This document shows, in pieces, positions 1 to 64,000 of a stretch of 64,000 bases of DNA. Below the pieces are notes generated by a model. It had not been told where the DNA came from. It made no database searches and saw only the letters and a list, made by a program, of their open reading frames with translations. The stretch's first letter is position 1, and the number at the start of each line of letters is the position of its first letter. The stretch spans positions 1-64,000 of the forward strand of contig NZ_JAEUAX010000010.1 in assembly GCF_019511645.1 (NCBI RefSeq). The letters run 5' to 3'. A program made the position numbers and the translations under genes. The DNA is from Microbacterium ureisolvens (GTDB lineage Bacteria; Actinomycetota; Actinomycetes; Actinomycetales; Microbacteriaceae).

Positions 1-458
1 TCGATCGAGATGTTCAACCGGTCAAGCCCCGCCTCCACCAAAGCCGGCAGCAACTGCGGCAACCGGATCCCGTTCGTGGTCATCGCAACCTGAACCGCAC
101 GCCCGTCCGCGCCAGTGACCGCCGCCAGCCGGCGCACCACCTCCACGATGTCCGCCCGCAGCAACGGCTCCCCACCGGTCAACCGGAACGTGGTGATCCC
201 GTCCGCCGCCGCCACCCGGGCAATCCGCACGATCTCATCCACCGTCAGAATGCTCGACTTCGCCAACCACTCATTGCCCTGCTCCGGCATGCAATACGTG
301 CACCGCAACGAACACCGATCCGTCAACGAAATCCGCAGATCCCGATGCACCCGCCCATACGTATCCACGAGCGGATCGCCCATCGGCACCGCACCGCCAT
401 CAACGGACGCCGCCGCAACAGGCATCCGACGCCCGATCGCCACCGGGATCGCGGTCAC
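1..458 (-). CDS. moaA: GTP 3',8-cyclase MoaA, N-terminal part (cut by window edge)
   Basis: Radical SAM enzyme that converts GTP to 3',8-cyclo-GTP, the first step of molybdenum cofactor synthesis. 152 codons are visible; the C-terminal half lies outside the window. The translation shows the radical SAM cluster motif CSLRCTYCMPE (CxxxCxxC) and the following RLTGGEPLLR segment that binds SAM, then NGIRLPQLLPALVEAGLDRL. The GTG start at 458 is chosen because GGAG stands 8 nt upstream; an in-frame ATG at 425 is possible but leaves out a conserved-looking stretch. It is divergent from cydA and about 10 kb from the other cofactor genes. The GTG overlaps the stop of a 12-codon upstream ORF (GTGA). 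Family assignment is very secure. Confidence 0.95.
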   Translation of the reverse strand, partial: MTAIPVAIGRRMPVAAASVDGGAVPMGDPLVDTYGRVHRDLRISLTDRCSLRCTYCMPEQGNEWLAKSSILTVDEIVRIARVAAADGITTFRLTGGEPLLRADIVEVVRRLAAVTGADGRAVQVAMTTNGIRLPQLLPALVEAGLDRLNISI

Positions 459-493
459 GCGCCCGGCTCCGATCGCTGTGCCCGGCTCGCCAT
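455..493 (-). CDS. possible 12-residue upstream ORF coupled to moaA
   Basis: ATG at 493 opens MASRAQRSEPGA and its TGA overlaps the GTG start of moaA as GTGA. A TACCCT box lies at 501-506, 7 nt before this ATG, so a transcript could begin at or near the ATG. The ribosome-binding GGAG of moaA lies inside this ORF. It may only be the transcribed leader of moaA; no function is claimed. Confidence 0.3.
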   Translation of the reverse strand: MASRAQRSEPGA

Positions 494-624
494 GCTTCCG
501 AGGGTAGTCGCGCCACGGGCGGCGGGCGCCGGTGCGACCGCATTATTCACGGCGCTCACTCTCGCGTCCGCCCCGCATTCCTGGAAATCTGGGGGCACCG
601 GGCGCCCGCTGCGGCGACGTCTCC

Positions 625-643
625 CATGTGGTCTGACCACATG
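625..643. promoter_or_regulatory. 19-bp perfect palindrome upstream of cydA (operator candidate)
   Basis: CATGTGGTCTGACCACATG is a perfect inverted repeat with a single central T, ending 44 nt before the cydA start codon. Its core TGGTCTGACCA fits the TGGTnnnACCA pattern known for FadR-subfamily GntR regulators such as PdhR and LldR. A possible -10, TACGGT, begins at 645. The regulator is not in the window. Confidence 0.6.
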
Positions 644-687
644 CTACGGTGATCAGACACAGTCCGGAACGATCGGAGAATCGCATC

Positions 688-2133
688 GTGGATCTGCTGG
701 ACCCTCTGCTGCTGGCACGCTGGCAGTTCGGCCTCACGACGCTGTACCACTTCCTCTTCGTCCCCCTCACGCTGGGCATGGCGCTGACGGTCGCGATCTT
801 CCAGACCGCGTGGTTCCGCACCGGCAACGTCAAGTGGCTGCACCTCACGAGGTTCTTCGGGAAGATCTTCCTGATCAACTTCGCGATGGGCGTCGTCACG
901 GGCATCGTGCAGGAGTTCCAGTTCGGCATGAACTGGTCGTCCTACTCGCGGTTCGTCGGCGACGTGTTCGGGGCTCCGCTCGCCTTCGAGGGACTGATGG
1001 CGTTCTTCTTCGAGGCGACCTTCATCGGCCTGTGGATCTTCGGCTGGGACAAGCTGCCCAAGGCGCTTCATCTCGCGAGCATCTGGATCGCGACCATCGG
1101 CGCGTGGTTCTCGGCGTACTTCATCCTCGCCGCGAACGCGTTCATGCAGAACCCGGTCGGCTTCAAGATGGCCGAGGACGGCTCGCGCGCCGAGATGACC
1201 GACTTCTTCGCGGTGCTGACGAATCCCGTCGCCCTGGCGGCACTCCCCCACACCCTTTTCGCGGCGTTCATGATGACCGCCGGCGTGATCGTCTCGATCT
1301 CGGCCTGGCACCTGCTGCGCAGGCAGAACGTCGAGATGATGCGCTCGTCGCTGAAGTTCGGGCTGTGGGGCCTGATCGCCGCCTTCGCGGGTGTGGCGCT
1401 CTCGGGCGACCAGCTCAGCCTCGTCATGGTGGCGACGCAGCCGATGAAGATGGCTGCCGCCGAGGCGATGTTCGACAGCGCGTGCGGAGCGGATGCGTCG
1501 TTCTCGGTCTTCACGCTCGGCACGCCCGACGGCACCAGCGAGCTCTTCTCGATCCGCGTGCCATACCTGCTGGCGCTGTTGTCGACGCACTCGTTCGACG
1601 GCTGCGTCGAGGGCATCAACGACCTCAACAACCTCTACACGACCGAGCTGTTCCCGCAGTTCGCCGACCAGGTGGACGGCAACTTCGCGCCGATCCTGTG
1701 GGTCACGTACTGGTCGTTCCGCTGGATGATCGGTCTCGGCGGCGTCGCCGCACTCGTCGCGGTCGTCGGTCTCTGGCTCACGCGCAAGAAGGCCAAGCGC
1801 GAGGTCCCCGCATGGGCGTGGCGCCTCGCGATCTGGGCATGGCCCGCCTCCCTGCTCGCGATCCTCGTGGGCTGGGTCTTCACCGAGATGGGCCGTCAGC
1901 CCTGGATCGTGTTCAGCCTCATGCTCACCGAAGACGGGGTGTCGCCGTCGGTGCCCGGATGGACGGTGCTCATCTCCCTCACCGCGTTCACCCTCATCTA
2001 CGCGGCACTCGCGGTGGTCGAGTTCGGCCTCATCCTGAAGACGACCCAGAAGGGCCCCGAACCCCTTCCCGAGCCAGGGGCGCCGGATGCGCGCGACCTG
2101 GCGGTCGAAGACACCCCGACGACGGTCTACTAA
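688..2133 (+). CDS. cydA: cytochrome bd ubiquinol/menaquinol oxidase subunit I
   Basis: Heme-bearing subunit of the bd-type terminal oxidase, which reduces O2 to water with quinol electrons in the membrane; high oxygen affinity is typical. 481 residues, usual for the short-Q-loop actinobacterial form. Visible features: N-terminal LYHFLFVPLTLG with the heme b595-type His, EFQFGMNW and FEATFIGLWIFGWD acidic helix, LPHTLFAAFMM with a heme b558 His, and EMGRQPW with the b558 Met region. GTG at 688 is preferred because GGAGAA lies 7 nt before it; an upstream in-frame ATG at 649 would overlap the promoter region. cydB follows 18 nt later. Confidence 0.97.
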   Translation: MDLLDPLLLARWQFGLTTLYHFLFVPLTLGMALTVAIFQTAWFRTGNVKWLHLTRFFGKIFLINFAMGVVTGIVQEFQFGMNWSSYSRFVGDVFGAPLAFEGLMAFFFEATFIGLWIFGWDKLPKALHLASIWIATIGAWFSAYFILAANAFMQNPVGFKMAEDGSRAEMTDFFAVLTNPVALAALPHTLFAAFMMTAGVIVSISAWHLLRRQNVEMMRSSLKFGLWGLIAAFAGVALSGDQLSLVMVATQPMKMAAAEAMFDSACGADASFSVFTLGTPDGTSELFSIRVPYLLALLSTHSFDGCVEGINDLNNLYTTELFPQFADQVDGNFAPILWVTYWSFRWMIGLGGVAALVAVVGLWLTRKKAKREVPAWAWRLAIWAWPASLLAILVGWVFTEMGRQPWIVFSLMLTEDGVSPSVPGWTVLISLTAFTLIYAALAVVEFGLILKTTQKGPEPLPEPGAPDARDLAVEDTPTTVY

Positions 2134-2151
2134 GGGCTGCTGGAGCACATC

Positions 2152-3186
2152 ATGGATCTCGCCTACCTCTGGTTCTGGATCGTCGGCTTCCTCTTCGTCG
2201 GCTACTTCGTGCTCGACGGGTTCGACTTCGGCGTCGGCATGTCGCTGCCGTTCCTGGGCAGGAACGACATCAGCCGCCGCCAGGTCATCAACACCATCGG
2301 GCCCGTCTGGGACCTCAACGAGACCTGGGTCATCGTCGCCGGCGCGTGCCTGTTCGCCGCGTTCCCCGAGTGGTACGCGACGCTGTTCAGCGGCTTCTAC
2401 CTCGCGCTGCTGCTGATCCTGCTCGCGCTGATCCTCCGCGGCGTCTCGTTCGAGTACCGCCACCAGCGCGACTCCCTGCGGTGGAAGAAGGGCTTCGACA
2501 CGATGATCGTCGTGGGCTCGGCCGTCCCTGCGCTGCTGTGGGGCGTCGCCGTCGCCAACATCGTGCAGGGTGTGCCGCTCGATGCGGACCACGAGTTCAC
2601 CGGCTCGCTCCTGACCCTTCTCAACCCCTACGGCCTCCTCGGCGGGCTGACCACGCTCCTGCTGTTCTTCACTCACGGCGTGTACTTCGTCGCGCTGAAG
2701 ACCGACGGCCAGGTGGCCGCCGACGCCCGTCGCCTGGCCGGGCGGGCGGGCCTGCTCACGATCGTCGTGGCTGCGGCATTCCTGGTGTGGACGGTGGGCA
2801 TGGCGTTCTCCGAGGGCCGCGACTTCGCGGTGGTCACGGCGATCCTGTCGGTGGCGGCGGCGGTGCTCCTCATCGCCTCGTGGATCTCGAACGCCCGCGG
2901 GCGCGAGGGCTGGGCGTTCGGCTTCGGCGCCTTCACGATCGTCACGGCGGTGCTCGCGGTGTGGTTCGCTCTGTTCCCGTACGTGATGCCGTCGACGGGC
3001 GACCCCGCCGGCTCACTCACGATCGAGAACGCGTCGAGCACCGACTACACGCTGACGATCATGTCGTGGGCGGCCCTGATCTTCCTTCCGCTGGTGCTGG
3101 CGTACCAGGGCTGGACGTACTGGGTCTTCCGCAAGCGCGTCACGCGCTCCCGCATCGAGAAGGCGGCTGCGGCACCGGCGCACTGA
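2152..3186 (+). CDS. cydB: cytochrome bd oxidase subunit II
   Basis: Second subunit of the bd oxidase. 344 residues with the typical start MDLAYLWFWIVGFLFVGYF followed by LDGFDFGVGM, the family signature near the quinol-side helix. About eight or nine hydrophobic helices can be seen, and a basic C-terminus. It lies 18 nt after cydA, with CTGGAG before the ATG, and is certainly cotranscribed. A strong hairpin terminator follows at 3193-3231, so cydDC are transcribed separately from their own promoter. Confidence 0.97.
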   Translation: MDLAYLWFWIVGFLFVGYFVLDGFDFGVGMSLPFLGRNDISRRQVINTIGPVWDLNETWVIVAGACLFAAFPEWYATLFSGFYLALLLILLALILRGVSFEYRHQRDSLRWKKGFDTMIVVGSAVPALLWGVAVANIVQGVPLDADHEFTGSLLTLLNPYGLLGGLTTLLLFFTHGVYFVALKTDGQVAADARRLAGRAGLLTIVVAAAFLVWTVGMAFSEGRDFAVVTAILSVAAAVLLIASWISNARGREGWAFGFGAFTIVTAVLAVWFALFPYVMPSTGDPAGSLTIENASSTDYTLTIMSWAALIFLPLVLAYQGWTYWVFRKRVTRSRIEKAAAAPAH

Positions 3187-3192
3187 GACAGC

Positions 3193-3231
3193 GGGGTGAC
3201 GGATGCCGCGGGACGCAGCATCCGTCACCCC
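3193..3231 (+). terminator. hairpin terminator after cydB
   Basis: Perfect 14-bp stem GGGGTGACGGATGC / GCATCCGTCACCCC around an 11-nt loop, 6 nt after the cydB stop. There is no long T-run. The stem is built around the GGATGC/GCATCC word that recurs in other terminators here. Confidence 0.75.
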
Positions 3232-3425
3232 TGCGTCATTGCGCCGAGAGGCCGAGAACCGGGTGATCCACGGTGAAACCCTCATCCACCCGCCGGTGAG
3301 CGCGTGGCCGACATGACCGGCACGCGGGATCTCGTCGTAGCTCAGCCCCTCTGCGCGGTGCGACGCACAGTACCGCTCGCCGCGTGGACGGCGACGGACC
3401 GAGGGATGGGTAGGGTCGAGGTGGA

Positions 3426-5126
3426 ATGAGTGAGACGGATGCCCCGCCTCGCGTGAACGGCAAGCCCGTCGATCCGCGGCTGCTGAGATACGCGAGCGCC
3501 TCTCGCGGCTTCTTCGTCGCGATCGCCGCGATCGCGGCGGCGCAGACCGCGGTGATCGTCGCGTTCGCCTGGCTTCTGACGCGCGCGATCACGGGAGCGA
3601 TCGACGGGACGCCGTGGTCCGAGCTCTCACCGGCCCTCGGTGCCCTCGCGGTCGTGATCGTTCTCCGCGCCGTGCTGCTCTGGGCACGCGAAGCGGTCGC
3701 CGCCCGCGCGGGCGCGCAAGTGCAGGGGCAGCTGCGCGCCGCACTGGTCGAGGCGGTCGGCGTGCTCGGTCCGGAGTGGCTCGGCACCGGCAACACGGCC
3801 GCGCTCGCGGTGACCGCGGGTCGCGGCCTCGACGCCCTCGAGGCGTACTTCGGCCGGTACCTGCCGCAGCTCGTGCAGACGGTCGTGGCGACGCCGCTGA
3901 TCCTCGCCGTGATGTGGTGGCAGGACTGGATCTCCGGACTGACCGTGCTGCTCACGCTCCCGCTCATCCCCCTCTTCATGGTGCTCATCGGCCTGGCGAC
4001 GCGCTCGGTGCAGCAGCGGCAGTGGCGCACGCTCCAGCGCCTCGCCACGCGGTTCGCCGACACCGTGCAAGGGCTGTCGACGCTCAAGGTGTTCGGCCGG
4101 CAGCACCGGGCCGCGGCATCCATCGAACGGGTCACCGGCGAATACCGCCGCGAGACGATGCGCGTCCTGCGGGTCTCGTTCCTGTCGGGGTTCGCGCTCG
4201 AGTTCCTCGCGTCGATCGCCGTGGCGATCGTCGCGGTATCGATCGGATTCCGGCTCATCGACGGATCGCTCACGCTGGCGGTCGGGCTGTTCGTGCTGTT
4301 GCTGGCCCCCGAGGCGTACCTGCCGCTGCGCCAGGTCGGCGTGCAGTTCCATGCCGCGGCCGAGGGCGTCGCCGCGACCGACGACGTGTTCGACGTTCTC
4401 GACGCCGCGCGGGACGCGGCGGCAGCCCCCGCCTTTCCCCCCTCACCTGTCGCGGGTGGTCGCCGCGGGCGGCAGATTGCGACAGGCGAGCAAGAGAGGC
4501 TCGTGCTCGACGGTGTGCGCGTGCGGCGCGGAGAACGGATGCTGCCGCCCGTCGATCTGACGGCCGATCCGGGCACCGTCACCCTCCTCGAGGGGCCGAG
4601 CGGGGCCGGCAAGTCAAGTCTCTTCGCCGCTCTGCGAGGCGCTGCCGCGTTCGAGGGGGACGCTGCGTGGGGCGGCACCGGCGTGCGCGCCCTGAAGCCG
4701 TCGGACTGGCTCGCGTGGGCGGGTCAGCACCCGGGGCTCCTGACCGGCAGCATCGGCGACAACGTCACCCTCGGCGATCCGGCACCCGATGCCCCGACCG
4801 CGCAACGCGCGCTCGATCTCGCCTGCGCCGATGCGCTCGCCCTGTCGCTCGAGCTCGGAGTGCAGGGCGCGGGTCTGTCCGGCGGCCAGGCTCAGCGCGT
4901 CGCGGTCGCCCGCGCGTTCTACCGGCACCTGCGTGGCAACGCCCCGGTGATCGCGCTCGACGAACCGAGCTCGGCGCTCGATCCCGAAACGGAAGGGCGG
5001 TTGTGGCGCGGCATCCGTCTCCTCGCCGACGAGGGCGCAACCGTGCTGCTCATCTCGCACCGCACGTCTGCCCGCGCCATCGCCGATCACGTCGTGCGGC
5101 TCGAGCCGAGCGAGGTGCTCGCATGA
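3426..5126 (+). CDS. cydD: thiol reductant ABC exporter subunit CydD
   Basis: Half of the heterodimeric CydDC exporter of cysteine/glutathione needed to assemble cytochrome bd. 566 residues: a transmembrane domain of about six helices (roughly residues 25-310), then a nucleotide-binding domain with Walker A GPSGAGKSS, signature LSGGQAQRVAVARAF, Walker B VIALDEPSSALD and a switch His in ISHRT. The start ATG at 3426 has a GAGG-type element directly upstream and a TAGGGT box at 3411-3416. The linker near residue 335 is proline/glycine-rich. It overlaps cydC by ATGA. Confidence 0.95.
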   Translation: MSETDAPPRVNGKPVDPRLLRYASASRGFFVAIAAIAAAQTAVIVAFAWLLTRAITGAIDGTPWSELSPALGALAVVIVLRAVLLWAREAVAARAGAQVQGQLRAALVEAVGVLGPEWLGTGNTAALAVTAGRGLDALEAYFGRYLPQLVQTVVATPLILAVMWWQDWISGLTVLLTLPLIPLFMVLIGLATRSVQQRQWRTLQRLATRFADTVQGLSTLKVFGRQHRAAASIERVTGEYRRETMRVLRVSFLSGFALEFLASIAVAIVAVSIGFRLIDGSLTLAVGLFVLLLAPEAYLPLRQVGVQFHAAAEGVAATDDVFDVLDAARDAAAAPAFPPSPVAGGRRGRQIATGEQERLVLDGVRVRRGERMLPPVDLTADPGTVTLLEGPSGAGKSSLFAALRGAAAFEGDAAWGGTGVRALKPSDWLAWAGQHPGLLTGSIGDNVTLGDPAPDAPTAQRALDLACADALALSLELGVQGAGLSGGQAQRVAVARAFYRHLRGNAPVIALDEPSSALDPETEGRLWRGIRLLADEGATVLLISHRTSARAIADHVVRLEPSEVLA

Positions 5127-6841
5127 CCGCGACGGCCACGACACCGGGTGCGGTGCTGCGCGGCGCTATGCCGCCCGCCCGGCGGTTCTGGTGGGCTCTC
5201 GCGGCCGGGTTCGCGTCGGAGGCATCCGCGGTCGCGCTGCTCGCCGTCAGCGCGTGGCTCATCGTGCGCGCGAGCGAGCAGCCGCCGGTGCTGTATCTGT
5301 CGGCCGCGGTCGTGGGCGTGCGGTTCTTCGCGATCTCGCGTGCCTCCTTCCGCTACCTCGAGCGGCTCACCGGCCACGATGCCGCCTTGCGGCAGCTCGC
5401 TTCGACGCGCGCGGATCTCGTGCGCAGGCTCGTTCCCCTGGCACCGGACGGCCTGGCGCGCACGCGCCGCGGCTCGGTGCTCGGGGCGCTCGTCGACGAC
5501 GTCGACGAACTGCAGAACCTCCCGCTGCGGGTCGTGCAGCCGCTCGTCTCGTCCGCGCTGGTGGCCCTCGGCGCGGTGGTGCTGGTGGCGTTCGTGTGGT
5601 GGCCCGCCGCCCTGACCCTGCTCGCCTGCCTGCTGGTCGCGGCGGCGATCGCGACGCTCTGGGGATGGGCGTCGGGGGCCCGCGCCGAGCGGGCCATCGC
5701 GCCGCTGCGCGCCCGCCTCGCCGACGCGGTGCTCGACCACATCGGCAGCCTCGACGTGCTCACGGCGTTCGGCGCCGAGGCGCAGAGCAGGAAGCGCATC
5801 GCGCGCTCCGACGCCGACCTCCGCCACGCTGTGGTGCGTCGTTCCGCGGCGCAAGCCGGCACCGCAGCGCTGGTGTCGCTCCTCGCAGGCGCCGCGTCGA
5901 TCGCCGCCGTGCTGGTCGCCGCGCCGGGTGCGGCATCCGGTTCGCTGACCGGCCCGTCGCTCGCGGTCGTCGTGCTCGTGCCGATGGCGGTCTTCGAGGT
6001 GTTCGCGTCCGTGCCGATGGCGGCGTCCGCGTGGCGCCAGGTGCGCGCGTCGGCTGAGCGCATCGCCGACTCGCTGCCGGCCGCCCCGCCCGCCGAGCTC
6101 GCCCGCGAGACCATCGAGCCCACCGGCGACGCCCCGGCGCTCGGCGACGGCATCCGGTTGCACGCGGCGACGGTACGGTGGCCCGGCGCCGCCGAGCCCG
6201 CCCTACGCGACGTCGACCTCGCCATCCGGCCCGGCGAGCGGGTGCTCGTGATCGGCTCGAGCGGTGCGGGCAAGAGCACACTCGCGCACGCGCTCGTGCG
6301 GTTCCTCGAGACCGAGGGCGGCTACGACGTCGGCCCGCGCTCGGTGCATGAGCTCTCGCCCGACGACGTCCGGCTCACCGTCGGCCTGTGCGAGCAGCAT
6401 CCGATGCTCTTCGACGAGGACATCAGGCAGAACCTCCTGTTCGCCCGCGACACGGCGACCGATGCCGAGCTCGAGGCGGCACTCGACCGCGTCGGCCTCG
6501 GCCCGTGGCTGCGCGCGCGGGGCGGTCTGGACGCGCGCGTCGGCGAGCGCGGCGCTCTGGTGTCGGGCGGCCAGGCGCAGCGCATCGCACTGGCCCGGGC
6601 GCTGCTGCGGGGCTTCCCGGTGCTCGTGCTCGACGAACCGACCGCGGGTGTCGACCCGGAAGGCTCGGATCGCCTGCTCGCCGACCTGCTGGGTGCGGTG
6701 GGGGACGACCAGGCAGTGGTGCTGATCTCTCACGTCACGGTGCCCGACGGTCTCGTCGACCGCGTCGTGCGCATCGAAGACGGGCGCCTGCTCGCGCGGT
6801 CGGGGCCCGCACCGTCCCCGGCGCAGGGGCTCGCGCCGTGA
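5123..6841 (+). CDS. cydC: thiol reductant ABC exporter subunit CydC
   Basis: Partner of CydD in the CydDC exporter. 572 residues with an N-terminal membrane domain (AAGFASEASAVALLAVSAWL onward, residues 20-300) and a C-terminal ATPase domain: Walker A GSSGAGKST, signature VSGGQAQRIALARAL, Walker B VLVLDEPTAGVD, ISHVTV in the H-loop. The ATG overlaps the cydD stop as ATGA, and its own TGA overlaps the GTG of the next gene, so three genes are translationally coupled. Assignment as CydC follows order and the DxDELQNLPLR segment typical of the family. Confidence 0.94.
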   Translation: MTATATTPGAVLRGAMPPARRFWWALAAGFASEASAVALLAVSAWLIVRASEQPPVLYLSAAVVGVRFFAISRASFRYLERLTGHDAALRQLASTRADLVRRLVPLAPDGLARTRRGSVLGALVDDVDELQNLPLRVVQPLVSSALVALGAVVLVAFVWWPAALTLLACLLVAAAIATLWGWASGARAERAIAPLRARLADAVLDHIGSLDVLTAFGAEAQSRKRIARSDADLRHAVVRRSAAQAGTAALVSLLAGAASIAAVLVAAPGAASGSLTGPSLAVVVLVPMAVFEVFASVPMAASAWRQVRASAERIADSLPAAPPAELARETIEPTGDAPALGDGIRLHAATVRWPGAAEPALRDVDLAIRPGERVLVIGSSGAGKSTLAHALVRFLETEGGYDVGPRSVHELSPDDVRLTVGLCEQHPMLFDEDIRQNLLFARDTATDAELEAALDRVGLGPWLRARGGLDARVGERGALVSGGQAQRIALARALLRGFPVLVLDEPTAGVDPEGSDRLLADLLGAVGDDQAVVLISHVTVPDGLVDRVVRIEDGRLLARSGPAPSPAQGLAP

Positions 6842-7782
6842 GCGACGTCTTCCCGAACCCGCTCGAAGGGCTCGAGGCGCAGCTGCGACGTGCGGACAGG
6901 TTCCGCGACACCGTCGATCCCGTCGCCGCCATCGCCGCCTACCGCACGTTCACCGACTTCCTGCGGCCCCGGTTGCCCGAGCTGCGTGTGGCGGCGGGGC
7001 TTCCCGAGCAGCCCGGCTCCCGCCGGGACGGCCACCTCATCGCCGAACGCGACGGCGCCCGGGTCGATGCGTCGACGCTGAACCTCTACACGTTCTGGAA
7101 CACGCCCCTCGAGGGCGCGCCGCCCTTGGTGCAGGCATGCGTGGGTGAGATGACGCGCCTGCACGCCGACCTGCCGACGCCGCTGACCGTGCTGGACGGC
7201 CGGTCGGCGAGGGAGCTGGTGGAGATCCCGGATGCGGTCGCCGACGCCCTCGAGAAGGACCACCCCGCGCACTTCTCCGACTTCGTGCGCATCAGCGTGC
7301 TCGACCGGCTGGGCGGCATCTGGGTCGACGCGACCTGCTGGGCACCGGCGCCGTTGCCGGGCGCCGTGGCTCCCCTCCTCACCGCGGGCGCGCTGTATCC
7401 GCGCTGGACCCATCGCCAGATCGGCAACTGGTTCATCGCCGCTGTGCCGGGCACACCGCTGATCCGCCTGCAGCGGCTCGCGCTCGCGGCGTGGTGGGAT
7501 CACGGCGACGGCATCCCCGACTACTTCCTGTACCACCGCATCTTCGAGGTGCTCCTCGATCTCGTGCCCGAGTTCCACGGGCAGTGGGATGCTGCGCCCA
7601 CGCTGTCGAGCGCCGCGAGCCACCTTCTGCAACTCGGCATGATGCAGCCGTGGGGTCCCGAACCGCTCCGCTTCATCGCGGGCGCCTCGATCGTGCAGAA
7701 GCTCAGCTACAAGTACGACGACGTGCCGGTGGGCTCGGTGCTCGAGCGGCTGGTGTCGGGCGCACCGCTCCTCGACGGCTGA
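6838..7782 (+). CDS. capsular-polysaccharide-synthesis type glycosyltransferase
   Basis: 314 residues resembling the Caps_synth (PF05704) / mannosyltransferase OCH1-like fold: TLNLYTFWNTP, then SDFVRISVLDRLGGIWVDAT, where the GGIWVDAT block carries the metal/sugar-nucleotide DxD-like site, and a later YFLYHRIFEVLLD. No membrane helix is evident, so it is probably cytosolic or membrane-peripheral and adds a sugar to a surface polymer or glycolipid. The GTG start overlaps cydC as GTGA, an unexpected partner for an oxidase-assembly exporter. Acceptor and donor cannot be read from the sequence. It converges on the next gene with 6 nt between them. Confidence 0.72.
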   Translation: MSDVFPNPLEGLEAQLRRADRFRDTVDPVAAIAAYRTFTDFLRPRLPELRVAAGLPEQPGSRRDGHLIAERDGARVDASTLNLYTFWNTPLEGAPPLVQACVGEMTRLHADLPTPLTVLDGRSARELVEIPDAVADALEKDHPAHFSDFVRISVLDRLGGIWVDATCWAPAPLPGAVAPLLTAGALYPRWTHRQIGNWFIAAVPGTPLIRLQRLALAAWWDHGDGIPDYFLYHRIFEVLLDLVPEFHGQWDAAPTLSSAASHLLQLGMMQPWGPEPLRFIAGASIVQKLSYKYDDVPVGSVLERLVSGAPLLDG

Positions 7783-7788
7783 CCCGCG

Positions 7789-9360
7789 TCAGGACGACAC
7801 CGGCGGAGCCGCCCGCGCCGGCTCCGCCACCACGGCCTCGGCGGTCGCGGTGATCCGCCGCGCCATGCCGGCGAAGATGAACCCGTGGAACGGCAGCACG
7901 GCGAGCCAGTACAGGCGCCCCGCGAGCCCGCGCGGGAAGAACACGGCACGCTGGTCGTAACGCGATCCGCCGCTGTCGCCGTCGGGCGACGCCTGCAGCT
8001 CGAGCCACGCGAGACCCGGCACCTTCATCTCGGCGCGCAGGCGCAGCATCCGACCCGGTTCCAGCGCCTCGACACGCCAGAAGTCGAGCGCGTCGCCCAC
8101 CGCGAGACGGTCGCGGCTGCGGCGGCCCCTGGCGAGCCCGATGCCGCCGACGAGACGGTCCATCCACCCGCGCACTGCCCACAGCACCGGTGACGAATAC
8201 CACCCGTTCTCGCCGCCGATCCCCACGATGACGGCCCACAGAGCCGCGGGAGAGGCCGGGGTGTGCGCGGTGCGCACGTCGGTGAACACGACGCGTCCGG
8301 CCCAGTCGGGATCGTTCGGCAGCGGGTCGCTCGGCGCCCCGAGCACCTCGGCATCCTGCCAGCTCGTCTCGATCGCGTCGGCCTCGACGCGGCCGAGCGC
8401 CAGCCGCACGGCCATCCGATACGGCGTCAGGCCGCCTTCCGGCGGCGGGATCAGGTCGTCGACCGCGTGATCCTTGACGATGCACTCGTTCTGCAGCGAC
8501 TCCACGAGCGGACGCGCGATCGATCGAGGAATCGGCGTGACGAGATTGACCCAGTGGGAGGCGAGCCGCGGGGTGAGCACCGGCAGCGCCGCGATCGGCC
8601 GCTGTCGCAGGCCCGCCTCGACCGCGTACCCGTTCATCATCTGCCCGTAGCGCAGCACGTCGGGCCCCCCGATGTCGACGGCCGTGTTCACGTCGGCGGG
8701 CAGCCGCGCGGCGCCGAGCAGATAGTGCAGCACGTCCCGCACGGCGATCGGCTGGATGCGGTTGCGCACCCACTTCGGCGCCGGCATGTACGGCAGCACC
8801 TCGGTGAGGTGGCGCACCATCTCGAACGATGCCGACCCCGACCCGATCACGACGCCCGCCTGCAGCACGATCGTCGGCACGCCACTGGCCAGGAACGTCT
8901 CGCCGACCTCGACGCGCGATCTCAGGTGCGGCGACAGCGTCACCCCGTCGGGGTGCAGGCCCCCGAGATAGACGATGCGACCCACGGATGCTGCGGCCGC
9001 CGCACGCGCGACGGTCTGGGCGGCGCGGCGGTCGGCGTCGGCGAACGTCGTGCCGCCCGACATCGAGTGGACGAGGTAGTAGAGCACGTCCACATCGCGC
9101 ACCGCTGCGGCGACGGATGCCGCGTCGGTGGCGTCGCCGCCGACGATCTCGACCCGCTCGCCCCAGGGCAGCGCGGCCGCCCGCGCCGGATCGCGCGCCA
9201 GCACGCGCACCTGGTACCCCGCATTCAGCAGTCGCGGCACCAGGCGGCCGCCGATGTAGCCGGTCGCCCCCAGGACGAGGGCGCGCGGCGCGGAGGCGTC
9301 CGCACGGGGCTGCGCCTGCAGGGCCGGCTCGCGACCGGTCGGCGCCGAGACATCGTCCAC
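7789..9360 (-). CDS. SDR-family NAD(P)-binding protein with C-terminal DUF2867
   Basis: 523 residues in two parts. Residues about 26-320 form an atypical short-chain dehydrogenase/reductase (NmrA-like) with nucleotide-binding LVLGATGYIGGRL, YYLVHSMSGG and VVIGSGSASFEM. Residues about 340-510 match DUF2867 (DPDWAGRVVFTDV, FWRVEALEPGRMLRLRAEM, RYDQRAVFFPRGLAGRLYW), with a hydrophobic tail. Such two-domain proteins are common in actinobacteria; their substrate is unknown to me. The GTG start is supported by TAGTCT at 9367-9372 exactly 6 nt upstream, a leaderless arrangement. Monocistronic by position. Confidence 0.8.
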   Translation of the reverse strand: MDDVSAPTGREPALQAQPRADASAPRALVLGATGYIGGRLVPRLLNAGYQVRVLARDPARAAALPWGERVEIVGGDATDAASVAAAVRDVDVLYYLVHSMSGGTTFADADRRAAQTVARAAAAASVGRIVYLGGLHPDGVTLSPHLRSRVEVGETFLASGVPTIVLQAGVVIGSGSASFEMVRHLTEVLPYMPAPKWVRNRIQPIAVRDVLHYLLGAARLPADVNTAVDIGGPDVLRYGQMMNGYAVEAGLRQRPIAALPVLTPRLASHWVNLVTPIPRSIARPLVESLQNECIVKDHAVDDLIPPPEGGLTPYRMAVRLALGRVEADAIETSWQDAEVLGAPSDPLPNDPDWAGRVVFTDVRTAHTPASPAALWAVIVGIGGENGWYSSPVLWAVRGWMDRLVGGIGLARGRRSRDRLAVGDALDFWRVEALEPGRMLRLRAEMKVPGLAWLELQASPDGDSGGSRYDQRAVFFPRGLAGRLYWLAVLPFHGFIFAGMARRITATAEAVVAEPARAAPPVSS

Positions 9361-9366
9361 GTCCGC

Positions 9367-9372
9367 AGACTA
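9367..9372 (-). promoter_or_regulatory. leaderless -10 box for the SDR/DUF2867 gene
   Basis: TAGTCT on the reverse strand, followed by 6 nt and GTG. No Shine-Dalgarno sequence is present. Confidence 0.55.
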
Positions 9373-9528
9373 TGGGAGGGGTCGGACGACGGCACAGGGT
9401 TGACTTCCGGGCCGCGAAGCGTCAAGAGGCCGGCCCGAAGCAGCTCCCGAGCGCGCGTATCGGCCGTCGCGCCGCGATCCTGCCGGGTTCTGCGCCGACT
9501 GGGGCGCCGCATGCCGGCGGCCGTCGGG

Positions 9529-10140
9529 TCAGAGCCGCGTGGCGAAGACCTGTGTGCCCTCCGGCGACGGCAGCGGCGCGAATCCCACCCGCGGGTAGAA
9601 CGCGATGGCGCCGGTGTTCTCGGACGACGCCACGAGATGCAGACCCGGCACGCCCGCCTCGCGCAGGGCGTTCTCCAGCGTCTCGATGAGACGGCGGCCG
9701 AGCCCCTGCCCCTGGGTCTCGGGCAGCAGGTCGATGTGCAGGTGCGCGGGGTATTCGTCGCCGAACGGCTGCGCACCACCGCGGCGTGCGTAGGCGTAGC
9801 GCACGATGCCGTCCTGGCGCGAGGCGCTCACCGGCAGCGGATCGCCCTGCGGTCTGGGCCAGCGCTCGGCGAACCGCGGCCACCACTCGGTCTGGAACCA
9901 GTCCTCGAACGCGGCTGAGTCCGGCGCACCGACGACGTAGCCCACCACGCGGTCGTCGTCGGTCTCGACGACGAACGCGAACTCGGGGTGACGCGCGGCA
10001 TACGGGAGCACGAAGATCTCCGCCCAGAGATCGTCGTCGTCGAGCAGGCCGGTCGCGTCGGCGCCGGCGTCCGCCGTCTTGAGGCAGATCTCGGCGAGGG
10101 CGGGCTCATCACCCGGACGGAAGGGGCGGATTCGCATCAC
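9529..10140 (-). CDS. GNAT-family N-acetyltransferase
   Basis: 203 residues with the GNAT acetyl-CoA motif LPETQGQGLGRRLIETLENA (Q/RxxGxG/A) near residue 145 and a final ASSENTGAIAFYPRVGF. The long N-terminal half (FRPGDEPALAEICLKTADAG) and WFQTEWWPRFAERWP resemble the O-GlcNAcase-associated/NCOAT-type acetyltransferases found widely in actinobacteria. The acetyl acceptor is unknown. GTG at 10140 is preferred over the adjacent ATG at 10137 because TAGACT (10147-10152) sits exactly 6 nt before the GTG, which fits a leaderless transcript. Confidence 0.8.
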   Translation of the reverse strand: MMRIRPFRPGDEPALAEICLKTADAGADATGLLDDDDLWAEIFVLPYAARHPEFAFVVETDDDRVVGYVVGAPDSAAFEDWFQTEWWPRFAERWPRPQGDPLPVSASRQDGIVRYAYARRGGAQPFGDEYPAHLHIDLLPETQGQGLGRRLIETLENALREAGVPGLHLVASSENTGAIAFYPRVGFAPLPSPEGTQVFATRL

Positions 10141-10146
10141 CGGCCG

Positions 10147-10152
10147 AGTCTA
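10147..10152 (-). promoter_or_regulatory. leaderless -10 box for the GNAT gene
   Basis: TAGACT on the reverse strand, 6 nt before GTG 10140; it overlaps the 3' end of modC. Confidence 0.5.
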
Positions 10153-11250
10153 CGACTGCGCACCGACGGGGGCGTCCACGAACCGCACGTCGGCCGGGTC
10201 CACCCGGAGCGTGATCCGATCCCCGGGCGCCAGCCCCGCCGCACGCTCGGCGGCGACATCCACGGCGACGTCGGGGTCGGCGGTGCGCACACGCACACCC
10301 GCGGGCGTCTGCTCGAGCCGCACGATGCGCGCGGTCCACTCCCCCGCACCCCGCGGCGTCCCGTCGACGACCCGCACGTCGCTCGGACGGAACACGGCGG
10401 CGGACGGATGCCGCGTCCCCTGCGGCACCGGAAGCACGAGGCTCGCTGCGCGCCACGCGTGGGCATCCGCCCGCCCTTCCACCCGGTTCAGACCCGCGAC
10501 CGCCGCGGCGAACCGGGTGGCCGGGAACGCGAGCACCTCCCGCACGGGACCCGACTGCGTGACACGGCCGTCCTCGAGCACCGCGAGGCGGCTGGCCAGC
10601 GCAACGGCGTCGACCGCGTCGTGGGTCGCGACGACCGCGGTGGTGCCAGTGGCCGCGAGCTGCTGGTGCAGGAGCGCGCGCACGTCGCCGGCCGTCTCTG
10701 TGTCGAGGGACGTCAGCGGCTCGTCGAGCAGGATCGCGGCGGGCGTGGTCGCGAGCGCACGCGCGAGCGCGACTCTCTGCTGCTGGCCCCCCGACAGGTG
10801 CGCCGGCCGGCGCCCACCCATGCCCTCGAGTCCGACGCGACGCAGCCACTGGGCGGCTCCGTCTGCGGCGGCGGCCTTCGCTGCTCCGTGCACGCGGAGC
10901 CCGAACGCCACGTTGTCGAGCGCGCTGAGGTGCGGGAACAGGCGCGGGTCCTGCCCGAGGAGCACCACCCCGCGCGACGCGGGGGGCGTGCGACGAGCCG
11001 GAGACACATCCAGCGCGCGCCCGTTCAGCCGCACGTGCCCCTCGTCGAACCCGGTCAGCCCGGCGAGCACCCCGAGCAGCGTCGACTTGCCGGCCCCGCT
11101 CGGTCCCATCAGTGCGACGACCGTCCCCGCGGGAACCTGCAGCACCGCGTCGAGGGCGAACCCGCCGCGTCGCACCACCACGCGGGCGTCGAGGCCCGCT
11201 GCGGCGCCGGATTCGGCATCCGTCCGCCCTTGCGACACCGCCGAGCTCAT
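10150..11250 (-). CDS. modC: molybdate ABC transporter ATP-binding protein
   Basis: 366 residues. ATPase domain first (Walker A GPSGAGKST, signature LSGGQQQRVALARAL, Walker B ILLDEPLTSLD, ATHD switch), followed from about residue 245 by a TOBE/MOP-type regulatory domain (FRPSDVRVVD ... RITLRVDPADVRFVD) as in ModC/CysA relatives. It energises molybdate uptake through ModB with ModA as receptor. The ATG overlaps modB by 4 nt. Last gene of the four-gene mod operon. Confidence 0.93.
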   Translation of the reverse strand: MSSAVSQGRTDAESGAAAGLDARVVVRRGGFALDAVLQVPAGTVVALMGPSGAGKSTLLGVLAGLTGFDEGHVRLNGRALDVSPARRTPPASRGVVLLGQDPRLFPHLSALDNVAFGLRVHGAAKAAAADGAAQWLRRVGLEGMGGRRPAHLSGGQQQRVALARALATTPAAILLDEPLTSLDTETAGDVRALLHQQLAATGTTAVVATHDAVDAVALASRLAVLEDGRVTQSGPVREVLAFPATRFAAAVAGLNRVEGRADAHAWRAASLVLPVPQGTRHPSAAVFRPSDVRVVDGTPRGAGEWTARIVRLEQTPAGVRVRTADPDVAVDVAAERAAGLAPGDRITLRVDPADVRFVDAPVGAQS

Positions 11251-12077
11251 CGCGGCGCCTCGGCCCGCCACGCGCGCACGAGCAGCAGCACTCCGACGGC
11301 GGTCACGAGCAGCAGCAGCGACAGCGCGACCGCCGTGCCCTGCGAGACGCCGGCGCCGTTGAACGCCGTGTAGATCGCGAGCGGCATGGTCTGCGTCACG
11401 CCCGGCGCGTTGCCCGCGAACAGTGCGGTCGCCCCGAACTCGCCGATGGCGCGGGCGAAGCAGAGCACGATGCCGGCGACGAGTCCCGGGGCGGCGAGCG
11501 GGAGTGTGACGCGGGCGAGGATCGTCCAGCGCCCCGCGCCGAGCCCCGCCGCCGCCTGTTCGAAACCGACGCCGGTCGCGCGCAGCGCGCCCTCGAGTGC
11601 GAGCACGAGGAACGGCAGCGCGACGAAGGTCTGCGCCATCACGACGGCGCTCGTCGTGAACGGGATGCGGATGCCCCACTCCGCGAGGATGCCGCCCAGC
11701 CAGCTCGTCCGGCCGAAGAGGAACAGCATCGCCACACCGCCGACCATGGGCGGCAGCACGAGCGGCACCGTGACCACGGCCCGCAGCACGGCGGCCGTCC
11801 GCACGGTGCTGCGCGCGATGAGGAGCGCCAGCGGCACCCCGAGCACGACGCACACCGCCGTGGCCGCCGCGCCGGTCGCGAGCGAGAGGCCCAGCGCCGA
11901 CAGCGCCTCCGGTGAGGTGACGTCGGTCCACAGCGTCCCCCACTCCACCCGCAGGACGAGCGCACCGAGCGGCAGCACGAGCAGCGCGAGCCCGATCAGC
12001 GCGGGCACGGCGAGCACGCGCGGCACGAACCCCGCGCGCTCTTCGCGTGCGGGCACGCGTGCCGCTGTGGTGGTCAC
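11247..12077 (-). CDS. modB: molybdate ABC transporter permease
   Basis: 276 residues, about six membrane helices, with the EAA-type loop GLGAGRWTILARVTLPLAAPGL and the ARAIGEFGATALFAGN stretch characteristic of ModB. Forms the channel in the inner membrane with ModC. It overlaps modC and modA by a few nucleotides at both ends (GTGA/ATGA type), so translation is coupled. It is the only permease of the operon, consistent with a homodimeric channel. Confidence 0.95.
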   Translation of the reverse strand: MTTTAARVPAREERAGFVPRVLAVPALIGLALLVLPLGALVLRVEWGTLWTDVTSPEALSALGLSLATGAAATAVCVVLGVPLALLIARSTVRTAAVLRAVVTVPLVLPPMVGGVAMLFLFGRTSWLGGILAEWGIRIPFTTSAVVMAQTFVALPFLVLALEGALRATGVGFEQAAAGLGAGRWTILARVTLPLAAPGLVAGIVLCFARAIGEFGATALFAGNAPGVTQTMPLAIYTAFNGAGVSQGTAVALSLLLLVTAVGVLLLVRAWRAEAPR

Positions 12078-12910
12078 GGCGCCCCGAAGCCCATGGCCGC
12101 CAGAACCTTCTGCCCTTCGTCGCCGAGCACGAACGCGACGAACGCGTCGGCGACCTCGGCACCCGCCCCATCAGACAGGGCCACGATCGGGTAGCGGTTC
12201 ACGACGTCCTCGGCACCGTCGACCTCGATCGTGTCGACATCGTCCCTGGTCGCCGCGTCCGTCACGTAGACGAGTCCCGCGTCCGCTTCGCCGGCCGCCA
12301 CCTTCGTGAGCACCGCCGTCACGTTCTGCTCGTAGCTGTCGACGCTCGCGGTGACCCCCGCGTTCGACAGCAGTGTCGCCGACGCCGCGCCGCACGGCAC
12401 CTCGGCGGCGCACAGCACCACGGTGAGGTCGGTCTTCGCGAGGTCGGCGAGCGTCTCGACGCCGCCGGGATCGCCCGCGGGCACCACGAGCACGAGCGTG
12501 TTGGTGGCGAACAGCTGCGGGTCGGTGGCGAGGCCTTCGCCGACGACCTTCTGCATGTTCTCCTCGTCGGCCGACGCGAACACGTCGACGGGGGCCCCTT
12601 CGATGATCTGGGTCGCGAGCGTCGACGAGCCGTCGTACGTGATCGGGTGGACCGCGACGGACGGATGCTGCGCCTCGAACTCCGTCGCCAGCTCATCGAA
12701 CGCCGCCTTCAGCGACGCCGCCGCGTACACCGTGAGGCCTCCGGCGAGCTCTGGCCCTGCCGACGTCGCCGGAGCGGGCGTCGCGGCCGGAGCCCGGTCT
12801 GCCCCGGTCGCGCAGCCGGTGACCAGCAGGGCCACGGAGGCCAGGACCACGGCGGTACGCGGGAGCCGGGAGCGCGGCACGTCAGGCTTTCGGGGTTTCG
12901 ACGATGACAT
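12074..12910 (-). CDS. modA: molybdate-binding lipoprotein ModA
   Basis: 278 residues. Lipoprotein signal with lipobox LVTGC (Cys near residue 32), then the ModA fold: GLTVYAAASLKAAFDELA, DVFASADEENM, LVLVVPAGDPGG, GEADAGLVYVTDA. Anchored outside the membrane by lipid, it captures molybdate or tungstate for ModBC. Its start lies inside the end of the HTH-TOBE gene (29-nt overlap) and its stop overlaps modB. Confidence 0.95.
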   Translation of the reverse strand: MSSSKPRKPDVPRSRLPRTAVVLASVALLVTGCATGADRAPAATPAPATSAGPELAGGLTVYAAASLKAAFDELATEFEAQHPSVAVHPITYDGSSTLATQIIEGAPVDVFASADEENMQKVVGEGLATDPQLFATNTLVLVVPAGDPGGVETLADLAKTDLTVVLCAAEVPCGAASATLLSNAGVTASVDSYEQNVTAVLTKVAAGEADAGLVYVTDAATRDDVDTIEVDGAEDVVNRYPIVALSDGAGAEVADAFVAFVLGDEGQKVLAAMGFGAP

Positions 12911-13274
12911 TCGTGGCCTTCACCACGGCGACGGCGAGGGAGCCCGGCTCGAGGCCGAGGTCGCGCACCGCCTCGCTCGACATGAGCGAGACCACGCGGT
13001 GCGGTCCGGACTGGATGTCGACCTGCGCCATGATGCCGTCGACCTGCACGCGCGTGACGAGCCCGACGAACCGGTTGCGGGCGCTCGACAGTACGTCGGC
13101 GGGATCCTTCGGCGTCGCGGCCAGTTCCACCGCGTGCGCGGCGAGCGCGTCCCCGGGGATCTCTATCGGCGACGCCCCGGTGGTCGGCAGCGCGCCGGCG
13201 TCGACCCACCGCCGGACGGTGTCGTCGCTCACCCCGAGCAGGCGCGCGGCCTCCGAGATCTTGTAGCCGGCCAT
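12882..13274 (-). CDS. HTH (MerR/excisionase-like) plus TOBE molybdenum-binding regulator
   Basis: 130 residues. N-terminal helix-turn-helix MAGYKISEAARLLGVSDDTVRRWVD, then from about residue 65 one TOBE/Mop domain (RNRFVGLVTRVQVDGIMAQ ... ELGLEPGS-like) of the kind that binds molybdate in ModE and molbindins. It heads the modABC operon and is probably its molybdate-sensing regulator; this is inference from domains and position. Start: TAGCGT at 13281-13286 lies 6 nt before the ATG, so translation is leaderless. A palindrome at 13309-13323 is a candidate operator. Confidence 0.85.
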   Translation of the reverse strand: MAGYKISEAARLLGVSDDTVRRWVDAGALPTTGASPIEIPGDALAAHAVELAATPKDPADVLSSARNRFVGLVTRVQVDGIMAQVDIQSGPHRVVSLMSSEAVRDLGLEPGSLAVAVVKATNVIVETPKA

Positions 13275-13280
13275 ATCGGT

Positions 13281-13286
13281 ACGCTA
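13281..13286 (-). promoter_or_regulatory. leaderless -10 box of the mod operon
   Basis: TAGCGT on the reverse strand, then 6 nt, then the ATG of the HTH-TOBE gene. Confidence 0.6.
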
Positions 13287-13323
13287 TCACCGCATCTGAG
13301 GATGATTCCGGTGATCATCACCG
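13286..13323. promoter_or_regulatory. palindrome and half-site upstream of mod operon
   Basis: CGGTGATCATCACCG at 13309-13323 is a perfect 15-bp palindrome; a further half-site ATCACCG begins at 13286, overlapping the -10 box. The two direct ATCACCG copies are 31 bp apart, close to three helical turns, which suits cooperative binding by a dimeric regulator, perhaps the HTH-TOBE protein itself. Confidence 0.55.
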
Positions 13324-13409
13324 CAGTAGCGGATACCTCGCACGCGATGCTGCTCGCCGACCGGGCGCGGAGCACAGTGGTGCCGGTGGCTTCCCGCCGT
13401 GCACAGAGG

Positions 13410-13640
13410 TCAGGAACGCTCCTCCAGGTCGGAGTCCTCGTCCGAGATCTCGTCGCGGCGCGGGCCCACGACGTCGCTGGTGAAGGTGTGCTCCCGTTCG
13501 ACGTCCCTGATGACGTCCGTCTTGAGGTCGCTCGCGGGGTTGGTGTCGTCGGGGTTCAGACGGGGGATCACTCCCCCGTCATCGCCGGCTGCCGCCGTGC
13601 TCTCGGCGTTCGTGGTCGGCTCGTCGCGGTGACCGCTCAT
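13410..13640 (-). CDS. small acidic hypothetical protein
   Basis: 76 residues, strongly acidic and hydrophilic (MSGHRDEPTTNAESTAAAG ... DVVGPRRDEISDEDSDLEERS), no membrane segment or recognised domain; probably disordered. The ATG at 13640 has GGGAG about 7 nt upstream, which favours it over the longer frame starting at 13757. It stands alone between the mod operon and moeZ. Homologues of this type occur in Microbacterium to my recollection, but the function is unknown. Confidence 0.65.
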   Translation of the reverse strand: MSGHRDEPTTNAESTAAAGDDGGVIPRLNPDDTNPASDLKTDVIRDVEREHTFTSDVVGPRRDEISDEDSDLEERS

Positions 13641-13785
13641 GTGATGCTCCCGTCGTCTGTTCGGGAACGATATTCCGCGCGAGTGCGAAGTGGGAGGGCA
13701 CTTGACAACAGCCGGAACGGGGGCCACCCGCCGATGGACCGCTCGGAGCTGCCGCATGAACGGCCTGCACGCACACGGGCGCGGC

Positions 13786-13791
13786 TAGCCT
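13786..13791 (+). promoter_or_regulatory. leaderless -10 box of the moeZ operon
   Basis: TAGCCT followed by GAGGGC and the ATG at 13798: 6-nt spacing. Confidence 0.6.
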
Positions 13792-13797
13792 GAGGGC

Positions 13798-14940
13798 ATG
13801 GCTTTTCCCCCGCTCGTCGAACCGGTCGCCGAGCTGACCGACGCCGAACGCACGCGCACCGCCCGCCACCGGGTGCTCGCGGGCTTCGGCGAGATCGCCC
13901 AGCGCCGTCTCGCCGCCGCGCACGTCGCCGTCGTGGGGGCGGGCGGCCTCGGCTCTCCTGTCGTGGTCGCACTCGCTGCCGCGGGGGTCGGCACCCTCAC
14001 CGTCATCGACGACGACCGGGTCGAGGCATCCAATCTCCAGCGGCAGGTCATGCACCGCGTGAGCGATGTGGGGGCGCCCAAGGTCGACTCGGCGGTGCGC
14101 ATCGCCGCCGACCTCTCGCCGACGACGGTGGTGCGACCGGTGCGGGCGCTGCTCACTCCCGAAAACGCCGCGGCTCTCCTCGCCGGCGCGCACGTCGTGG
14201 TCGACGGCACCGACACGTTCGAGACCCGCGAGGCCGTCGCCGCCGCGTGCGACCGGCTCGGCGTACCGCTCGTGTGGGGTGTCGTGCAGGAGTTCCACGC
14301 GCAGGCCACGGTCTTCTGGTCGGCGCCGCCCGCCGGCGCGACGCCCGTGCGGCTCGCGGACCTGTATCCGCCGGAGGCAGGACGTGAGGCGCCGTCGTGC
14401 GCTCAGGTGGGGGTGCTCGGGGCGCTGTGCCTGCAGGTCGGGTCGATTCTGGCGACCGAGGCCGTGAAGCTCATCACCGGTGTGGGCGAACCGCTGCTCG
14501 GACGGGTGCTCGTGGTCGACGCGCTGCGGGGGCGGACAGATGAGCTTCCTCTGCGTCCGGCGACGGACCGCGCGACGGATGCGACGCACCCTGCGCCTGT
14601 GGACGTGCCCACGGCACCCCGGCTTGGACAGACGCCCGCGATCCCGCAGCTTTCCGCCGCCGAAGCTCTGGCCGCGCAGCGCGCGGGAAGCGTGCTCCTC
14701 GACGTGCGTGAGCCCTTCGAGACCGAGCGGGGCGTGATCCCGGGCTCGGTGCTGCTGCCGCTGGGCGAGGTGCTCGCCGATCCGTCGCGGGTCGAGGCCC
14801 GCACGGTGGTCGTCGTATGTCAGGTGGGTATGCGCGCGCAGCGCGCGGCGGTGGCTCTGCGCGGCGCCGGGGTCGAGGCATCCGTCCTCGCCGGGGGCAT
14901 CGACGCGTGGAACCGCGACATCAGGACGGTGCACGCGTGA
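13798..14940 (+). CDS. moeZ: MoeB/ThiF-type adenylyltransferase with C-terminal rhodanese domain
   Basis: 380 residues. N-terminal E1-like domain with nucleotide motif VVGAGGLGSPVVVALAAAGV, the RQVMHR and VDGTDTFETR segments, and SCAQVGVLG around the conserved catalytic Cys; the two CxxC zinc pairs of MoeB are not evident. Residues about 285-380 are a rhodanese domain with active-site loop CQVGMRA. It activates the C-terminal glycine of MoaD and supplies sulfur to it, as MoeZ does in actinobacteria. First gene of a six-gene overlapping operon. Confidence 0.88.
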   Translation: MAFPPLVEPVAELTDAERTRTARHRVLAGFGEIAQRRLAAAHVAVVGAGGLGSPVVVALAAAGVGTLTVIDDDRVEASNLQRQVMHRVSDVGAPKVDSAVRIAADLSPTTVVRPVRALLTPENAAALLAGAHVVVDGTDTFETREAVAAACDRLGVPLVWGVVQEFHAQATVFWSAPPAGATPVRLADLYPPEAGREAPSCAQVGVLGALCLQVGSILATEAVKLITGVGEPLLGRVLVVDALRGRTDELPLRPATDRATDATHPAPVDVPTAPRLGQTPAIPQLSAAEALAAQRAGSVLLDVREPFETERGVIPGSVLLPLGEVLADPSRVEARTVVVVCQVGMRAQRAAVALRGAGVEASVLAGGIDAWNRDIRTVHA

Positions 14941-16181
14941 GCGGACTGCGTACGGTCGAGGAGCACCTCGCCGACGTGCTGGCCGACGCCGCGCCGCTGT
15001 CCGGCGAACGGGTGCCTCTCGCCGATGCCCACGGCCGCACGCTGAGCGAACCCGTGCAGGCGGCCGTCGACATCCCCGTCTTCGACAACTCCGCGATGGA
15101 CGGCTTCGCGGTGCGCTACGCGGACGTGGCCGATGCCACCCCCGACACCCCTGCGACGCTGCGGGTCGTCGCCGACCTCCCCGCCGGCACTGCCGCCGAC
15201 CCCCGCCTCGCGCCCCGTGACACCGCGCGCATCATGACGGGGTCACCGGTGCCCTCCGACGCGGACGCCATCGTGCCGTTCGAAGACACGGCCGGCGGTC
15301 TCGCCGACTCGCTCGGGTCGATCTCGGTCCTGCGCGCGCCGCGCGCCCTCGGCGCGCACATCCGGCGCGCCGGCGAGGACGCCCGTGCCGGAGAGGAGGT
15401 GCTGCCCGCCGGCATCGTGCTCGGTGCTCTCCAGGTCGCGGCGGTCGCGGCATCCGGCGTCGCGGACGTCGTGGTATCGCGGCGCCCGCGCGTGGCCGTC
15501 GTCTCGACGGGCAGCGAACTGGTCGAGCCCGGCGCGCCGCTGCGCAGGGGCCAGATCCCCGAGTCGAACAGCGTGCTGCTGGCGGCCCTGGCCGCCGACG
15601 CGGGCGCGGAGGTGGTGCGCCGCGCGAGCGTTCCCGACGAGCCCGGCGAGCTCGACACCCTCTTGGCCGAGGTCACCGATCCGCGGTCGCCGCGATGCGC
15701 CGATGTGGTCGTGTTCTCGGGCGGCGTGAGCGCAGGTGCCTACGAGGTCGTCAAGACGACACTCGCCGGCACGATGACGTTCTCCAAGATCGCGATGCAG
15801 CCGGGCAAGCCGCAGGGTCTCGGCCGCCTTCCCTCGGGCACGCTGCTGTTCGGTCTGCCCGGCAACCCCGTCAGCGCCGCGGTGTCGTTCGAGGTGTTCG
15901 TGCGCCCGGCGCTGCTGCGCATGCAGGGGCGTCAGGCGCTGGATCGCCCCGTGCTCACGCTGCGCGCTGCGTCCGGCTGGCGCACGCCTCCCGGCCGGCG
16001 CCAGTATCTTCCGGTCACCATCGACCGCGCCGACCCGCGGGGGTGGCGAGTGATCCCTGCGACCACCGGCGGATCGCACCTCGCCGGCGGATTGGGTAGG
16101 GCCGAGGCGTACGCAGTGGTGCCGGCGGAGGTCGACGCCGTCGCGGCCGGTGATCTCGTCGATGTCATGCTGATCTCATGA
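14937..16181 (+). CDS. moeA: molybdopterin molybdotransferase MoeA
   Basis: 414 residues. Inserts molybdenum into adenylylated molybdopterin. Recognisable blocks: [20 protein letters not shown] near the N-terminus, [49 protein letters not shown] and [19 protein letters not shown], with a C-terminal domain IV. The GTG start overlaps the moeZ stop (GTGA) and the stop overlaps the moaC ATG, so stoichiometry with its neighbours is probably maintained by coupled translation. Confidence 0.95.
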
Positions 16182-16669
16182 GCACCGAGCAGCCGACGTT
16201 CACTCACCTCGACGACGCGGGCAATGCCCGCATGGTCGATGTGACCCTCAAGCAGCCCACGGTCCGCTCCGCCACGGCACGCGGGTTCGTGCGCTGCGCG
16301 CCAGACGTCGTGGCGGCGCTGCGCGACGGCTCGGTGCCGAAGGGTGACGTGCTCGCCGTCGCCCGCATCTCGGGCATCCAGGCCGCCAAGCGCACACCCG
16401 AGCTGCTGCCCCTCGCCCACGTGATCGGTGTGCACGGCGCCACCGTCGACCTAGCCATCGACGACGACGGCGTGCGCATCGAGGCGACGGTCCGCACGGC
16501 CGACCGCACCGGTGTCGAGATGGAAGCTCTCACCGCGGTCTCGGTCGCCGCCCTCGCTGTCGTCGACATGGTGAAGGGCCTCGACAAGGGCACCTCGATC
16601 GAGAACGTGCGGATCGTGACCAAGACCGGTGGCAAGAGCGGCGACTGGCACCGCCCGGGCGAGGCATGA
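16178..16669 (+). CDS. moaC: cyclic pyranopterin monophosphate synthase MoaC
   Basis: 163 residues. Converts the MoaA product to cyclic pyranopterin monophosphate. Conserved MoaC segments are present: [60 protein letters not shown] and [11 protein letters not shown] at the C-terminus. The overlap with moeA (ATGA) and with mobA keeps the reading chain unbroken. Partner MoaA is about 16 kb away at the window edge. Confidence 0.96.
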
Positions 16670-17292
16670 CGCCGGCTCCGGGCGATCTCGGTGCGATCCT
16701 GCTGGCCGGCGGTCGCGCCTCGCGCGTCGACGGGGCGGCGAAGCCCCTGTTCGACGTGGGCGGACGCACGCTGCTGTCGGCGGCCGTGTCGGCGGTGACG
16801 GATGCTGCCGCCCGGCCGATCACCGTGGTGGCACCCGTCCTCGACGAGACGCTGCCCGTGGCGTGGGTGCGCGAAGAGCCGCCGTTCTCAGGCCCCGCCG
16901 CGGCCGTCGTCGCCGCCCTCGCCTCCTGGGCGGATGAGGACGACCCGACGTGGACGCTCCTGCTCGCATGCGACCTCCCCGGCGTCGTCGCCGCCGTGCG
17001 GCGCCTCGTCGACGACATCCGGCTCCTGCCTTCCGACAGCGACGGCGTCTGCCTGGCCGATGCGTCGAGCCGGCCCCAGTGGCTGATCGGGGCGTATCGC
17101 ACGCGTGCTCTGCGGGACGCAGCATCCGTTCTTCCCCTCGGCGGCCGTGACGCGCCCATGCGCGCGCTGCTCGATGATCTGGCGATCACCGTCGTGACCG
17201 CACCCGACGACCTGACCCGCGACGTCGACACGTGGGAGGATCTGAAAGAGGCCCGACGAAGGGCCGCGCATGCCCAGGAGGAGCCGTCATGA
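16666..17292 (+). CDS. mobA: molybdenum cofactor guanylyltransferase-like MobA
   Basis: 208 residues of a nucleotidyltransferase fold: [23 protein letters not shown] at the N-terminus (variant of LAGGxSxRMGxDK, with Val in place of Met), [26 protein letters not shown] with the metal-binding Asp, and [11 protein letters not shown]. It attaches GMP or CMP to Mo-molybdopterin, giving the dinucleotide form used by DMSO-reductase family enzymes such as the oxidoreductase at 18849-21296. Overlaps moaC and the DUF6457 gene. Confidence 0.85.
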
Positions 17293-17558
17293 GCGAGCAG
17301 TCCCGCACCCTTCCGCCCGAAGCGCTCGATGCGTGGGCCGACGCGCTGCGCGAGCGGTTCGACCTCTCGCCCGAGGAGCTCCCGGTGGCGCTGATCCTCG
17401 ACCTGGCGCGCGACGTCGCGCTGGGCGTCGCCCGACCCGCGGCGCCGTTCAGCGCGTTCGCCGCCGGTCTCGTCGCCGGCCGCGCGGGTGGCTCCCCCGA
17501 AGACATCGCGGCCGCGGTGGCGGTCATCACCGCCATGGCCAACGAGTGGGAGGTCTGA
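17289..17558 (+). CDS. DUF6457-type small helical protein in the molybdenum cofactor operon
   Basis: 89 residues, mostly helical: LDAWADALRERFDLSPEELP, ILDLARDVALGVARPAAPFSA, AAAVAVITAMANEWEV. It matches what I recall as DUF6457, a short actinobacterial family. It overlaps mobA by ATGA and shares one base with the moaD start, so it is locked into the cofactor operon and likely works in cofactor synthesis or nucleotide attachment; no biochemical role is known to me. Confidence 0.75.
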   Translation: MSEQSRTLPPEALDAWADALRERFDLSPEELPVALILDLARDVALGVARPAAPFSAFAAGLVAGRAGGSPEDIAAAVAVITAMANEWEV

Positions 17559-17791
17559 TGGCCGTCGTCCGCTACTTCGCCGCTGCCCAGGAGGCCACCG
17601 GGCTCGACACCGAGCGCCGGTCCGAGTCCACGCTCGGCGCGCTGCGCGAGGCCGTGTCGGCCGCCTATCCAGGTCTCGGCGGTATCCTTCCCCGCTGCGC
17701 CGTGCTGGTCGGCGGCTCACGGGTCGCCGACGACACCCCGCTCGGCGCCGACGAGCTCGTCGACGTGCTGCCGCCCTTCGCCGGAGGCTGA
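17558..17791 (+). CDS. moaD: molybdopterin synthase small subunit MoaD
   Basis: 77 residues of ubiquitin-like fold: VRYFAAAQEATGLDTE, GALREAVSAAYPGL, LVGGSRVADDTPLGADELVD, ending LPPFAGG with the C-terminal Gly-Gly that is thiocarboxylated by MoeZ and feeds sulfur to MoaE. The start overlaps the preceding stop by one base (TGATG). Last gene of the forward operon; a hairpin at 17804-17847 follows. Confidence 0.93.
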   Translation: MAVVRYFAAAQEATGLDTERRSESTLGALREAVSAAYPGLGGILPRCAVLVGGSRVADDTPLGADELVDVLPPFAGG

Positions 17792-17803
17792 CCTCCTGAC
17801 AGC

Positions 17804-17847
17804 GCAGCATCGGACTTCCTGGGCGACGCGCCGGGAACGGATGCTGC
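17804..17847. terminator. hairpin between convergent moaD and moaE
   Basis: Outer stem GCAGCATC / GATGCTGC (8 bp) encloses a partly paired TTCCTGGGCG / CGCCGGGAA inner stem. It lies 12 nt after the moaD stop and 53 nt beyond the moaE stop, so it may serve both strands. Confidence 0.55.
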
Positions 17848-17900
17848 CGCGAGGGGTGTCCGCGCAGATCACCGGTTCTGCGCGGGGCAACGGGCGAGCG

Positions 17901-18341
17901 TCAGCCGCCGAGGCCGAGCCAGGTGGCGGTGCCGTCGGATTCGAGCTGGCGCTTCCACACCGGCAGGTCGGTCTTGATCGTCTCGATGAGGGTGCGGCAG
18001 ACCTCGAAGGCCTCCGCGCGGTGTGCAGAGGCGACCGCGATCACGACGGCCGCATCACCCACGTGCAGCGTGCCGACGCGGTGCGAGACCGCGACAAGGG
18101 CGCCGGTCGTTCCGATGGCCGCCGAGGCGAGCCGGGCGAGGGTGTGTTCGGCGTCGGGGTGGGCGGAGTATTCGAGACCGACGACCGCGGTCGCAGCATC
18201 CGGATCGTGATCGCGCACGCGCCCCACGAACGTGGTGACCGCGCCCATGTGGGGGTCGTCCACCGCGCGCAGGTGCGCGTCGAGGTCGAGAGGCTGCGCG
18301 CTGATCGCCGCGACGCGCACCCCGCCGGTCGAGACGGCCAT
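17901..18341 (-). CDS. moaE: molybdopterin synthase catalytic subunit MoaE
   Basis: 146 residues. Uses two MoaD thiocarboxylates to make the dithiolene of molybdopterin. Conserved blocks: HMGAVTTFVGRVRDHDPD, VVGLEYSAHPDAEHTL, VSHRVGTLHVGDAAVVIAV, SAHRAEAFEVCRTLIETIK and the catalytic region TDLPVWKRQ. Faces moaD tail to tail; shares its start region with the mogA stop (1-nt overlap), so it is cotranscribed with mogA. Confidence 0.96.
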   Translation of the reverse strand: MAVSTGGVRVAAISAQPLDLDAHLRAVDDPHMGAVTTFVGRVRDHDPDAATAVVGLEYSAHPDAEHTLARLASAAIGTTGALVAVSHRVGTLHVGDAAVVIAVASAHRAEAFEVCRTLIETIKTDLPVWKRQLESDGTATWLGLGG

Positions 18342-18820
18342 CAGTGGTCGCTCCCGCCGAGCTGGTCGAGCACGTGGCGGGCGACGGACACCACCACCGG
18401 CATGCCGGACGCCACGCCTGCGGGGGATCCCGGAAGGTTCACGACGAGCACCCCGTGCGGGTCGACGACGCCGGCGATGCCGCGCGTGAGCATGCCCGCC
18501 GGCTTCTCGGCGGCGCCGCGGCGGCGGAGCTCCTCGGAGATGCCGGGGATCTGGCGCGTCACGACGCGCGCGGTGCCCTCCGGGGTCTGATCGCGGGGAG
18601 AGACGCCCGTGCCGCCGGTGGTGACGATGAGCTTGACCCCCGCGACGACCTCCGCGGTGAGGGCGCGCTCGACGCTGTCGGCGCCGTCGGGGACGACGAC
18701 CGCGTCAGCGCAGTCGAAGCCGGCCTCGCGGAGCGCCGCGACGGCGATGGGTCCGCTCTCATCGGTCCGCAACCCTCCGGCCGAGCGGTCCGACACGGTG
18801 ACGACAGCGGCTCGGGTCAT
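18341..18820 (-). CDS. mogA: molybdopterin adenylyltransferase MogA/MoaB
   Basis: 159 residues. Adenylylates molybdopterin before metal insertion by MoeA. Motifs: AVVTVSDRSAGGLRTDESGP, LIVTTGGTGVSPRDQTPEGT (the nucleotide/pterin loop) and VVNLPGSPAGV. Start supported by TAGGCT at 18827-18832, 6 nt upstream of the ATG, i.e. a leaderless transcript for mogA-moaE. The oxidoreductase gene upstream ends 28 nt before. Confidence 0.93.
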   Translation of the reverse strand: MTRAAVVTVSDRSAGGLRTDESGPIAVAALREAGFDCADAVVVPDGADSVERALTAEVVAGVKLIVTTGGTGVSPRDQTPEGTARVVTRQIPGISEELRRRGAAEKPAGMLTRGIAGVVDPHGVLVVNLPGSPAGVASGMPVVVSVARHVLDQLGGSDH

Positions 18821-18826
18821 GCACCC

Positions 18827-18832
18827 AGCCTA
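18827..18832 (-). promoter_or_regulatory. leaderless -10 box of mogA-moaE
   Basis: TAGGCT on the reverse strand, 6 nt before the mogA ATG. Confidence 0.55.
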
Positions 18833-18848
18833 GGCGCGCACGCCCGGC

Positions 18849-21296
18849 TCAGGCGCGGTGCTCGAGACGGACGATCACGGCCTTCGAGGTGGGCGTGCCC
18901 GAGATGTCGGCGACGGAGTCGAGCGGCACGAGCACGTTCGTCTCCGGGTAATAGGCGGCGGCGTTGCCCTTGGGCGTGTTGTAGGCGACGATCCGGAACT
19001 CCTCGGCGCGGCGCTCCTCGATCGTGCCGTCCGGACGGGTCCACTCCGACACCAGGTCGACGATCTCGTCCTCGGCGAACCCGAGAGCCTGGATGTCCTT
19101 GGTGTTCACGAGCACGACGCGTCGCCCGTCGTGGATGCCGCGGTACCGGTCGTCCTTGCCGTAGATCGTGGTGTTGTACTGGTCGTGCGAGCGCAGCGTC
19201 TGCAGCAGCAGCCGACCCCGCGGGATCACCGGGTACTCGAGCGGGTTGGCGGTGAACCGCGCCTTGCCGTCGACGGTCGCGAAGCGCCGGGCATCGCGTG
19301 GACCGTTCGGCAGGTGCAGCGTGCGCCCCTTGTCGATGCGCTCCTCGTAGTCGTCGAAGCCCGGCACGACCCGCTCGATGTGCGAGCGGATGAGCGCATA
19401 GTCGGCCTCGAGCGCCGCCCAGTCGGCATGAGGGACGTTGGACGGCCCTTCCACACGCTCAGGGACCCTGTGGTCGGCCGGGTGGTCGGCACCGTCGGCC
19501 TCCTCGGACGCGGTGCGCTCGGGGTATCCGAGGTCGTGGTCGCCGACGTGCTGGGGCGGCGCGTCTGGCGGGGAGTCGCCCTGCGACCCGAAGAGGAGTG
19601 CGCACAACCGCGCGACGATGGCGACTTCGCTGAGGAGCTCCTCCGACGGCGGGGCGAGCCGGCCACGCGACGCGTGCACGGCGCCCATCGAGTCCTCCAC
19701 GGTGACGCGCTGCTCGCGTGCGCCGCGACGGTCGCGGTCGGTGCGGCCGAGGGTCGGCAGGATGAGCGCGCGACGCCCCGTCACCACGTGCGACCGGTTC
19801 AGCTTCGTCGACACGTGCGCGGTGAGCCCGACCTGTGCCATGCCCGCCTCCACGACCGCGGTGTCAGGCGTTGCGGCGACGTAGTTTCCGCCCATGCTCA
19901 TGAAGAACCGCACACGGCCGTCGCGCATCGCCCGGATCGCCTGGACCGTGTTGTACCCGTGCTCGCGTGGCGCGGCGAACCCGAACTCGGCGTCGAGCGC
20001 ATCGAGGAAGTTCGACGACGGCTTCTCGTAGATGCCCACCGTGCGGTCGCCCTGCACGTTCGAGTGCCCGCGCACCGGGCAGAGGCCTGCGCCGCTCCGC
20101 CCGATGTTGCCCTGCAGCAGCAGCATGTTCACGACGTCGCGCAGCATCGGCACCGAGTGCTTGTGCTGGGTCAGTCCCATCGCCCAGCAGACGATGGTGG
20201 CCTTCGACGTGCGCACCGCCTCGCCCACCCGGCGCAGCGCCTTCTCGGGAAGCCCGGTGGCGGCCACGAACTCACGCCACGGGGCATCCGTCATCGCCTG
20301 CCGATAGGCGTCGAAGCCGCTGGTGTGCTCCGCGATGAACGCGTGGTCGAGCACGCCGCCTTCGGCCTCCTCGGCCTCGAGCAGGTGCTTGCCGATCGCC
20401 TGGAACAGCGCCTGATCGCCGCCGAGGCGGATCTGCACGAACTCGTCGGCGAGCTTCGTGCCGCCGAACGCCACGCCACGCACCGTCTGCGGGTTCTCGA
20501 ACCGCATCAACCCAGGCTCGGGGAGCGGATTCACCGCGATGATGGTGGCACCGCGCTGCTTCGCCTTCTCGAGCGCCGACAGCATGCGCGGGTGGTTGCT
20601 TCCGGGATTCTGCCCCGCGACGATCAGCAGGTCGGCCTCGTGGACGTCCTCGATCGAGACGGTGCCCTTGCCGATGCCGATGGTCTCGGTGAGCGCCGAG
20701 CCGCTGGACTCGTGGCACATGTTGGAGCAGTCCGGGAGGTTGTTCGTACCGAAGCCCCGTACGAGCAACTGGTACAGGAATGCGGCCTCGTTCGAGGTGC
20801 GACCCGACGTGTAGAAGACCGCCTCGTCCGGGTCATCGAGCGATCGCAGCTCGTCGGCGACGAGCCGCAGCGCGTCGTCCCACGAGATCGGGCGGTAGTG
20901 GGTCGCGCCCTCATCGAGCACCATCGGATGGGTGAGCCGCCCCTGCTGCCCGAGCCACCAGTCGTCGTGCGCGCGCAGGTCGTCCAGCGAGTGCGCGGCG
21001 AAGAACTCCGGTCCAACGCGGCGCAGCGTCGCCTCTTCGGCCACCGCCTTGGCCCCGTTCTCGCAGAACTCGGCGACGTGACGCTTGTCCTCCTCGGGCC
21101 ACGCGCAGCCGGGGCAGTCGAAGCCGTCCTTCTGGTTCACGCGCAGGAGCGTCTGCACCGAACGCGTCACACCCATCTGCGCGTTGGCGATCTCGAGCGC
21201 ATGCAGCACTGCCGGCACGCCCACCGCGACCTTCTTCGGCCGTGTCGCGTGCACTCGCGTCTCGTCGATGTCGGCGGTCGGAGGCTTCGTCGCCAT
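18849..21296 (-). CDS. FdhF/YdeP-family molybdopterin oxidoreductase
   Basis: 815 residues of the DMSO-reductase superfamily. N-terminal DCPGCAWPEE with only two cysteines (61-64), so a four-Cys Fe-S site is not visible; then HPMVLDEGATHYRPISWDDAL, FYTSGRTSNEAAFLYQL, NMCHESSGSAL at 192-201 (the family's usual equivalent of the metal-ligand loop), IVAGQNPGSNHPRML, and a C-terminal molydopterin-dinucleotide domain with LLQTLRSHDQYNTTIYG. Likely cytosolic: there is no twin-arginine signal. Substrate unknown; relatives are called formate dehydrogenase-like or acid-resistance YdeP. A His/Asp/Pro-rich stretch at about 571-623 looks like an insertion. TAGCCT at 21303-21308 stands 6 nt before the ATG. 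Confidence 0.88.
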   Translation of the reverse strand: MATKPPTADIDETRVHATRPKKVAVGVPAVLHALEIANAQMGVTRSVQTLLRVNQKDGFDCPGCAWPEEDKRHVAEFCENGAKAVAEEATLRRVGPEFFAAHSLDDLRAHDDWWLGQQGRLTHPMVLDEGATHYRPISWDDALRLVADELRSLDDPDEAVFYTSGRTSNEAAFLYQLLVRGFGTNNLPDCSNMCHESSGSALTETIGIGKGTVSIEDVHEADLLIVAGQNPGSNHPRMLSALEKAKQRGATIIAVNPLPEPGLMRFENPQTVRGVAFGGTKLADEFVQIRLGGDQALFQAIGKHLLEAEEAEGGVLDHAFIAEHTSGFDAYRQAMTDAPWREFVAATGLPEKALRRVGEAVRTSKATIVCWAMGLTQHKHSVPMLRDVVNMLLLQGNIGRSGAGLCPVRGHSNVQGDRTVGIYEKPSSNFLDALDAEFGFAAPREHGYNTVQAIRAMRDGRVRFFMSMGGNYVAATPDTAVVEAGMAQVGLTAHVSTKLNRSHVVTGRRALILPTLGRTDRDRRGAREQRVTVEDSMGAVHASRGRLAPPSEELLSEVAIVARLCALLFGSQGDSPPDAPPQHVGDHDLGYPERTASEEADGADHPADHRVPERVEGPSNVPHADWAALEADYALIRSHIERVVPGFDDYEERIDKGRTLHLPNGPRDARRFATVDGKARFTANPLEYPVIPRGRLLLQTLRSHDQYNTTIYGKDDRYRGIHDGRRVVLVNTKDIQALGFAEDEIVDLVSEWTRPDGTIEERRAEEFRIVAYNTPKGNAAAYYPETNVLVPLDSVADISGTPTSKAVIVRLEHRA

Positions 21297-21302
21297 GCCT
21301 CC

Positions 21303-21308
21303 AGGCTA
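21303..21308 (-). promoter_or_regulatory. leaderless -10 box of the molybdopterin oxidoreductase
   Basis: TAGCCT on the reverse strand, 6 nt before the ATG at 21296. Confidence 0.55.
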
Positions 21309-21345
21309 TGCCTCGCGCGGCTCCCGAGGGTCGCCCCCTACCGTC

Positions 21346-21432
21346 GGTCTTCCGTTGCCGCACCGGTTTCAACCGGTCTTCCGGTCCCTCACCGGTTTCA
21401 ACAGGTCTTCCGATCCCGCACCGGTTTCAACA
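21346..21432. repeat. three tandem 29-bp repeats
   Basis: Units at 21346-21374, 21375-21403 and 21404-21432, each starting GGTCTTCCG and ending CACCGGTTTCAAC(A/C). They differ only in the few bases after GGTCTTCCG and at the last position. The array runs directly into the inverted-repeat element at 21430-21495, whose left end has the same CACCGGTTTCAACAGGTC sequence. Confidence 0.9.
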
Positions 21433-21495
21433 GGTCAACCGCGCTTGTGCAGGACGAATCCGCTCAGCTCTCCGGTGCGACCCCGGTTGACCTGT
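21430..21495. repeat. intergenic repeat element, copy 1 (terminal inverted repeats)
   Basis: 66 bp bounded by ACAGGTCAACC (21430-21440) and its exact complement GGTTGACCTGT (21485-21495). Interior begins GCGCTTGTGCAGGAC. A related element lies at 28081-28148 with the same left arm and similar interior. No ORF. Could be a REP/MITE-like unit or a structured RNA; it lies downstream of lepB and upstream of the molybdopterin oxidoreductase. Confidence 0.8.
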
Positions 21496-21518
21496 GGGGC
21501 CGAGGGATCCGCAGCGCG

Positions 21519-22079
21519 TCAGCCTCCCCACCAGAGCCGCACGGTGCCGCGCAGCGCCTCGAGCGCCACCGCACCGCGGCCGGGTCCGGACACCGAGAGG
21601 CGCGAGTCGGCCGACTCCGCGCGGTTGTCGCCCATGACCCACACCGCGCCTTCGGGCACGGTGACCCGGAACGGGATGTCGCCGCCCGGGCGCTCCTCGG
21701 TCGCATACGGCTCGTCGAGCGGGCCGCCGTTCACGAGCAGGCGGCCGCTGCCGGCCTCGCAGCAGGCCACGACGTCTCCGGCGACACCGACGACCCGCTT
21801 CACGAGCAGCGTGTCCGCCGTGCCCGACCAGCCCTCGCGGTCGACGAGCAGCACCACGTCGCCGCGCACGGGCGTGCTCCAGCGGTCGAACACGACGGTG
21901 TCCCCGCTGTGGAGGGTCGGGCTCATCGAGTCGTTGCGCACCGTGGCGACGCCGAACGCCGCCGCGATCAGCAGGGCGCCGGCAACCGGAGCCAGGACCG
22001 CAGCGATCCACACGAGCGTGCTGCGCTTGCGGCTTTCCGCCGCGGCAGGCCGCCGAGCCGGGCTGGCGACGGGGGTCAC
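21519..22079 (-). CDS. lepB: signal peptidase I
   Basis: 186 residues. Membrane serine protease that removes signal peptides from exported proteins. One N-terminal transmembrane helix (LVWIAAVLAPVAGALLIAAA), then catalytic Ser in NDSMSPTLHSGDTV, catalytic Lys in LLVKRVVGVAGD, and the box GDNRAESADSR. Short for the family but complete in its catalytic boxes. The GTG start overlaps the stop of the DUF305 gene (GTGA), so the two are coupled; exported neighbours (copper amine oxidase proteins) may be clients, but this is speculation. Confidence 0.92.
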   Translation of the reverse strand: MTPVASPARRPAAAESRKRSTLVWIAAVLAPVAGALLIAAAFGVATVRNDSMSPTLHSGDTVVFDRWSTPVRGDVVLLVDREGWSGTADTLLVKRVVGVAGDVVACCEAGSGRLLVNGGPLDEPYATEERPGGDIPFRVTVPEGAVWVMGDNRAESADSRLSVSGPGRGAVALEALRGTVRLWWGG

Positions 22080-22762
22080 GGCACCTGGGCGAGGAGCGCC
22101 GTCATGGCGTCGATCTCACGCTGCTGCTCCACGAGCACGTGCTTGCCGGAGGTGCGGACGAATGCGTTCGATCCTTCCCGCACGGCGCTCTCGGCCATTT
22201 CGAGCGCACCGTCGTGATGCGCGATCATCAGCTCGAGGAACATCCGATCGGCGTCGACTCCATCGGCGGCGTCGAGCGCGGCGAGCTGCTCGGCGGTCGC
22301 CATGCCCTTCATCCGGGTGTGCGGATGATCGCCGCAGCCGGTCGCGATCGCGCCGACAACGGCCGGCGAACCGCCGTGACCCTGATGGGCGCCGGCAGTG
22401 CCCTCGGCCGGGATGGCGCCGCGCCACGCGCTCTGCCACGCCCGCATCGTGTCGATCTCGGCGGTCTGGTCGGCGACGATGAACTCGGCGAGCGCGCGGG
22501 TGCGCTCGCGAACACCGGCGGCGCCCAGCACGAGGCCGCTGAGCTCGAGCGCCTGCTCGTGGTGCGGGATCATGCCCTCGATGTAGCAGTGGTCCTCGAG
22601 GGTCGGGTAGGCGGCGGTGGCGGCATCCGTCATCGCTCCTGAAGCTGCCGCCTGCGGAACCGAGTCCTTCGCGGTCGTCAGCCCGAGTGCGACCGCGGTG
22701 CCGGCGACGGCCACGGTCGACACGGCCAGCGCGACGCCGAGTGCGGCGATGCGATTGCGCAT
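22076..22762 (-). CDS. DUF305 family exported protein
   Basis: 228 residues. N-terminal signal/anchor (IAALGVALAVSTVAVAGTAVA), then two half-repeats of the DUF305 four-helix fold, each with the paired histidines: CYIEGMIPHHEQALELS and FLELMIAHHDGALEMAES. The family is often linked to copper handling (CopM-like), and a histidine-rich middle (GAHQGHGG) fits metal binding. The ATG at 22762 has AAGGAG 7 nt upstream and is preferred over the much longer open frame. Operon with lepB. Confidence 0.88.
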   Translation of the reverse strand: MRNRIAALGVALAVSTVAVAGTAVALGLTTAKDSVPQAAASGAMTDAATAAYPTLEDHCYIEGMIPHHEQALELSGLVLGAAGVRERTRALAEFIVADQTAEIDTMRAWQSAWRGAIPAEGTAGAHQGHGGSPAVVGAIATGCGDHPHTRMKGMATAEQLAALDAADGVDADRMFLELMIAHHDGALEMAESAVREGSNAFVRTSGKHVLVEQQREIDAMTALLAQVP

Positions 22763-22817
22763 CAATTCTCCTTTCGGATCGGATGCCGCGCCCCCGGCGG
22801 GTGGGGCCGAGGAAGGG

Positions 22818-22852
22818 TCCCGCGGGACGGCGCCAGGCGCCGCCCCGCGGGA
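22818..22852 (-). terminator. hairpin terminator after the amine oxidase catalytic gene
   Basis: Two-part stem TCCCGCGG / CCGCGGGA (8 bp) with inner CGGCGC / GCGCCG and a CAG loop, 5 nt beyond the stop at 22858. It separates this gene from DUF305-lepB, which has its own ribosome-binding site. Confidence 0.7.
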
Positions 22853-22857
22853 GCGGG

Positions 22858-24765
22858 TCAGGCGTGAGCCTTCGCGCCCTGCTGACGCCGCAAGTACCAC
22901 GAGGTGCCGGCGAGGCCCGCACCGGCGACCAGGAGCACGAGCCCCGAGAGCGCCCAGCGATTAGCGTCGGTGCCCGTGGTCGCGAGAGCGCCGAACACCG
23001 CCGCGGGCGACGCGGACGCCACGGTGAAGGTGCCCTGCGCGACCGCCGAGGAGGTCTGACCGGTCAGCACCAGCGTGTGCTCGCCGGCCGGCGTGCCCGA
23101 CGGGACGATGAACTGCGCGCTCACGACGCCCTCGCTGTCTGCCACGAAGGTGCCGACGTCGACCGGATCGGAGTGCATCACGGCGCTCACGGTCTCACCG
23201 GGAGCGAAGCCGTCGGCGGTGGCCGTCTGCGCGGCGCCCGGCGCGACCTCGTCCGACCCGAACGTCACCGAGGCTGCGGCCGGCGCGGCCGCGTTCCCGT
23301 TGCCGTTCCCATTCCCATTGCCGTTGCCGTTGCCGTTCCCACTCCCGTTGCCGTTCCCGTTGCCGTTGCCCGGGGCGGTCGGCGTCACGGTGGGTGTCGG
23401 CTCACCCGTAGGCTCGGTCGTCGGGGTGGGCGTGGGCGACGCGGTCGGCGTCGGGGTGATGTTCGGGTTAGGAACACCCCGCATGTCGCCGTTGACCCAC
23501 TTGCGGCCTTCGGGGATGTTGGGGTTCTGCGCGGCGAAGTCGCGCGGGTAGAGCGTGAAGCCCTGCCAGTGGATCGGCATTGGGCTCTGGTCCTCGTCGC
23601 GGTTGATGTGGTGGAAGCCGACGTTCACCCACGCCACCGGGTCCTCGAGCGACTCGGCATCGGCGATGTAGTCCGTGACCATCTGACCCGCCTTCGACGG
23701 GATCAGGTTGTGGCTGGCGTGGATCTCGTCCGACTTGGCCGACGTGAACGCGATGTCGAAGTCAGTCTCGGGGTTGAGGTTGTACGCCTGGTCGCGCGGC
23801 ACGATGATCTCGTACGAGCGGGCGTGGCCGTCCGCGTTGAGGCTGTCCGGGTTCACGACCCGGTAGGCCTCGCGGTTGGACCCCATCGTCTTCGTCTCGT
23901 TCGTGATCTGGCTGAGCTGCGTCTCCAGGATCGCGGTGTGGCCGGTGTCGCCGGTCGTGCCGTACTCGCCCGTCGGCGTCGTGGCGAACTTCTCGACCAC
24001 CTGGTTCGCACCCGAGTCGATGCCGAAGTCGACGCGCCAGAATGCGGAGTGGTAGTGGTTGACGGCGAAGTCCTCCTGGCCCGGCGCGATCGGCCAGCCC
24101 TGGTTGACGACGTTCACGTAGTCGTTGGGCGACAGGTCGCCGGTCGCGCCGAGGCGCACCGAGATCTCGCCGTCGTCGTGGAACCGGTACTCCGTCTGGT
24201 ACTCGTACCAGCCGATGCGCGAGACCGTGTGCAGCACGAGGTCGGTGCCCTGCGCCGCGTAGAGCGCGTCGTTGTTGATGTTCGAGCGGTACGCGAGGCC
24301 CGAGTCCTCTTCGCCGATGCAGAGCGCGGGGATCGTGCCGCGCGTCGCGTCGACCCACGCGCTGAAGACCTCGCCGACCGGGCAGTCGACCGCCGCGATG
24401 GCCTGCAGCCGGCGGCCGCCGACCTGGTAGGTGGTGACGTCGTTGTACTCCGTGGCGCCCGTGTCATAGGGCACGTTGAGCTGGGCGAGCGCGATCGAGT
24501 CCAGCACGAGGATCGGCGCAGCATCGTCGCGCGGCTGGTACGCGATCTTGTCGAGCACGAGGCCGCGGTAGGTGTCGAGACGCCAGCACATCTGCCAGCT
24601 CGAGCCGGACTCGAGCGTCTCCGAGACGAGGGATTCGCCGGAGCAGGATGCCTCGGTGACGGTCTGCGCGGATGCGGCGGCCGGCGCGGAAAGCACGAGG
24701 CCGCCCGCGAGGAGGGCCATCGCAGTGCCCGCGCCGAGCATCCGGCGGAGGGAGGTTCGTTTCAT
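22858..24765 (-). CDS. secreted, wall-anchored copper amine oxidase catalytic-domain protein
   Basis: 635 residues. Signal peptide to about residue 34; residues about 60-420 match the catalytic (C-terminal) domain of copper amine oxidases: ALCIGEEDSG, IGWYEYQTEYRFHDDGEI where Y187 aligns with the tyrosine that becomes topaquinone, NHYHSAFWRVDFGID with copper ligands H237 and H239, and VNVGFHHINRD with H386 as third ligand. The usual Asn just before the cofactor tyrosine (NYD/E) is Trp186. Then a TP-rich segment, a long NGNG repeat (465-491), an Ig-like domain, LATTG sorting motif (595-599), membrane helix and basic tail. The N2/N3 domains are absent and appear to be encoded by the upstream gene. 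ATG 24765 chosen for GGAG upstream; METLP start at 24780 possible. Confidence 0.8.
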   Translation of the reverse strand: MKRTSLRRMLGAGTAMALLAGGLVLSAPAAASAQTVTEASCSGESLVSETLESGSSWQMCWRLDTYRGLVLDKIAYQPRDDAAPILVLDSIALAQLNVPYDTGATEYNDVTTYQVGGRRLQAIAAVDCPVGEVFSAWVDATRGTIPALCIGEEDSGLAYRSNINNDALYAAQGTDLVLHTVSRIGWYEYQTEYRFHDDGEISVRLGATGDLSPNDYVNVVNQGWPIAPGQEDFAVNHYHSAFWRVDFGIDSGANQVVEKFATTPTGEYGTTGDTGHTAILETQLSQITNETKTMGSNREAYRVVNPDSLNADGHARSYEIIVPRDQAYNLNPETDFDIAFTSAKSDEIHASHNLIPSKAGQMVTDYIADAESLEDPVAWVNVGFHHINRDEDQSPMPIHWQGFTLYPRDFAAQNPNIPEGRKWVNGDMRGVPNPNITPTPTASPTPTPTTEPTGEPTPTVTPTAPGNGNGNGNGSGNGNGNGNGNGNGNGNAAAPAAASVTFGSDEVAPGAAQTATADGFAPGETVSAVMHSDPVDVGTFVADSEGVVSAQFIVPSGTPAGEHTLVLTGQTSSAVAQGTFTVASASPAAVFGALATTGTDANRWALSGLVLLVAGAGLAGTSWYLRRQQGAKAHA

Positions 24766-24782
24766 CGGGAGTGTCTCCATGG

Positions 24783-25625
24783 TCATGAGATGGTCAGGAC
24801 GGCACGCGTCGACAGGTTGACGACGTATGTGCTGGTGGTGAGGAAGGCGCCGCCGTCGACCTGGGCGAGCACCTGCACGCATCGGTCGACGCCGCAGGAT
24901 TCGGCGCCGAAGGATCCGGCATCCGTCACGAACGAGTGGGCGGTCAGCAGCACCTCGGCCGACGCCGGCGTCAGCACCGAGCCGCCGGTGAGCGCGGCGA
25001 ACTCGTCGACCACGGGCTGCGCCGCGTCGTCGGCGAGCAGCAGCTCCCACGCGAACGATGTCTCGGCATCGGTCGGAGCAGGCTGGGTGCCCGACGCGCG
25101 GTCGACCGACTCGACGGCGCCGTTGGTCACGTTGACGATCATGCTGACCGTCTCGTCGGTGGCGTAGTCGTAGTACAGCGAGAGCAGCCGGCGGTGCCCG
25201 TCCGAGTATGCCTGCGGGTCGGCGACGTCGGTCGAGAGGAACTGCAGGCCGGGCTCGCCGAACAGGTCCTTGCCGGCGGCGAAGGCGGCATCCTGGGCGC
25301 CCACGAAGCGGACGTACTCGACCTCTTCGCCGGTCAACCCGTCGTACGCGGCGGCCACGGTGGTCGGCTTCGGAACCTCGGTCGCCTTCTCCGGTGCGTC
25401 CTCGTCTGTGCTGTCGGCGGCGATCGGGGTGGACGTGGGCGTCTCGGGCGACGAGGTCGCCTGCACGGCGGTCTGCGTCGCGAAGACCAGGGCGACGGCC
25501 GCGGCGGTCGCGGCGAGCGCGGAGCCGATCCCGAGCGTGCGGGGCGTGAGGAAGCGGCTCCGCCTCGAGGGCCGCGGGTCCGAGGGCGGCGAGTCCCCCT
25601 CGGTGGAGAGCTGTTGTTCGGTCAC
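24783..25625 (-). CDS. membrane-anchored protein resembling copper amine oxidase N2/N3 domains
   Basis: 280 residues. Short cytoplasmic basic stretch, one transmembrane helix (IGSALAATAAAVALVFATQ, about 33-51), a Thr/Pro/Asp-rich linker, then an extracellular domain. YDGLTGEEVEYVRFVG, LLSLYYDYATDETVSMIVNV, GTQPAPTDAE, ELLLADDAAQPVVDEFA and a final STYVVNLSTRAVLTI follow the order of features of amine oxidase N2 and N3 domains (the '..GVQPPVT..E' and '..G..VVDL....V..V' stretches). The catalytic-domain gene follows 17 nt later, so the two probably form one enzyme. Cys pair in CGVDRC. GTG start with GGACTCCT upstream. Domain match is by eye and needs a profile search. Confidence 0.6.
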   Translation of the reverse strand: MTEQQLSTEGDSPPSDPRPSRRSRFLTPRTLGIGSALAATAAAVALVFATQTAVQATSSPETPTSTPIAADSTDEDAPEKATEVPKPTTVAAAYDGLTGEEVEYVRFVGAQDAAFAAGKDLFGEPGLQFLSTDVADPQAYSDGHRRLLSLYYDYATDETVSMIVNVTNGAVESVDRASGTQPAPTDAETSFAWELLLADDAAQPVVDEFAALTGGSVLTPASAEVLLTAHSFVTDAGSFGAESCGVDRCVQVLAQVDGGAFLTTSTYVVNLSTRAVLTIS

Positions 25626-25876
25626 AGGAGTCCTTTCGACGGCGAAGACGCGGCTCGCACCCGCATCGGGGCCGATTCTTCGACGCCGCCGTTTCCCGAT
25701 GATTCGGGGCCGCGAACGCCCGGCGAAAACCTCGTGAGACGACGGCGAGCGCGCAAGGCGTTCCGATCTCAGGGCACGTCACGCGGCCGAAACATGCCCC
25801 GTCGTTCCCGGCAACGCGCAGGCAGTAGCGTCACCGCCAGTCGTACGGCAGTGTGCGCCGGGAGCGAGGAGGACGC

Positions 25877-27316
25877 GTGAGCAGTGCACTCGCGAACGCG
25901 ATCGAGCGGGCCCGCCCCCGCAACGACCTCGGCACCAGCTCTCCGTTCGCGGGGCTCCACCGACGCCATGCCCACACGATCGATGTGGTCGCGCAGTCCG
26001 TCGCGGCCACCGCGCCGGCGGGCGTGCTGCTGATCCACCCCGCCGCCGCCTTCGCCCGCAGCGGCTCCTTCGCCTTCCTCGACATCGCGATCACCATCAC
26101 CCTCGTCGTCGGCGTCGGTCTCGTGATCGGCATGTTCGCGCGCCGTATCTCCAGCACCGGCTCCCTCTACACGTTCGCCGTGCGGGGCCTCGGCCCCCAC
26201 GTCGGTCTCCTCACCGGCGCGGCGCTCGGCGTCGGCTACCTCGCCGTGGCGATGAATACGCTCGCTTCGGGGTCGACGCGACTCGCGAGCATCATGAGCG
26301 GGGGCGATGCTCCTCCGTGGCTCGTGATCGCCCTCATCGCAGGCTTCGGTGCGGTCATCGCCACCGTCGTCGCCCGGGGATTGCGCATGTCGACACGCGT
26401 GCTGCTCATACTCGAGTCGATCGCCGTGATCACCGTGCTGGGTCTGTCGGTCGCCGCGCTCAGCCTCACCAGCTGGGACGTGGGTCTGCTCATCCCGCGC
26501 GCGTCCGAAGTATCGCTGGAGGCGATCATCACCGGTGTCGCCTTCGCGCTGATCGGTTTCGTCGGGTTCGAGAGCGGCGCCGCGCTCGGCCCCGAGACGC
26601 GGCGCCCGTTCGCCGCCGTGCCGCGCGCGATCATGGTGAGCGTCGGCGCGACGGGGCTCGTGATGCTCGTAGGCACCGCCGCGCAGCTGTCGATCGTGGC
26701 GGAGCGACCGGGCGCGGCATCCCTCGCGTCCGTCACGGGTCTTGCCGGCCTCATCGACGTGATCGTCGCCATCTCGTTCCTCGCCTGCGCTCTCGCGATG
26801 ACCAACGCCGCGACGAGACTGGCGTTCGCGATGAGCCGCGAGGGACTCATGCCCGCGGTGTTCGGGCGTGTGTCTCGTCGCGGGGTGCCGGCGCTCGGCG
26901 GCGTGCTGCTCGCTTCCGCGGTCGCCCTGGTGCCCGTCGCGATCCTCGCGTGGGGAGGCAGCCGCCAGGACATGCGCATCGTCACCTCGCCCGCCTCCAT
27001 CCTCGGTTTCGTCCTGGCCTACGCGTTGGTGTGCGCGGCGGCCCCGGTGTTCCTCGCGCGGATCGGCGAGCTCACCGCCCGGGCGGTCGTGCTGACCGTC
27101 CTCCCCCTCGCCGGACTGCTGTGCGTGCTCGGCTTCTACCTCGCTGCGACGCTGCGCGACAATCCGGCGGGTCTGCTGTGGGCCGTGGGCGTCCTGGCCG
27201 CGGTCGTGGTCGCCGGGTCCGTTCGCATCGCGCGGCATCCGCGCGTGGCGGCACGCATCGGCGTGCACGACTGGCCGACCGATGCCGACTGCATCGACGG
27301 GCCGGCGCGGACGTGA
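25877..27316 (+). CDS. APC-superfamily amino acid/polyamine permease
   Basis: 479 residues with about 12 to 14 hydrophobic helices and the APC hallmarks FARRISSTGSLYTFAVRGLG near the N-terminus, GFVGFESGAALGPETRRP in the middle, and FAMSREGLMPAVFGRVS later. It should exchange or import an amino acid or polyamine. GTG at 25877 has GAGGAGGACGC directly before it. It overlaps the IclR regulator gene (GTGA) and diverges from the amine-oxidase genes over 251 bp; a functional tie between amine oxidation and this permease is possible but unproven. Confidence 0.85.
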   Translation: MSSALANAIERARPRNDLGTSSPFAGLHRRHAHTIDVVAQSVAATAPAGVLLIHPAAAFARSGSFAFLDIAITITLVVGVGLVIGMFARRISSTGSLYTFAVRGLGPHVGLLTGAALGVGYLAVAMNTLASGSTRLASIMSGGDAPPWLVIALIAGFGAVIATVVARGLRMSTRVLLILESIAVITVLGLSVAALSLTSWDVGLLIPRASEVSLEAIITGVAFALIGFVGFESGAALGPETRRPFAAVPRAIMVSVGATGLVMLVGTAAQLSIVAERPGAASLASVTGLAGLIDVIVAISFLACALAMTNAATRLAFAMSREGLMPAVFGRVSRRGVPALGGVLLASAVALVPVAILAWGGSRQDMRIVTSPASILGFVLAYALVCAAAPVFLARIGELTARAVVLTVLPLAGLLCVLGFYLAATLRDNPAGLLWAVGVLAAVVVAGSVRIARHPRVAARIGVHDWPTDADCIDGPART

Positions 27317-28059
27317 GCGGCGCCGGCGCCCCGGGCGACATCCGCCTGCCGGAGAAAGGTCTGGGCCTGGCCCTCGAGATCCTCGAGCAGGTCGCGCGCG
27401 ACGACCGCGGCGCCTCCGCGGCCGAGATCGCCCGCGCCGTCGGCGCACCCCGCGCGACGGTGTACCGCGTGGTCAACTCGCTGGTACGCGACGAATACCT
27501 TGTGCGCCGCAGCGACTTCTCGGGGTTCCTCCTCGGCACGCGTGTGCTCGAGCTCGCGGCGATCGTGGGCGCACGCACCCGCCCGGCGCACGCCGCGCTG
27601 GTCGATCGGCTGCGCCACGACACCGGCGAGGCCGTGCACCTGTTCGCCTTCCACCGCTCGGGTCTGATGGTCCTCGACGAGGACGAGTCGCGTCCGCTCT
27701 CCGACCGCGACGCCCTCCTCGCCGACCCCACACGCTCGGCGATCGGCCACCTCTGGCTCGTGGCGCATCCCGAGCGGCGGCTTCCGCAGGCGCCGAACTG
27801 GCGCATCGATCCGGCACCCGACGAGGTGCGCGCGATCAACGAGGCGTACGCGGTCCGCGGCTACACCGAGCAGGTCGCGCTCCTCACCTCGGATCGCGGC
27901 TGCCTCGCGGTGCCGATCCACGACGAGGCGGCACGCCCCGTGGGTGCGCTGACGCTGTCGACGTCGATCTCACGCCTCTCCGTGGCAGCCCGCCACGTCG
28001 GCGCCCTCCGCGATGCCGCGCGCGCTCTCGCGCCGGTGGGCTCGCTGAGCGGCTGGTGA
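27313..28059 (+). CDS. IclR-family transcriptional regulator
   Basis: 248 residues. N-terminal winged helix (LEILEQVARDDRGASAAEIARAVGAPRATVYRVVNSLV, residues about 20-60) and IclR effector-binding domain with GTRVLELAAIVGAR, CLAVPIHDEAARPVGALTLS. Its GTG overlaps the permease stop, so it is in one operon with the APC permease, which it probably regulates in response to the transported compound or a product. Effector unknown. Confidence 0.88.
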   Translation: MSGAGAPGDIRLPEKGLGLALEILEQVARDDRGASAAEIARAVGAPRATVYRVVNSLVRDEYLVRRSDFSGFLLGTRVLELAAIVGARTRPAHAALVDRLRHDTGEAVHLFAFHRSGLMVLDEDESRPLSDRDALLADPTRSAIGHLWLVAHPERRLPQAPNWRIDPAPDEVRAINEAYAVRGYTEQVALLTSDRGCLAVPIHDEAARPVGALTLSTSISRLSVAARHVGALRDAARALAPVGSLSGW

Positions 28060-28069
28060 CTCCTCCTCC

Positions 28070-28148
28070 CCACCGCTTCAACAGGTCAACCAGGCTTGCA
28101 CAGGACCGGAAGGCGTTCCCCGGTCATGCAGAGGCCCGGATGACCTGT
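28070..28148. repeat. intergenic repeat element, copy 2
   Basis: ACAGGTCAACC at 28081-28091 and GGATGACCTGT at 28138-28148 form an inverted pair with one mismatch. The flank CCACCGCTTCA before it, and the interior (GGCTTGCACAGGAC, CCCCGGT), parallel the element at 21430-21495. It lies 11 nt after the iclR stop, between convergent genes. Confidence 0.75.
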
Positions 28149-28165
28149 CGACGGAGGGGGAACAC

Positions 28166-28188
28166 GGATGCCGCGGGTCGCGGCATCC
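28166..28188. terminator. hairpin terminator between iclR and the DUF305-like gene
   Basis: Perfect 10-bp stem GGATGCCGCG / CGCGGCATCC with a GGT loop, placed between two convergent genes; again built on GGATGC/GCATCC. Confidence 0.7.
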
Positions 28189-28204
28189 ACCCGCGCACGA
28201 GCGG

Positions 28205-28840
28205 TCAGGGCACGGCGTCGATAATGCCCTGCAGCGTCTCCTGGTCGGCCTCGGCCTGCTGGAGCACCGCTTCTGCGGACTCCGCCACCGCGGGGTGCGG
28301 ATCGCCCTCGAGGATGAGCGTCACCAGGGCGATCATCCCGGCGTTCTGCGCATGCAGGATCTCGGCGAAGCGCTTCTCGGCGTCGGGATGTTCCGCGGCG
28401 GCGAATCCCTGCAGCGCACTCCACGACGGCATGCCGGGCATCTGGGCGTGATCGGAGCCGTGCCCGCCGCATGGGCCGTCCGTCGGCGGCTCCGCCGGAC
28501 GCGCATCGGCCCACGACAGGTACCACGCCCGGAGGTCTTCGAGCTCGTCCTCGTCGCGCGCGGCGATCCCGGTGGCGAACCCGCTCGCACCGGCCTCGAT
28601 CCCCTGCTTGCGCAGCAGGGTCTCCGCGAGCTCCTGCTCCTTGACCCGGTAGTAGATCATCGCCTCGACGTAGCAGTAGTCGTCGGCCGTCACCGGGGCG
28701 GCCGACGCGGAAGGCGAGACCGACACCGGGGGCGCAGCATCCGTGTCCCGTGCCGCTGCGGCGACCGCCAGCCAGATGCCTACGGCGGCCGTCAGAAGGG
28801 CGAGCGCGAGCGCGACGAAGACGACTGCTCTGCGGCGCAC
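28205..28840 (-). CDS. DUF305-like exported protein lacking the paired histidines
   Basis: 211 residues. Transmembrane or signal helix at about 5-30 (VVFVALALALLTAAVGIWLAV), then a DUF305-like helical domain. Where the family has MIPHHEQA and MIAHHDGA, this protein reads MIYYRVKEQELAE (61-73) and ILHAQNAGMIAL (161-172), so both HH pairs are lost; a His/Gly-rich middle (CGGHGSDHAQMPGM) remains. GTG start at 28840 has AAAGG upstream. Gene stands between a terminator and the HerA-like ATPase gene. The family link rests on length, layout and helix pattern, and is tentative. Confidence 0.6.
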   Translation of the reverse strand: MRRRAVVFVALALALLTAAVGIWLAVAAAARDTDAAPPVSVSPSASAAPVTADDYCYVEAMIYYRVKEQELAETLLRKQGIEAGASGFATGIAARDEDELEDLRAWYLSWADARPAEPPTDGPCGGHGSDHAQMPGMPSWSALQGFAAAEHPDAEKRFAEILHAQNAGMIALVTLILEGDPHPAVAESAEAVLQQAEADQETLQGIIDAVP

Positions 28841-28884
28841 GCGAGACCTTTCGGATCGGGAGCGACCCGCCGGGCCGGGATGCG

Positions 28885-30921
28885 TCAGCGCTTGCCGGTG
28901 CCGAAGATCCCGCGGATCACCCCACCCAGTATCGCCTCCGTCGACTTCGAGTTGAGAATCTGCTCGATCGGCGACGTCCGGGCCGACCGCGACGTGCGGG
29001 TCGTGCCCGCCGTCTTCTTGAGGAGCCGCTCGTACTCCTGCTGCGCCTTCTTCTCGGCCGCCGCGTTCGCCTTGTCGGCCGCGGCCTGCTGCTGGTCGAT
29101 GGCGGCCTTCTGCTTGGCGTACTCGGCGTCGGCCTTGGCCTTCGCGAGAGCGGCGTCCTCGGCTGCGGCGGCATCGTCGGCGGCCCTCATCTTCGCCGTG
29201 AGGATCTCGCGCGCCGACTCGCGGTCGATCGCCGTGCCGTACTTCGCGAGCAGCGGCGACGCGTTGACGGCCGCGACGATCGCCGGCTCGGGCGTGGGCG
29301 ACATGAGTCCCTGCGGCGCGCGTAGTCGCGTCCATGCCACCGGTGTCGGCGCGCCCTTCTCGCTCATCACGGTGACGATCGCCTCCCCGGTACCGAGCTC
29401 TTGCAGCACGCGCTCCAGGTCGTAGCCCGATCTCGGATACGTTCCGACCGTCGCCCGCAGCGCCTTCGCGTCGTCGGGCGTGAAGGCGCGCAGCGCGTGC
29501 TGCACGCGCGAGCCGAGCTGCGCGAGCACGTCCGACGGCACGTCCTTGGGGGTCTGCGTCACGAAGAAGACGCCGACGCCCTTCGAGCGGATGAGTCGCA
29601 CCGTCTGCACGATCGCCGCGAGGAAGTCCTTCGAGGCATCCTTGAAGAGCAGGTGCGCCTCGTCGAAGAAGAAGACGAGCTTCGGCTTGTCGGCGTCGCC
29701 GACCTCGGGGAGGATCTCGAAGAGCTCGGCCAGCAGGTACATCAGGAACGTCGAGAACAGCGCGGGCTTGTCGATGACCCCCGGCACCTCGAGCAGGCTG
29801 ATGACCCCGCGACCGTCGGGTGCCGTGCGGATGAAATCCGCCACGTCGAACTCGGGCTCGCCGAAGAACACGTCGGCTCCGGCGTCCGCGAAGGTGATGA
29901 GCTCGCGCAGGATCACCCCCACCGTCGCCGCCGACAACCCGCCGAGCGCCTTGAGTTCGGCCTTGCCCTCGTCGCTCGTGAGGTGGGTGAGCACGGCGCG
30001 CAGGTCCGACAGGTCGACGAGCGCGAGGCCGTTGGCGTCGGCGTAGTGGAACACGAGGCCGAGGCTCGATTCCTGTGTGTCGTTCAGACCGAGCACCTTG
30101 CTCAGCAGCAGCGGACCGAAGCCCGACACGGTCGCCCGCACCGGCACCCCCTTGCCGACGCCGCCGAGCGCGAAGTACTCCGTGACGGAGGCCTCGGGCT
30201 TCCAGTCCTGGCCGATCGCCCGCGTGCGCGCGAGCAGCTTCTCGCTCGGCTCGCCCTGCGTCGCGACGCCCGACAGGTCGCCCTTGATGTCGGCCGCGAA
30301 CACGGGCACGCCCTTCGCCGCGAGCTGCTCGGCGAGACCCTGCAGGGTGCGCGTCTTGCCGGTTCCGGTCGCGCCGGCGACGAGTCCGTGGCGGTTCATC
30401 ATCGGCAGCGGGATGCGGATCTGCGCCGACGCCACCGGGTCGCCGTTGAGGAGGGCGCCGAGATCCAGGGTCGCGCCTTCGAATGCGTAACCCGACGCGA
30501 CCCTCTGCACTTCCTGTTCGGTGAGAGGGCCGTCGTGGGTCTCCTGCGTGGTCGATCCGCTCGGACTCTGTTCCTGCGTCGCTGAATCCGAGAGGGGCGC
30601 TCGCGCGGGCCCCTGGCCCTCCACGCCCGGAGTCTGCTCCGTCCTCGATTGAGGCTCCGCGCCAGGTTGAGGAGCGACCTCGCCGGAGACCTCCTCGCTT
30701 CGGCTCCGGTCCTCAGATGAGGATGCGTCGGGCACGTGGCCACCGGCAGCCCTGGCCTTCGCGGCGGCGGCCTCGGCGGCAGCGAGCGCCGCCTTCGCCT
30801 GGGCGGCCTTGAGCTGCGCCTCGGCAGCCTCGGCCTCGGCGCGCAGTCTGGCGAGTTCCGCCTCAGCTGCGACGAGCGCCGGATCGGTCTGCGCGGACTC
30901 TTCGGGCGCTGAGGCAGTCAT
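28885..30921 (-). CDS. HerA/DUF853-type P-loop ATPase (helicase HerA-like)
   Basis: 678 residues. Central FtsK/HerA-like ATPase with Walker A VAGATGTGKTRTL, DIKGDLSGVA, Walker B KLVFFFDEAHLLF and FVTQTPKDVP; this is the YjgR/DUF853 group. N-terminal Ala/Glu-rich coiled coil (about 15-60), then a Ser/Thr/Glu/Gln-rich linker (about 60-130), and a C-terminal coiled coil with Gln/Lys repeats before IRGIFGTGKR. Cytosolic. No NurA nuclease partner is near, so a role in DNA end processing is not shown. TAGGCT at 30928-30933 lies 6 nt before the ATG. Confidence 0.88.
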   Translation of the reverse strand: MTASAPEESAQTDPALVAAEAELARLRAEAEAAEAQLKAAQAKAALAAAEAAAAKARAAGGHVPDASSSEDRSRSEEVSGEVAPQPGAEPQSRTEQTPGVEGQGPARAPLSDSATQEQSPSGSTTQETHDGPLTEQEVQRVASGYAFEGATLDLGALLNGDPVASAQIRIPLPMMNRHGLVAGATGTGKTRTLQGLAEQLAAKGVPVFAADIKGDLSGVATQGEPSEKLLARTRAIGQDWKPEASVTEYFALGGVGKGVPVRATVSGFGPLLLSKVLGLNDTQESSLGLVFHYADANGLALVDLSDLRAVLTHLTSDEGKAELKALGGLSAATVGVILRELITFADAGADVFFGEPEFDVADFIRTAPDGRGVISLLEVPGVIDKPALFSTFLMYLLAELFEILPEVGDADKPKLVFFFDEAHLLFKDASKDFLAAIVQTVRLIRSKGVGVFFVTQTPKDVPSDVLAQLGSRVQHALRAFTPDDAKALRATVGTYPRSGYDLERVLQELGTGEAIVTVMSEKGAPTPVAWTRLRAPQGLMSPTPEPAIVAAVNASPLLAKYGTAIDRESAREILTAKMRAADDAAAAEDAALAKAKADAEYAKQKAAIDQQQAAADKANAAAEKKAQQEYERLLKKTAGTTRTSRSARTSPIEQILNSKSTEAILGGVIRGIFGTGKR

Positions 30922-30925
30922 GCGC

Positions 30926-31591
30926 TCAGCCTAACGACCGGCGTCGAGCCGGAGCATCCGTTCCCTCCCGCGCCATCGGCACGGCGAACGCCGCCGCCAC
31001 CAGCAGCGCCACGCCCGCGCCGAGGAGCGCGCCGCCGAGGGTGTCGCTCAGCCAGTGCGCGTGCAGGTAGGTGCGGCTGAACGCCATCAGCACGACCCAC
31101 GCGGCGCCCACGATCGCCACCCACACCCGCGGGAAGATCACGACCGCGGCGACCGCGATCGTGGCCGCGTTGGCGACATGCCCGGACGGGTATGAGCCGT
31201 AGTCGGAGAGCACGATGATGTCCTCGGGACGAACGCGGCCGAAGAGATGCTTGAGCACCTGCACTCCCCCCGCCGAAGCGGCCTCAGCGGCGAGGAAGTA
31301 CGCGGCGGCCCACGGCCGCCGCAGCACGACGAGCGCGATCGCGCCGCCGATCGGCACGACGATCACGCTGAACCATCCGCCGCCGACGAAATCCATGACG
31401 TGCGAGAAGCCGGTGAGAACGGGATTCCACAACTGGGCGACGAACAGGTTCCACGCGGTGTCGATCGCGAACGGCTCCTCGCCGCGCGCGAAGATCCACC
31501 AGCCCAGCAGGCACGAGAACACCACGAGGCCGGATCCGACCGCGAGGTACGCGATGACCGGCATCGCGACCCGACGCTGAACTGTCGTCAT
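30926..31591 (-). CDS. PAP2-family membrane phosphatase
   Basis: 221 residues, about five or six helices, with the three acid-phosphatase motifs KHLFGRVRPE, YPSGHVAN and SRTYLHAHWLSD. Such enzymes dephosphorylate undecaprenyl diphosphate or phosphatidic acid at the outer membrane face. ATG at 31591 is preferred over the upstream frame start: CAGAAT at 31598-31603 lies 6 nt before it, matching the leaderless spacing seen elsewhere. Exact lipid substrate unknown. Confidence 0.9.
   Translation of the reverse strand: MTTVQRRVAMPVIAYLAVGSGLVVFSCLLGWWIFARGEEPFAIDTAWNLFVAQLWNPVLTGFSHVMDFVGGGWFSVIVVPIGGAIALVVLRRPWAAAYFLAAEAASAGGVQVLKHLFGRVRPEDIIVLSDYGSYPSGHVANAATIAVAAVVIFPRVWVAIVGAAWVVLMAFSRTYLHAHWLSDTLGGALLGAGVALLVAAAFAVPMAREGTDAPARRRSLG
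30928..30933 (-). promoter_or_regulatory. leaderless -10 box of the HerA-like ATPase
   Basis: TAGGCT on the reverse strand, 6 nt before the ATG at 30921; it lies within the 3' end of the PAP2 gene. Confidence 0.5.
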
Positions 31592-31597
31592 CGCCCC

Positions 31598-31603
31598 ATT
31601 CTG
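31598..31603 (-). promoter_or_regulatory. leaderless -10 box of the PAP2 gene
   Basis: CAGAAT on the reverse strand, 6 nt before the ATG at 31591; weaker match than the TAnnnT examples. Confidence 0.4.
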
Positions 31604-31796
31604 CCCGCCGATCGCGTCTGTGCCACCTCTTGACACAGCGCCCCCCGATGCTCGATCGTCGCCAGCGCTCGTCGAGCGCCCATCCGATCGCCGCGGCCGG
31701 TGACCCGGGCCGGGTCGAGAAACCTCGGGAAAGCACCGCGATGCGGTGGGCGCCGCTGCTAGTGTGCGGTCTCATCGCGATGACGAGGAGGTATCG

Positions 31797-32294
31797 ATGG
31801 CAGCGGTCGTCGACGCGGTGCGCAGCCTCATCGCGCCGCTCACGCGCACCAGAGTGTTCCGGCGCGTGATCGGCCCCGTGTTCCTGCCGCCGGTCGAGCG
31901 GCTCGTCGCGTGGCTGTCGCGCGGGCGCGTCCAGGTCAGCGCGCTGCTGGTCCCGTCGCTCGTGCTGCACACGGTCGGAGCGAAGTCCGGCGAGCCCCGG
32001 GACGTGCCCTTGATGTACACGCCCGACGGGAGCGGCCGCGCGATCGTCGCCGGGACGAACTTCGCCGGCGCCCGCCATCCCGCGTGGACCGCCAATCTGC
32101 TCGCACATCCCGATGCGGCGATCACCGTGCGTGGTCGCCGCATGCCGGTACGCGCAACGCCGGTCGCCGACGCCGAGCGTGACGCGGTGTGGGCGCGGAT
32201 CGAGGCCCAGTGGCCGGGCTACCGCAACTACGAGCGAGAGTCCGGGCGCACCGTCCGCCTCTTCCGGCTGCAGCCGGTGCGGGCGCAGGCCTGA
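31797..32294 (+). CDS. nitroreductase/quinone-reductase family (DUF385, F420-type split barrel)
   Basis: 165 residues. VLHTVGAKSGEPRDVPLMYT, IVAGTNFAGARHPAWTANLLAHPD and RGRRMPVRA are the hallmarks of the deazaflavin (F420)-dependent nitroreductase family. Members reduce quinones or nitro compounds with F420H2, or bind other cofactors. GAGGAGG lies 6 nt before the ATG. The gene converges on the drug-exporter gene. Cofactor choice cannot be told from the sequence alone. Confidence 0.85.
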   Translation: MAAVVDAVRSLIAPLTRTRVFRRVIGPVFLPPVERLVAWLSRGRVQVSALLVPSLVLHTVGAKSGEPRDVPLMYTPDGSGRAIVAGTNFAGARHPAWTANLLAHPDAAITVRGRRMPVRATPVADAERDAVWARIEAQWPGYRNYERESGRTVRLFRLQPVRAQA

Positions 32295-32301
32295 CGCGGG
32301 A

Positions 32302-33669
32302 TCAGGGTGCGAGGCGCTCGACGGTGCGCGGGCGCACGACGAGCCAGAGCGCCAGCACGCCGATGACGGCGCACCCGACCATGACCGCAGCCATCGTCGT
32401 GGCCGTGATGCCGGCGTCCTTCGCGATCCATCCCACCAGCGGCGAGATGAGGCCCGCGACGCCGAAGTTCGTCGCCCCGATGATCGACTGCGCGGTGCCG
32501 GCCGCCTTGCCGTGGCGGTCGAGCGCCAGCACCTGAACGCAGGGGAACGTGAACCCGCACGCGGTCATGAAGACGAACAGCGGCACGATCGTGCCCCACA
32601 GGCCCAGGCCGAGCTGGTCGGTGAGGATGATGGCGGATGCTGCGACCACGAGCACCGCGGTCGACCAGGCCATGACCCACTGCGGGCCGAACCGCGCGGC
32701 GAGTCGCGAAGCGGTCTGCACACCCGCGACCACGCCGAACGAGTTGACCGCGAACATCAGTCCGTACTGCTGCGGGCTGAGGCCGTAGCTGAGCTGGAAC
32801 AGGAACGACGAGCTCGACAGGTACGAGAACAGCCCCGAGAACGTCATGCCGCCGATGATGAGCACGCCGATGAAGACGCGGTCGCTGAAGACGCTGCGGT
32901 AACGCTGCCAGACCGTCGTGGCGCCTTTGTCGTGGCGACGAGCCGGCGGCAGCGTCTCGGGGAGCAGCACGATCGACGCGACGAGCATGACCGCGCCGTA
33001 CACCGCGAGGACCACGAAGACGCCGCGCCACGGCATGACGGCCAAAAGCGCCGAGCCGACGAGAGGCGCGAGCACCGGCGCGACGCCCGAGACGAGCGCG
33101 AGACGGGACAGCATGACCACCAGGCGGCGCCCCCCGAAGAGGTCGCGCACGATCGCGGCCGCGACGACTCCACCGGCCGCGGCGCCGGCGCCCTGCAGCA
33201 CGCGAGCCACCGACAGCAGCTCGAGCGTCGGCGCGAGCGCCGCCCCCACGCTGGCCACGACGTGCAGTGCGGTCACCGACAGCAGCGGGATGCGTCGACC
33301 GACCTTGTCGCTCAGCGGGCCGACGATGAGCTGACCCAGCGCGAAGCCGATCATCGTGCCCGTGAGGGTCAGCTGGATCATCGCGGCGGTGGTCTGGAAA
33401 TCCGCCTCGAGCACCGGGAACGCCGGCAGGTAGAGGTCGATCGTGAACGGGCCGAGCGCCGTGAGCGCGCCGAGCAGCACGATGTAGAGGACGCGGCGGC
33501 GATGCGGGATCGAGTCGCCCGGGTGCAGCACGATCGGCGCAGTGGCCGGATTGGTGCCGAGGGTGCGGATCGCGCCCGTCGAGGTCGGATGCGGCTTCGG
33601 TGCGGCGGCGGGAGCTTCGGGCCGGCGGGTGTCGGGCTTCTGAGTGGGGATGGAGGCGGTGTCGAGCAA
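32302..33669 (-). CDS. Bcr/CflA-type MFS multidrug exporter
   Basis: 455 residues from a TTG start at 33669; 12 helices with DHA1 hallmarks ALGPFTIDLYLPAFPVLE, GQLIVGPLSDKVGRRIPLL and ARVLQGAGAAAGGVVAAAIV. Probably proton-driven drug export. The N-terminal hydrophilic stretch (TASIPTQKPDTRRPEAPAA) is long. The start is uncertain: TTG gives a plausible N-terminus, but only a weak GAAG element stands before it, and the frame is open up to 33813. Confidence 0.85.
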   Translation of the reverse strand: MLDTASIPTQKPDTRRPEAPAAAPKPHPTSTGAIRTLGTNPATAPIVLHPGDSIPHRRRVLYIVLLGALTALGPFTIDLYLPAFPVLEADFQTTAAMIQLTLTGTMIGFALGQLIVGPLSDKVGRRIPLLSVTALHVVASVGAALAPTLELLSVARVLQGAGAAAGGVVAAAIVRDLFGGRRLVVMLSRLALVSGVAPVLAPLVGSALLAVMPWRGVFVVLAVYGAVMLVASIVLLPETLPPARRHDKGATTVWQRYRSVFSDRVFIGVLIIGGMTFSGLFSYLSSSSFLFQLSYGLSPQQYGLMFAVNSFGVVAGVQTASRLAARFGPQWVMAWSTAVLVVAASAIILTDQLGLGLWGTIVPLFVFMTACGFTFPCVQVLALDRHGKAAGTAQSIIGATNFGVAGLISPLVGWIAKDAGITATTMAAVMVGCAVIGVLALWLVVRPRTVERLAP

Positions 33670-34049
33670 CAGTGGACTTCGTTTCGTGGCGGGGTTCGAC
33701 AGGGCGGCGGGCGAGGCGGAACGGCGTCGACGCCGGCAGAGCCGGTCAGGCGTGCGCAGGGGGTCGAAGTGATGCGGGTCGTCCGGCGCTGCCGATCGGC
33801 ACCGGACCTGCACGATCGACCACGCAAGGTCGAATCGATTCGAATACCCATGATAACGGATGCCCCCGCCCCGCCTGCAAGCGGTATCCCACGACGGGCC
33901 CGCCCCCGAAACCCCGGACCGCTGTCGGCTCCTTCCCAGGGGGCGGACTCATGCGCTCGCATAGGATGAGGGCGACCCGTCATCCGCTTTCCGGCGGTCC
34001 GCGCCGGGCGCCCAGACCGCTGTTGCATCGATTGGCAGAGATCACGAGC
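33670..34049. other. gene-free stretch between divergent exporter and DUF3105 genes
   Basis: 380 bp with no supported ORF. It holds the 14-bp perfect palindrome TCGAATCGATTCGA at 33830-33843, with TATTCG and TATCAT-like boxes beside it on the reverse strand that could serve the exporter, and TAGGAT at 33961-33966, a possible -10 box for the forward DUF3105 gene. Nothing else was recognised. Confidence 0.5.
33830..33843. promoter_or_regulatory. 14-bp palindrome upstream of the MFS exporter
   Basis: TCGAATCGATTCGA is fully self-complementary and lies in an AT-richer patch about 160 bp upstream of the TTG start, where a promoter would be expected. Candidate operator for an unlinked regulator. 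Confidence 0.4.
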
Positions 34050-34760
34050 ATGACCCCGACATCCGACGAGAAGCGCAAGAGCGGCAACCCCGCGACTCAG
34101 GCGAAGATCGACCTCACCGTCAAGCAGCAGCGCGAGCAGAAGCGCCAGGAGAAGCTGGCCGAGTATCAGCGGCAGCTGGCCAAGCGCAAGCGCAGCAAGC
34201 TGGTCTGGTGGATCGTCGGCTCGACGGCCGCCGTCCTGGTCGTCGCGGCCATCGTCGCATCGATCGTGTTCGCGCCGGCTCCGGCCCCGTCGTACGCCCG
34301 CGGCGACAGCGACGGCAGCGGCATCGAGGGCGTCGAGACGTTCACGAACACGGCGAACCACGTCGAGGGCACCGTCGAGTACGCCCAGACTCCCCCGGCC
34401 GGCGGCGACCACAACGCGATGTGGCTCAACTGCGGTGTGTACACCGAGCCGGTTCCGAACGAGAATGCGGTGCATGCGCTCGAGCACGGCGCGGTGTGGG
34501 TCACCTACGACCCCGCGCAGGTCTCGGAGGACGACATCGCCAAGCTCGAGGGCGAACTGCCGTCGACCTACACGGTCCTCTCGCCCTACAACGACATGGA
34601 CACTCCCATCGCCGTCAGCGCGTGGAACGCCCAGCTGAAGGTCGACTCCGCCGACGACGAGCGCATCGAGGAGTTCATCAAGGCGTACTGGAAGAGCACC
34701 AACGCGCCCGAGCCGAACGCCGCCTGCACCGGCGCGTACGACGCCCCCGGCAAGAAGTAG
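34050..34760 (+). CDS. DUF3105 family membrane-anchored protein
   Basis: 236 residues. Lys/Gln/Glu-rich cytosolic coiled segment (TVKQQREQKRQEKLAEYQRQ), one transmembrane helix (LVWWIVGSTAAVLVVAAIVAS, about 50-71), then an extracytoplasmic DUF3105 domain with YAQTPPAGGDHNAMWLNCGVY and ENAVHALEHGAVWVTYDP; the conserved His and Cys residues suggest metal or redox chemistry. It is 7 nt upstream of a DUF305 gene, a pairing common in actinobacteria to my recollection. Confidence 0.88.
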   Translation: MTPTSDEKRKSGNPATQAKIDLTVKQQREQKRQEKLAEYQRQLAKRKRSKLVWWIVGSTAAVLVVAAIVASIVFAPAPAPSYARGDSDGSGIEGVETFTNTANHVEGTVEYAQTPPAGGDHNAMWLNCGVYTEPVPNENAVHALEHGAVWVTYDPAQVSEDDIAKLEGELPSTYTVLSPYNDMDTPIAVSAWNAQLKVDSADDERIEEFIKAYWKSTNAPEPNAACTGAYDAPGKK

Positions 34761-34767
34761 GCAGCGG

Positions 34768-35442
34768 ATGGCCGACGAGCCCTCGGCGGGGAGCTCGCGG
34801 CGATGGTTCGTCATCGTCGTCGCACTCATCCTCATCGCGGGCCTCGCGTTCGCGGTGGGGCGCTTCTCGACCTTCGGGACGCAGGCCGCCGTGTCGAGCC
34901 CGGGCACCGACTCCCCTGAGGCCGGGTTCTCCCGCGATATGCAGGTGCACCACGCACAGGCGATCGAGATGGCGATGGAGATCTACCGCAAGACCGACGA
35001 TGAAGAGCTGCGCGTGCTCTCCTACGACATCGCCACCGGTCAGGCCGGCCAGCGCGGCGAGATGTACGACTGGCTCGTGCAGTGGGGTCTTCCCCAGTCG
35101 GGCGGGCCCATGATGCAGTGGATGGATGCCGCGGACTCCGAGCACGCGCATGGCGGCTCGTCCGCTGATGCGATGACCGACGAAGAGGCACACGCGGCGA
35201 TGGGCATGGCCTCGGCGGCCGAGATCGCCGCGCTGAAGGCGGCGACGGGTCAGCAGGCGGACTGCCAGTTCCTGGCGCTGATGATCCGCCACCACGAAGG
35301 CGCGATCCCCATGGCCGAGGCGCTCCTCGAGCTCGGCGCCGACCCCCGCGCGCTCGAGGTCGCAACCGCGATCAAGAACGGTCAGACCGCCGAGATCGAC
35401 GCCATGAAGTCCATCCAGACGCGGCTCGGCTGCACGGACTGA
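34768..35442 (+). CDS. DUF305 family membrane-anchored protein
   Basis: 224 residues. N-terminal transmembrane anchor (WFVIVVALILIAGLAFAVG), then two DUF305 half-repeats with intact motifs RDMQVHHAQAIEMAMEIYRK and LALMIRHHEGAIPMAEALL, and a Met/His-rich middle (MMQWMDAADSEHAHGG). This third DUF305 gene of the window is the best match to the family and follows DUF3105 by 7 nt, so both are one operon. Metal (copper) binding is plausible from family knowledge. Confidence 0.9.
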   Translation: MADEPSAGSSRRWFVIVVALILIAGLAFAVGRFSTFGTQAAVSSPGTDSPEAGFSRDMQVHHAQAIEMAMEIYRKTDDEELRVLSYDIATGQAGQRGEMYDWLVQWGLPQSGGPMMQWMDAADSEHAHGGSSADAMTDEEAHAAMGMASAAEIAALKAATGQQADCQFLALMIRHHEGAIPMAEALLELGADPRALEVATAIKNGQTAEIDAMKSIQTRLGCTD

Positions 35443-35470
35443 CGCGGGGATCGAGAGCGGCAGCAGAAAC

Positions 35471-35511
35471 GGATGCTGCGAGCCTGCGTCTCACGCATGC
35501 TCGCAGCATCC
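35471..35511. terminator. bidirectional hairpin terminator between DUF305 and sugar permease genes
   Basis: 13-bp stem GGATGCTGCGAGC / GCTCGCAGCATCC extended inward by TGCGT / ACGCA around a CTC loop. It lies between convergent genes and ends in CTTTCC. Very stable; GGATGC-based. Confidence 0.8.
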
Positions 35512-35522
35512 TTTCCGCTGTG

Positions 35523-36500
35523 TCAGCCCTTCGTCGCGCCGGCCATGAGTCCGCGCACGAAGAACCGCTGCAGGGCGAGGAACACGATGATCGGCACGAA
35601 CAGCACGAGGAACGCCCCGGCCGACACGAGGAACCACTGGTTTCCCCAGGTACCGGACAAGGAGTTCAGCGTCTGGGTCATCGGCAGCGATGTCGTCGGG
35701 GCGAAGATGGTCGCCACGAGCAGGTCGTTCCACACCCAGATGAACTCGAGGATGGCGAACGACGCAAGCGCGGGAGTCGCGAGCGGCAGGATGATTCGGA
35801 AGAAGATCTGCCCGTGCCCGGCGCCATCCACGCGAGCCGCCTCGATCACATCGGAGGGGATCTCCGAGATGAAGTTGTGCAGGAGGAAGATCGCCAACGG
35901 CATCGCAAAGATGACGTGGGCGATCCACACCGTGGCGAAGCTGTGATCGACCTCGCGCATCTCGAGCCCCGGGAAGATCTGCACCTCACCGATCTCGAGA
36001 CCCCTCGAGAACAGGCTCAACAGCGGCACGAGCGCCATCTGGATCGGGACGATCTGGAGGGCGAACACTGCGACGAACAGGAACCCGCGCCCCTTGAAGT
36101 CCATCCAGGCGAACGCGTATGCGGCGAGCGATGCGACGGCCAGGGCGAAGATCGTCACCGGGATAGTGATCGCCAGCGAGTTGAGGAAGGACTCGCCGAG
36201 CGTCAGGGCGGTTCCGCCGGACGTCAGCGCGTCCCGGTAATTGCCCAGTGTGAAGTCGGGGTTGGTGAAGACGGTCCACCAGCCTGACGTCGCCGAGTCG
36301 GCGCCCGGCCGGAACGACGTGATCAGCAGGCCGAGCGTCGGGATCGTCCACAGGAACGCGATCGCGACGGCGAAGACGGTGGCAAGTGGCGACGTCAGCC
36401 GCTTGTGTGCCAGGGCCTCGTTGCGACGCGTCTCGCGCGCGACCCTGCGCGCCTCCGCTTTGGTGTTCTGCGGCGTGGTCTCGGAGTCGACGGCGGTCAT
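35523..36500 (-). CDS. sugar ABC transporter permease, MalG type
   Basis: 325 residues with six helices plus a Lys/Arg-rich N-terminus. EAA loop near EAARVDGAGHGQIFFRIILPLATPALA and FRPGADSATSG, WVWNDLLVATIFA typical of carbohydrate permeases of the CUT1 group. ATG overlaps the stop of the MalF-type gene by one base (TGATG). Completes the membrane channel with that protein. No ATPase gene is in the operon, so a shared MsiK-like ATPase elsewhere is likely. Confidence 0.9.
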   Translation of the reverse strand: MTAVDSETTPQNTKAEARRVARETRRNEALAHKRLTSPLATVFAVAIAFLWTIPTLGLLITSFRPGADSATSGWWTVFTNPDFTLGNYRDALTSGGTALTLGESFLNSLAITIPVTIFALAVASLAAYAFAWMDFKGRGFLFVAVFALQIVPIQMALVPLLSLFSRGLEIGEVQIFPGLEMREVDHSFATVWIAHVIFAMPLAIFLLHNFISEIPSDVIEAARVDGAGHGQIFFRIILPLATPALASFAILEFIWVWNDLLVATIFAPTTSLPMTQTLNSLSGTWGNQWFLVSAGAFLVLFVPIIVFLALQRFFVRGLMAGATKG

Positions 36501-37843
36501 CACCGCACCTCCCTCTGCTTGCGCAGCTGCAACACGTTGTAGATGATCAGCGGCGTCACGAACACGAAGATCAGTACGGCGAGCGCCGCCGAGTGACCGT
36601 AGCTCTGGAACCGCTGCTGCTGGTTGACCATCTCGAAGCCGAGCACCGTGGAGTTCGCCCGCCCGCCAGTCATCACCGCCACGATGTCGTACAGCTTCAG
36701 GGCGGCGATCGTCACGGTCGTGAGGACGACGATGATCGACGTGCGGATGCCGGGCACCGTCACGTTGATGAATCGCTGCCAGGCCGAAGTGCCGTCGAGC
36801 TGAGCCGCTTCCAGCTGCTCCACCGGCACTGCCTTCATCGCCGCCGAGAGCACGACCATCGCGAATCCGGTCTGCGCCCAGACGAACGCGAACAGCAGGC
36901 AGAACGTGTTGACCAGCGGCCAGATGTCCAGCCACGGTACGGGCTGACCACCGAACGCCACGACGATCGCGTTCAGGGTTCCGATCTGCTCGCCCTGGCG
37001 GTAGTCGTAGACGAACTTCCAGATGAGGCTGATGCTCACCGGCGCGATCGCGAACGGCATGAACACCAGCAGCTTCAGCAACCGCTCACCGCGCGCCCGC
37101 TCCATGAAGGCCGCGTACGCCAGGCCGACGACCGTCGCGAAGACCGGTGCGAAGATCGCCCAGATGAGCGTGTTGATGATGGACCAGAACCCCTGTGGGT
37201 TCGTGAAGGCCCATACGTAGTTCTCCAGGCCGACGAAGTTCTCCCCGGTCTTGTCGAAGAACGACTGGATGATGGTGGCGATGCTCGGGTAGACGAGGCC
37301 GACGAGGATCGCGATGGCGGCGGGCGCCATGAAGAGCGTCAGCTGATACAGATAGCCGGCGCCCTGGCTCGCCCGGTAGTCGGCCCAGAACAGCAGACCG
37401 CCGGCGATGAGGGCGATCGCGATCACGTAGACCACCGCGCCCTGGTACGGCCGCAGCATCATGAACGCGAGGAACGGGATCGCGAAGCACGAGATGAGCC
37501 GCAGCCAGAAGTAGCCCTTGCCGGCGCGGGGTGCGTACTCGATGAGGACCAGGAGGATGCCGACCACCACAGCGAAGATCACCAGGATGACGGGGATCTG
37601 AACGATCGGCCCCATGTTGCCGATCCACTGGAAGAACGAGTTGTACGAGAACCCGAGCGAGACCGGCCGCGCGTCCGGGTTAGGAGGGCTCAGAAGGAGG
37701 AAGACGATCAGCGCCGCGATCAGGATGAACCCGATCGTGACGACGAGTCGCGTCGTCCGCCGCGATGGAGGCTTGCGTCCTCCGCGTTCAGGCGGAGGCG
37801 TGCCCTGGGCCTCGTCGGCCGCCGATGTTGTGGTCTGAGACAT
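36500..37843 (-). CDS. sugar ABC transporter permease, MalF type with extra N-terminal helices
   Basis: 447 residues. The CUT1 permease core covers about residues 165-447 (GVGL-type YPSIATIIQSFFD, EAAQLDGTSAWQRFINVTVPGIR as EAA loop). Before it stand about four more hydrophobic segments (residues 30-165: LVVTIGFILIAALIVFLLL, VQIPVILVIFAVVVGILLVL, LISCFAIPFLAFMML, VIAIALIAGGLLFW), more than in E. coli MalF. An alpha-glucoside (AglF-like) type is possible. Translation is coupled to the MalG-type gene. Confidence 0.9.
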   Translation of the reverse strand: MSQTTTSAADEAQGTPPPERGGRKPPSRRTTRLVVTIGFILIAALIVFLLLSPPNPDARPVSLGFSYNSFFQWIGNMGPIVQIPVILVIFAVVVGILLVLIEYAPRAGKGYFWLRLISCFAIPFLAFMMLRPYQGAVVYVIAIALIAGGLLFWADYRASQGAGYLYQLTLFMAPAAIAILVGLVYPSIATIIQSFFDKTGENFVGLENYVWAFTNPQGFWSIINTLIWAIFAPVFATVVGLAYAAFMERARGERLLKLLVFMPFAIAPVSISLIWKFVYDYRQGEQIGTLNAIVVAFGGQPVPWLDIWPLVNTFCLLFAFVWAQTGFAMVVLSAAMKAVPVEQLEAAQLDGTSAWQRFINVTVPGIRTSIIVVLTTVTIAALKLYDIVAVMTGGRANSTVLGFEMVNQQQRFQSYGHSAALAVLIFVFVTPLIIYNVLQLRKQREVR

Positions 37844-37887
37844 GTTCGGCCTTCCCCCGTCGACGTCGACGGATGAATCGCCCCGAT

Positions 37888-37920
37888 GCCGGGGCCGCAC
37901 GAGGAGCGTGCGGACCCGGC
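37888..37920 (-). terminator. intra-operon hairpin between sugar-binding protein and permease
   Basis: Stem GCCGGG / CCCGGC continued by CCGCACG / CGTGCGG with a one-base bulge and an AGGAG loop. Such hairpins after a binding-protein gene commonly keep its transcript more abundant than the permease part. Confidence 0.5.
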
Positions 37921-37936
37921 ACCGGGATGCGGTGGA

Positions 37937-39277
37937 TCAGTCCTGATATCCCGCCTGGATGTCGCTCAGGACCTGCGGCGTCGGCTTGCCGTCGATCCAG
38001 TCGACCATGCCGCGCCAGAACGAGCCCGAGCCGACGGTCGCCGGCATCAGGTCGGAGGCGTCGAAGCGGAACACCGTGTTCGGGTCCTGCACGATCTTCA
38101 TCGCCTCCGTCAGGAACTCGCTCGATGCCAGCGTCGGGTCGGCGCCGGTGTTGGCCGAGATGGCACCGCCGAGCTTCACGCGCGCGTCGGCGAACTCCGG
38201 AGTCGACATGAACTCCAGCACCTGCTGCGTTGCCGCATCATCCGAGAACGCGGTCACCAGTTCGCCGCCGCCTTCGACCGCGAGCTCGCCTGCTTCCGGG
38301 CCGGGGAGCAAGAAGGCGTACACGTCGCCATCCGGGCCGACCTCCGGCGTCGCGCCGTCTGCCGTCTTCGCGGTGAGGAAGTTGGCCGTGAGGAAGGATG
38401 CCTGGTGGGTCAGCGCGCACGTGCCGTTGGCCACAGCGGCAGCGATGGGATCACCGAATGCCGTCGAGTTGATGCTCTTGACGTCGCCGAACCCTGCATT
38501 GACGTAGTCCGGATTGAGCAGGATCTCGCCCACGGAGTCGAATGCCGCCTCGATGTCGGGGTCGGTGAACGGCGTGTCTCCGGCTGCCCAGCTGTCATAG
38601 ACCTCCGGTCCGGCCTGACGTAGCACGAGGTCTTCCACCCAGTCCGTCCCAGGCCACCCGGAGGCGGCTTCCGAGAAGAATCCGGCGCACCACGGCGGCT
38701 CGCCGGTCTTCTCGCGAATGGTGTCGGTCAGCGTGATGAGCTCGTCCCACGTCGTCGCCGGCTCCACACCCCACTCGGCGAAGCTCTTCGGCGAGTACCA
38801 GACGTAGCCCTTCAGATTGGCCAGCATCGGCGCGGCGTAGAACGTGCCGTCCACCGAGCCCGTGTCCTTCCAGATGGATGACCAGTACTCGTCCACGTTG
38901 GCCTCGACCTCCGCCGTGCCCTCCTTGACCTCGCCGGTCTCGACGAGCGAGCGGAAGAGGCCCGGTTGCGGCACGATGGCGATGTCGGGCGCGGATCCGC
39001 CTGCCACCTTGGTGACGATGTTGCCCTCGAACCCCTTGTCACCGGTGTAGTTGACGGTGATGCCGGTGTCTTCCTCGAACTGCTCGAAGGTCTTCTGGAG
39101 GTTGTCCGCCTCCGAGCCGGTGATGCCGCCGGCGATCTCGACGGTCTCTCCTTCTACCGAGCCGCTGTCGCCGCCGTCGTCGCCGCCCTCGGCGCAGCCG
39201 GCGAGTGTGAGTGCCGCGACAGCCGTCAGTCCCAGCGCGATGTAGCCGTGTCGACGACGTGATCGCAGTGCAGTCAT
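37937..39277 (-). CDS. sugar ABC transporter substrate-binding lipoprotein
   Basis: 446 residues. Lipobox LTLAGC (Cys near 28), acidic Gly/Asp linker, then the extracellular-solute-binding family 1 fold: LQKTFEQFEEDTGITVNY, GGSAPDIAIVPQPGLFRSLV, YAAPMLANLKGYVWYSPKSF, WPGTDWVEDLVLRQ, SGSFWRGMVDWIDGKPT. Most similar in layout to alpha-glucoside-binding AglE-type proteins. GAGGAGG stands before the ATG. Controlled probably by the divergent LacI protein; an operator overlaps its promoter region at 39340-39351. Confidence 0.9.
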   Translation of the reverse strand: MTALRSRRRHGYIALGLTAVAALTLAGCAEGGDDGGDSGSVEGETVEIAGGITGSEADNLQKTFEQFEEDTGITVNYTGDKGFEGNIVTKVAGGSAPDIAIVPQPGLFRSLVETGEVKEGTAEVEANVDEYWSSIWKDTGSVDGTFYAAPMLANLKGYVWYSPKSFAEWGVEPATTWDELITLTDTIREKTGEPPWCAGFFSEAASGWPGTDWVEDLVLRQAGPEVYDSWAAGDTPFTDPDIEAAFDSVGEILLNPDYVNAGFGDVKSINSTAFGDPIAAAVANGTCALTHQASFLTANFLTAKTADGATPEVGPDGDVYAFLLPGPEAGELAVEGGGELVTAFSDDAATQQVLEFMSTPEFADARVKLGGAISANTGADPTLASSEFLTEAMKIVQDPNTVFRFDASDLMPATVGSGSFWRGMVDWIDGKPTPQVLSDIQAGYQD

Positions 39278-39339
39278 GTGTCTGCCTCCTCTTCGAGTTC
39301 GCGGAGCCACGCCTCTCGGGCTCCGCACATGTGAGATCG

Positions 39340-39351
39340 GGAACCGATTCC
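39340..39351. promoter_or_regulatory. LacI-type operator, sugar-binding protein side
   Basis: GGAACCGATTCC is a near-palindrome and lies in the 17-bp spacer between TTGAGC and TCTCAC on the reverse strand, where a bound repressor would block the promoter of the importer operon. Confidence 0.65.
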
Positions 39352-39460
39352 ATGCTCAAACTAGGGGATGCCGCCAGAGCGCACAATGACCCGCGGTCAC
39401 AACTCGGTAAACACCAGCGCCTGGGGTGGCGTCCGGTACAGGATCCCGGCACAATGACCC

Positions 39461-39476
39461 CTGGAACCGGTTCCAG
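39461..39476. promoter_or_regulatory. LacI-type operator, lacI side
   Basis: CTGGAACCGGTTCCAG is a perfect 16-bp palindrome 45 nt before the lacI-family start, sharing GGAACCG with the operator at 39340. Suggests autoregulation and joint control of both transcripts. Confidence 0.75.
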
Positions 39477-39520
39477 AACCCAGGCGACGGCGGCGTCCCC
39501 GGGAGCGCGAGGAGGACCCG

Positions 39521-40570
39521 ATGGCGGGCATCGCCGATGTTGCGCGGGCGGCAGGCGTGTCGAAATCCACGGCCTCGCGCGCGCTGACGGGCTCGGGCTA
39601 CGTCTCGGCCGCGACCCGCCAGCGGGTGAGGGAAGCCGCGGCTGCACTGGGCTACGTCCCCACCACCAGCGCCGTGAGCCTGGTGACCGGCCGGACCCAG
39701 ACCGTGGGGGTCGTCATCCCCTCCCTCGACCGGTGGTTCTTCTCGCAGGTGCTCGAGGGCATCCAGGATGCCCTGCTCGAACGCCGCTACGACCTCGCGC
39801 TCTACGGAGCGCCTCCCGAGTCGGCCGCGCGCCGCGAGATGTTCGAGCACTTCCTCGCCCGCAAGAGGTTCGACGGCCTGATCGCGGTCGGCATCGAACC
39901 CAGCGCGCGTGAACTGGAGCGCCTCATCGCGTTCGGCAAGCCGGTGGTGGCGGTCGGCGGCCACCATGTCGGCACCAACGCGGTCTCGATCGACGACGAG
40001 GCCGCCGCCCGCATCGCCACGGACCACCTCCTGTGCCTCGGGCATCGCGAGATCGTCTTCCTCGGCGGCGACCCCGACGGGCGGCACACCAGCTTCGGCG
40101 ACGGCCGCCGCCTGGACGGCTATCGCTCGGCGATGCGCGAGGCCGGGCTCGAGGCATCCGCTCGCCATGTCCACTCCGAGGTGACGATGCCCGGCGGCTA
40201 CGGAGCCGCCGTCGAGCTCCTCGGCGATCGCCGCACGCGGCCGACGGCGATCGTGGGGGTATGCGACGAGGTCGCGGTCGGGGCGATCATCGCCGCCCGC
40301 CGACTCGGAATCCGCGTTCCGGAGCGGCTCAGCGTAGTCGGCATCGACGACCACGCGTACGCCGACATGTTCTCGCTCACCACACTGCAGCAGCGTCCCC
40401 ACCAGCAGGGGCGCGCCGCGGTGCAGCTGCTCATGTGGCAGCTCGACGACCCGGAAGCCCCCACCCACCGCCTGTTCGAGTCCTCGCCGCTCGTGGTGCG
40501 CAATTCCACCGCACCCGTCGACGACGAAGCCTCCGCGGTCATCGGCGTCGGCCCGCTCGGCAACGGCTGA
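39521..40570 (+). CDS. LacI-family sugar-responsive repressor
   Basis: 349 residues. N-terminal HTH IADVARAAGVSKSTASRALT with hinge helix region, then periplasmic-binding-like effector domain: VGVVIPSLDRWFFSQVLEGIQ, GHREIVFLGGDPDGRH, VCDEVAVGAIIAARRLGIRVP and VVGIDDHAYADMFSLTTLQQ. Divergent from the importer operon with two GGAACCG palindromes between them, so it most probably represses that operon until the sugar binds. GCGAGGAGG precedes the ATG. Confidence 0.93.
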   Translation: MAGIADVARAAGVSKSTASRALTGSGYVSAATRQRVREAAAALGYVPTTSAVSLVTGRTQTVGVVIPSLDRWFFSQVLEGIQDALLERRYDLALYGAPPESAARREMFEHFLARKRFDGLIAVGIEPSARELERLIAFGKPVVAVGGHHVGTNAVSIDDEAAARIATDHLLCLGHREIVFLGGDPDGRHTSFGDGRRLDGYRSAMREAGLEASARHVHSEVTMPGGYGAAVELLGDRRTRPTAIVGVCDEVAVGAIIAARRLGIRVPERLSVVGIDDHAYADMFSLTTLQQRPHQQGRAAVQLLMWQLDDPEAPTHRLFESSPLVVRNSTAPVDDEASAVIGVGPLGNG

Positions 40571-40581
40571 CGCCAGGCACG

Positions 40582-40617
40582 ACGAAGGCCCCGGATGCGA
40601 GCATCCGGGGCCTTCGT
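40582..40617. terminator. bidirectional terminator between lacI and rplL
   Basis: 17-bp perfect stem ACGAAGGCCCCGGATGC / GCATCCGGGGCCTTCGT with a minimal GA loop, between convergent genes; on the reverse strand it ends the rplJL transcript. Confidence 0.88.
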
Positions 40618-40643
40618 GGAATCGCTGCAGAAGCAGCGCGGGA

Positions 40644-41033
40644 TTACTTGAGGGTAACCGTCGCGCCGGCCTCTTCGAGAGCGGCCTTCGCCTTGTCGGC
40701 GGTCTCCTTGTTGGCGCCCTCGAGGACGGCCTTCGGAGCACCGTCGACGACGGCCTTCGCCTCACCCAGGCCGAGCGAGGTGAGCTCGCGGACGACCTTG
40801 ATGACCTGGATCTTCTTGTCGCCGGCGGCCTCGAGGACGACGTCGAACGAGTCCTTCTCCTCGACCTCGTCGGCGGGGGCACCACCGGCGGGAGCGCCGG
40901 CAGCGGCCACGGCCACGGGGGCGGCAGCGGTGACGTCGAAGGTCTCCTCGAACGCCTTGACGAACTCGCTGAGCTCGATGAGCGTGAGCTCCTTGAACGC
41001 GTCGAGCAGCTCCTCAGTGCTGAGCTTTGCCAT
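40644..41033 (-). CDS. rplL: 50S ribosomal protein L7/L12
   Basis: 129 residues. Stalk protein that recruits translation GTPases. N-terminal dimerisation helices [20 protein letters not shown], Ala/Pro/Gly hinge ([18 protein letters not shown]), and C-terminal domain [55 protein letters not shown] precedes the ATG. It lies 42 nt after rplJ, in the standard order, and ends at the strong hairpin 40582-40617. Confidence 0.99.
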
Positions 41034-41075
41034 GATGTTTCTCCTTGATAGTGGTTTGCTATGCCGAGGCCGTTA

Positions 41076-41591
41076 TCAGGCCGCGGACTCCTGCTTCTCG
41101 CGCAGCGCGTCGACCGTGCGGACGGCCTTCGACGGAAGCGCATTGAAGACGTATGCCGCCTTGGTCATCGAGGCCTTCATCGCACCGGCGAGCTTCGCCA
41201 GCAGGACTTCACGGCTCTCGAGGTCGGCGAGCTTGTTGACCTCGTCAGCGCTCAGGGGGTTTCCGTCGAAGAAACCGCCCTTGATCACGAGAAGAGGGTG
41301 TGCCTTGGCGAAGGCACGGAGACCCTTCGCGACGGAGACGGGGTCACCGTGCACGAATGCGATGGCCGACGGACCCTTGAGGTCGTCGTCCAGCGACGTG
41401 ATCCCCGCGTTGTTCGCGGCGATCTTGGTCAGCGTGTTCTTCACCACGGCGTATTCCGCGTCCTGACGGATGCTGTTGCGCAGCTCCTTGAGCTGGGCAA
41501 CCGTCAGACCGCGGTACTCGGTCAGCAGAACGGCGGTCGAGTCCTCGAAGTTCTTCGTGAGCTCGGCGACCGATGCTTCCTTCTGCGCCAT
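41076..41591 (-). CDS. rplJ: 50S ribosomal protein L10
   Basis: 171 residues. Base of the ribosomal stalk, binding 23S rRNA and L7/L12 dimers. Typical text: [52 protein letters not shown], and C-terminal helix segment. ATG at 41591 has AAGGAG upstream; longer open frame ignored. Expression is probably controlled by the L10 leader and attenuator upstream. Confidence 0.98.
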
Positions 41592-41673
41592 GGCCACTCC
41601 TTGTGTGAATGAGACGCTCCGCGGTGGCGGGGCGCCGGCTGAAGGCATCCGCTCATCTGCTCGTCGCGGCAAC

Positions 41674-41702
41674 AAAAAAGCTCCGGCGCAAGCGCACGGA
41701 GC
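41674..41702 (-). terminator. L10-leader attenuator (intrinsic terminator)
   Basis: GCTCCGTGCGCTTGCGCCGGAGC folds into a stem with a short loop and is followed on the reverse strand by six T residues. It lies between promoter and rplJ, so it must be read through or antiterminated to express rplJL. Confidence 0.8.
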
Positions 41703-41815
41703 AGGATTCCTGAATCAGGAGAATCGTTCGTGACACCTGCGCGGGCCCCTGCGTTGCAGAGCTTCGATCTCCATGCGTTCGCACGCACGTCGATGACCGG
41801 CGGTCTTCGGCTTCA
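41674..41815 (-). ncRNA. ribosomal L10 leader (autoregulatory mRNA element)
   Basis: The reverse strand downstream of the promoter contains GAACGCATGGAGATCGAAGC, GCAACGCAGGGGCCCGCGC and AGGTGTCACGAACGATTCTC before the attenuator, matching in position and general design the L10 leader that binds L10-L12 to feed back on its own synthesis. No covariance check was possible, so boundaries are approximate. Confidence 0.6.
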
Positions 41816-41818
41816 TCC

Positions 41819-41847
41819 AGGGTAAAGGATGCCGCGCCCACCACCAA
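41819..41847 (-). promoter_or_regulatory. promoter of rplJL
   Basis: Reverse strand: -35 TTGGTG (41842-41847), 17-bp spacer, -10 TACCCT (41819-41824). Transcript would start a few bases downstream and carry the L10 leader. Confidence 0.65.
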
Positions 41848-41874
41848 ATCGGGGCCGGCGGGCGTCCGTCGGCG

Positions 41875-42510
41875 TCACTGCCGCCAGGGGCAGAGGTCGA
41901 CCTTGTGCCCGTCGGCGTCGGCGAGCGTCCACCACTCGGGCGCGTGCGAGTCGTCGACGATGACGCCGCCCGCGGCGAGGGCTGCGTCGAGCCGCTTCTC
42001 GATGACGTCCCGAGGCCCGTTGACATCCAGGTGCGACCGGCCGCGCAGCGGCTTGTCGACCGGCTGGAACCAGATGAGCGGGCCGCGGCCGTCCTTGTCG
42101 AACAGGACGCCGTCGCGCACCTCGGCGAATCCGGTCGCCGCCTTCCAGAACGGCACCACCGCGCCGGGGTCGGGCGTGGCGACGGCGAGCATCACGTCGA
42201 GCATGCGCCCCGTGTCGGCGGGGATGTCCAGTTCCCGCGCGGCGTCCGAGATCTGCGCGGCGAGCGCGGCGTCCTTCCGGGTCAATCCGCCGGCCGAATG
42301 CGTCATCAGCCGCACGCGCACCGTCGAGTACCGCACGTCCACATCGGGATGGTGGTCGGCGGCCTCCGCCAGCTCGGCGATCGCACCGAACAGTTGCGCT
42401 CCCACCGCGAACGTACCGGTGCGGAACAGCGCGAACGCCCCCGTCACCCGCGGATGCCAGTCCTCGACACCCGGGAACGCGCGGAACTCGCCGGAAGTGA
42501 TGGTGTCCAT
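41875..42510 (-). CDS. fusion of pterin-4a-carbinolamine dehydratase-like and VOC/glyoxalase-like domains
   Basis: 211 residues. Residues about 5-95 carry the dehydratase pattern (EDWHPRVTGAFALFRTGTF, ADHHPDVDVRYSTVRVRLMTHSAGGLT), including the HHPD metal/active-site motif; residues about 110-211 look like a vicinal-oxygen-chelate domain (MLDVMLAVATPDPGAVVPFW, GPLIWFQPVDKPLRGRSHLD, DADGHKVDLCPW). The first half would dehydrate 4a-hydroxytetrahydropterin; the second half has an unknown ligand. Start at ATG 42510. No aromatic amino acid hydroxylase is in view. Confidence 0.8.
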   Translation of the reverse strand: MDTITSGEFRAFPGVEDWHPRVTGAFALFRTGTFAVGAQLFGAIAELAEAADHHPDVDVRYSTVRVRLMTHSAGGLTRKDAALAAQISDAARELDIPADTGRMLDVMLAVATPDPGAVVPFWKAATGFAEVRDGVLFDKDGRGPLIWFQPVDKPLRGRSHLDVNGPRDVIEKRLDAALAAGGVIVDDSHAPEWWTLADADGHKVDLCPWRQ

Positions 42511-42808
42511 GCCCCCGAGGATGCCACCGTCACGGCTCACCGCAACCCCCCTTGCGCACACCACCGGTCGCGTCGAGGTCGTGCGCTCTCGCCGAGTGCA
42601 CCCGATCCACGCGCGTCAACCTCGCGCCCGTCGGCTGGCCCGTCGACATCGTGCGACCTCGCGGGGGCGACACGATCACCCGCGCGGATCATGTCGCCTC
42701 GGCGAAGACGCACGTTCCGCGCGGACGGATGCTGCGGGCCATCGTCCCTGCCGTCACAAGGGTGCGTCGCAGGCGGCGGATGTCGGGTCGGCGGCGTAGC
42801 CTCGAGGA
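42511..42808. other. intergenic region between divergent PCD/VOC and YqaJ genes
   Basis: 298 bp. No supported gene. The only recognised element is TAGCCT at 42797-42802 for the YqaJ gene. Several GTCGACATCG / CGTCGAGG fragments form weak hairpins not judged significant. Confidence 0.4.
42797..42802 (+). promoter_or_regulatory. leaderless -10 box of the YqaJ gene
   Basis: TAGCCT, then CGAGGA, then GTG at 42809: 6-nt spacing. Confidence 0.6.
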
Positions 42809-43516
42809 GTGAATCCCGTTCCCTCTGCCGCGCGCCCGTCCGGGCTCGTGGCGCAGGCACCGGAGGTCGCCGCCCGCATCGTCGCGGACTCGCGCGACCG
42901 GGTCGCCTGGGTGCGCGCTCGCTCGAGGGGCATCACCGCGACGGATGTCGCGACCCTCACCTCCGACAGAGCCATCGTGCGCGCCGCGGACGCGAAGCTC
43001 CTCGGCTCGGGTTTCTCCGGCAACGCCTACACGGCGCACGGCCGCGCGCGCGAGCCCGAGATCGCGGCATGGGTCGCCGCGACGCACGGCATCCAGCCAT
43101 CGTCCGCCCTCTTCCACGCCGTCGTCGAGAAGCGCCACCTCGCGACGCCCGACGGCATCGCGGTCGACGCGGCGGGACGCATCACCCTCTCGGAGATCAA
43201 GACGACGAACAAGGCGTGGCGCAGCATCCCGCGCTCGTACCTGCGCCAGGTCTGGTGGCAGCAGCACGTGCTGGGCGCCGAGCGCACCCTGGTCGCGTGG
43301 GAGCAGCACGACGGCTTCGTGCCCGTGGGAGACGAGCCGCGCTGCGCGTGGGTCGACCGCGACGACGCCGAGATCGCCAAGCTGGTCCGCCTCGCGACCG
43401 CCCTCATCGACGAGCTCTACCTGCGGACCATGCGGGCGAGGCAGCAGCCGCAACGGATGCCGCAGCCGCCGGCCCCGCCGCGTGAGCCGTACCGCGCGCT
43501 CGCCCTCGCCGACTGA
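42809..43516 (+). CDS. YqaJ-type (lambda-exonuclease-like) nuclease
   Basis: 235 residues of the YqaJ viral-recombinase family: RSRGITATDVATLTSD, YTAHGRAREPEIAAW, KRHLATPDGIAVDAAGRITL and SEIKTTNKAW, giving the PD-(D/E)xK catalytic set (Asp in PDGIAVD, Glu and Lys in EIK). It should be a Mg-dependent DNA exonuclease. It stands alone without phage genes or a single-strand annealing partner, so it is probably a resident housekeeping copy rather than a prophage remnant. C-terminus is Pro/Arg/Gln-rich. Confidence 0.82.
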   Translation: MNPVPSAARPSGLVAQAPEVAARIVADSRDRVAWVRARSRGITATDVATLTSDRAIVRAADAKLLGSGFSGNAYTAHGRAREPEIAAWVAATHGIQPSSALFHAVVEKRHLATPDGIAVDAAGRITLSEIKTTNKAWRSIPRSYLRQVWWQQHVLGAERTLVAWEQHDGFVPVGDEPRCAWVDRDDAEIAKLVRLATALIDELYLRTMRARQQPQRMPQPPAPPREPYRALALAD

Positions 43517-43522
43517 TCCGGC

Positions 43523-44026
43523 TCACGCGAGCGTCGTGACCGTCCGGCTCTCGGCATCCCACACCCGCGCACCCGTCGCCTCGCCCACGATGTGCGGCGC
43601 CCGGATGAGCCGCAGGGCCGTCGCCAGCCGGACGGCCGTGAGCCCGCGCGCCAGCGTGATGTGAGGCGTCCACCGGTCCACCGCGGTGGTCGAGTAGCGC
43701 GGCTCGGGCCGGCCGGCGATCTCGGCGACCGCGCGGTGGACGGCGAGCAGCTGCGAGCTGACGACGACATGCCGCGCCAGCACATACCGATCCCGGTGGC
43801 CGAGGAGAACGATGCCGCCGAGCTCCAGCGGGACCGGGAGCAGGCCGGCCAGCCCGGCGAAGGCGGCGGGCTCGAGCCGCTCGCGCACCGCCAGCGTCAC
43901 GTGCGGACGGTTGCTCGGCGCGGGATTGCGGCCCGAGCTGGGCAGATCCGCTCCCAGCAGCCGGTCCCAGTCCTCCCGGACCGCGCGGTCGAGTTCGGCG
44001 TCCGGGATCAGTTCGACGCTGAACAC
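43523..44026 (-). CDS. 2'-5' RNA ligase / cyclic phosphodiesterase superfamily protein
   Basis: 167 residues with the two HxTx motifs of the 2H phosphoesterase fold: RPHVTLAVRE (about 41-49) and TPHITLARGL (about 119-127). Members hydrolyse 2',3'-cyclic phosphates or ligate tRNA halves; the substrate here is unknown. GTG start at 44026 has GGAGG upstream. It is 39 nt after the histidine-phosphatase-like gene and may be cotranscribed. Confidence 0.85.
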   Translation of the reverse strand: MFSVELIPDAELDRAVREDWDRLLGADLPSSGRNPAPSNRPHVTLAVRERLEPAAFAGLAGLLPVPLELGGIVLLGHRDRYVLARHVVVSSQLLAVHRAVAEIAGRPEPRYSTTAVDRWTPHITLARGLTAVRLATALRLIRAPHIVGEATGARVWDAESRTVTTLA

Positions 44027-44065
44027 GCCTCCATCCTCCGCCGGCAGGCGCCGCAGCGCACCGCT

Positions 44066-44788
44066 TCACACCGAGTCGACGGATTCGGCCCCCCACTCCG
44101 CGCCGGCAGGAGCGAGTGTCCAGCGCCCGGCGTCACCTGCGTCGGCCGCGGCGCGCACGAGCGTGACCACGGCGCCGTTTCCGATTCCTCCTTCGAAGGT
44201 CGAGGTGTCGATGGCGAGCGCCGACAGCAGCACCAGGAGTGTGAGGCCACTGGTGACGATCAGCACGTCACAAGCGGCCCCCGAGACCGCGCCGGCCGCC
44301 TGCGGTGCGGCGACTGCCGCTTCGAATCCTGCCCGGGCTCGCGTCCGCACCTCCGCGACGGACTCGACGGGTACGCCGGCATGAGCGCCGAGTGCAGGCA
44401 GTGCCGCGAGCACGTCCAGCACCTCGACCTCCGCCGAACGCAGCGCGGCGACAGCCCTCCCGTGCGCCTGTGTGAGATCCGCCCACAGCCGCTCGCCACG
44501 GGCTCCCTCGTACGCGCCGAACGCGAACTCTCGCCAGCGCTCGTCGACCTCGGCGACCACCTCCGGCGCGGCTACCGCCAGCGCGGCCGCTGCGGTCTCG
44601 CGATGGCGTCCCAGGTCGGCACAGCGTGCGACCCGGATGCGAGCCCCCGCCGCGATCAAGGTCCGACCGAGCGACTCGGCCTCGGCACGACCGCGCGCGG
44701 TGAGGGGCGCATCGCTCCAGCCCTGGACTCGGCCGAGCGCGTTGAGGAGCGTCTCCCCATGCCGTGCGACGAAGATCCGGCCGGTCAC
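44066..44788 (-). CDS. histidine-phosphatase-fold protein with second catalytic His missing
   Basis: 240 residues. N-terminal RHGET motif (H10), EAESLGRTLI, RCADLGRHRETAAAAL and the acid REFAFGAYEG are in place, but where active members read (S)HG near the C-terminal half this one reads LIVTSGLTLL (S180 in place of His). Phosphatase activity is therefore doubtful. The ATG overlaps the stop of the ABC ATPase gene, so it belongs to the amidohydrolase-oligopeptide transport operon, perhaps with a binding or sensing role. Confidence 0.8.
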   Translation of the reverse strand: MTGRIFVARHGETLLNALGRVQGWSDAPLTARGRAEAESLGRTLIAAGARIRVARCADLGRHRETAAAALAVAAPEVVAEVDERWREFAFGAYEGARGERLWADLTQAHGRAVAALRSAEVEVLDVLAALPALGAHAGVPVESVAEVRTRARAGFEAAVAAPQAAGAVSGAACDVLIVTSGLTLLVLLSALAIDTSTFEGGIGNGAVVTLVRAAADAGDAGRWTLAPAGAEWGAESVDSV

Positions 44789-46671
44789 CGCGCCTGTCCC
44801 GATGCCTCGATCTTCGCGGCCTGTACCGCCGCGATCTCGCCGTCCCCGTTCCGTGACGTCTCCAGATCCAGTGCTTCGACGCCGGCCTCGGCGATCTCCT
44901 CGGCCGCCGCTTCGAGATCCCAGCCGGGCTTGGGCACCGAGTCGATGAGCAGTCGCGTGTACTCGTGCTGGGGCGCGGCGAGCAGCTCGCCCGTGCGGCC
45001 GCGCTCGACGATCTCGCCGCGCCGCATCACGACGGTCTCGTCGCAGACGCGCCTGACGACGGCGAGGTCGTGGCTGATGAAGAGCACTGTCAGAGCGCGC
45101 TCGCGCCGGATGCGGTCGACGAGATCGAGCACCTGCGCCTGCACCGAGACGTCGAGCGCACTCGTCGCCTCATCCATCACCAGCACGTCCGGCTCGATCG
45201 CGAGGGCGCGCGCGATCGCGACCCGCTGCCGCTGACCGCCCGACAGCGTCCGGGGGCGCGCTCCGGCGTGCTTCTCCCCTAGCCCGACCTGGGCGAGCAG
45301 GTCGAGCACGCGCGAACGAGCCTCTGCCGCGCTCAGACGGGTGTGCAGGCGCAGGGCGTCTTCGATCGCCCGACCGGCGGTGATACGCGGGTCGAGCGAA
45401 AGGTAGGGATCCTGAAAGACCATCTGCACGCTCCGCGCGTGGGCGAGGCGCTCGCGCCGGCTGCGCGGCACTGCCGTGCGCTCCCGACCGTCGATGCGGA
45501 TGCGGCCCGCGTCGACGGCTTCGAGCCCCACGATCATGCGCGCGAGCGTCGACTTGCCCGATCCGGACTCCCCCACCACCCCCAGTGCGCCGCCGCGCGG
45601 CACCGCGACCGACGCGTCGATCACCGCGCGCACCGGCTCCTTGCCCCGGCGCACATAGGTCTTCGACACGCCGACCGCCTCGAGCATCGGCGATGCGGGC
45701 TCGGCCATGGCGGCAGCATCCGTCGCGCCCGGATGGCCGTGCACAGGATCGGAGGTCGTCGACGACGCGTCGGGGAACGGATGCTGCACCCCGGCGTGCT
45801 CCGCGGCGCCCCCGGTTCTGCGACCCGCGGTCGCACCGGGCGCAGCGCCGACGAGCGTGGGTGTCGCGGCGACCAGTCGCCGTGTGTACTCGGCCCGCGG
45901 GTCGCGCAGCACGTCGTGCGCACGGCCCTGCTCGACGACCTGCCCGCCGCTCATGACGTACACCCGGTCGCAGAGCGACGAGGCGAGGTTGAGGTCGTGG
46001 GTGATGAAGAGCATGCCCATGCCGCGGCTCGCGCGCTGCTCGGTGAGCACGCCGATGATCTCGGCCTGGGTGGTCACGTCGAGGGCCGTCGTGGGCTCGT
46101 CGCACACCAGCAGCCTGGGTGACGTCGTCAAGGCTCCGGCGATCATCACGCGCTGCAGCATTCCGCCCGAGAACTCGTGCGGGTACTGACGCAGGTGGTC
46201 CTCGGGCCGTGGGAGGCGCACCGCCTCCAGCAGCTCGACGGCCCGCGCCCGCGCAGCATCCGTCGACCACCCCTCCGCGAGGCGCAGCGCCTCGGTGAGG
46301 TGGTCGCCGATCGTGCGCATCGGGTTGATGCCCGCGCGGGGATCCTGGAAGATCATCGCGGCACCGCGCCGGCGCAGCTGCCGCAGCTCCGTCGGGGAAG
46401 CGCTGAGCACCCCGGCCCCGTCGAGCACGACTTCCCCCCTGATCGCCGAGCGGTCGGGGACGAGCCCCAGCACCGTTCGGGCGGTCAGCGACTTGCCCGA
46501 CCCGGACTCGCCGACGAGGCCGACGGTCTCGCCTGCGGCGACCGACAGGGAGATGCCGTCGAGCAGCCGCGTGCCCTCGGCGAGGTCGAGCGTCAGGTCG
46601 CGGATCTCGAGCAGTGGCGGTCTTGCGGCGGCCGGCGCTGCCGGATCGACGTGGGTCTCGGTTGCGGTCAT
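44785..46671 (-). CDS. fused DppD-DppF type oligopeptide ABC ATPase
   Basis: 628 residues with two complete ATPase domains. First (about 18-285): Walker A GESGSGKSLTAR, signature EFSGGMLQRVMIAGAL, Walker B LLVCDEPTTALD. Second (about 350-600): GESGSGKSTLARMI, LSGGQRQRVAIARALA, VLVMDEATSALD. The linker is Gly/Ala/His/Pro-rich (TGGAAEHAGVQHPFPDA). It powers import through the adjacent DppB and DppC proteins. ATG 46671 overlaps the permease stop. A single fused ATPase is common in actinobacterial peptide/nickel importers. Confidence 0.93.
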   Translation of the reverse strand: MTATETHVDPAAPAAARPPLLEIRDLTLDLAEGTRLLDGISLSVAAGETVGLVGESGSGKSLTARTVLGLVPDRSAIRGEVVLDGAGVLSASPTELRQLRRRGAAMIFQDPRAGINPMRTIGDHLTEALRLAEGWSTDAARARAVELLEAVRLPRPEDHLRQYPHEFSGGMLQRVMIAGALTTSPRLLVCDEPTTALDVTTQAEIIGVLTEQRASRGMGMLFITHDLNLASSLCDRVYVMSGGQVVEQGRAHDVLRDPRAEYTRRLVAATPTLVGAAPGATAGRRTGGAAEHAGVQHPFPDASSTTSDPVHGHPGATDAAAMAEPASPMLEAVGVSKTYVRRGKEPVRAVIDASVAVPRGGALGVVGESGSGKSTLARMIVGLEAVDAGRIRIDGRERTAVPRSRRERLAHARSVQMVFQDPYLSLDPRITAGRAIEDALRLHTRLSAAEARSRVLDLLAQVGLGEKHAGARPRTLSGGQRQRVAIARALAIEPDVLVMDEATSALDVSVQAQVLDLVDRIRRERALTVLFISHDLAVVRRVCDETVVMRRGEIVERGRTGELLAAPQHEYTRLLIDSVPKPGWDLEAAAEEIAEAGVEALDLETSRNGDGEIAAVQAAKIEASGQAR

Positions 46672-47531
46672 GCCGGGATCTCCCCACCGATGCGATCGGA
46701 GAGCTCTTCCCCGATGATGTTGACGGCCACGACGACCACGACGACCGCGACCGCCGGCACGATCGCGGGCAGGAAGTGCCCGCCGATGAGCCCCGCTTGC
46801 GCTTCGTTGATCATCGCGCCCCAGTCGGCCGTCGGCGGCTGCACACCGAGACCGAGGAAGGACAGCGCGGCGAGCTCGGCGAGCACGTATCCGAAGTTGA
46901 GGGTCGACTGCGCGCCGACGATCGGGGTGACGTTCGGGAGCACCCGCCGAAGCGCGATCCACGCACCGCCGAAGCCCTGTACGCGGTACGCCGCGACATA
47001 GGGGCGCGTGCGCTCGGCGGCGATGAGCGAGCGTGTCAGGCGCGCCACGAACGGTGCGTACGCGATGCTCATCGCGATGACCGGTGCGACCAGCCCCTTG
47101 CCGAAGAGCGCGACCGCCATGATCGCGATGAGCAGAGACGGGAACGCGAACAGCACGTCGAACACGCGACCGAGCACGGAGTCGATCCAGCCGCCGCGCC
47201 ATCCGGCGAGGAGCCCGAGGAGGATGCCCAGCACAGTCGACGCCACCACGACGAGGAGCGGACCCAGCAGCGCGGTGCGCGCACCGTAGATCAGGCGGCT
47301 CAGCGTGTCGCGGCCGAGGCCGTCGGTGCCGAGCCAGTGCGCGGGGCTCGGCGGTGCGTTCACGGCCGCGAAGTCCACGGCATCCGGGTTGTAGGGCGCG
47401 AGGAACGGCGCGAAGATCGCGGCCAGCGTCATCACGGCGAGCGCACCGAGTGCGATCGCGAAGGTCACGCTGGTACGGGGCAGCCGCGGTGCGCGCAGCA
47501 CTTTCACGGCGAGTGTGGGTGTGGTCGTCAT
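46668..47531 (-). CDS. oligopeptide/dipeptide ABC permease, DppC type
   Basis: 287 residues. Six helices, N-terminal HWLGTDGLGRDTLSRLIYGAR typical of DppC/OppC, and the EAA-type AAYRVQGFGGAWIALRRVLPN. Forms the channel with the DppB-type protein. Start and stop overlap both neighbours by 4 nt. Substrate is unknown but is probably a peptide or amide degraded by the amidohydrolase of the operon. Confidence 0.92.
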   Translation of the reverse strand: MTTTPTLAVKVLRAPRLPRTSVTFAIALGALAVMTLAAIFAPFLAPYNPDAVDFAAVNAPPSPAHWLGTDGLGRDTLSRLIYGARTALLGPLLVVVASTVLGILLGLLAGWRGGWIDSVLGRVFDVLFAFPSLLIAIMAVALFGKGLVAPVIAMSIAYAPFVARLTRSLIAAERTRPYVAAYRVQGFGGAWIALRRVLPNVTPIVGAQSTLNFGYVLAELAALSFLGLGVQPPTADWGAMINEAQAGLIGGHFLPAIVPAVAVVVVVVAVNIIGEELSDRIGGEIPA

Positions 47532-48484
47532 CGGGCACCGGCTCCGGCGGCGGATCGGGGATCGATCCAGGGTTCGAGGATGTCGATGACAGCGTTCACG
47601 AGCACGAACGCGGTCACGACGAGGAGGACGATCGCCTGCACGACCGGGAAGTCGAGGCGGTCGACGGACTGCACGAGGAGCGAGCCCATGCCGGCGAGAC
47701 CGAAGGCGGCCTCGACGATGGAGCTGGCGACGAGGAGCCCGGCCACGAGCATGCCGCTCACGGTGAGGATCGGGCCGACCGCGTTGCGGAAGACGTGACG
47801 ACGGATCACCGTTGTGCGCGTGATGCCGCGGCTGATCGCCACCTCGACGTGCTCGCGGTCGAGCTGGTCGATCATCGACGACCGCGTCACCTTGCCGACC
47901 AGCACGACGAAGACGACGGCGAGGGCGATCGATGGCAGCACCAGGTGGTACACCGTGTCCCAGAAGCCCTCGCCCGACCCGAAGGACGGGAACCAGCCGA
48001 GCTGCACCGCGAACACCGCGATGAGCACGATCGATCCGACGAACGAGGGGATGGCGCCGAGCACGGTGAGCCCGATGAGGATCGAGCGATCCGCGAGCCG
48101 GCCGCGGTACAGCGCCGCGATCGCGCCGGCGATGAGACCGACGACCGCGATCATCGTGCCCGCCATCACGACCAGCCCGAGGGTGACGGGCAGCCGCTCG
48201 CCCAGCACGACCGTGACGTCCTGCCGGTACTGCAGGGAGCGTCCGAGATCGCCCTGCAGGAGTCCCGCCACCCAGTTCAGGTACTGCTGCCACGGCGGCA
48301 GGTCGAGGCCGTACTGCGCGGTGATCTGCGCGACCGCCTCGGGGCTGGGCTTGCGGCCCCGCAGCAGGAATGCGATCGGGTCGCCGGGCACCAGAAATCG
48401 CGAGAAGAACACCAGGAGCGATGCGAGGAAGAGCGTGAGCAGCAGTCCTCCGAGCTTGCCGGCGATCCGGCGCACGGCGATCAT
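47528..48484 (-). CDS. oligopeptide/dipeptide ABC permease, DppB type
   Basis: 318 residues with N-terminal FFSRFLVPGDPIAFLLRG, GDLGRSLQYRQDV and EAA loop VAISRGITRTTVIRRHVFRN typical of DppB/OppB. Six helices. It starts 84 nt downstream of the binding-protein gene; a GAAGCGCTTC palindrome at 48515-48524 lies between them. Confidence 0.92.
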   Translation of the reverse strand: MIAVRRIAGKLGGLLLTLFLASLLVFFSRFLVPGDPIAFLLRGRKPSPEAVAQITAQYGLDLPPWQQYLNWVAGLLQGDLGRSLQYRQDVTVVLGERLPVTLGLVVMAGTMIAVVGLIAGAIAALYRGRLADRSILIGLTVLGAIPSFVGSIVLIAVFAVQLGWFPSFGSGEGFWDTVYHLVLPSIALAVVFVVLVGKVTRSSMIDQLDREHVEVAISRGITRTTVIRRHVFRNAVGPILTVSGMLVAGLLVASSIVEAAFGLAGMGSLLVQSVDRLDFPVVQAIVLLVVTAFVLVNAVIDILEPWIDPRSAAGAGAR

Positions 48485-48514
48485 CGCACCTCCTCCATCC
48501 CGCGAGCCTGGGAA

Positions 48515-48524
48515 GAAGCGCTTC
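48515..48524. promoter_or_regulatory. 10-bp palindrome between binding protein and permease genes
   Basis: GAAGCGCTTC, inside GGAAGAAGCGCTTCC. Could be a weak hairpin or a LacI-type site (core resembles AAGCGCTT). Little else supports a function. Confidence 0.3.
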
Positions 48525-48568
48525 CGCCGGGGACGGGCATGGCACCGAGCGCGAGGTCCCCGCTCAGG

Positions 48569-50218
48569 TCACCGCGAGCCAATGGTCGCCGCCCACGGAA
48601 AGTAGAGGAACGCCACCGAGGGAGCGACGCCGGTGACCCGGTCACCGAGGAACACGGTCATCGGGCCTTCGAAGAGCGGCAGCCACGGCAGCTGCTCGTT
48701 GGCGATGCGTTGCGCTTGCGCGGTGACCTCACTGCGCTCAGCGGGGTCGTCGATGGCCACAGCCTCGTTCGCCAGGGCGTCGAACTCGGGATCGCTCCAG
48801 TTGCCGTAGTTGCTGAACTCGCCGGTGCGCAGCACGCCGTACATCTCCAGCGGATCCGGGCTGGACAGGTACCACGACGTGTAGAAGAGGTCGACGCCTT
48901 CGCGGGCGCTCGGGTCTGAGAAGAGGGCGGTGTAGGCGCTGGGACTCACGGTCTCGATCGTCGCCGTCAGCCCGATCGACTGCGCGGCCGCCGCCGCACC
49001 CTGTGAGATCACGGCGAAGTCGTTGCCGATCGGAGCGGTCGCGATGACGATCTCCTCGCCGGCGACGCCGGCCTCGTCGATGAGCTTCTTCGCCGCCTCG
49101 ATGTCGTACGGGTACTCCTCGAGCCCCTCGAACGCCTCATCCAGGGCGGCGTCACTCGCGCCGACCCACACCGACTCGGTGGTCAGGGCGTCGGTGAGCT
49201 CGCCGTAACCCTTGGCCGCAGCATCCAGGATCCCCTGCCGGTCCATCGCCATCATCAGTGCCTGCCGCACGCGGAGGTCGCCGAGGGGACCCTCCAGGTT
49301 GCTGACGACGAGGCTGCCGACGGCGGTGTTGAGGCCGAAGTACACGTCACCCTTGCCGGCCGACTGCAGCTGGGCGATGGCATCGGTCGGGATCATCCAG
49401 CCCCCGTCGACCTCGCCCGACTTCAATGCGTTGACCCTGGCGTTCGAGTCGCTCATGAAGAGCATCTCCACCTCGCCGGCCCTGGCGCGCAGCGTGTCGT
49501 CCCAGTAGTCGTCGTAGCGGGTCAGCGTCACGGACTCGCCCGACTTCCACTCGGTGAGCGCGAACGGACCTGTGCAGTTCACGAGACCGGACGAGTTGCC
49601 GTAATCGGCGCCCTTCTCGGCCAGCGTCGCGGCGGACTCGACCACGCCCGCCGAGCCGCCCATCGCGAGATTGAACTGCGAGTCGGCCTGGGTCATGGTC
49701 ACGGTGACCTGACGATCGCCGGTCTGCTCGATCGCAGCCACATTCTGGTAGACCGAGTACCACGAGGAGCCGACCTCGGGATCGAGGTGGCGGCTCAGCG
49801 AAGCGACGACGTCGGCGGCTGCGAGCGGGGTGCCGTCGTGGAACGTCACGCCGTCGCGGATCGTGTAGACCCACGTCTCGGGCGTCGGGTGCTCGAACGC
49901 CTCGGCGAGCCCCGGCGACAGCGTGTAATCGGGATTCAGGCGCAGCAGCGATTCGCACACGTTCGAGAGCACCTGGTTGTCGGCGTAGTCGAACGCGTAC
50001 GCATAGTCCAGCGAGTAGGGCTCGGAGTAGCTCACCCACGAGAACGAGTCGATGTCGCCCGTCGGCGCGGCCGTCTCGGCGGTGTACTCCCACTCAGGCG
50101 CGGCGGTGGTGTCGGGACTCGACGTGTCGGCGCTGCACGCGGACAGGACGAGTGCGCAGGCCACGCCGACGCTCGCGACGGCGAGCAGGCGACGGGCGGG
50201 GCGTCGGGTGGGGATCAT
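48569..50218 (-). CDS. oligopeptide/dipeptide ABC transporter binding lipoprotein
   Basis: 549 residues. Lipobox LVLSAC (Cys about 28), then the SBP family 5 fold: NVCESLLRLNPDYTLSPGLAEAFEHP, VYTIRDGVTFHDGTPLAAADV, NCTGPFALTEWKSGESVTLTRYDDYW, VRQALMMAMDRQGIL, DLFYTSWYLSSPDPLEMYG. Captures the substrate outside the membrane for the DppBC-DF machinery. GAGGAG before the ATG. It is 47 nt after the amidohydrolase gene in one operon. Confidence 0.93.
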   Translation of the reverse strand: MIPTRRPARRLLAVASVGVACALVLSACSADTSSPDTTAAPEWEYTAETAAPTGDIDSFSWVSYSEPYSLDYAYAFDYADNQVLSNVCESLLRLNPDYTLSPGLAEAFEHPTPETWVYTIRDGVTFHDGTPLAAADVVASLSRHLDPEVGSSWYSVYQNVAAIEQTGDRQVTVTMTQADSQFNLAMGGSAGVVESAATLAEKGADYGNSSGLVNCTGPFALTEWKSGESVTLTRYDDYWDDTLRARAGEVEMLFMSDSNARVNALKSGEVDGGWMIPTDAIAQLQSAGKGDVYFGLNTAVGSLVVSNLEGPLGDLRVRQALMMAMDRQGILDAAAKGYGELTDALTTESVWVGASDAALDEAFEGLEEYPYDIEAAKKLIDEAGVAGEEIVIATAPIGNDFAVISQGAAAAAQSIGLTATIETVSPSAYTALFSDPSAREGVDLFYTSWYLSSPDPLEMYGVLRTGEFSNYGNWSDPEFDALANEAVAIDDPAERSEVTAQAQRIANEQLPWLPLFEGPMTVFLGDRVTGVAPSVAFLYFPWAATIGSR

Positions 50219-50265
50219 GGTGCTCCTCGGGTTCGGACGACGGTGTCGGGTGGTGGAGAGGGAAC

Positions 50266-52041
50266 TCAGGACGGAACGGATGCTGCGACCTCGGCGTCGG
50301 CGTCGGCATCGACGTCCGCCTGTGCCTCGTCATCGGCAGCGGCGCGCGCGAAGACGCGCTCACCGTCGATCCACGTCGAGGCGACGCGGCACAGGTAGAG
50401 GTCTTCGGTCGGAACGGTGAACGGGTTCGGTTCGACGACCACGAGATTCGCGAGGTAGCCGGATCGGACGTAGCCGGTGTCGTGGTCGCGGTGGTTCACG
50501 TACGCCGTGCCCGACGTGTAGGCGGCGAGCGCCGTGGCGAGATCGAGGCGCTGATGCGCGCCGCCGAGCGGCTCGTCGCCCGACAGCGGGGCGACGCGGT
50601 TCACCGCCATGTGCACCCCCGCGAGCGGGTCGGCGCTCGACACCGGCCAGTCGCTGCCGCCCGCGAGGCGCACCCCCGCCCGCTGCAGGTCGCCGAACGG
50701 GTATTGGCGCGATGCCGCGGACTCGGCGAGGAACGGCAGCGTGAGCTCGTCCATCTGGTCCTCGTGGCACGCCCAGAGAGGCTGCATGTTCGCCACGGCA
50801 CCCGTCGCGGCGAAGCGCGGGACGTCGGCCGCGTCGATCACCTGGATGTGGGCGAGGTGGTGGCGGCCGTCGGTCGCACCGTTGACCTCCGCTGCCGCTT
50901 CGAGCGCGTCGAGCGCCTCACGCACGGCACGGTCGCCGAGCGCGTGGAAGTGCAGCTGGAAGCCCGCGGCGTCGGCGGCGATGGCGTATTCGCGCAGGCG
51001 CTCGGCCGGGATGAACGACAGGCCGCGGTTGTCGGTGGAGTGGCCGTGCCCGTCGCGGTACGGCTCGAGCATCGCGGCCGTGTGGTTCTCCGCGACTCCG
51101 TCGACCATGAACTTTATCGAGCCGAGCGAGAAGCGGTCCTGGTGGCCGAGCGCCGCGACCTCGTCGCGCGCGCGGATCATGCCCTCGAGCTGCTCGATCC
51201 CCTCGCTGCGCTCCCACCACTGGGCTCCGACGACGTGGGCCTTGAGCGTTCCCTCGGCGAGCGCCCGGCGGTATGAGGCGAGGGCACCGGGGATCCCGGG
51301 GAAGTTGCCCACGAGTGCGTCCTGCCAGCCCGTGATGCCCTGCGCGATGAGGTCGTCCTGCGCCCGCAGGAGGCCCGCGTAGGCGAGGTCTTCCGAGACC
51401 TTCGGCCGGACCTCGGCGAAGAGGTCGGCCGCCCCCTCGTGGAAGGTGCCCGCCGGGAACCCGTCGGCTTCCCGCTCGATCCGTCCGTCCGCCGGGTCGG
51501 CGGTCGTCTCATCGACGCCGGCCGCACGCATCGCCGCGGTGTTCGCCCATGCGGAGTGGTGGTCGCGGCTCGCCAGCAGCACTGGCCGGTCGGGCACGAT
51601 GGCGTCGAGCGCGGCACGCAGCGGCGCGCCCCCCGGGAAGTGGTCCATCGACCACCCGCCGCCCACGATCCACTCGGCCTCGGGGTTCTCGGCGGCGTAG
51701 CGCGCGATCGTCGCGAGCGTGTCAGCGGCGTCCTCGGACCCGGTGAGGTTGCACTGCAGCAGCTCCACGCCGCCGGACATGGGGTGCACGTGCGCATCCT
51801 GGAATCCGGGGGCGAGCAGCGCGCCGGCCAGGTCGACGACCTCGGTGCCAGGACCGATGAACACGGATGCCTCGTCCTCGGCGCACACAGCCGCGATGCG
51901 GCCGTCCCGCACGGCGACGGCCATGCCGCTCACCGCTTCGGCGCTTCCCGAGCGCACGAGGTCGGAGCTGAACAGCGCGCCTCCGATGAACACGGTGTCT
52001 GCGAACGGGGTGTCTGCATCTGCGGGTACAGCAGCGGCCAC
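50266..52041 (-). CDS. YtcJ-type metal-dependent amidohydrolase
   Basis: 591 residues from GTG 52041. Amidohydrolase superfamily: PGFQDAHVHPMSGGVELL with the HxH metal pair, WIVGGGWSMDHFPGG, DRPVLLASRDHHSAWANT, DGVAENHTAAMLEPY, LQLHFHALGDRAV-like block and HLAHIQVIDAADVPRFA, GSDWPVSSADPL. Closest in type to YtcJ/AepA-like long-chain amide hydrolases. GTG 52041 is chosen because GGAGAGG stands 5-6 nt upstream; the frame is open to ATG 52101, but that codon lies inside the promoter palindrome. C-terminus is Asp/Ala-rich. First gene of the transport operon. Confidence 0.85.
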   Translation of the reverse strand: MAAAVPADADTPFADTVFIGGALFSSDLVRSGSAEAVSGMAVAVRDGRIAAVCAEDEASVFIGPGTEVVDLAGALLAPGFQDAHVHPMSGGVELLQCNLTGSEDAADTLATIARYAAENPEAEWIVGGGWSMDHFPGGAPLRAALDAIVPDRPVLLASRDHHSAWANTAAMRAAGVDETTADPADGRIEREADGFPAGTFHEGAADLFAEVRPKVSEDLAYAGLLRAQDDLIAQGITGWQDALVGNFPGIPGALASYRRALAEGTLKAHVVGAQWWERSEGIEQLEGMIRARDEVAALGHQDRFSLGSIKFMVDGVAENHTAAMLEPYRDGHGHSTDNRGLSFIPAERLREYAIAADAAGFQLHFHALGDRAVREALDALEAAAEVNGATDGRHHLAHIQVIDAADVPRFAATGAVANMQPLWACHEDQMDELTLPFLAESAASRQYPFGDLQRAGVRLAGGSDWPVSSADPLAGVHMAVNRVAPLSGDEPLGGAHQRLDLATALAAYTSGTAYVNHRDHDTGYVRSGYLANLVVVEPNPFTVPTEDLYLCRVASTWIDGERVFARAAADDEAQADVDADADAEVAASVPS

Positions 52042-52076
52042 GGGGACCTCTCCTTCGTCGTCGAACGGGTCGCTTG

Positions 52077-52106
52077 ACGATAGACCGATGTCATCGGGCA
52101 TGTCAA
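52077..52106 (-). promoter_or_regulatory. promoter of the amidohydrolase operon
   Basis: Reverse strand: -35 TTGACA (52101-52106), 18-bp spacer, -10 TATCGT (52077-52082). Its -35 lies within the left arm of the palindrome at 52090-52128. Confidence 0.7.
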
Positions 52107-52128
52107 CACCGTTGACAGTGCCGATGAC
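52090..52128. promoter_or_regulatory. 39-bp operator-like palindrome between amidohydrolase operon and tetR
   Basis: 18-bp arms GTCATCGGGCATGTCAAC and GTTGACAGTGCCGATGAC around ACC; 15 of 18 positions pair. Each arm carries the TTGACA of one divergent promoter, so one bound repressor would block both. A further palindrome ACCGATCGGT follows at 52127-52136. Confidence 0.8.
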
Positions 52129-52142
52129 CGATCGGTTAGGCT
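52112..52142 (+). promoter_or_regulatory. promoter of tetR
   Basis: -35 TTGACA at 52112-52117 and TAGGCT at 52137-52142, spacer 19 bp. The longer spacer may need a DNA-bending partner or be weak. Confidence 0.45.
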
Positions 52143-52207
52143 CGGGACGTCACGACGGGCAGACGCGCGCCCGTGGCACGATGGACGCGACGGCGGAAGC
52201 GGGGATC

Positions 52208-52894
52208 ATGGCGGCACGCACCGGGGCGACGCGCGACAAGGCGGGCGCGAAGCGTCTGGACCGCGCGACGATCATCGCCGCCGGCCTCGAGCTCGCGGAG
52301 ACGACCGGCTCCGCGTCCCTCTCGATCCGCGACCTGGGGGCGAAGCTCGGCACCGATCCGACCGCGGTCTACCGCCACTTCCGCGGCAAGGAAGACCTGA
52401 TGGGCGCGCTGCTCGACGAACTCACGGTGCGCAGCCTCGCGGCGGTCACCGCCGATCCCGCGCAGTGGCAGGAGCGTCTGCGCCAGCTCGCGTCGGCGAC
52501 ACTGACGGAGTTCGCCCGCTACCCCGCCGTGGGCCAGGAGGCGATCGTGCTCACCACCCACGGTCCCGGAGAGCTCGACGCCATCGAATTCATGCTCGAC
52601 GCCTTCTCGCGCGCCGGCCTCACCGGCGATGCCCTGGTGCAGCACTACGCCCTCATGGCGACCCACGTGCTCTCGATCGCCGCGGGCGTGGCCCGCGCGC
52701 GGGCCGAGCGCACGACTCTCGCCGGCGCCGACGCGAGCCCCTGGTTCGAGGGGCCGCTCCTCGTCGACCCCATCAAGCACCCGCACATCGCCCAGATTTC
52801 CGCACAGCTGCTGGACCTCGAGGACCGCGAGCTCTTCATGCTCGGCGTCGAGGCGGTCATCCGCTCCGCCGAGCGCGCGGCCCGCTCCTCCTGA
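52208..52894 (+). CDS. TetR-family transcriptional regulator
   Basis: 228 residues. HTH at about 20-60 (LDRATIIAAGLELAETTGSASLSIRDLGAKLGTDPTAVYRHF), with a TetR_C-type ligand domain. ATG 52208 follows AAGCGGGGATC; an in-frame ATG at 52181 is possible. Divergent from the amidohydrolase operon, and the palindrome between them is its likely binding site; the inducer would be the amide substrate or product. Inference from arrangement. Confidence 0.88.
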   Translation: MAARTGATRDKAGAKRLDRATIIAAGLELAETTGSASLSIRDLGAKLGTDPTAVYRHFRGKEDLMGALLDELTVRSLAAVTADPAQWQERLRQLASATLTEFARYPAVGQEAIVLTTHGPGELDAIEFMLDAFSRAGLTGDALVQHYALMATHVLSIAAGVARARAERTTLAGADASPWFEGPLLVDPIKHPHIAQISAQLLDLEDRELFMLGVEAVIRSAERAARSS

Positions 52895-52970
52895 CGCGGA
52901 CACCGCGGCGCGCGGCATCCGTACGCCGTCGCTCCTTCACAGGCGGGCAATGCGGAACCCCGTCGACCCC

Positions 52971-53038
52971 GCTGATAGTTGACGCACGTCAACCATCAGC
53001 GTATAGTTGACTCGAATCAACTGTTGACTCGAGTCAAC
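52971..53038. promoter_or_regulatory. three GTTGA-N6-TCAAC operators and promoter upstream of MFS-marR
   Basis: Site 1 (52971-53000): GTTGAC GCAC GTCAAC flanked by GCTGAT / ATCAGC. Site 2 (53005-53022): AGTTGA N6 TCAACT. Site 3 (53023-53038): GTTGACTCGAGTCAAC, perfect 16 bp. A promoter lies among them: -35 TTGACG (52979-52984), 17-bp spacer, -10 TATAGT (53002-53007). Binding by the downstream MarR protein would block it. Confidence 0.82.
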
Positions 53039-53095
53039 CTTCTTGCGCGCCGATGCCGCCGCGAAACCCACCACGTCTCACTCGTAAGGACTCCT

Positions 53096-54808
53096 ATGGC
53101 CACGTCCACCCCCGCGACCGGGTCGGTCGCCATCGTCGACGCGAAGCGCCGGCATCGCCAGGTGCTGCAGGCGCTCACCGGCCTCCTGCTCGGCATGTTC
53201 GTGTCGATGCTCGCGTCGACCGTCGTCTCGACCTCGCTCCCCGTGATCGTCCACGACCTCGGCGGCGACCAGGCGGCGTTCACGTGGGTCGTCACCGCGA
53301 CCCTGCTGACCACGGCGATCTCGACACCCATCTGGGGCAAGCTCGCCGACCTCTTCAACCGCAAGCTGCTGATCCAGATCGCGATCGTGATCTTCGTGCT
53401 CGCCACCGCGGCCGCCGGGTTCTCGCAGGAGCCGGGCACGCTGATCGCGTTCCGCGCGGTGCAGGGCATCGGCGCGGGCGGCCTCGCCGCACTCAGCCAG
53501 GTCATCATGGCCGACATCATCAGCCCGCGCGAGCGCGGCCGGTACATGGGTCTCTTCGGCGCTGTCATGGCGGTCGCGACCGTCGGCGGTCCGCTCCTCG
53601 GCGGCTTCATCACCGACACGATCGACTGGCGCTGGAACTTCTTCATCGCGCTGCCGTTCGCCGTCGCCGCGCTCATCATGATGCAGCGCACGCTCCACCT
53701 TCCGCCGCGCCCGAAGACCAAGGCGCGCATCGACTACTTCGGGATCGTGCTGCTGTCGACTTCGGTGTCGCTCCTGCTGATCTGGGTGACCAACGCCGGC
53801 AAGGACTACGACTGGTGGAGCACCGAGACCATCCTCATGGTCGGCGGCGCGCTCCTCGCCGCCGTGCTGTTCATCATCGTCGAACTGCGCTCCGCGGAGC
53901 CCCTGGTCCCCCTCACGATGTTCCGCAACCGCACGTTCACGCTCGCGGTCATCGCATCGATCTCGATCGGCATCGCGATGTTCGGCACGTCGGTGTTCCT
54001 CAGCCAGTACATGCAGCTCGCCCGTGGCGCGACCCCGACCGAGGCCGGCCTCATGACGATCCCCATGATCGGCGGCCTTCTCCTCGCGTCGATCGTGATC
54101 GGCGGCCTCGTCACCCGGACGGGGCACTGGAAGCCCTACCTCATCGTGGGCGGCGTACTGCTGATCGCCGGCTCGTACCTGCTGTCGACCATCCACTACG
54201 ACACGAACTTCGTGCTCGTCTCGCTCTACATGTTCCTGCTCGGCGCCGGCGTCGGCATGACCATGCAGAACCTCGTGCTCATCGTTCAGAACACCGCGAA
54301 CCCGAGCGAGATCGGCGTCGCGAGCTCGGGAGTCACGTTCTTCCGCAGCCTCGGCGGCACGATCGGCGTCTCGGTGATGGGTGCGGCGCTCGCCACCTCG
54401 GCGACGAACCTGTTCACCGAACGCAAGGACGACATCGGCGCGGCCCTCATGGCGCTCGGCGAGAAGGGCGCCGCCATCGGGCAGCAGCTCGCGTCGGGCA
54501 CCATCCCCCAGGTCTCGACGCTGCCCGAGTCGATCCGCGTGATCGTCGAGGACATCTACGCCCAGGCCATCGCCCACTCGTTCCTGATCGCCGTGCCGCT
54601 GGCCGTGATCAGCCTCATCGCGATCATCTTCCTGCCGAACAAGCCGCTCACCCGCATGACCACGAGCGAGCGCGTCCAGGCGAGCGAGGCCGACCTCGCG
54701 ACCGTCTCGGTCGCCGAGGGCATGGAGACGCTCACCGCGACGGCGGACACGGATGCTGCGGCCCCGGCCGCAGGCGTCGCGGACGAGGCATCCGGAACCC
54801 GACGCTAG
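53096..54808 (+). CDS. MFS drug exporter, 14-helix DHA2 type
   Basis: 570 residues with about 14 helices: LTGLLLGMFVSMLASTVVSTSLPVIVHDLG, TWVVTATLLTTAISTPIWGKLADLFNRK and FRAVQGIGAGGLAALSQVIMADI, SPRERGRYMGLFG. EmrB/QacA group; exports hydrophobic drugs using the proton gradient. AAGGACTCCT before ATG. The marR gene follows with 1-nt overlap and three operators stand upstream, so the exporter is under MarR repression and induced by its ligands. Confidence 0.93.
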   Translation: MATSTPATGSVAIVDAKRRHRQVLQALTGLLLGMFVSMLASTVVSTSLPVIVHDLGGDQAAFTWVVTATLLTTAISTPIWGKLADLFNRKLLIQIAIVIFVLATAAAGFSQEPGTLIAFRAVQGIGAGGLAALSQVIMADIISPRERGRYMGLFGAVMAVATVGGPLLGGFITDTIDWRWNFFIALPFAVAALIMMQRTLHLPPRPKTKARIDYFGIVLLSTSVSLLLIWVTNAGKDYDWWSTETILMVGGALLAAVLFIIVELRSAEPLVPLTMFRNRTFTLAVIASISIGIAMFGTSVFLSQYMQLARGATPTEAGLMTIPMIGGLLLASIVIGGLVTRTGHWKPYLIVGGVLLIAGSYLLSTIHYDTNFVLVSLYMFLLGAGVGMTMQNLVLIVQNTANPSEIGVASSGVTFFRSLGGTIGVSVMGAALATSATNLFTERKDDIGAALMALGEKGAAIGQQLASGTIPQVSTLPESIRVIVEDIYAQAIAHSFLIAVPLAVISLIAIIFLPNKPLTRMTTSERVQASEADLATVSVAEGMETLTATADTDAAAPAAGVADEASGTRR

Positions 54809-55284
54809 TGTCGAACCTGATGACCTCCGACGACACTCGAGCGGCGCGCACCGAGGCGGTGCGCGCCCTCGAGGCGGAATTCTCGGAGCTGATCAACCGC
54901 ATACGCCGGATCCTCATCGACAACGCCAACCGGGTGAGCCCCGGAATGCTGCCGGGCGCCTACAAGGTGTTCACGACCATCGTGCGCCGCGAGGGCATCA
55001 CGCTGTCGGCACTGGCCGAGTCGCTCGCCTCCGACAAGGGCCAGATCAGCCGCACCGTGCGCGAGCTCGAGCAGCTCGGCCTCGTGCAGCGCACGCCCGA
55101 TCCCGATGACGGACGGTCGAGCCTGCTCTCCCCCACCCCGTTCGGGCTAGAGCGCCTGGCCCAGGCGCGCGCCCCGCAGGAGAACCTGCTCGTGGACGCG
55201 CTCGAGGAGTGGCCTGTCGACGACATCCTCAACCTCACGCGCCTGCTGCATGCGCTCACGCTCGGCGAGCGCCCCGCGTCCTGA
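54808..55284 (+). CDS. MarR-family transcriptional regulator
   Basis: 158 residues from GTG 54808 (or 154 from ATG 54820). Winged-helix core FTTIVRREGITLSALAESLASDKGQISRTVRELEQLGLVQRTPDPDDGRSSLLSPTPFGLERL. The GTG shares a base with the exporter's TAG stop, giving translational coupling. Likely repressor of its own operon through the GTTGA-N6-TCAAC sites. Confidence 0.9.
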   Translation: MSNLMTSDDTRAARTEAVRALEAEFSELINRIRRILIDNANRVSPGMLPGAYKVFTTIVRREGITLSALAESLASDKGQISRTVRELEQLGLVQRTPDPDDGRSSLLSPTPFGLERLAQARAPQENLLVDALEEWPVDDILNLTRLLHALTLGERPAS

Positions 55285-55407
55285 GCCGCTTCCTCAGGGC
55301 TCGACGGCGTCGTCCTCCCGCAACCCGCCGCATCGATCGTCCGCGGTGCGCGGTCCGTGTTGCGACACCGGTAGCACCCGCGTAACACGGGCGAGACGAA
55401 GGCAGGG

Positions 55408-55436
55408 TTGACTGTACCCAACGGGGGTTCAGTTCT
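55408..55436 (+). promoter_or_regulatory. putative promoter of the quinone-reductase gene
   Basis: -35 TTGACT (55408-55413), 17-bp spacer, -10-like AGTTCT (55431-55436), 36 nt before the start codon. Confidence 0.45.
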
Positions 55437-55472
55437 GTGCCGAGGGCGGCACGCCCGCGGAAGGAGCGCACG

Positions 55473-56498
55473 ATGAGGATCCGACCGCTGCGATCGGCAC
55501 CAGAGACCCCGCTCGCCCCCGTCGCGGCGCCGCCCGCCGAGATGCGGGCGATGGTCGTGGACGCCCCGGGCGATGCGGACGCGTTGCGCGCAGCATCCGT
55601 TCCCGTCCCCTCGCCCGTGCTGAGCGAGGTGCTGGTGCGGGTCGTCGCGGCGGGGGTCAACCCGATCGACGCCAAGACGCGCGGCGGCAGGGGCGTCTCG
55701 GGAGCCATCGCGGCGTACCCCGCGACCCTGGGCTACGACTTCAGCGGCATCGTGGTCAAGAGCCCATATGAGGCTCACCCGTTGGCACCGGGCACCGAGG
55801 TGTTCGGCATGGCGTCGTTCCCACGCACCGGCGGCTCGTACGCCGAGTACGTGGTGGCGCCGTCGCTCTCGGTCGCCCGCAAGCCCGCATCCCTCTCGCA
55901 CGTCGAAGCGGCCGGCGCGCCGCTGGCCGCGCTCACGGCCTGGGGTCTCGTGGTGGAGACCGCCCACGCGCACGAGGGGCAGCGCGTGCTGATCCACGCC
56001 GGCAGCGGCGGGGTCGGCCACTTCGCGGTGCAGTTCGCCGCCTACTTCGGCGCGCACGTCACGGTGACCGCCTCCGGTCGCAACGCCTCGTGGCTTCGTG
56101 AGCTCGGCGCGGCCGTCGTGATCGACTACACGACCACGCGGTTCGAGGAGGTCGTCTCCGAGGTGGACGTCGTCATCGACCTGGTGGGCAACGTCCAGTC
56201 CGAGACCGGCACTCGCTCGCTCGAGGTGCTGCGGCCCGGCGGGCTCTACGTGGTCGTGCCGACCGGATCCTGGCCCGGCCACGCCGAGGCCGCGGCCGAA
56301 GCGGGCGTGCGCAGCACCTCGTACAAGGTGATCCCCGATGGCGGAGCGCTGGCGACCATCGGCCGCCTCCTCGACTCCGGCTCGGTGCAGGTCTACATCG
56401 AGCAGGTGTTCGACCTCGCCGAGGCGCCCGCCGCGCACCGCGCGATCGAAGCGGGCCACACGCGCGGCAAGGTCGTGCTGCGCGTGAGCGACGGCTGA
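55473..56498 (+). CDS. zinc-independent NADPH:quinone reductase / medium-chain dehydrogenase
   Basis: 341 residues. MDR fold: VRVVAAGVNPIDAKTRGG, LGYDFSGIVVK, GSYAEYVVAP, LAALTAWGLV and the nucleotide-binding VLIHAGSGGVGHFAVQFAAY, ending GHTRGKVVLRV. Cytosolic NADPH-dependent reductase of quinones or enones. ATG 55473 chosen because GGAAGGAG lies 6 nt upstream; no catalytic zinc Cys is seen. Monocistronic. Confidence 0.9.
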   Translation: MRIRPLRSAPETPLAPVAAPPAEMRAMVVDAPGDADALRAASVPVPSPVLSEVLVRVVAAGVNPIDAKTRGGRGVSGAIAAYPATLGYDFSGIVVKSPYEAHPLAPGTEVFGMASFPRTGGSYAEYVVAPSLSVARKPASLSHVEAAGAPLAALTAWGLVVETAHAHEGQRVLIHAGSGGVGHFAVQFAAYFGAHVTVTASGRNASWLRELGAAVVIDYTTTRFEEVVSEVDVVIDLVGNVQSETGTRSLEVLRPGGLYVVVPTGSWPGHAEAAAEAGVRSTSYKVIPDGGALATIGRLLDSGSVQVYIEQVFDLAEAPAAHRAIEAGHTRGKVVLRVSDG

Positions 56499-56597
56499 CC
56501 GCCACTCTGCCCGCCGCATCGCGCACGGGAATCAATTCGCCTGCGGCGGGCATCCGCCGCGATCCCGGTCTGGCGTACGAACAGCGAAATGAGCGCG

Positions 56598-57488
56598 TCA
56601 GACTGGCGCGAGCACGCGGCGCCCTTCGGCGACGATCGCGTCGGCGATCGCGTCGAGCAGCGGAGAGCGCAGGTTCCACTGCTGCCAGTGCAGGCCGACA
56701 TCGACCGGGGGGCCGCCCAGCAGCACGAGCTCGCCGCGCTCGAGGGCGTCGTGGGACTGGAAGCGCGGCAGCATCGCCCACCCGAGCCCGAGGCGCACCG
56801 CCGAGGCGAAGTCGTTCGACGCGGGCACCTAGTGACGCGGCGGCTGCGCGGGATCGACGCCCTGATCGGCGAGCCAGGCGTTCTGCAGGTCGTCGCGGCG
56901 GTCGAAGTCCACGAGCGGGGCGTTCGCCAGCGCCTCCACCCGGTCGCCGGCGAGCCAGCGCGCGACGTAGGCCGGGGTCGCGACCGCTTCGTAGCGCATC
57001 GCGCCGAGCGCCGAGCTGCGGCATCCCGCGACCGGCGCGGCGCGTGACGTCACCGCGCCCATCACGGTCCCCGACTCGAGCAGGCCCGCGGTGAAGTCCT
57101 GGTCATCGCGGTGCAGGTCGAAGACGACGGGATGCCGCTGCGCCAGCCGTGCGAGAGGCTCGAGGAACCACGTGGCCAGCGAGTCGGCGTTCACCGCGAG
57201 CGGCACGATCGTGAGCGCGGCCTCGTCGTCGCCAGCGCCGAGCTCGGCCAGCGCATCGTGCTCGAGCAGCGCCGTCTGTCGTGCGAGCCGGATAACCGAG
57301 ATCCCCGCCTCGGTGGGCCGCACCGGCTTGGAGCGCACCAGCACGAGCCGGCCGAGCTGCTCTTCGAGCGTCTTGATGCGCTGGCTGACCGCCGACGGCG
57401 TGACATGCAGCCGGCGCGCGGCCGCATCGAGCGTGCCCTCGTCGACGACGACGGCCAGTGTCTCTGCCAGTTCGAACGGAATGCGCAT
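56598..57488 (-). pseudogene. lysG: LysG/ArgP-type LysR regulator interrupted by an in-frame amber codon
   Basis: LysR-family activator of the lysine/arginine exporter. The frame 57488-56598 is 297 codons, the normal length, but codon at 56829-56831 is TAG. Text on either side is one continuous protein: N-terminal HTH FELAETLAVVVDEGTLDAAARRLHVTPSAVSQRI, then effector domain, then DQGVDPAQPPRH * VPASNDFASAVRLGLGWAMLP. Homologues have Tyr (HY VP) at this place, and TAC to TAG is a single change. The first part (219 aa) keeps HTH and most of the ligand domain but loses the last 76. Either a recent nonsense mutation, a sequence error, or readthrough. Confidence 0.88.
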
Positions 57489-57547
57489 CTTAAGTCTGGC
57501 TAATGCTACTGAAGACGCATGAGCTGGACTACGGATGCTGCGGCTCG

Positions 57548-57553
57548 TAGCGT
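57548..57553 (+). promoter_or_regulatory. leaderless -10 box of lysE
   Basis: TAGCGT, then CGAAAC, then GTG at 57560. The region up to the lysG start (57489-57547) would hold the LysG-binding site. Confidence 0.6.
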
Positions 57554-57559
57554 CGAAAC

Positions 57560-58300
57560 GTGCTCTCCCCCGTTCTCGCCGGCCTCGGACTCGGCTTCTC
57601 GCTCATCATCGCCATCGGCGCGCAGAACCTGTTCGTGCTGCGGCAGGGGCTGCGCCGCGAGCACGTGCTCGCGGTCGCGGCCGTCTGCGCGATCTCGGAC
57701 GCCGTGCTCATCGCGCTCGGCGTCTCGGGCGTCGGGCTTGTGCTGCAAGCTGTGCCGTGGCTCGTCGTCGTGGTGCGCTGGGCGGGCGCTCTGTTCCTCG
57801 TCGCTTACGGCTTGCTGGCCGCGCGACGCGCATGGCGTCCGTCGGGCCAGACGCTCGGCGGCGAGGCGACTGACCCGGGCTCATCGGCGCACGACGGGCA
57901 CGAGTCCGTGCCGCCCGGCCGCACCCACGCCGGCGAGGCGCTGGAAGCCGGCGCTTCGGCTTCCGCGGTGCGCAGCGACGTCCTTACCGCCGCGACCCCT
58001 GCCGCGCACGCCCGCCTGCTTCCCGTGCTTCTCACCTGCCTCGCCCTCACGTGGCTCAATCCCCACGTGTACCTCGACACGGTGTTCCTGCTCGGCACCG
58101 TCGCGAACACCCACGGCGACTCCCGCTGGCTCTTCGCGGCCGGGGCCATGACCGCCAGTGTCGTCTGGTTCTTCGGCCTGGCCTTCGGCGCACGCCTGCT
58201 CGGCCGCTGGCTGTCGACGCCGCGCGCCTGGCGCATCCTCGACGCGGTGATCGCGGTCGTCATGATCGCGCTCGGCGCCTCACTGGTGCTGCCCCACTGA
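57560..58300 (+). CDS. lysE: LysE/ArgO-type basic amino acid exporter
   Basis: 246 residues with about five or six helices: [33 protein letters not shown] (family start with AIGAQN), [33 protein letters not shown] (LNPH motif). A longer hydrophilic loop of about 55 residues ([18 protein letters not shown]) lies in the middle. Exports surplus lysine and arginine. Divergent from the interrupted lysG. Confidence 0.9.
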
Positions 58301-58322
58301 CCGCGGGGCTGCGGCACCGGAC

Positions 58323-58700
58323 TCAGCGCTTGCGCAAGGATGGATCTTCGATCTCGGCGACCCGCGCCGCCACGATCGCTCGGATCGTGTCGTCCGGCAA
58401 GGGCCGCTCAGGCTGGAACCGGATCGTGCCCTTGTCGAACTCGAGCGCCTCGCGTTCGCCCGACGGCAGCCCTTCCGCGACCCTCTCGGGCACCCGGCCG
58501 CTGAACGGGTACACGCCGATGTGCTTCTTCGTCCGCATCACCGCGATGAGCGCCTTCCCGCGGTACAAGAGCGCCGGCATCCCGTAGCTCCGGCCCTGCT
58601 CCACGTCGGGCAGCGACTCCCGCACGACGTCGAACACGTGCGACACGACGGCTCGGTCGGACGGGTCCAGGCTCTCGAGGTACTCGTCAACGGTTCCCAT
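58323..58700 (-). CDS. DUF1801 (iron-chaperone-like) protein
   Basis: 125 residues. TVDEYLESLDPSDRAVVSHVF, EQGRSYGMPALLYRGKALIAVM and KKHIGVYPFSG are the marks of the DUF1801/YdhG group, related by fold to frataxin-like iron chaperones. Function is unproven. CAGGAT at 58707-58712 stands 6 nt before the ATG, so it may be leaderless. Confidence 0.85.
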   Translation of the reverse strand: MGTVDEYLESLDPSDRAVVSHVFDVVRESLPDVEQGRSYGMPALLYRGKALIAVMRTKKHIGVYPFSGRVPERVAEGLPSGEREALEFDKGTIRFQPERPLPDDTIRAIVAARVAEIEDPSLRKR

Positions 58701-58706
58701 GCCGGC

Positions 58707-58712
58707 ATCCTG
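58707..58712 (-). promoter_or_regulatory. leaderless -10 box of the DUF1801 gene
   Basis: CAGGAT on the reverse strand, 6 nt before the ATG at 58700. Confidence 0.4.
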
Positions 58713-58762
58713 GCCGACTCCACCGGGTCGCGGCAAGGCGTGTGCGGCGGCAAGATGGCGAC

Positions 58763-59038
58763 ATGAGACGCGTGCACGTGACCGTCCGCGGCGACGTCCA
58801 GGGCGTCGGCTACCGCTACACCATGCGCATCGTCGCACGCGAGGCTGGCGTGGCCGGATGGGTGCGCAACCGACGCGACGGGTCGGTCGAAGCCGAGGTC
58901 GAGGGCACGCCGGCTCAAGTGGACGAGGTGCTCGCGTGGATGGCGGAAGGCCCGCCGGGTTCCCGGGTGGAGCAGGCGACGGTGACGGATGCCGCCACCA
59001 CCGGTGAGCGCGGGTTCGAGGTGCGCCCCACCGGCTGA
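58763..59038 (+). CDS. acyP: acylphosphatase
   Basis: 91 residues. VHVTVRGDVQGVGYRYTMRI carries the phosphate-binding GxVQGVxxR loop with the catalytic Arg, and VAGWVRNRRDGSVEAEVEG the catalytic Asn. Hydrolyses acyl phosphates such as 1,3-bisphosphoglycerate or acetyl phosphate. Divergent from the DUF1801 gene; single gene. Confidence 0.93.
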   Translation: MRRVHVTVRGDVQGVGYRYTMRIVAREAGVAGWVRNRRDGSVEAEVEGTPAQVDEVLAWMAEGPPGSRVEQATVTDAATTGERGFEVRPTG

Positions 59039-59043
59039 GCCCG

Positions 59044-59859
59044 TCAGCCGTCGAAGGGTCGCAGGATCCTGTCGATGAAGCGGCGGGTGCGCTCGTGCTG
59101 CGGACGGCTGAACAGCTCCTTCGGTGCACCTCGTTCCAGGACGATGCCGTTGTCGAAGAAGAGCACCTCGTCGGCGACCTCGCGCGCGAAGGCGAGCTCG
59201 TGCGTGACGATGACCATCGTCCACCCCTCCTCCGCGAGCTCCTTGAGCACGAGGAGAACCTCGCCGACGAGCTCCGAGTCCAGGGCGCTCGTCGGCTCGT
59301 CGAACAGGAGCAGTGCCGGCTGCAGTGCGAGGGCGCGGACGATCCCCACGCGCTGCTGCTGGCCGCCCGAGAGCTCGAACGGATAGGCGTCGCGCTTCTC
59401 GCTCAGCCCCACGCGGTCGAGGAGCGCCTCGGCGCGCGCGACCGCCTCGGCCTTCGGCACGCCGTGCGCGTGGACCGGCCCCTCGGTGACGTTCTGCAGG
59501 ACGGTTCGGTGCGGAAAGAGGTTGTGGTGCTGGAACACCATCGCGGAGCGGTCGCGCAGCGCGATCCGGTCCGCCTTCGAGACCGGCGCCGCGAAGTCGA
59601 CACGGGGTCCGTCGGCGAAGGCGACCGTTCCCGCCTCGGGTGTCTCGAGTCCGTTGAGCGAGCGGAGCACCGTGGTCTTGCCCGAGCCGCTGGGGCCGAT
59701 GAGCGCGACGACCTCGCCCCGACGCACCTCGAAGTCGACGCCGTCGAGCACGCGGTTCGTGCCGAAGGTCTTGGTGAGACCCGACACCTCGAGGAGCGGG
59801 CGATCGTCGGCAGGAGCCGGCGGGGCGAGCGCGTCGTCCGTCGGATCAATGGGCGACAT
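59044..59859 (-). CDS. polar amino acid (cystine-type) ABC ATPase
   Basis: 271 residues. Walker A GPSGSGKTTVLRSLN, signature LSGGQQQRVGIVRALAL, Walker B LLFDEPTSALD, VTHELAFAREVAD. HisP/GlnQ-like group. It overlaps the permease stop by 14 nt and completes the binding-protein-permease-ATPase operon. Confidence 0.93.
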   Translation of the reverse strand: MSPIDPTDDALAPPAPADDRPLLEVSGLTKTFGTNRVLDGVDFEVRRGEVVALIGPSGSGKTTVLRSLNGLETPEAGTVAFADGPRVDFAAPVSKADRIALRDRSAMVFQHHNLFPHRTVLQNVTEGPVHAHGVPKAEAVARAEALLDRVGLSEKRDAYPFELSGGQQQRVGIVRALALQPALLLFDEPTSALDSELVGEVLLVLKELAEEGWTMVIVTHELAFAREVADEVLFFDNGIVLERGAPKELFSRPQHERTRRFIDRILRPFDG

Positions 59860-60514
59860 AGCGGTCGAGCCTCCTCTCGATCGCGCTCTGCCCGGTGGAG
59901 AGCACGAGGCAGATGAGCCAGTAGATGAGCGCGGCCTCGAGATAGATCGCGAGGACCTCGAAGGTGAAGGCGGCGATCTGCTGCGCCTTGCGGAACATCT
60001 CCGTCACGAGGATGGTCGATGCCAGCGACGTGTCCTTGACGAGCGAGATGAACGTGTTCGACAACGGCGGGACCGACACGCGCGCCGCCTGCGGCAGCAC
60101 GATCCGGGTCAGAGTCTGGGCCTGCGAGTACCCGACGGTGTGCGCGGCCTCCCACTGGCCCTTCGGCACCGAGAGGATCGCGGCCCGCACGATCTCCGCC
60201 GCGTACCCGCCGACGTTGAGCGAGAACGCGATGATGGCGGCCGGCCACGGGTCGATCACCACGCCCACCGACGGCAGCCCGTAGAAGATGACGAACAGCT
60301 GCACCAGCAGCGGCGTTCCGCGGATCACCGACACGTAGAACCTGGCGATGTTCGAGAGCACGGGATTGCCCGACAGCCGCAGGAGCGCGACAGCGATCGC
60401 GATCACGAGCCCCAAGGCGAACGACGAGAGCGCGAGCGGGATCGTCCCGGTGATCGCGGCGAGCAGCAACGGCCAGAACGAGTCCACCAGCAGAGCCCAG
60501 GTGGTGCCATCCAT
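59846..60514 (-). CDS. polar amino acid (cystine-type) ABC permease
   Basis: 222 residues. FYVSVIRGTPLLVQLFVIFYG and EAAHTVGYSQAQTLTRIVLPQAARV (EAA loop), SLVKDTSLASTI typical of the His/Glu/Cys permease group; about five helices. Single permease, so homodimer. Closest in character to YecS/TcyL cystine permeases. Confidence 0.92.
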   Translation of the reverse strand: MDGTTWALLVDSFWPLLLAAITGTIPLALSSFALGLVIAIAVALLRLSGNPVLSNIARFYVSVIRGTPLLVQLFVIFYGLPSVGVVIDPWPAAIIAFSLNVGGYAAEIVRAAILSVPKGQWEAAHTVGYSQAQTLTRIVLPQAARVSVPPLSNTFISLVKDTSLASTILVTEMFRKAQQIAAFTFEVLAIYLEAALIYWLICLVLSTGQSAIERRLDRYVAH

Positions 60515-60543
60515 GCGGGTCCTCCCTTTGCGACAGACGACGA

Positions 60544-60573
60544 CGCCGCCCGCCCACGGTAGGACGGGCGGCG
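60544..60573 (-). terminator. intra-operon hairpin after the amino-acid-binding gene
   Basis: Stem CGCCGCCCG / CGGGCGGCG (9 bp) with a 12-nt loop between binding protein and permease genes. Same design as at 37888-37920: probably limits transcription into permease and ATPase. Confidence 0.5.
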
Positions 60574-60585
60574 CCTCGTGGGCTA

Positions 60586-61386
60586 CTACTGGGTGACGTC
60601 GGCGCCGAAGTACTTCTCGCTGATCTCGGCGAGCACGCCCTCTTCTCGCAGCTCCGCGAGGGCACCGTCGATGGCCTCGACCAGCGCTTCCTTGTCCTTG
60701 GTGAACGCGAAGGCGCTGAGGCTCGGCTCATCGGTCTCGACGGCGATCTTGAGGCCCGTCGGGCCTTCGCTCTTCTCGTAGTCGAGGAAGGTCAGGCTGT
60801 CGTTGACGGTCGCGTCGACGCGCCCCTGCTGCAGCAGCGCGACGGCCTGGGCCCAGCCCTCGACCGCCTCGACGGTGGCACCGCTCTCCTCGGCGAGCTG
60901 GTACCAGTTGCTCGTGAGCGACTGCGCCGTCGTCTTTCCGGCGAGATCCTCGAAGCTCTTGATCGAGTCGTCGTCCTCGGCCACGACGATGACGCCGGGC
61001 GACACGGTGTAGGGCTCGCTGAAGAGGTACTTCTCCTCGCGCTCGGGGTTGATCGACACCTGGTTGCCGATGACGTCGAAGCGGCCGGCGTCGAGTCCGG
61101 CGAAGATCGCGTCCCACTGCGTCTCCTGGAAGACGACCTCGAGGTCGAGCTTCTCGGCGACCGCCTCGGCGATCTCGACGTCGAAGCCGACGAGCTCGCC
61201 GGACTCGTCGTGGAACGAGAACGGGCGGTACGTGCCCTCGGTGGCGACGGTGAGGGTGCCGGGGGTCACCAAGCCGTAGTCGTCGCCATCGCCGCTGGGG
61301 ACGGGGTCGGCGGAGCCGCTGCTGCACGCGGTGAGAGCGAGGGCGGCTGCGGCGGTGAGGACGAGAGCGGTGATGCGACGTGACAT
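60586..61386 (-). CDS. amino acid (cystine-type) ABC transporter binding lipoprotein
   Basis: 266 residues. Lipobox LALTAC (Cys about 21), then the SBP family 3 fold: GTLTVATEGTYRPFSFHDESGELVGFDVEIAEAVAEKL, WDAIFAGLDAGRFDVIGNQVSIN, FSEPYTVSPGVIVVAEDD, LQQGRVDATVNDSL. AGGAAC before ATG. Ligand is probably a polar amino acid such as cystine; similarity to FliY/TcyK type by general pattern only. Confidence 0.92.
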   Translation of the reverse strand: MSRRITALVLTAAAALALTACSSGSADPVPSGDGDDYGLVTPGTLTVATEGTYRPFSFHDESGELVGFDVEIAEAVAEKLDLEVVFQETQWDAIFAGLDAGRFDVIGNQVSINPEREEKYLFSEPYTVSPGVIVVAEDDDSIKSFEDLAGKTTAQSLTSNWYQLAEESGATVEAVEGWAQAVALLQQGRVDATVNDSLTFLDYEKSEGPTGLKIAVETDEPSLSAFAFTKDKEALVEAIDGALAELREEGVLAEISEKYFGADVTQ

Positions 61387-61490
61387 GTGAGTTCCTGGTG
61401 ATGGCGTTGCTGCGTGCGAGCGGGCGTGAGGCCCGACTTTCCAGTAGAACACGGTCTCGGCCGCACAGGGTCGTCGCGTGTCGCTTTGTT

Positions 61491-61508
61491 GCTCGACAGG
61501 CTCAGCCC
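61491..61508 (-). repeat. short dispersed repeat, copy A
   Basis: Reverse strand GGGCTGAGCCTGTCGAGC. Its TGA is the stop of the nitronate monooxygenase. Nearly the same words occur at 62639-62660 in the opposite orientation. Confidence 0.5.
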
Positions 61509-62548
61509 GGGAGGCCCGCGACAAGCTCGGCGAACACCTCGGCCACGTCGTCGCTCGGCGCGAGCCCCGCGGCCTGCCCCGCCCACAGCGACACCAGCTC
61601 GCCCTCGCCCCGCTTGCCGGCCTCCGCGCGGAACTGCCCGGTGAGCCAGTTCTGCGCGGGGAACGGCGCGATGATGCCTGTCGTCTCGATCTCACGCATG
61701 GCGCGATTCGGGATGCCGCGTGCCAGGCGCCCGCTCATGGCGCGGGTGAGAACGGTCTCTGCGTCCGCGGCGTCGGCGATCGCCTGACGGTGCGCGTCGG
61801 TGGCGGCCGACTGCCGCGTGCGCAGGAAGGCCGAACCGACTTGCACGCCCGACGCGCCGAGCGCGAAGGCGGCCGCGACGCCGCGCCGATCGGCGACGCC
61901 TCCCGCCGCGATCACCGGGACGTCCACGGCGTCCACGACCTGCGGGACCAGCGCGAAGGTGCCGACGAGGGACTGCTCGGCCGGCCGCAGGAACGACACG
62001 CGGTGCCCCCCGGCCTCGGCGCCGGTGGCGACGATCGCGTCCACCCCGGCCGCCTCGAGCGCGACGGCCTCCGCGACCGTGGTAGCGGTGCCGATCACAC
62101 GGATGCCGCGGCTGCGTGCGGCCGCCACCACGTGCTCCGACGGCACCCCGAAGACCACGCTCAGCGCCGCGGGCGCAGCATCCATCACCGCCGTCATCTG
62201 GGAGTCGAGATCGGGCAGGAACTCGATCGGAGGCGTGGGGTGGGCGAGCCCCAGCTCGTCGTACAGCGGCGCGACGGCCTCGATCGCCGGCTTGAGGTCG
62301 ACCTCGCCCGGTGTGACCTCGTCGCCCGTCGGCAGCCACAGGTTCACCGCGAACGGGCGGTGCGTCGCGGAGTGCAGCGCGGCGATCGTGTCACTGATGC
62401 GGTCGGCCGAGTAGCCGTACAGTCCGTACGAGCCGAGTCCGCCGAGTTCGCTCACCGCGGCCGTCAGCTCGATGGACGAGAGTCCGCCGAAGGGGCCGAG
62501 CACGATCGGCGCGTCGATTCCGAACAGGTCCAAGAGCGTCTTCGACAT
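61502..62548 (-). CDS. nitronate monooxygenase (2-nitropropane dioxygenase-like) FMN enzyme
   Basis: 348 residues of the FMN-binding TIM-barrel family: PIVLGPFGGLSSIELTAAVSELGGLGS, RPFAVNLWLP, VFGVPSEHVVAAARSRG, DAIVATGAEAGGHR (catalytic His), VIAAGGVADRRGVAAAFALGASGVQVGSAFL. Oxidises toxic nitronates. TAGCGT (62556-62561) lies 7 nt before the ATG. The stop lies in a short dispersed repeat (61491-61508). The loop ESQ..RAEAG is usual. Confidence 0.9.
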   Translation of the reverse strand: MSKTLLDLFGIDAPIVLGPFGGLSSIELTAAVSELGGLGSYGLYGYSADRISDTIAALHSATHRPFAVNLWLPTGDEVTPGEVDLKPAIEAVAPLYDELGLAHPTPPIEFLPDLDSQMTAVMDAAPAALSVVFGVPSEHVVAAARSRGIRVIGTATTVAEAVALEAAGVDAIVATGAEAGGHRVSFLRPAEQSLVGTFALVPQVVDAVDVPVIAAGGVADRRGVAAAFALGASGVQVGSAFLRTRQSAATDAHRQAIADAADAETVLTRAMSGRLARGIPNRAMREIETTGIIAPFPAQNWLTGQFRAEAGKRGEGELVSLWAGQAAGLAPSDDVAEVFAELVAGLPG

Positions 62549-62555
62549 GCCTGAG

Positions 62556-62561
62556 ACGCTA
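62556..62561 (-). promoter_or_regulatory. leaderless -10 box of the nitronate monooxygenase
   Basis: TAGCGT on the reverse strand, 7 nt before the ATG. Confidence 0.5.
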
Positions 62562-62598
62562 CTCCCGCGGTCGCTCGCGCGCCGGAGCGGTTACGACG

Positions 62599-62626
62599 AA
62601 GGCCCCACCCTGACGGGTGGGGCCTT
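62599..62626 (-). terminator. terminator of rplKA
   Basis: 12-bp perfect stem AAGGCCCCACCC / GGGTGGGGCCTT with a TGAC loop, 35 nt beyond the rplA stop. GC-rich stem with an A/T-rich flank; symmetrical, so it could also stop transcription from the other side. Confidence 0.85.
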
Positions 62627-62638
62627 CCGCGACCTGCC

Positions 62639-62660
62639 GGTCGCTGAGCTTGTCGAAGCG
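62639..62660 (+). repeat. short dispersed repeat, copy B
   Basis: Contains GCTGAGCTTGTCGAAGCG and abuts the rplA stop codon at 62661-62663. It shares GCTGAGCnTGTCGA with copy A. Confidence 0.5.
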
Positions 62661-63353
62661 TCAGACGAGGGTGTTGACGTCCAGCGGGATGCCGGGGCCG
62701 AACGTGGTCGACACGGCGCCCTTCTGGATGTAACGGCCCTTCGAGCTCGACGGCTTCAGGCGCACGATCTCTTCGAGCGCGGCCTTCAGGTTCTCGTCCA
62801 GCTGCTCGGCAGAGAACGAGGCCTTGCCGACGACGAAGTGCACGTTGGCGTGCTTGTCGACGCGGAACTCGATCTTTCCGCCCTTGATCTCCTCGACGGC
62901 CTTGGCCGGGTTGGGGGTCACGGTGCCGGTCTTCGGGTTGGGCATGAGGCCACGGGGGCCGAGCACCTTGCCGAGGCGACCGACCTGGCCCATGAGCTCG
63001 GGCGTCGCGACGGCCGCGTCGAACGCGGTCCAGCCGCCGGCGACCTTCTCGATGAGCTCGGCGCCGCCGACCTCGTCCGCACCCGCGGCGATCGCGGCCT
63101 CAGCGGCCGGACCCGTCGCGAACACGATGACGCGGGCGGTCTTGCCGGTGCCGTGCGGGAGGATGACGGTGCCGCGCACCATCTGGTCTGCCTTGCGGGG
63201 GTCGACCGAGAGCTTGAGCGCGACCTCGACGGTCGAGTCGAACTTCGCCGAGCCGGTCTCCTTCGCGAGCGCGACGGCCTCGGTCGGGGTGTAGAACTTG
63301 TCCGCCTCGATCTTGGCGGCAGCGGCCTGGAAGGCCTTGGACTTGGTAGCCAT
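62661..63353 (-). CDS. rplA: 50S ribosomal protein L1
   Basis: 230 residues. L1 stalk protein of the ribosomal E site and classic autoregulator of the L11 operon. Typical text: [91 protein letters not shown]. Starts 14 nt after rplK; ends at the terminator 62599-62626. Confidence 0.99.
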
Positions 63354-63367
63354 GTTTCCTATCCCCC

Positions 63368-63799
63368 TCAGTCCTCAACCGTGATGCCCATGGAACGGGC
63401 GGTGCCGGCGATGATCTTCGAGGCGGCCTCGATGTCGTTCGCGTTCAGGTCGGGCTGCTTGGTCTCGGCGATCTGGCGGACCTGCTCCTTGGTGAGCTTG
63501 CCGACCTTGACCGTGTGCGGCGTCTTCGAGCCCTTCTGCAGGCCGGCGGCCTTCTTGATGAGCTCAGCGGCCGGCGGGGTCTTCAGGATGAACGTGAAGC
63601 TGCGGTCCTCGTAGACGGTGATCTCCACGGGGATGACGTTGCCGCGCTGCGACTCGGTCGCGGCGTTGTACGCCTTGCAGAACTCCATGATGTTGACGCC
63701 ATGCTGACCGAGCGCGGGGCCGATCGGCGGCGCCGGGTTGGCTGCACCGGCGTTGATCTGAAGCTTGATCAGGCCGGTCACCTTCTTCTTCGGTGCCAT
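63368..63799 (-). CDS. rplK: 50S ribosomal protein L11
   Basis: 143 residues. 23S rRNA-binding protein of the GTPase centre. [71 protein letters not shown] and [21 protein letters not shown] are diagnostic. GAAGGA lies before the ATG. Operon with rplA. Confidence 0.99.
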
Positions 63800-63900
63800 T
63801 CTTTTCCTTCGTTCGAGCGTCCCTCGCGGGGCGCGCTTCCACGAGCCAGGCGGGCCCTGGACGTGGTGGGATTTCGTCGCGCGATGGGCGCAACCGCTCT

Positions 63901-63906
63901 AGTCTA
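63901..63906 (-). promoter_or_regulatory. possible promoter -10 of rplKA
   Basis: Reverse strand TAGACT preceded by GGG (extended -10 look), about 100 nt before the rplK start. No good -35. Confidence 0.4.
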
Positions 63907-63964
63907 CCCGATGCCCTCCCCTGCTCCGCTCCGGGGCGCAGATCTACGGAGATGTGCACGATCG

Positions 63965-63989
63965 CGGATGCCACGGGCCGAGGCATCCG
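63965..63989 (-). terminator. hairpin upstream of rplK, probable terminator of the preceding gene
   Basis: 8-bp stem CGGATGCC / GGCATCCG around a 9-nt loop, GGATGC-based. The preceding gene (nusG is usual upstream of rplK) lies outside the window. 63800-63964 has no gene. Confidence 0.5.
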
Positions 63990-64000
63990 TCATCCTGCGC

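Follow-up and report, generated by a model that had tools for sequence, protein, structure and literature searches.

Copper amine oxidase domains D2-D3 and D4 encoded by two adjacent genes in Microbacterium and other actinomycetes

The closest described systems are the one-chain copper amine oxidases (CAOs) AGAO, ECAO and HPAO (PF01179, PF02727, PF21994). According to a 2012 review (PMC3382800), every CAO with a structure characterised until then was a homodimer, and each monomer is a single chain made up of several domains. The 22 full-length enzymes of the genus considered here also have their domains in one chain, as the preliminary description had said of ordinary enzymes. On the contrary, the locus reported here consists of two genes with two export signals, i.e., P1 and P2, which are neighbours on the minus strand of the window (the whole stretch of 64,000 nucleotides analysed, from a Microbacterium, a soil bacterium). 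The domain order D2-D3-D4 is the same as in AGAO, ECAO and HPAO: the D2-D3 fold is common to P1, and the D4 ligands, base Asp, precursor Tyr and Cys pair are common to P2. Among the matches listed, no description of a split copper amine oxidase was found in the open-licence literature.

Both reading frames were re-read from the sequence and lie where they had been placed initially (Table 1). The P2 frame has an ATG that shares bases with the TGA of P1 (ATGA overlap). It is confirmed that two genes are present, P2 having a complete catalytic domain and P1 the missing D2-D3 module.

Table 1. Features of the P1-P2 locus (positions in the window).
Feature	Position	Strand	Remarks
P1, exported protein with CAO D2-D3 module	24783..25625	-	280 aa; 280 codons from GTG start; stop ends at 24783
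P1 hydrophobic export/anchor segment	25464..25535	-	about residues 31-54; read from sequence
P1 exported D2-D3 region	24786..25373	-	196 aa; ends at last D3 strand
P2, exported copper amine oxidase, D4 only	22858..24765	-	LATTG sorting motif; frame ends 22858; most likely start 24765 (MKRTSL...)
P2 D4 catalytic domain (PF01179)	23518..24600	-	
P2 catalytic base Asp	24439..24441	-	aligns to AGAO D298
P2 cofactor motif SRIGWYEY	24199..24222	-	precursor Tyr 24205-24207; Trp, not Asn, before it
P2 copper ligands HxH	24049..24057	-	AGAO alignment; 48/48 short copies
P2 third copper ligand His	23608..23610	-	second His of GFHH; 48/48 short copies
P2 LATTG sorting motif	22972..22986	-	hydrophobic stretch and basic tail after it
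DUF305 exported protein	22076..22762	-	next gene downstream; start inferred; PF03713 E 5.9e-39
Type I signal peptidase	21519..22079	-	4-base overlap with DUF305 gene; PF10502 E 1.1e-27
Amino acid/amine permease (APC)	25853..27316	+	divergent; PF00324 E 3.5e-18
IclR-type regulator	27316..28056	+	stretch scanned, approximate start; PF09339/PF01614

Domain content of P1 and P2

The catalytic domain of P2 passes the curated cut-off of Cu_amine_oxid over the whole domain (PF01179, E 6.5e-42, 144.3 bits vs. a cut-off of 27, profile positions 22-406 of 407), in agreement with its initial assignment. Alignment with AGAO of Arthrobacter globiformis also bears out the residue numbering proposed at first, i.e., Y187 for the cofactor Tyr, H237 and H239 for HxH and H386 for the third ligand. 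The three His ligands, the base Asp and the precursor Tyr are invariant in 48/48 short copies, and the base Asp is also kept in 32/32 full-length enzymes. Two Cys of P2 align with Cys of AGAO which form its D4 disulfide. This Cys pair is invariant across distant P2 copies, together with the copper ligands, the base Asp and the precursor Tyr. The AlphaFold model of P2 is poor (pLDDT 31.3, from a 14-row alignment in which the other rows are 67-97% identical to the first).

The cofactor motif of P2 differs from that of one-chain CAOs at two positions, Trp being used for Asn and Arg, Lys, Gln or Glu for Thr. The window P2 reads R-I-G-W-Y-E at the place of the consensus T-X-X-N-Y-D/E. All the short enzymes (n=48) have [R/K/Q/E]-x-x-W-Y while all the full-length enzymes (n=32) have T-x-x-N-Y. 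The Thr position is occupied by Arg (11), Lys (21), Gln (15) or Glu (1) in the short copies, and the Asn position by Trp in 48/48, vs. Asn in 32/32 full-length enzymes. The residue after Tyr is Glu in 41 and Thr in 7 of the 48 short copies, vs. Asp or Glu in 32/32 full-length enzymes. A further difference is H-W-Q after the third copper ligand (48/48 vs. 0/32). In the excerpted text of PMC3382800, the Asn before the cofactor Tyr is described as strictly conserved in copper amine oxidases, and its change to Ala in HPAO-1 leaves only 5-10% TPQ. With two deviations from the consensus in 48/48 copies and such a loss upon the Asn-to-Ala change, quinone formation in P2 is not assured. It must be noticed that the Trp before the cofactor Tyr was absent from the preliminary description.

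The D2-D3 region of P1 was aligned to ECAO 93-279, HPAO 17-207 and AGAO 11-190. Its Cys pair, CxxxxC, is invariant in 45/45 P1 proteins. The AlphaFold model of P1 has a pLDDT of 82; when it is compared with the PDB by Foldseek, ranks 1 to 45 are all copper amine oxidases, and the next row, which is unrelated, has an E of 0.4. In VIA-align, 163 residues covering D2 as well as D3 are aligned with Z 10.1; among the rows shown, the structural matches to both domains are CAOs only. The fold obtained is thus confidently that of CAO D2-D3 and not an unrelated one. With hhalign, P1 vs. N2-N3 of the full-length enzymes gives a probability of 97.2 (E 3.8e-11, 178 columns) in a comparison of this pair alone. 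Among the 394 genomes of the class sample, the P1 profile has 11 weak matches, all of them inside N2 of full-length CAOs.

Single-sequence and library searches give a different picture. The Pfam N2 match of the window P1 is below cut-off (E 0.054, 13.5-14.1 bits vs. 27.4), and an equally weak match to DUF2613 covers its N-terminus. AGAO-like_N2 is sub-threshold in 8/45 P1 proteins (best E 0.0058, none near the cut-off), the Pfam N3 models match none of the 45, and three of the 45 have a weak PT-TG match (best E 0.0016). In NCBIfam, three P1 proteins match the primary-amine oxidase model below threshold, over its N-terminal part; for the window P1, this model (E 0.027) comes behind CU044_5270_fam (E 0.0043), which covers residues 16-69, i.e., the hydrophobic region. 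Against the PDB, phmmer with P1 gives unrelated matches only, and hmmsearch with the 45-row P1 profile gives no chain at E <= 1. A check by Pfam only would have failed P1, because the N2 and N3 cut-offs are not reached. The initial assignment of P1 to N2/N3 is therefore upheld by fold and by profile-profile comparison and not by Pfam. Taken together, the assignment of P1 to D2-D3 and of P2 to D4 is supported.

Pairing and genomic context

The class sample comprised 394 Actinomycetes genomes not chosen for P2. P2 is found in 40 of them, with six family codes. A strong P1 is present in 39 of these 40 genomes, each time directly upstream of P2, and in none of the genomes without P2, upon scoring of at most 4 or at most 8 candidates per genome, so that some weak or additional copies may have escaped. 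Since the sample is unselected and P1 is directly upstream in 39/40 P2 genomes, the pairing is far beyond chance. In the phylum sample, 6 of 396 genomes are concerned; all are Actinomycetes, which does not by itself show a restriction to the class. Of 60 loci, 57 have D2-D3 in P1 and D4 in P2, while the three others have no P1. In the 57 pairs examined, the two chains together make up one enzyme, interrupted at the D3/D4 border. The distances among P1 and among P2 proteins are correlated (r 0.95 over 45 pairs), a value due in part to shared descent.

Whether the two genes always go together had been asked at the outset; they do in 39/40 genomes and do not in a small lineage with P2-type genes and no P1 (L041, L042, L084 and the broken L043), to which the one exception of the class sample belongs. 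The catalytic residues are intact in L041, L042 and L084. Two of these three copies, L041 and L042, have a lipobox. Three P2 homologues, plus a broken one, occur without P1 and D4 can therefore persist alone. A branch with 100/100 support sets the short D4 domains apart. As to whether P1 was lost from the P1-less lineage or absent from the start, the tree nests this lineage (support 90/85), but the AU test does not reject an outgroup position relative to the paired copies as a whole (p 0.203).

The block P1-P2-DUF305-signal peptidase recurs across loci, and in many lineages the neighbourhood also includes the permease and IclR genes. Downstream of P2 and on the same strand, the DUF305 gene is close by in 30/59 loci and the signal peptidase gene is found in 29/59; the APC permease and IclR regulator genes are present in 26/59 and 28/59, respectively. 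The DUF305 protein is a candidate copper-handling partner of P2. In PMC4335983, CopM is a copper-binding protein of the DUF305 family; both systems involve PF03713, but the genomic context differs and copper binding is only predicted for the DUF305 protein of the window.

The window P2 has the same LATTG, hydrophobic segment and basic tail as the substrates of class E sortases, for which the motif is LAXTG (excerpt of PMC5148588). Related P2 copies also have LAXTG. In contrast with those substrates, the motif is limited within the P2 family to copies from the window's own family, and not all its members have it; the proposed wall anchoring is thus retained for the window P2 and its lineage and does not extend to P2 in general. 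Two PF04203 sortase genes are over cut-off in the window's genome, the sortase class being no part of the match.

Proposed two-chain enzyme and alternative readings

Domain identities, co-occurrence, adjacency and active-site residues were all obtained by computation. P1 and P2 are probably the D2-D3 and D4 subunits of a two-subunit copper amine oxidase located outside the membrane, each with its own export signal. We infer assembly, quinone formation, activity, substrate and roles of the neighbours as follows. P1 and P2 would each be exported by its own signal and may be processed by the signal peptidase. Without a covalent link, they would then come together as the domains do in the one-chain enzyme, with D2-D3 over the flank of D4 and over a portion of the substrate channel. 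D4 would bind Cu(II), possibly delivered by the DUF305 protein, via its three His, oxidise its own Tyr to a quinone and convert primary amines into aldehyde, NH3 and H2O2. In the lineage of the window, LAXTG would direct P2 to the wall. The use of an amine is suggested because the APC permease and IclR regulator genes are linked. It is rather unlikely that these loci form a heteromeric CAO branch with a separate channel-module subunit tethered to membrane or wall, a Trp-Tyr pair in place of Asn-Tyr and hence a different cofactor route or quinone, and a dedicated DUF305 copper carrier and signal peptidase in the operon.

It is unlikely that P2 is self-sufficient and that P1 is a helper derived from D2-D3 (export or cofactor chaperone, inhibitor or docking protein) and not a stable subunit. 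P1 comes with an export segment of its own, which would tether it if uncleaved, and the P2 homologues of L041, L042 and L084 keep their catalytic residues without P1, as expected for such a helper. However, the lipobox of L041 and L042 denotes a different build, co-occurrence is near-perfect elsewhere (39/40 genomes), and P1 keeps the D2 and D3 folds over its full length, as structural parts would. That the P2 clade has no topaquinone, being a copper protein of another role or having a differently modified Tyr-Trp site, is very unlikely: the invariance of ligands, base Asp, precursor Tyr and Cys pair is hard to explain without redox catalysis, although both substitutions of the consensus (48/48 each) and a DUF305 neighbour from the family of copper-binding CopM (excerpt of PMC4335983) would fit it. 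The probability that P1 is an unrelated cystatin-like or PepSY-like exported protein, adjacent by coincidence, is close to nil. Single-domain YpmB/YpeB-like matches (Z 6.7-7.3) and the lack of a Pfam match over cut-off go in that direction, but the both-domain matches are CAOs only among the rows shown, and hhalign and the blind genome matches point to CAO N2, which contradicts such an identity.

For the two-subunit enzyme, the natural D3/D4 split allows a direct test of what D2-D3 contribute to cofactor formation, to substrate access and to the stability of the dimer, by adding or omitting one protein. The Trp at the conserved Asn position makes the P2 clade a natural test of the purpose of this residue. 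The two-gene system is common, many actinomycetes having it beside the Microbacterium of the window.

Weak matches in two further genomes (G035 and G286) lie in long frames and are confined to the N-terminal portion of the query; they were not counted as P1. The G286 locus has no P2 match and the G035 loci have neither a P1 nor a P2 match. The plasmid collection gives no P1 match at E 1e-5. For a P2 relative there are 74 matching plasmid records, none reaching 60% identity; the named matches, among the 10 of 74 listed, are primary-amine or tyramine oxidases.

Domain content of the two proteins

The exported 280-residue protein (P1) is the D2-D3 (N2-N3) module of copper amine oxidases (CAOs): fold search, profile-profile alignment, a blind genome scan and NCBIfam agree with the preliminary description, which had seen in it the missing N2/N3 domains; Pfam and PDB sequence models are not decisive. 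The AlphaFold model of its exported part (196 residues, alignment of 14 sequences) has a pLDDT of 82.1 and a pTM of 0.73. When this model is compared by Foldseek with 350,542 chains, CAOs occupy all of ranks 1 to 45 (E 2.6e-6 to 4.1e-3) and the first unrelated entry comes directly after, at E 0.4. Both domains are superposed by VIA-align on one-chain enzymes, i.e., ECAO 93-279 (Z 10.1, 163 residues), HPAO 17-207 (Z 10.0) and AGAO, from Arthrobacter globiformis, 11-190 (Z 8.3); among the matches listed, non-CAO families align over a single domain only (Z 6.0 to 7.3). The profile of 45 P1 sequences matches by hhalign the N2-N3 region of 22 full-length CAOs (one profile pair: probability 97.2, E 3.8e-11, 178 columns).

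When 394 genomes were scanned blindly with the P1 profile, the matches comprised strong ones and 11 that were weak (E 8.2e-7 to 1.2e-10); the frames of all these 11 match the N2-N3 profile at E 2.2e-46 or better. Nine of them have a full match to the catalytic domain D4 downstream in the same frame; in L149 the contig stops within D4, and in L147 D4 lies in the neighbouring frame. The amine oxidase of L147 is otherwise an ordinary full-length one, its change of frame being either a real split or a sequencing error. In genome G163, the P1 profile gives three matches at E <= 1, which correspond to the N2 regions of three full-length CAOs in that genome.

Pfam AGAO-like_N2 matches the window P1 at E 0.054 and 8 of the 45 P1 members (best E 0.0058); no Pfam N3 match was obtained for these 45, and PDB sequence searches with P1 found no CAO. 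On the NCBIfam primary-amine oxidase model (648 positions), P2 proteins match positions 236-629 and three P1 proteins the N-terminal part, within positions 9-123. These P1 matches (E 0.0038-0.027) do not reach the cut-off of the model, and with the window P1 a different family ranks first, over the hydrophobic region.

The second protein (P2) contains, judging by its sequence, a complete D4: it is matched by PF01179 over profile positions 22-406 of 407 (E 6.5e-42), and the best PDB sequence matches are CAOs, 3loy first and AGAO next. The base Asp, cofactor Tyr, HxH and third His fall on known AGAO residues in the alignment, thus Y187 and H237, H239 and H386 had been correctly assigned to the cofactor and to copper. 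The catalytic residues are invariant in the 48 short copies (P2-type, catalytic-only enzymes) aligned. Invariant Cys pairs, two in P2 and one in P1, would fit exported proteins.

The window belongs to contig 2 of an assembly of 4.33 Mb, the nearest named relatives being Microbacterium sp. Leaf288 and M. trichothecenolyticum. The TGA of P1 shares bases with an ATG of the P2 frame; a likelier P2 start is MKRTSL..., 17 bases past this stop and preceded by GGAGA. The same genome has two ordinary full-length CAOs, the pair being therefore additional.

Features of the window and of the loci discussed
Feature	Location	Positions	Strand	Order
P1 (D2-D3)	window	24783-25625	minus	first of pair, P2 next
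P2 (D4)	window	22858-24765	minus	after P1
DUF305 and type I signal peptidase genes	window	21519-22768		after P2
APC permease and IclR regulator	window	25853-28056		linked to pair
Second DUF305 gene	window	28205-28840		few kb upstream of pair
P1-less D4 and surface protein	L041	6906-14999
P1-less D4 and surface protein	L042	1303-8459
Broken P1-less-type copy	L043	5148-6104
P1 and P2 in one frame	L083	4131-6428
Pair and alpha-amylase-family proteins	L089	1-3867
Pair and alpha-glucan genes	L113	2415-9836
Amine oxidase in two frames	L147	1022-3477

Occurrence and history of the pair

The split CAO of the preliminary description is real and wider than could be seen from the window: the sequences point to a CAO that recurs in Actinomycetes as two genes and has an altered cofactor motif, its assembly, quinone and amine oxidation being predicted. 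The question of co-occurrence raised at that time is answered by the class sample (394 genomes; at most the best 4 candidates per genome in the P2 scan and the best 8 in the P1 scan). P2 is found in 40 genomes, which belong to 12 of 137 genera and to six family codes, and 39 of these 40 have a strong P1 (E <= 1.3e-54); none of the candidates scored in P2-less genomes is a strong P1.

In the genus sample (149 genomes), window-type P2 occurs in 13, and P1 with at least 70% identity in the same 13. A second P2 type (43-44% identity; G168, G215, G289) has its own P1 (35-36%) adjoining in each case. A third type (42-43%) occurs in G163 and G186 and as a broken copy, with a stop inside, in the Microbacterium genome G209; no P1 for it was found in these three genomes. 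G286 lacks P2 and has a weak match (E 1.6e-4) limited to residues 10-124; it was not counted as a P1 carrier. In the family samples (249 genomes), P2 is present in 3, including the window, and P1 in all 3; a fourth P1 match (G035) is weak and N-terminal.

Sixty loci were inspected: the 40 of the class sample and a further 20, of which 13 were retrieved by P1 itself and some come from one strain or from close relatives. The 13 named loci retrieved by P1 also carry P2 in every case. P1 is on the strand of P2 in 57 of the 60, with 98-291 bases from its stop to the start of D4, and ends 0-3 residues past D3 except in two cases (10 and 13). In L083 both share a frame, with one in-frame stop followed by P2's own signal peptide. 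L041, L042 and L084 are P1-less, the former two with a lipobox. In L041 and L042 the D4 directly follows a very large repeat-rich surface protein, that of L042 with MG2/Invasin_D3-like matches.

In the tree of 80 D4 domains, a 100/100 branch separates the 48 short copies from 32 full-length CAOs, which is consistent with one origin of the former. The tree is unrooted, thus either splitting of a one-chain enzyme or fusion of two genes is possible. The P1-less lineage is nested within the short group (90/85), an alternative placement being not rejected (p 0.203). P1 and P2 distance matrices are correlated (r 0.95; none of 2000 permutations equally high), to which shared descent contributes.

Cofactor motif and predicted function

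The CAO cofactor consensus is T-X-X-N-Y-D/E, its Asn being termed strictly conserved in PMC3382800, where the topaquinone of HPAO-1 N404A is given as down to 5-10%. Thr and Asn are present in 32/32 full-length actinomycete CAOs, and neither in any of the 48 short copies. The P2 clade differs from one-chain CAOs by Trp for Asn (48/48), by R (11), K (21), Q (15) or E (1) for Thr, and by H-W-Q after the third ligand (48/48 vs. 0/32; residues 365-367 in the mature window protein), the first position of which is Asp in 30/32 full-length CAOs. The residue after Tyr is E (41) or T (7) in short copies; where AGAO has a Tyr, two positions ahead of the base Asp, they have Y (31), W (7), F (7) or T (3).

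As described in PMC3382800, D2 and D3 of one-chain CAOs have about 100 residues each and near identical topology, most of the active site is in D4, and HPAO-1 positions 155-156 form part of the amine channel. Since P1 aligns across these positions (range 17-207), it would probably supply the part of the channel wall that P2 lacks. From known family chemistry, the pair may oxidise amines outside the cell.

C-terminally, P2 has a low-complexity linker and another domain, after which LATTG, a run of hydrophobic residues and a basic tail follow. LAXTG is a class E sortase signal according to PMC5148588, and the window's genome has two sortase genes. The wall anchoring proposed earlier is predicted for the window P2 and would be lineage-specific: L[AS]xTG (last 60 residues) is found only in P2 copies of the window's family, where L079 is without it.

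Neighbouring genes

Among 59 loci (many of them close relatives, thus not independent; Pfam names checked for window genes only), P2 is closely followed by a DUF305 gene of the same strand in 30, and in 29 a type I signal peptidase gene lies downstream in the same orientation. Both genes follow P2 in a putative operon, an arrangement shared with other actinomycete families. CopM is a DUF305 copper-binding protein (PMC4335983); this analogy and the gene position suggest a putative copper carrier. A second DUF305 gene of the window matches at E 1.5e-11.

An IclR-type regulator (28/59) and an APC permease (26/59) are nearby. In one clade they precede the pair and diverge from it; in others (L030-L032, L082, L093, L094, L109 and L110) they lie downstream, thus their linkage survives rearrangement. 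None of the four genes was found within about 10 kb in 16 loci of family f26 (8-11 Mb genomes, probably Streptomyces) and 7 of f24. In the two of these 23 loci that were read, from two families other than the window's, the pair lies among alpha-glucan/trehalose-type genes: L089 has alpha-amylase-family proteins beside it, one with CBM48, and the order in L113 is amylase-family protein, maltokinase-like protein, P1, P2, GlgB-type branching enzyme.
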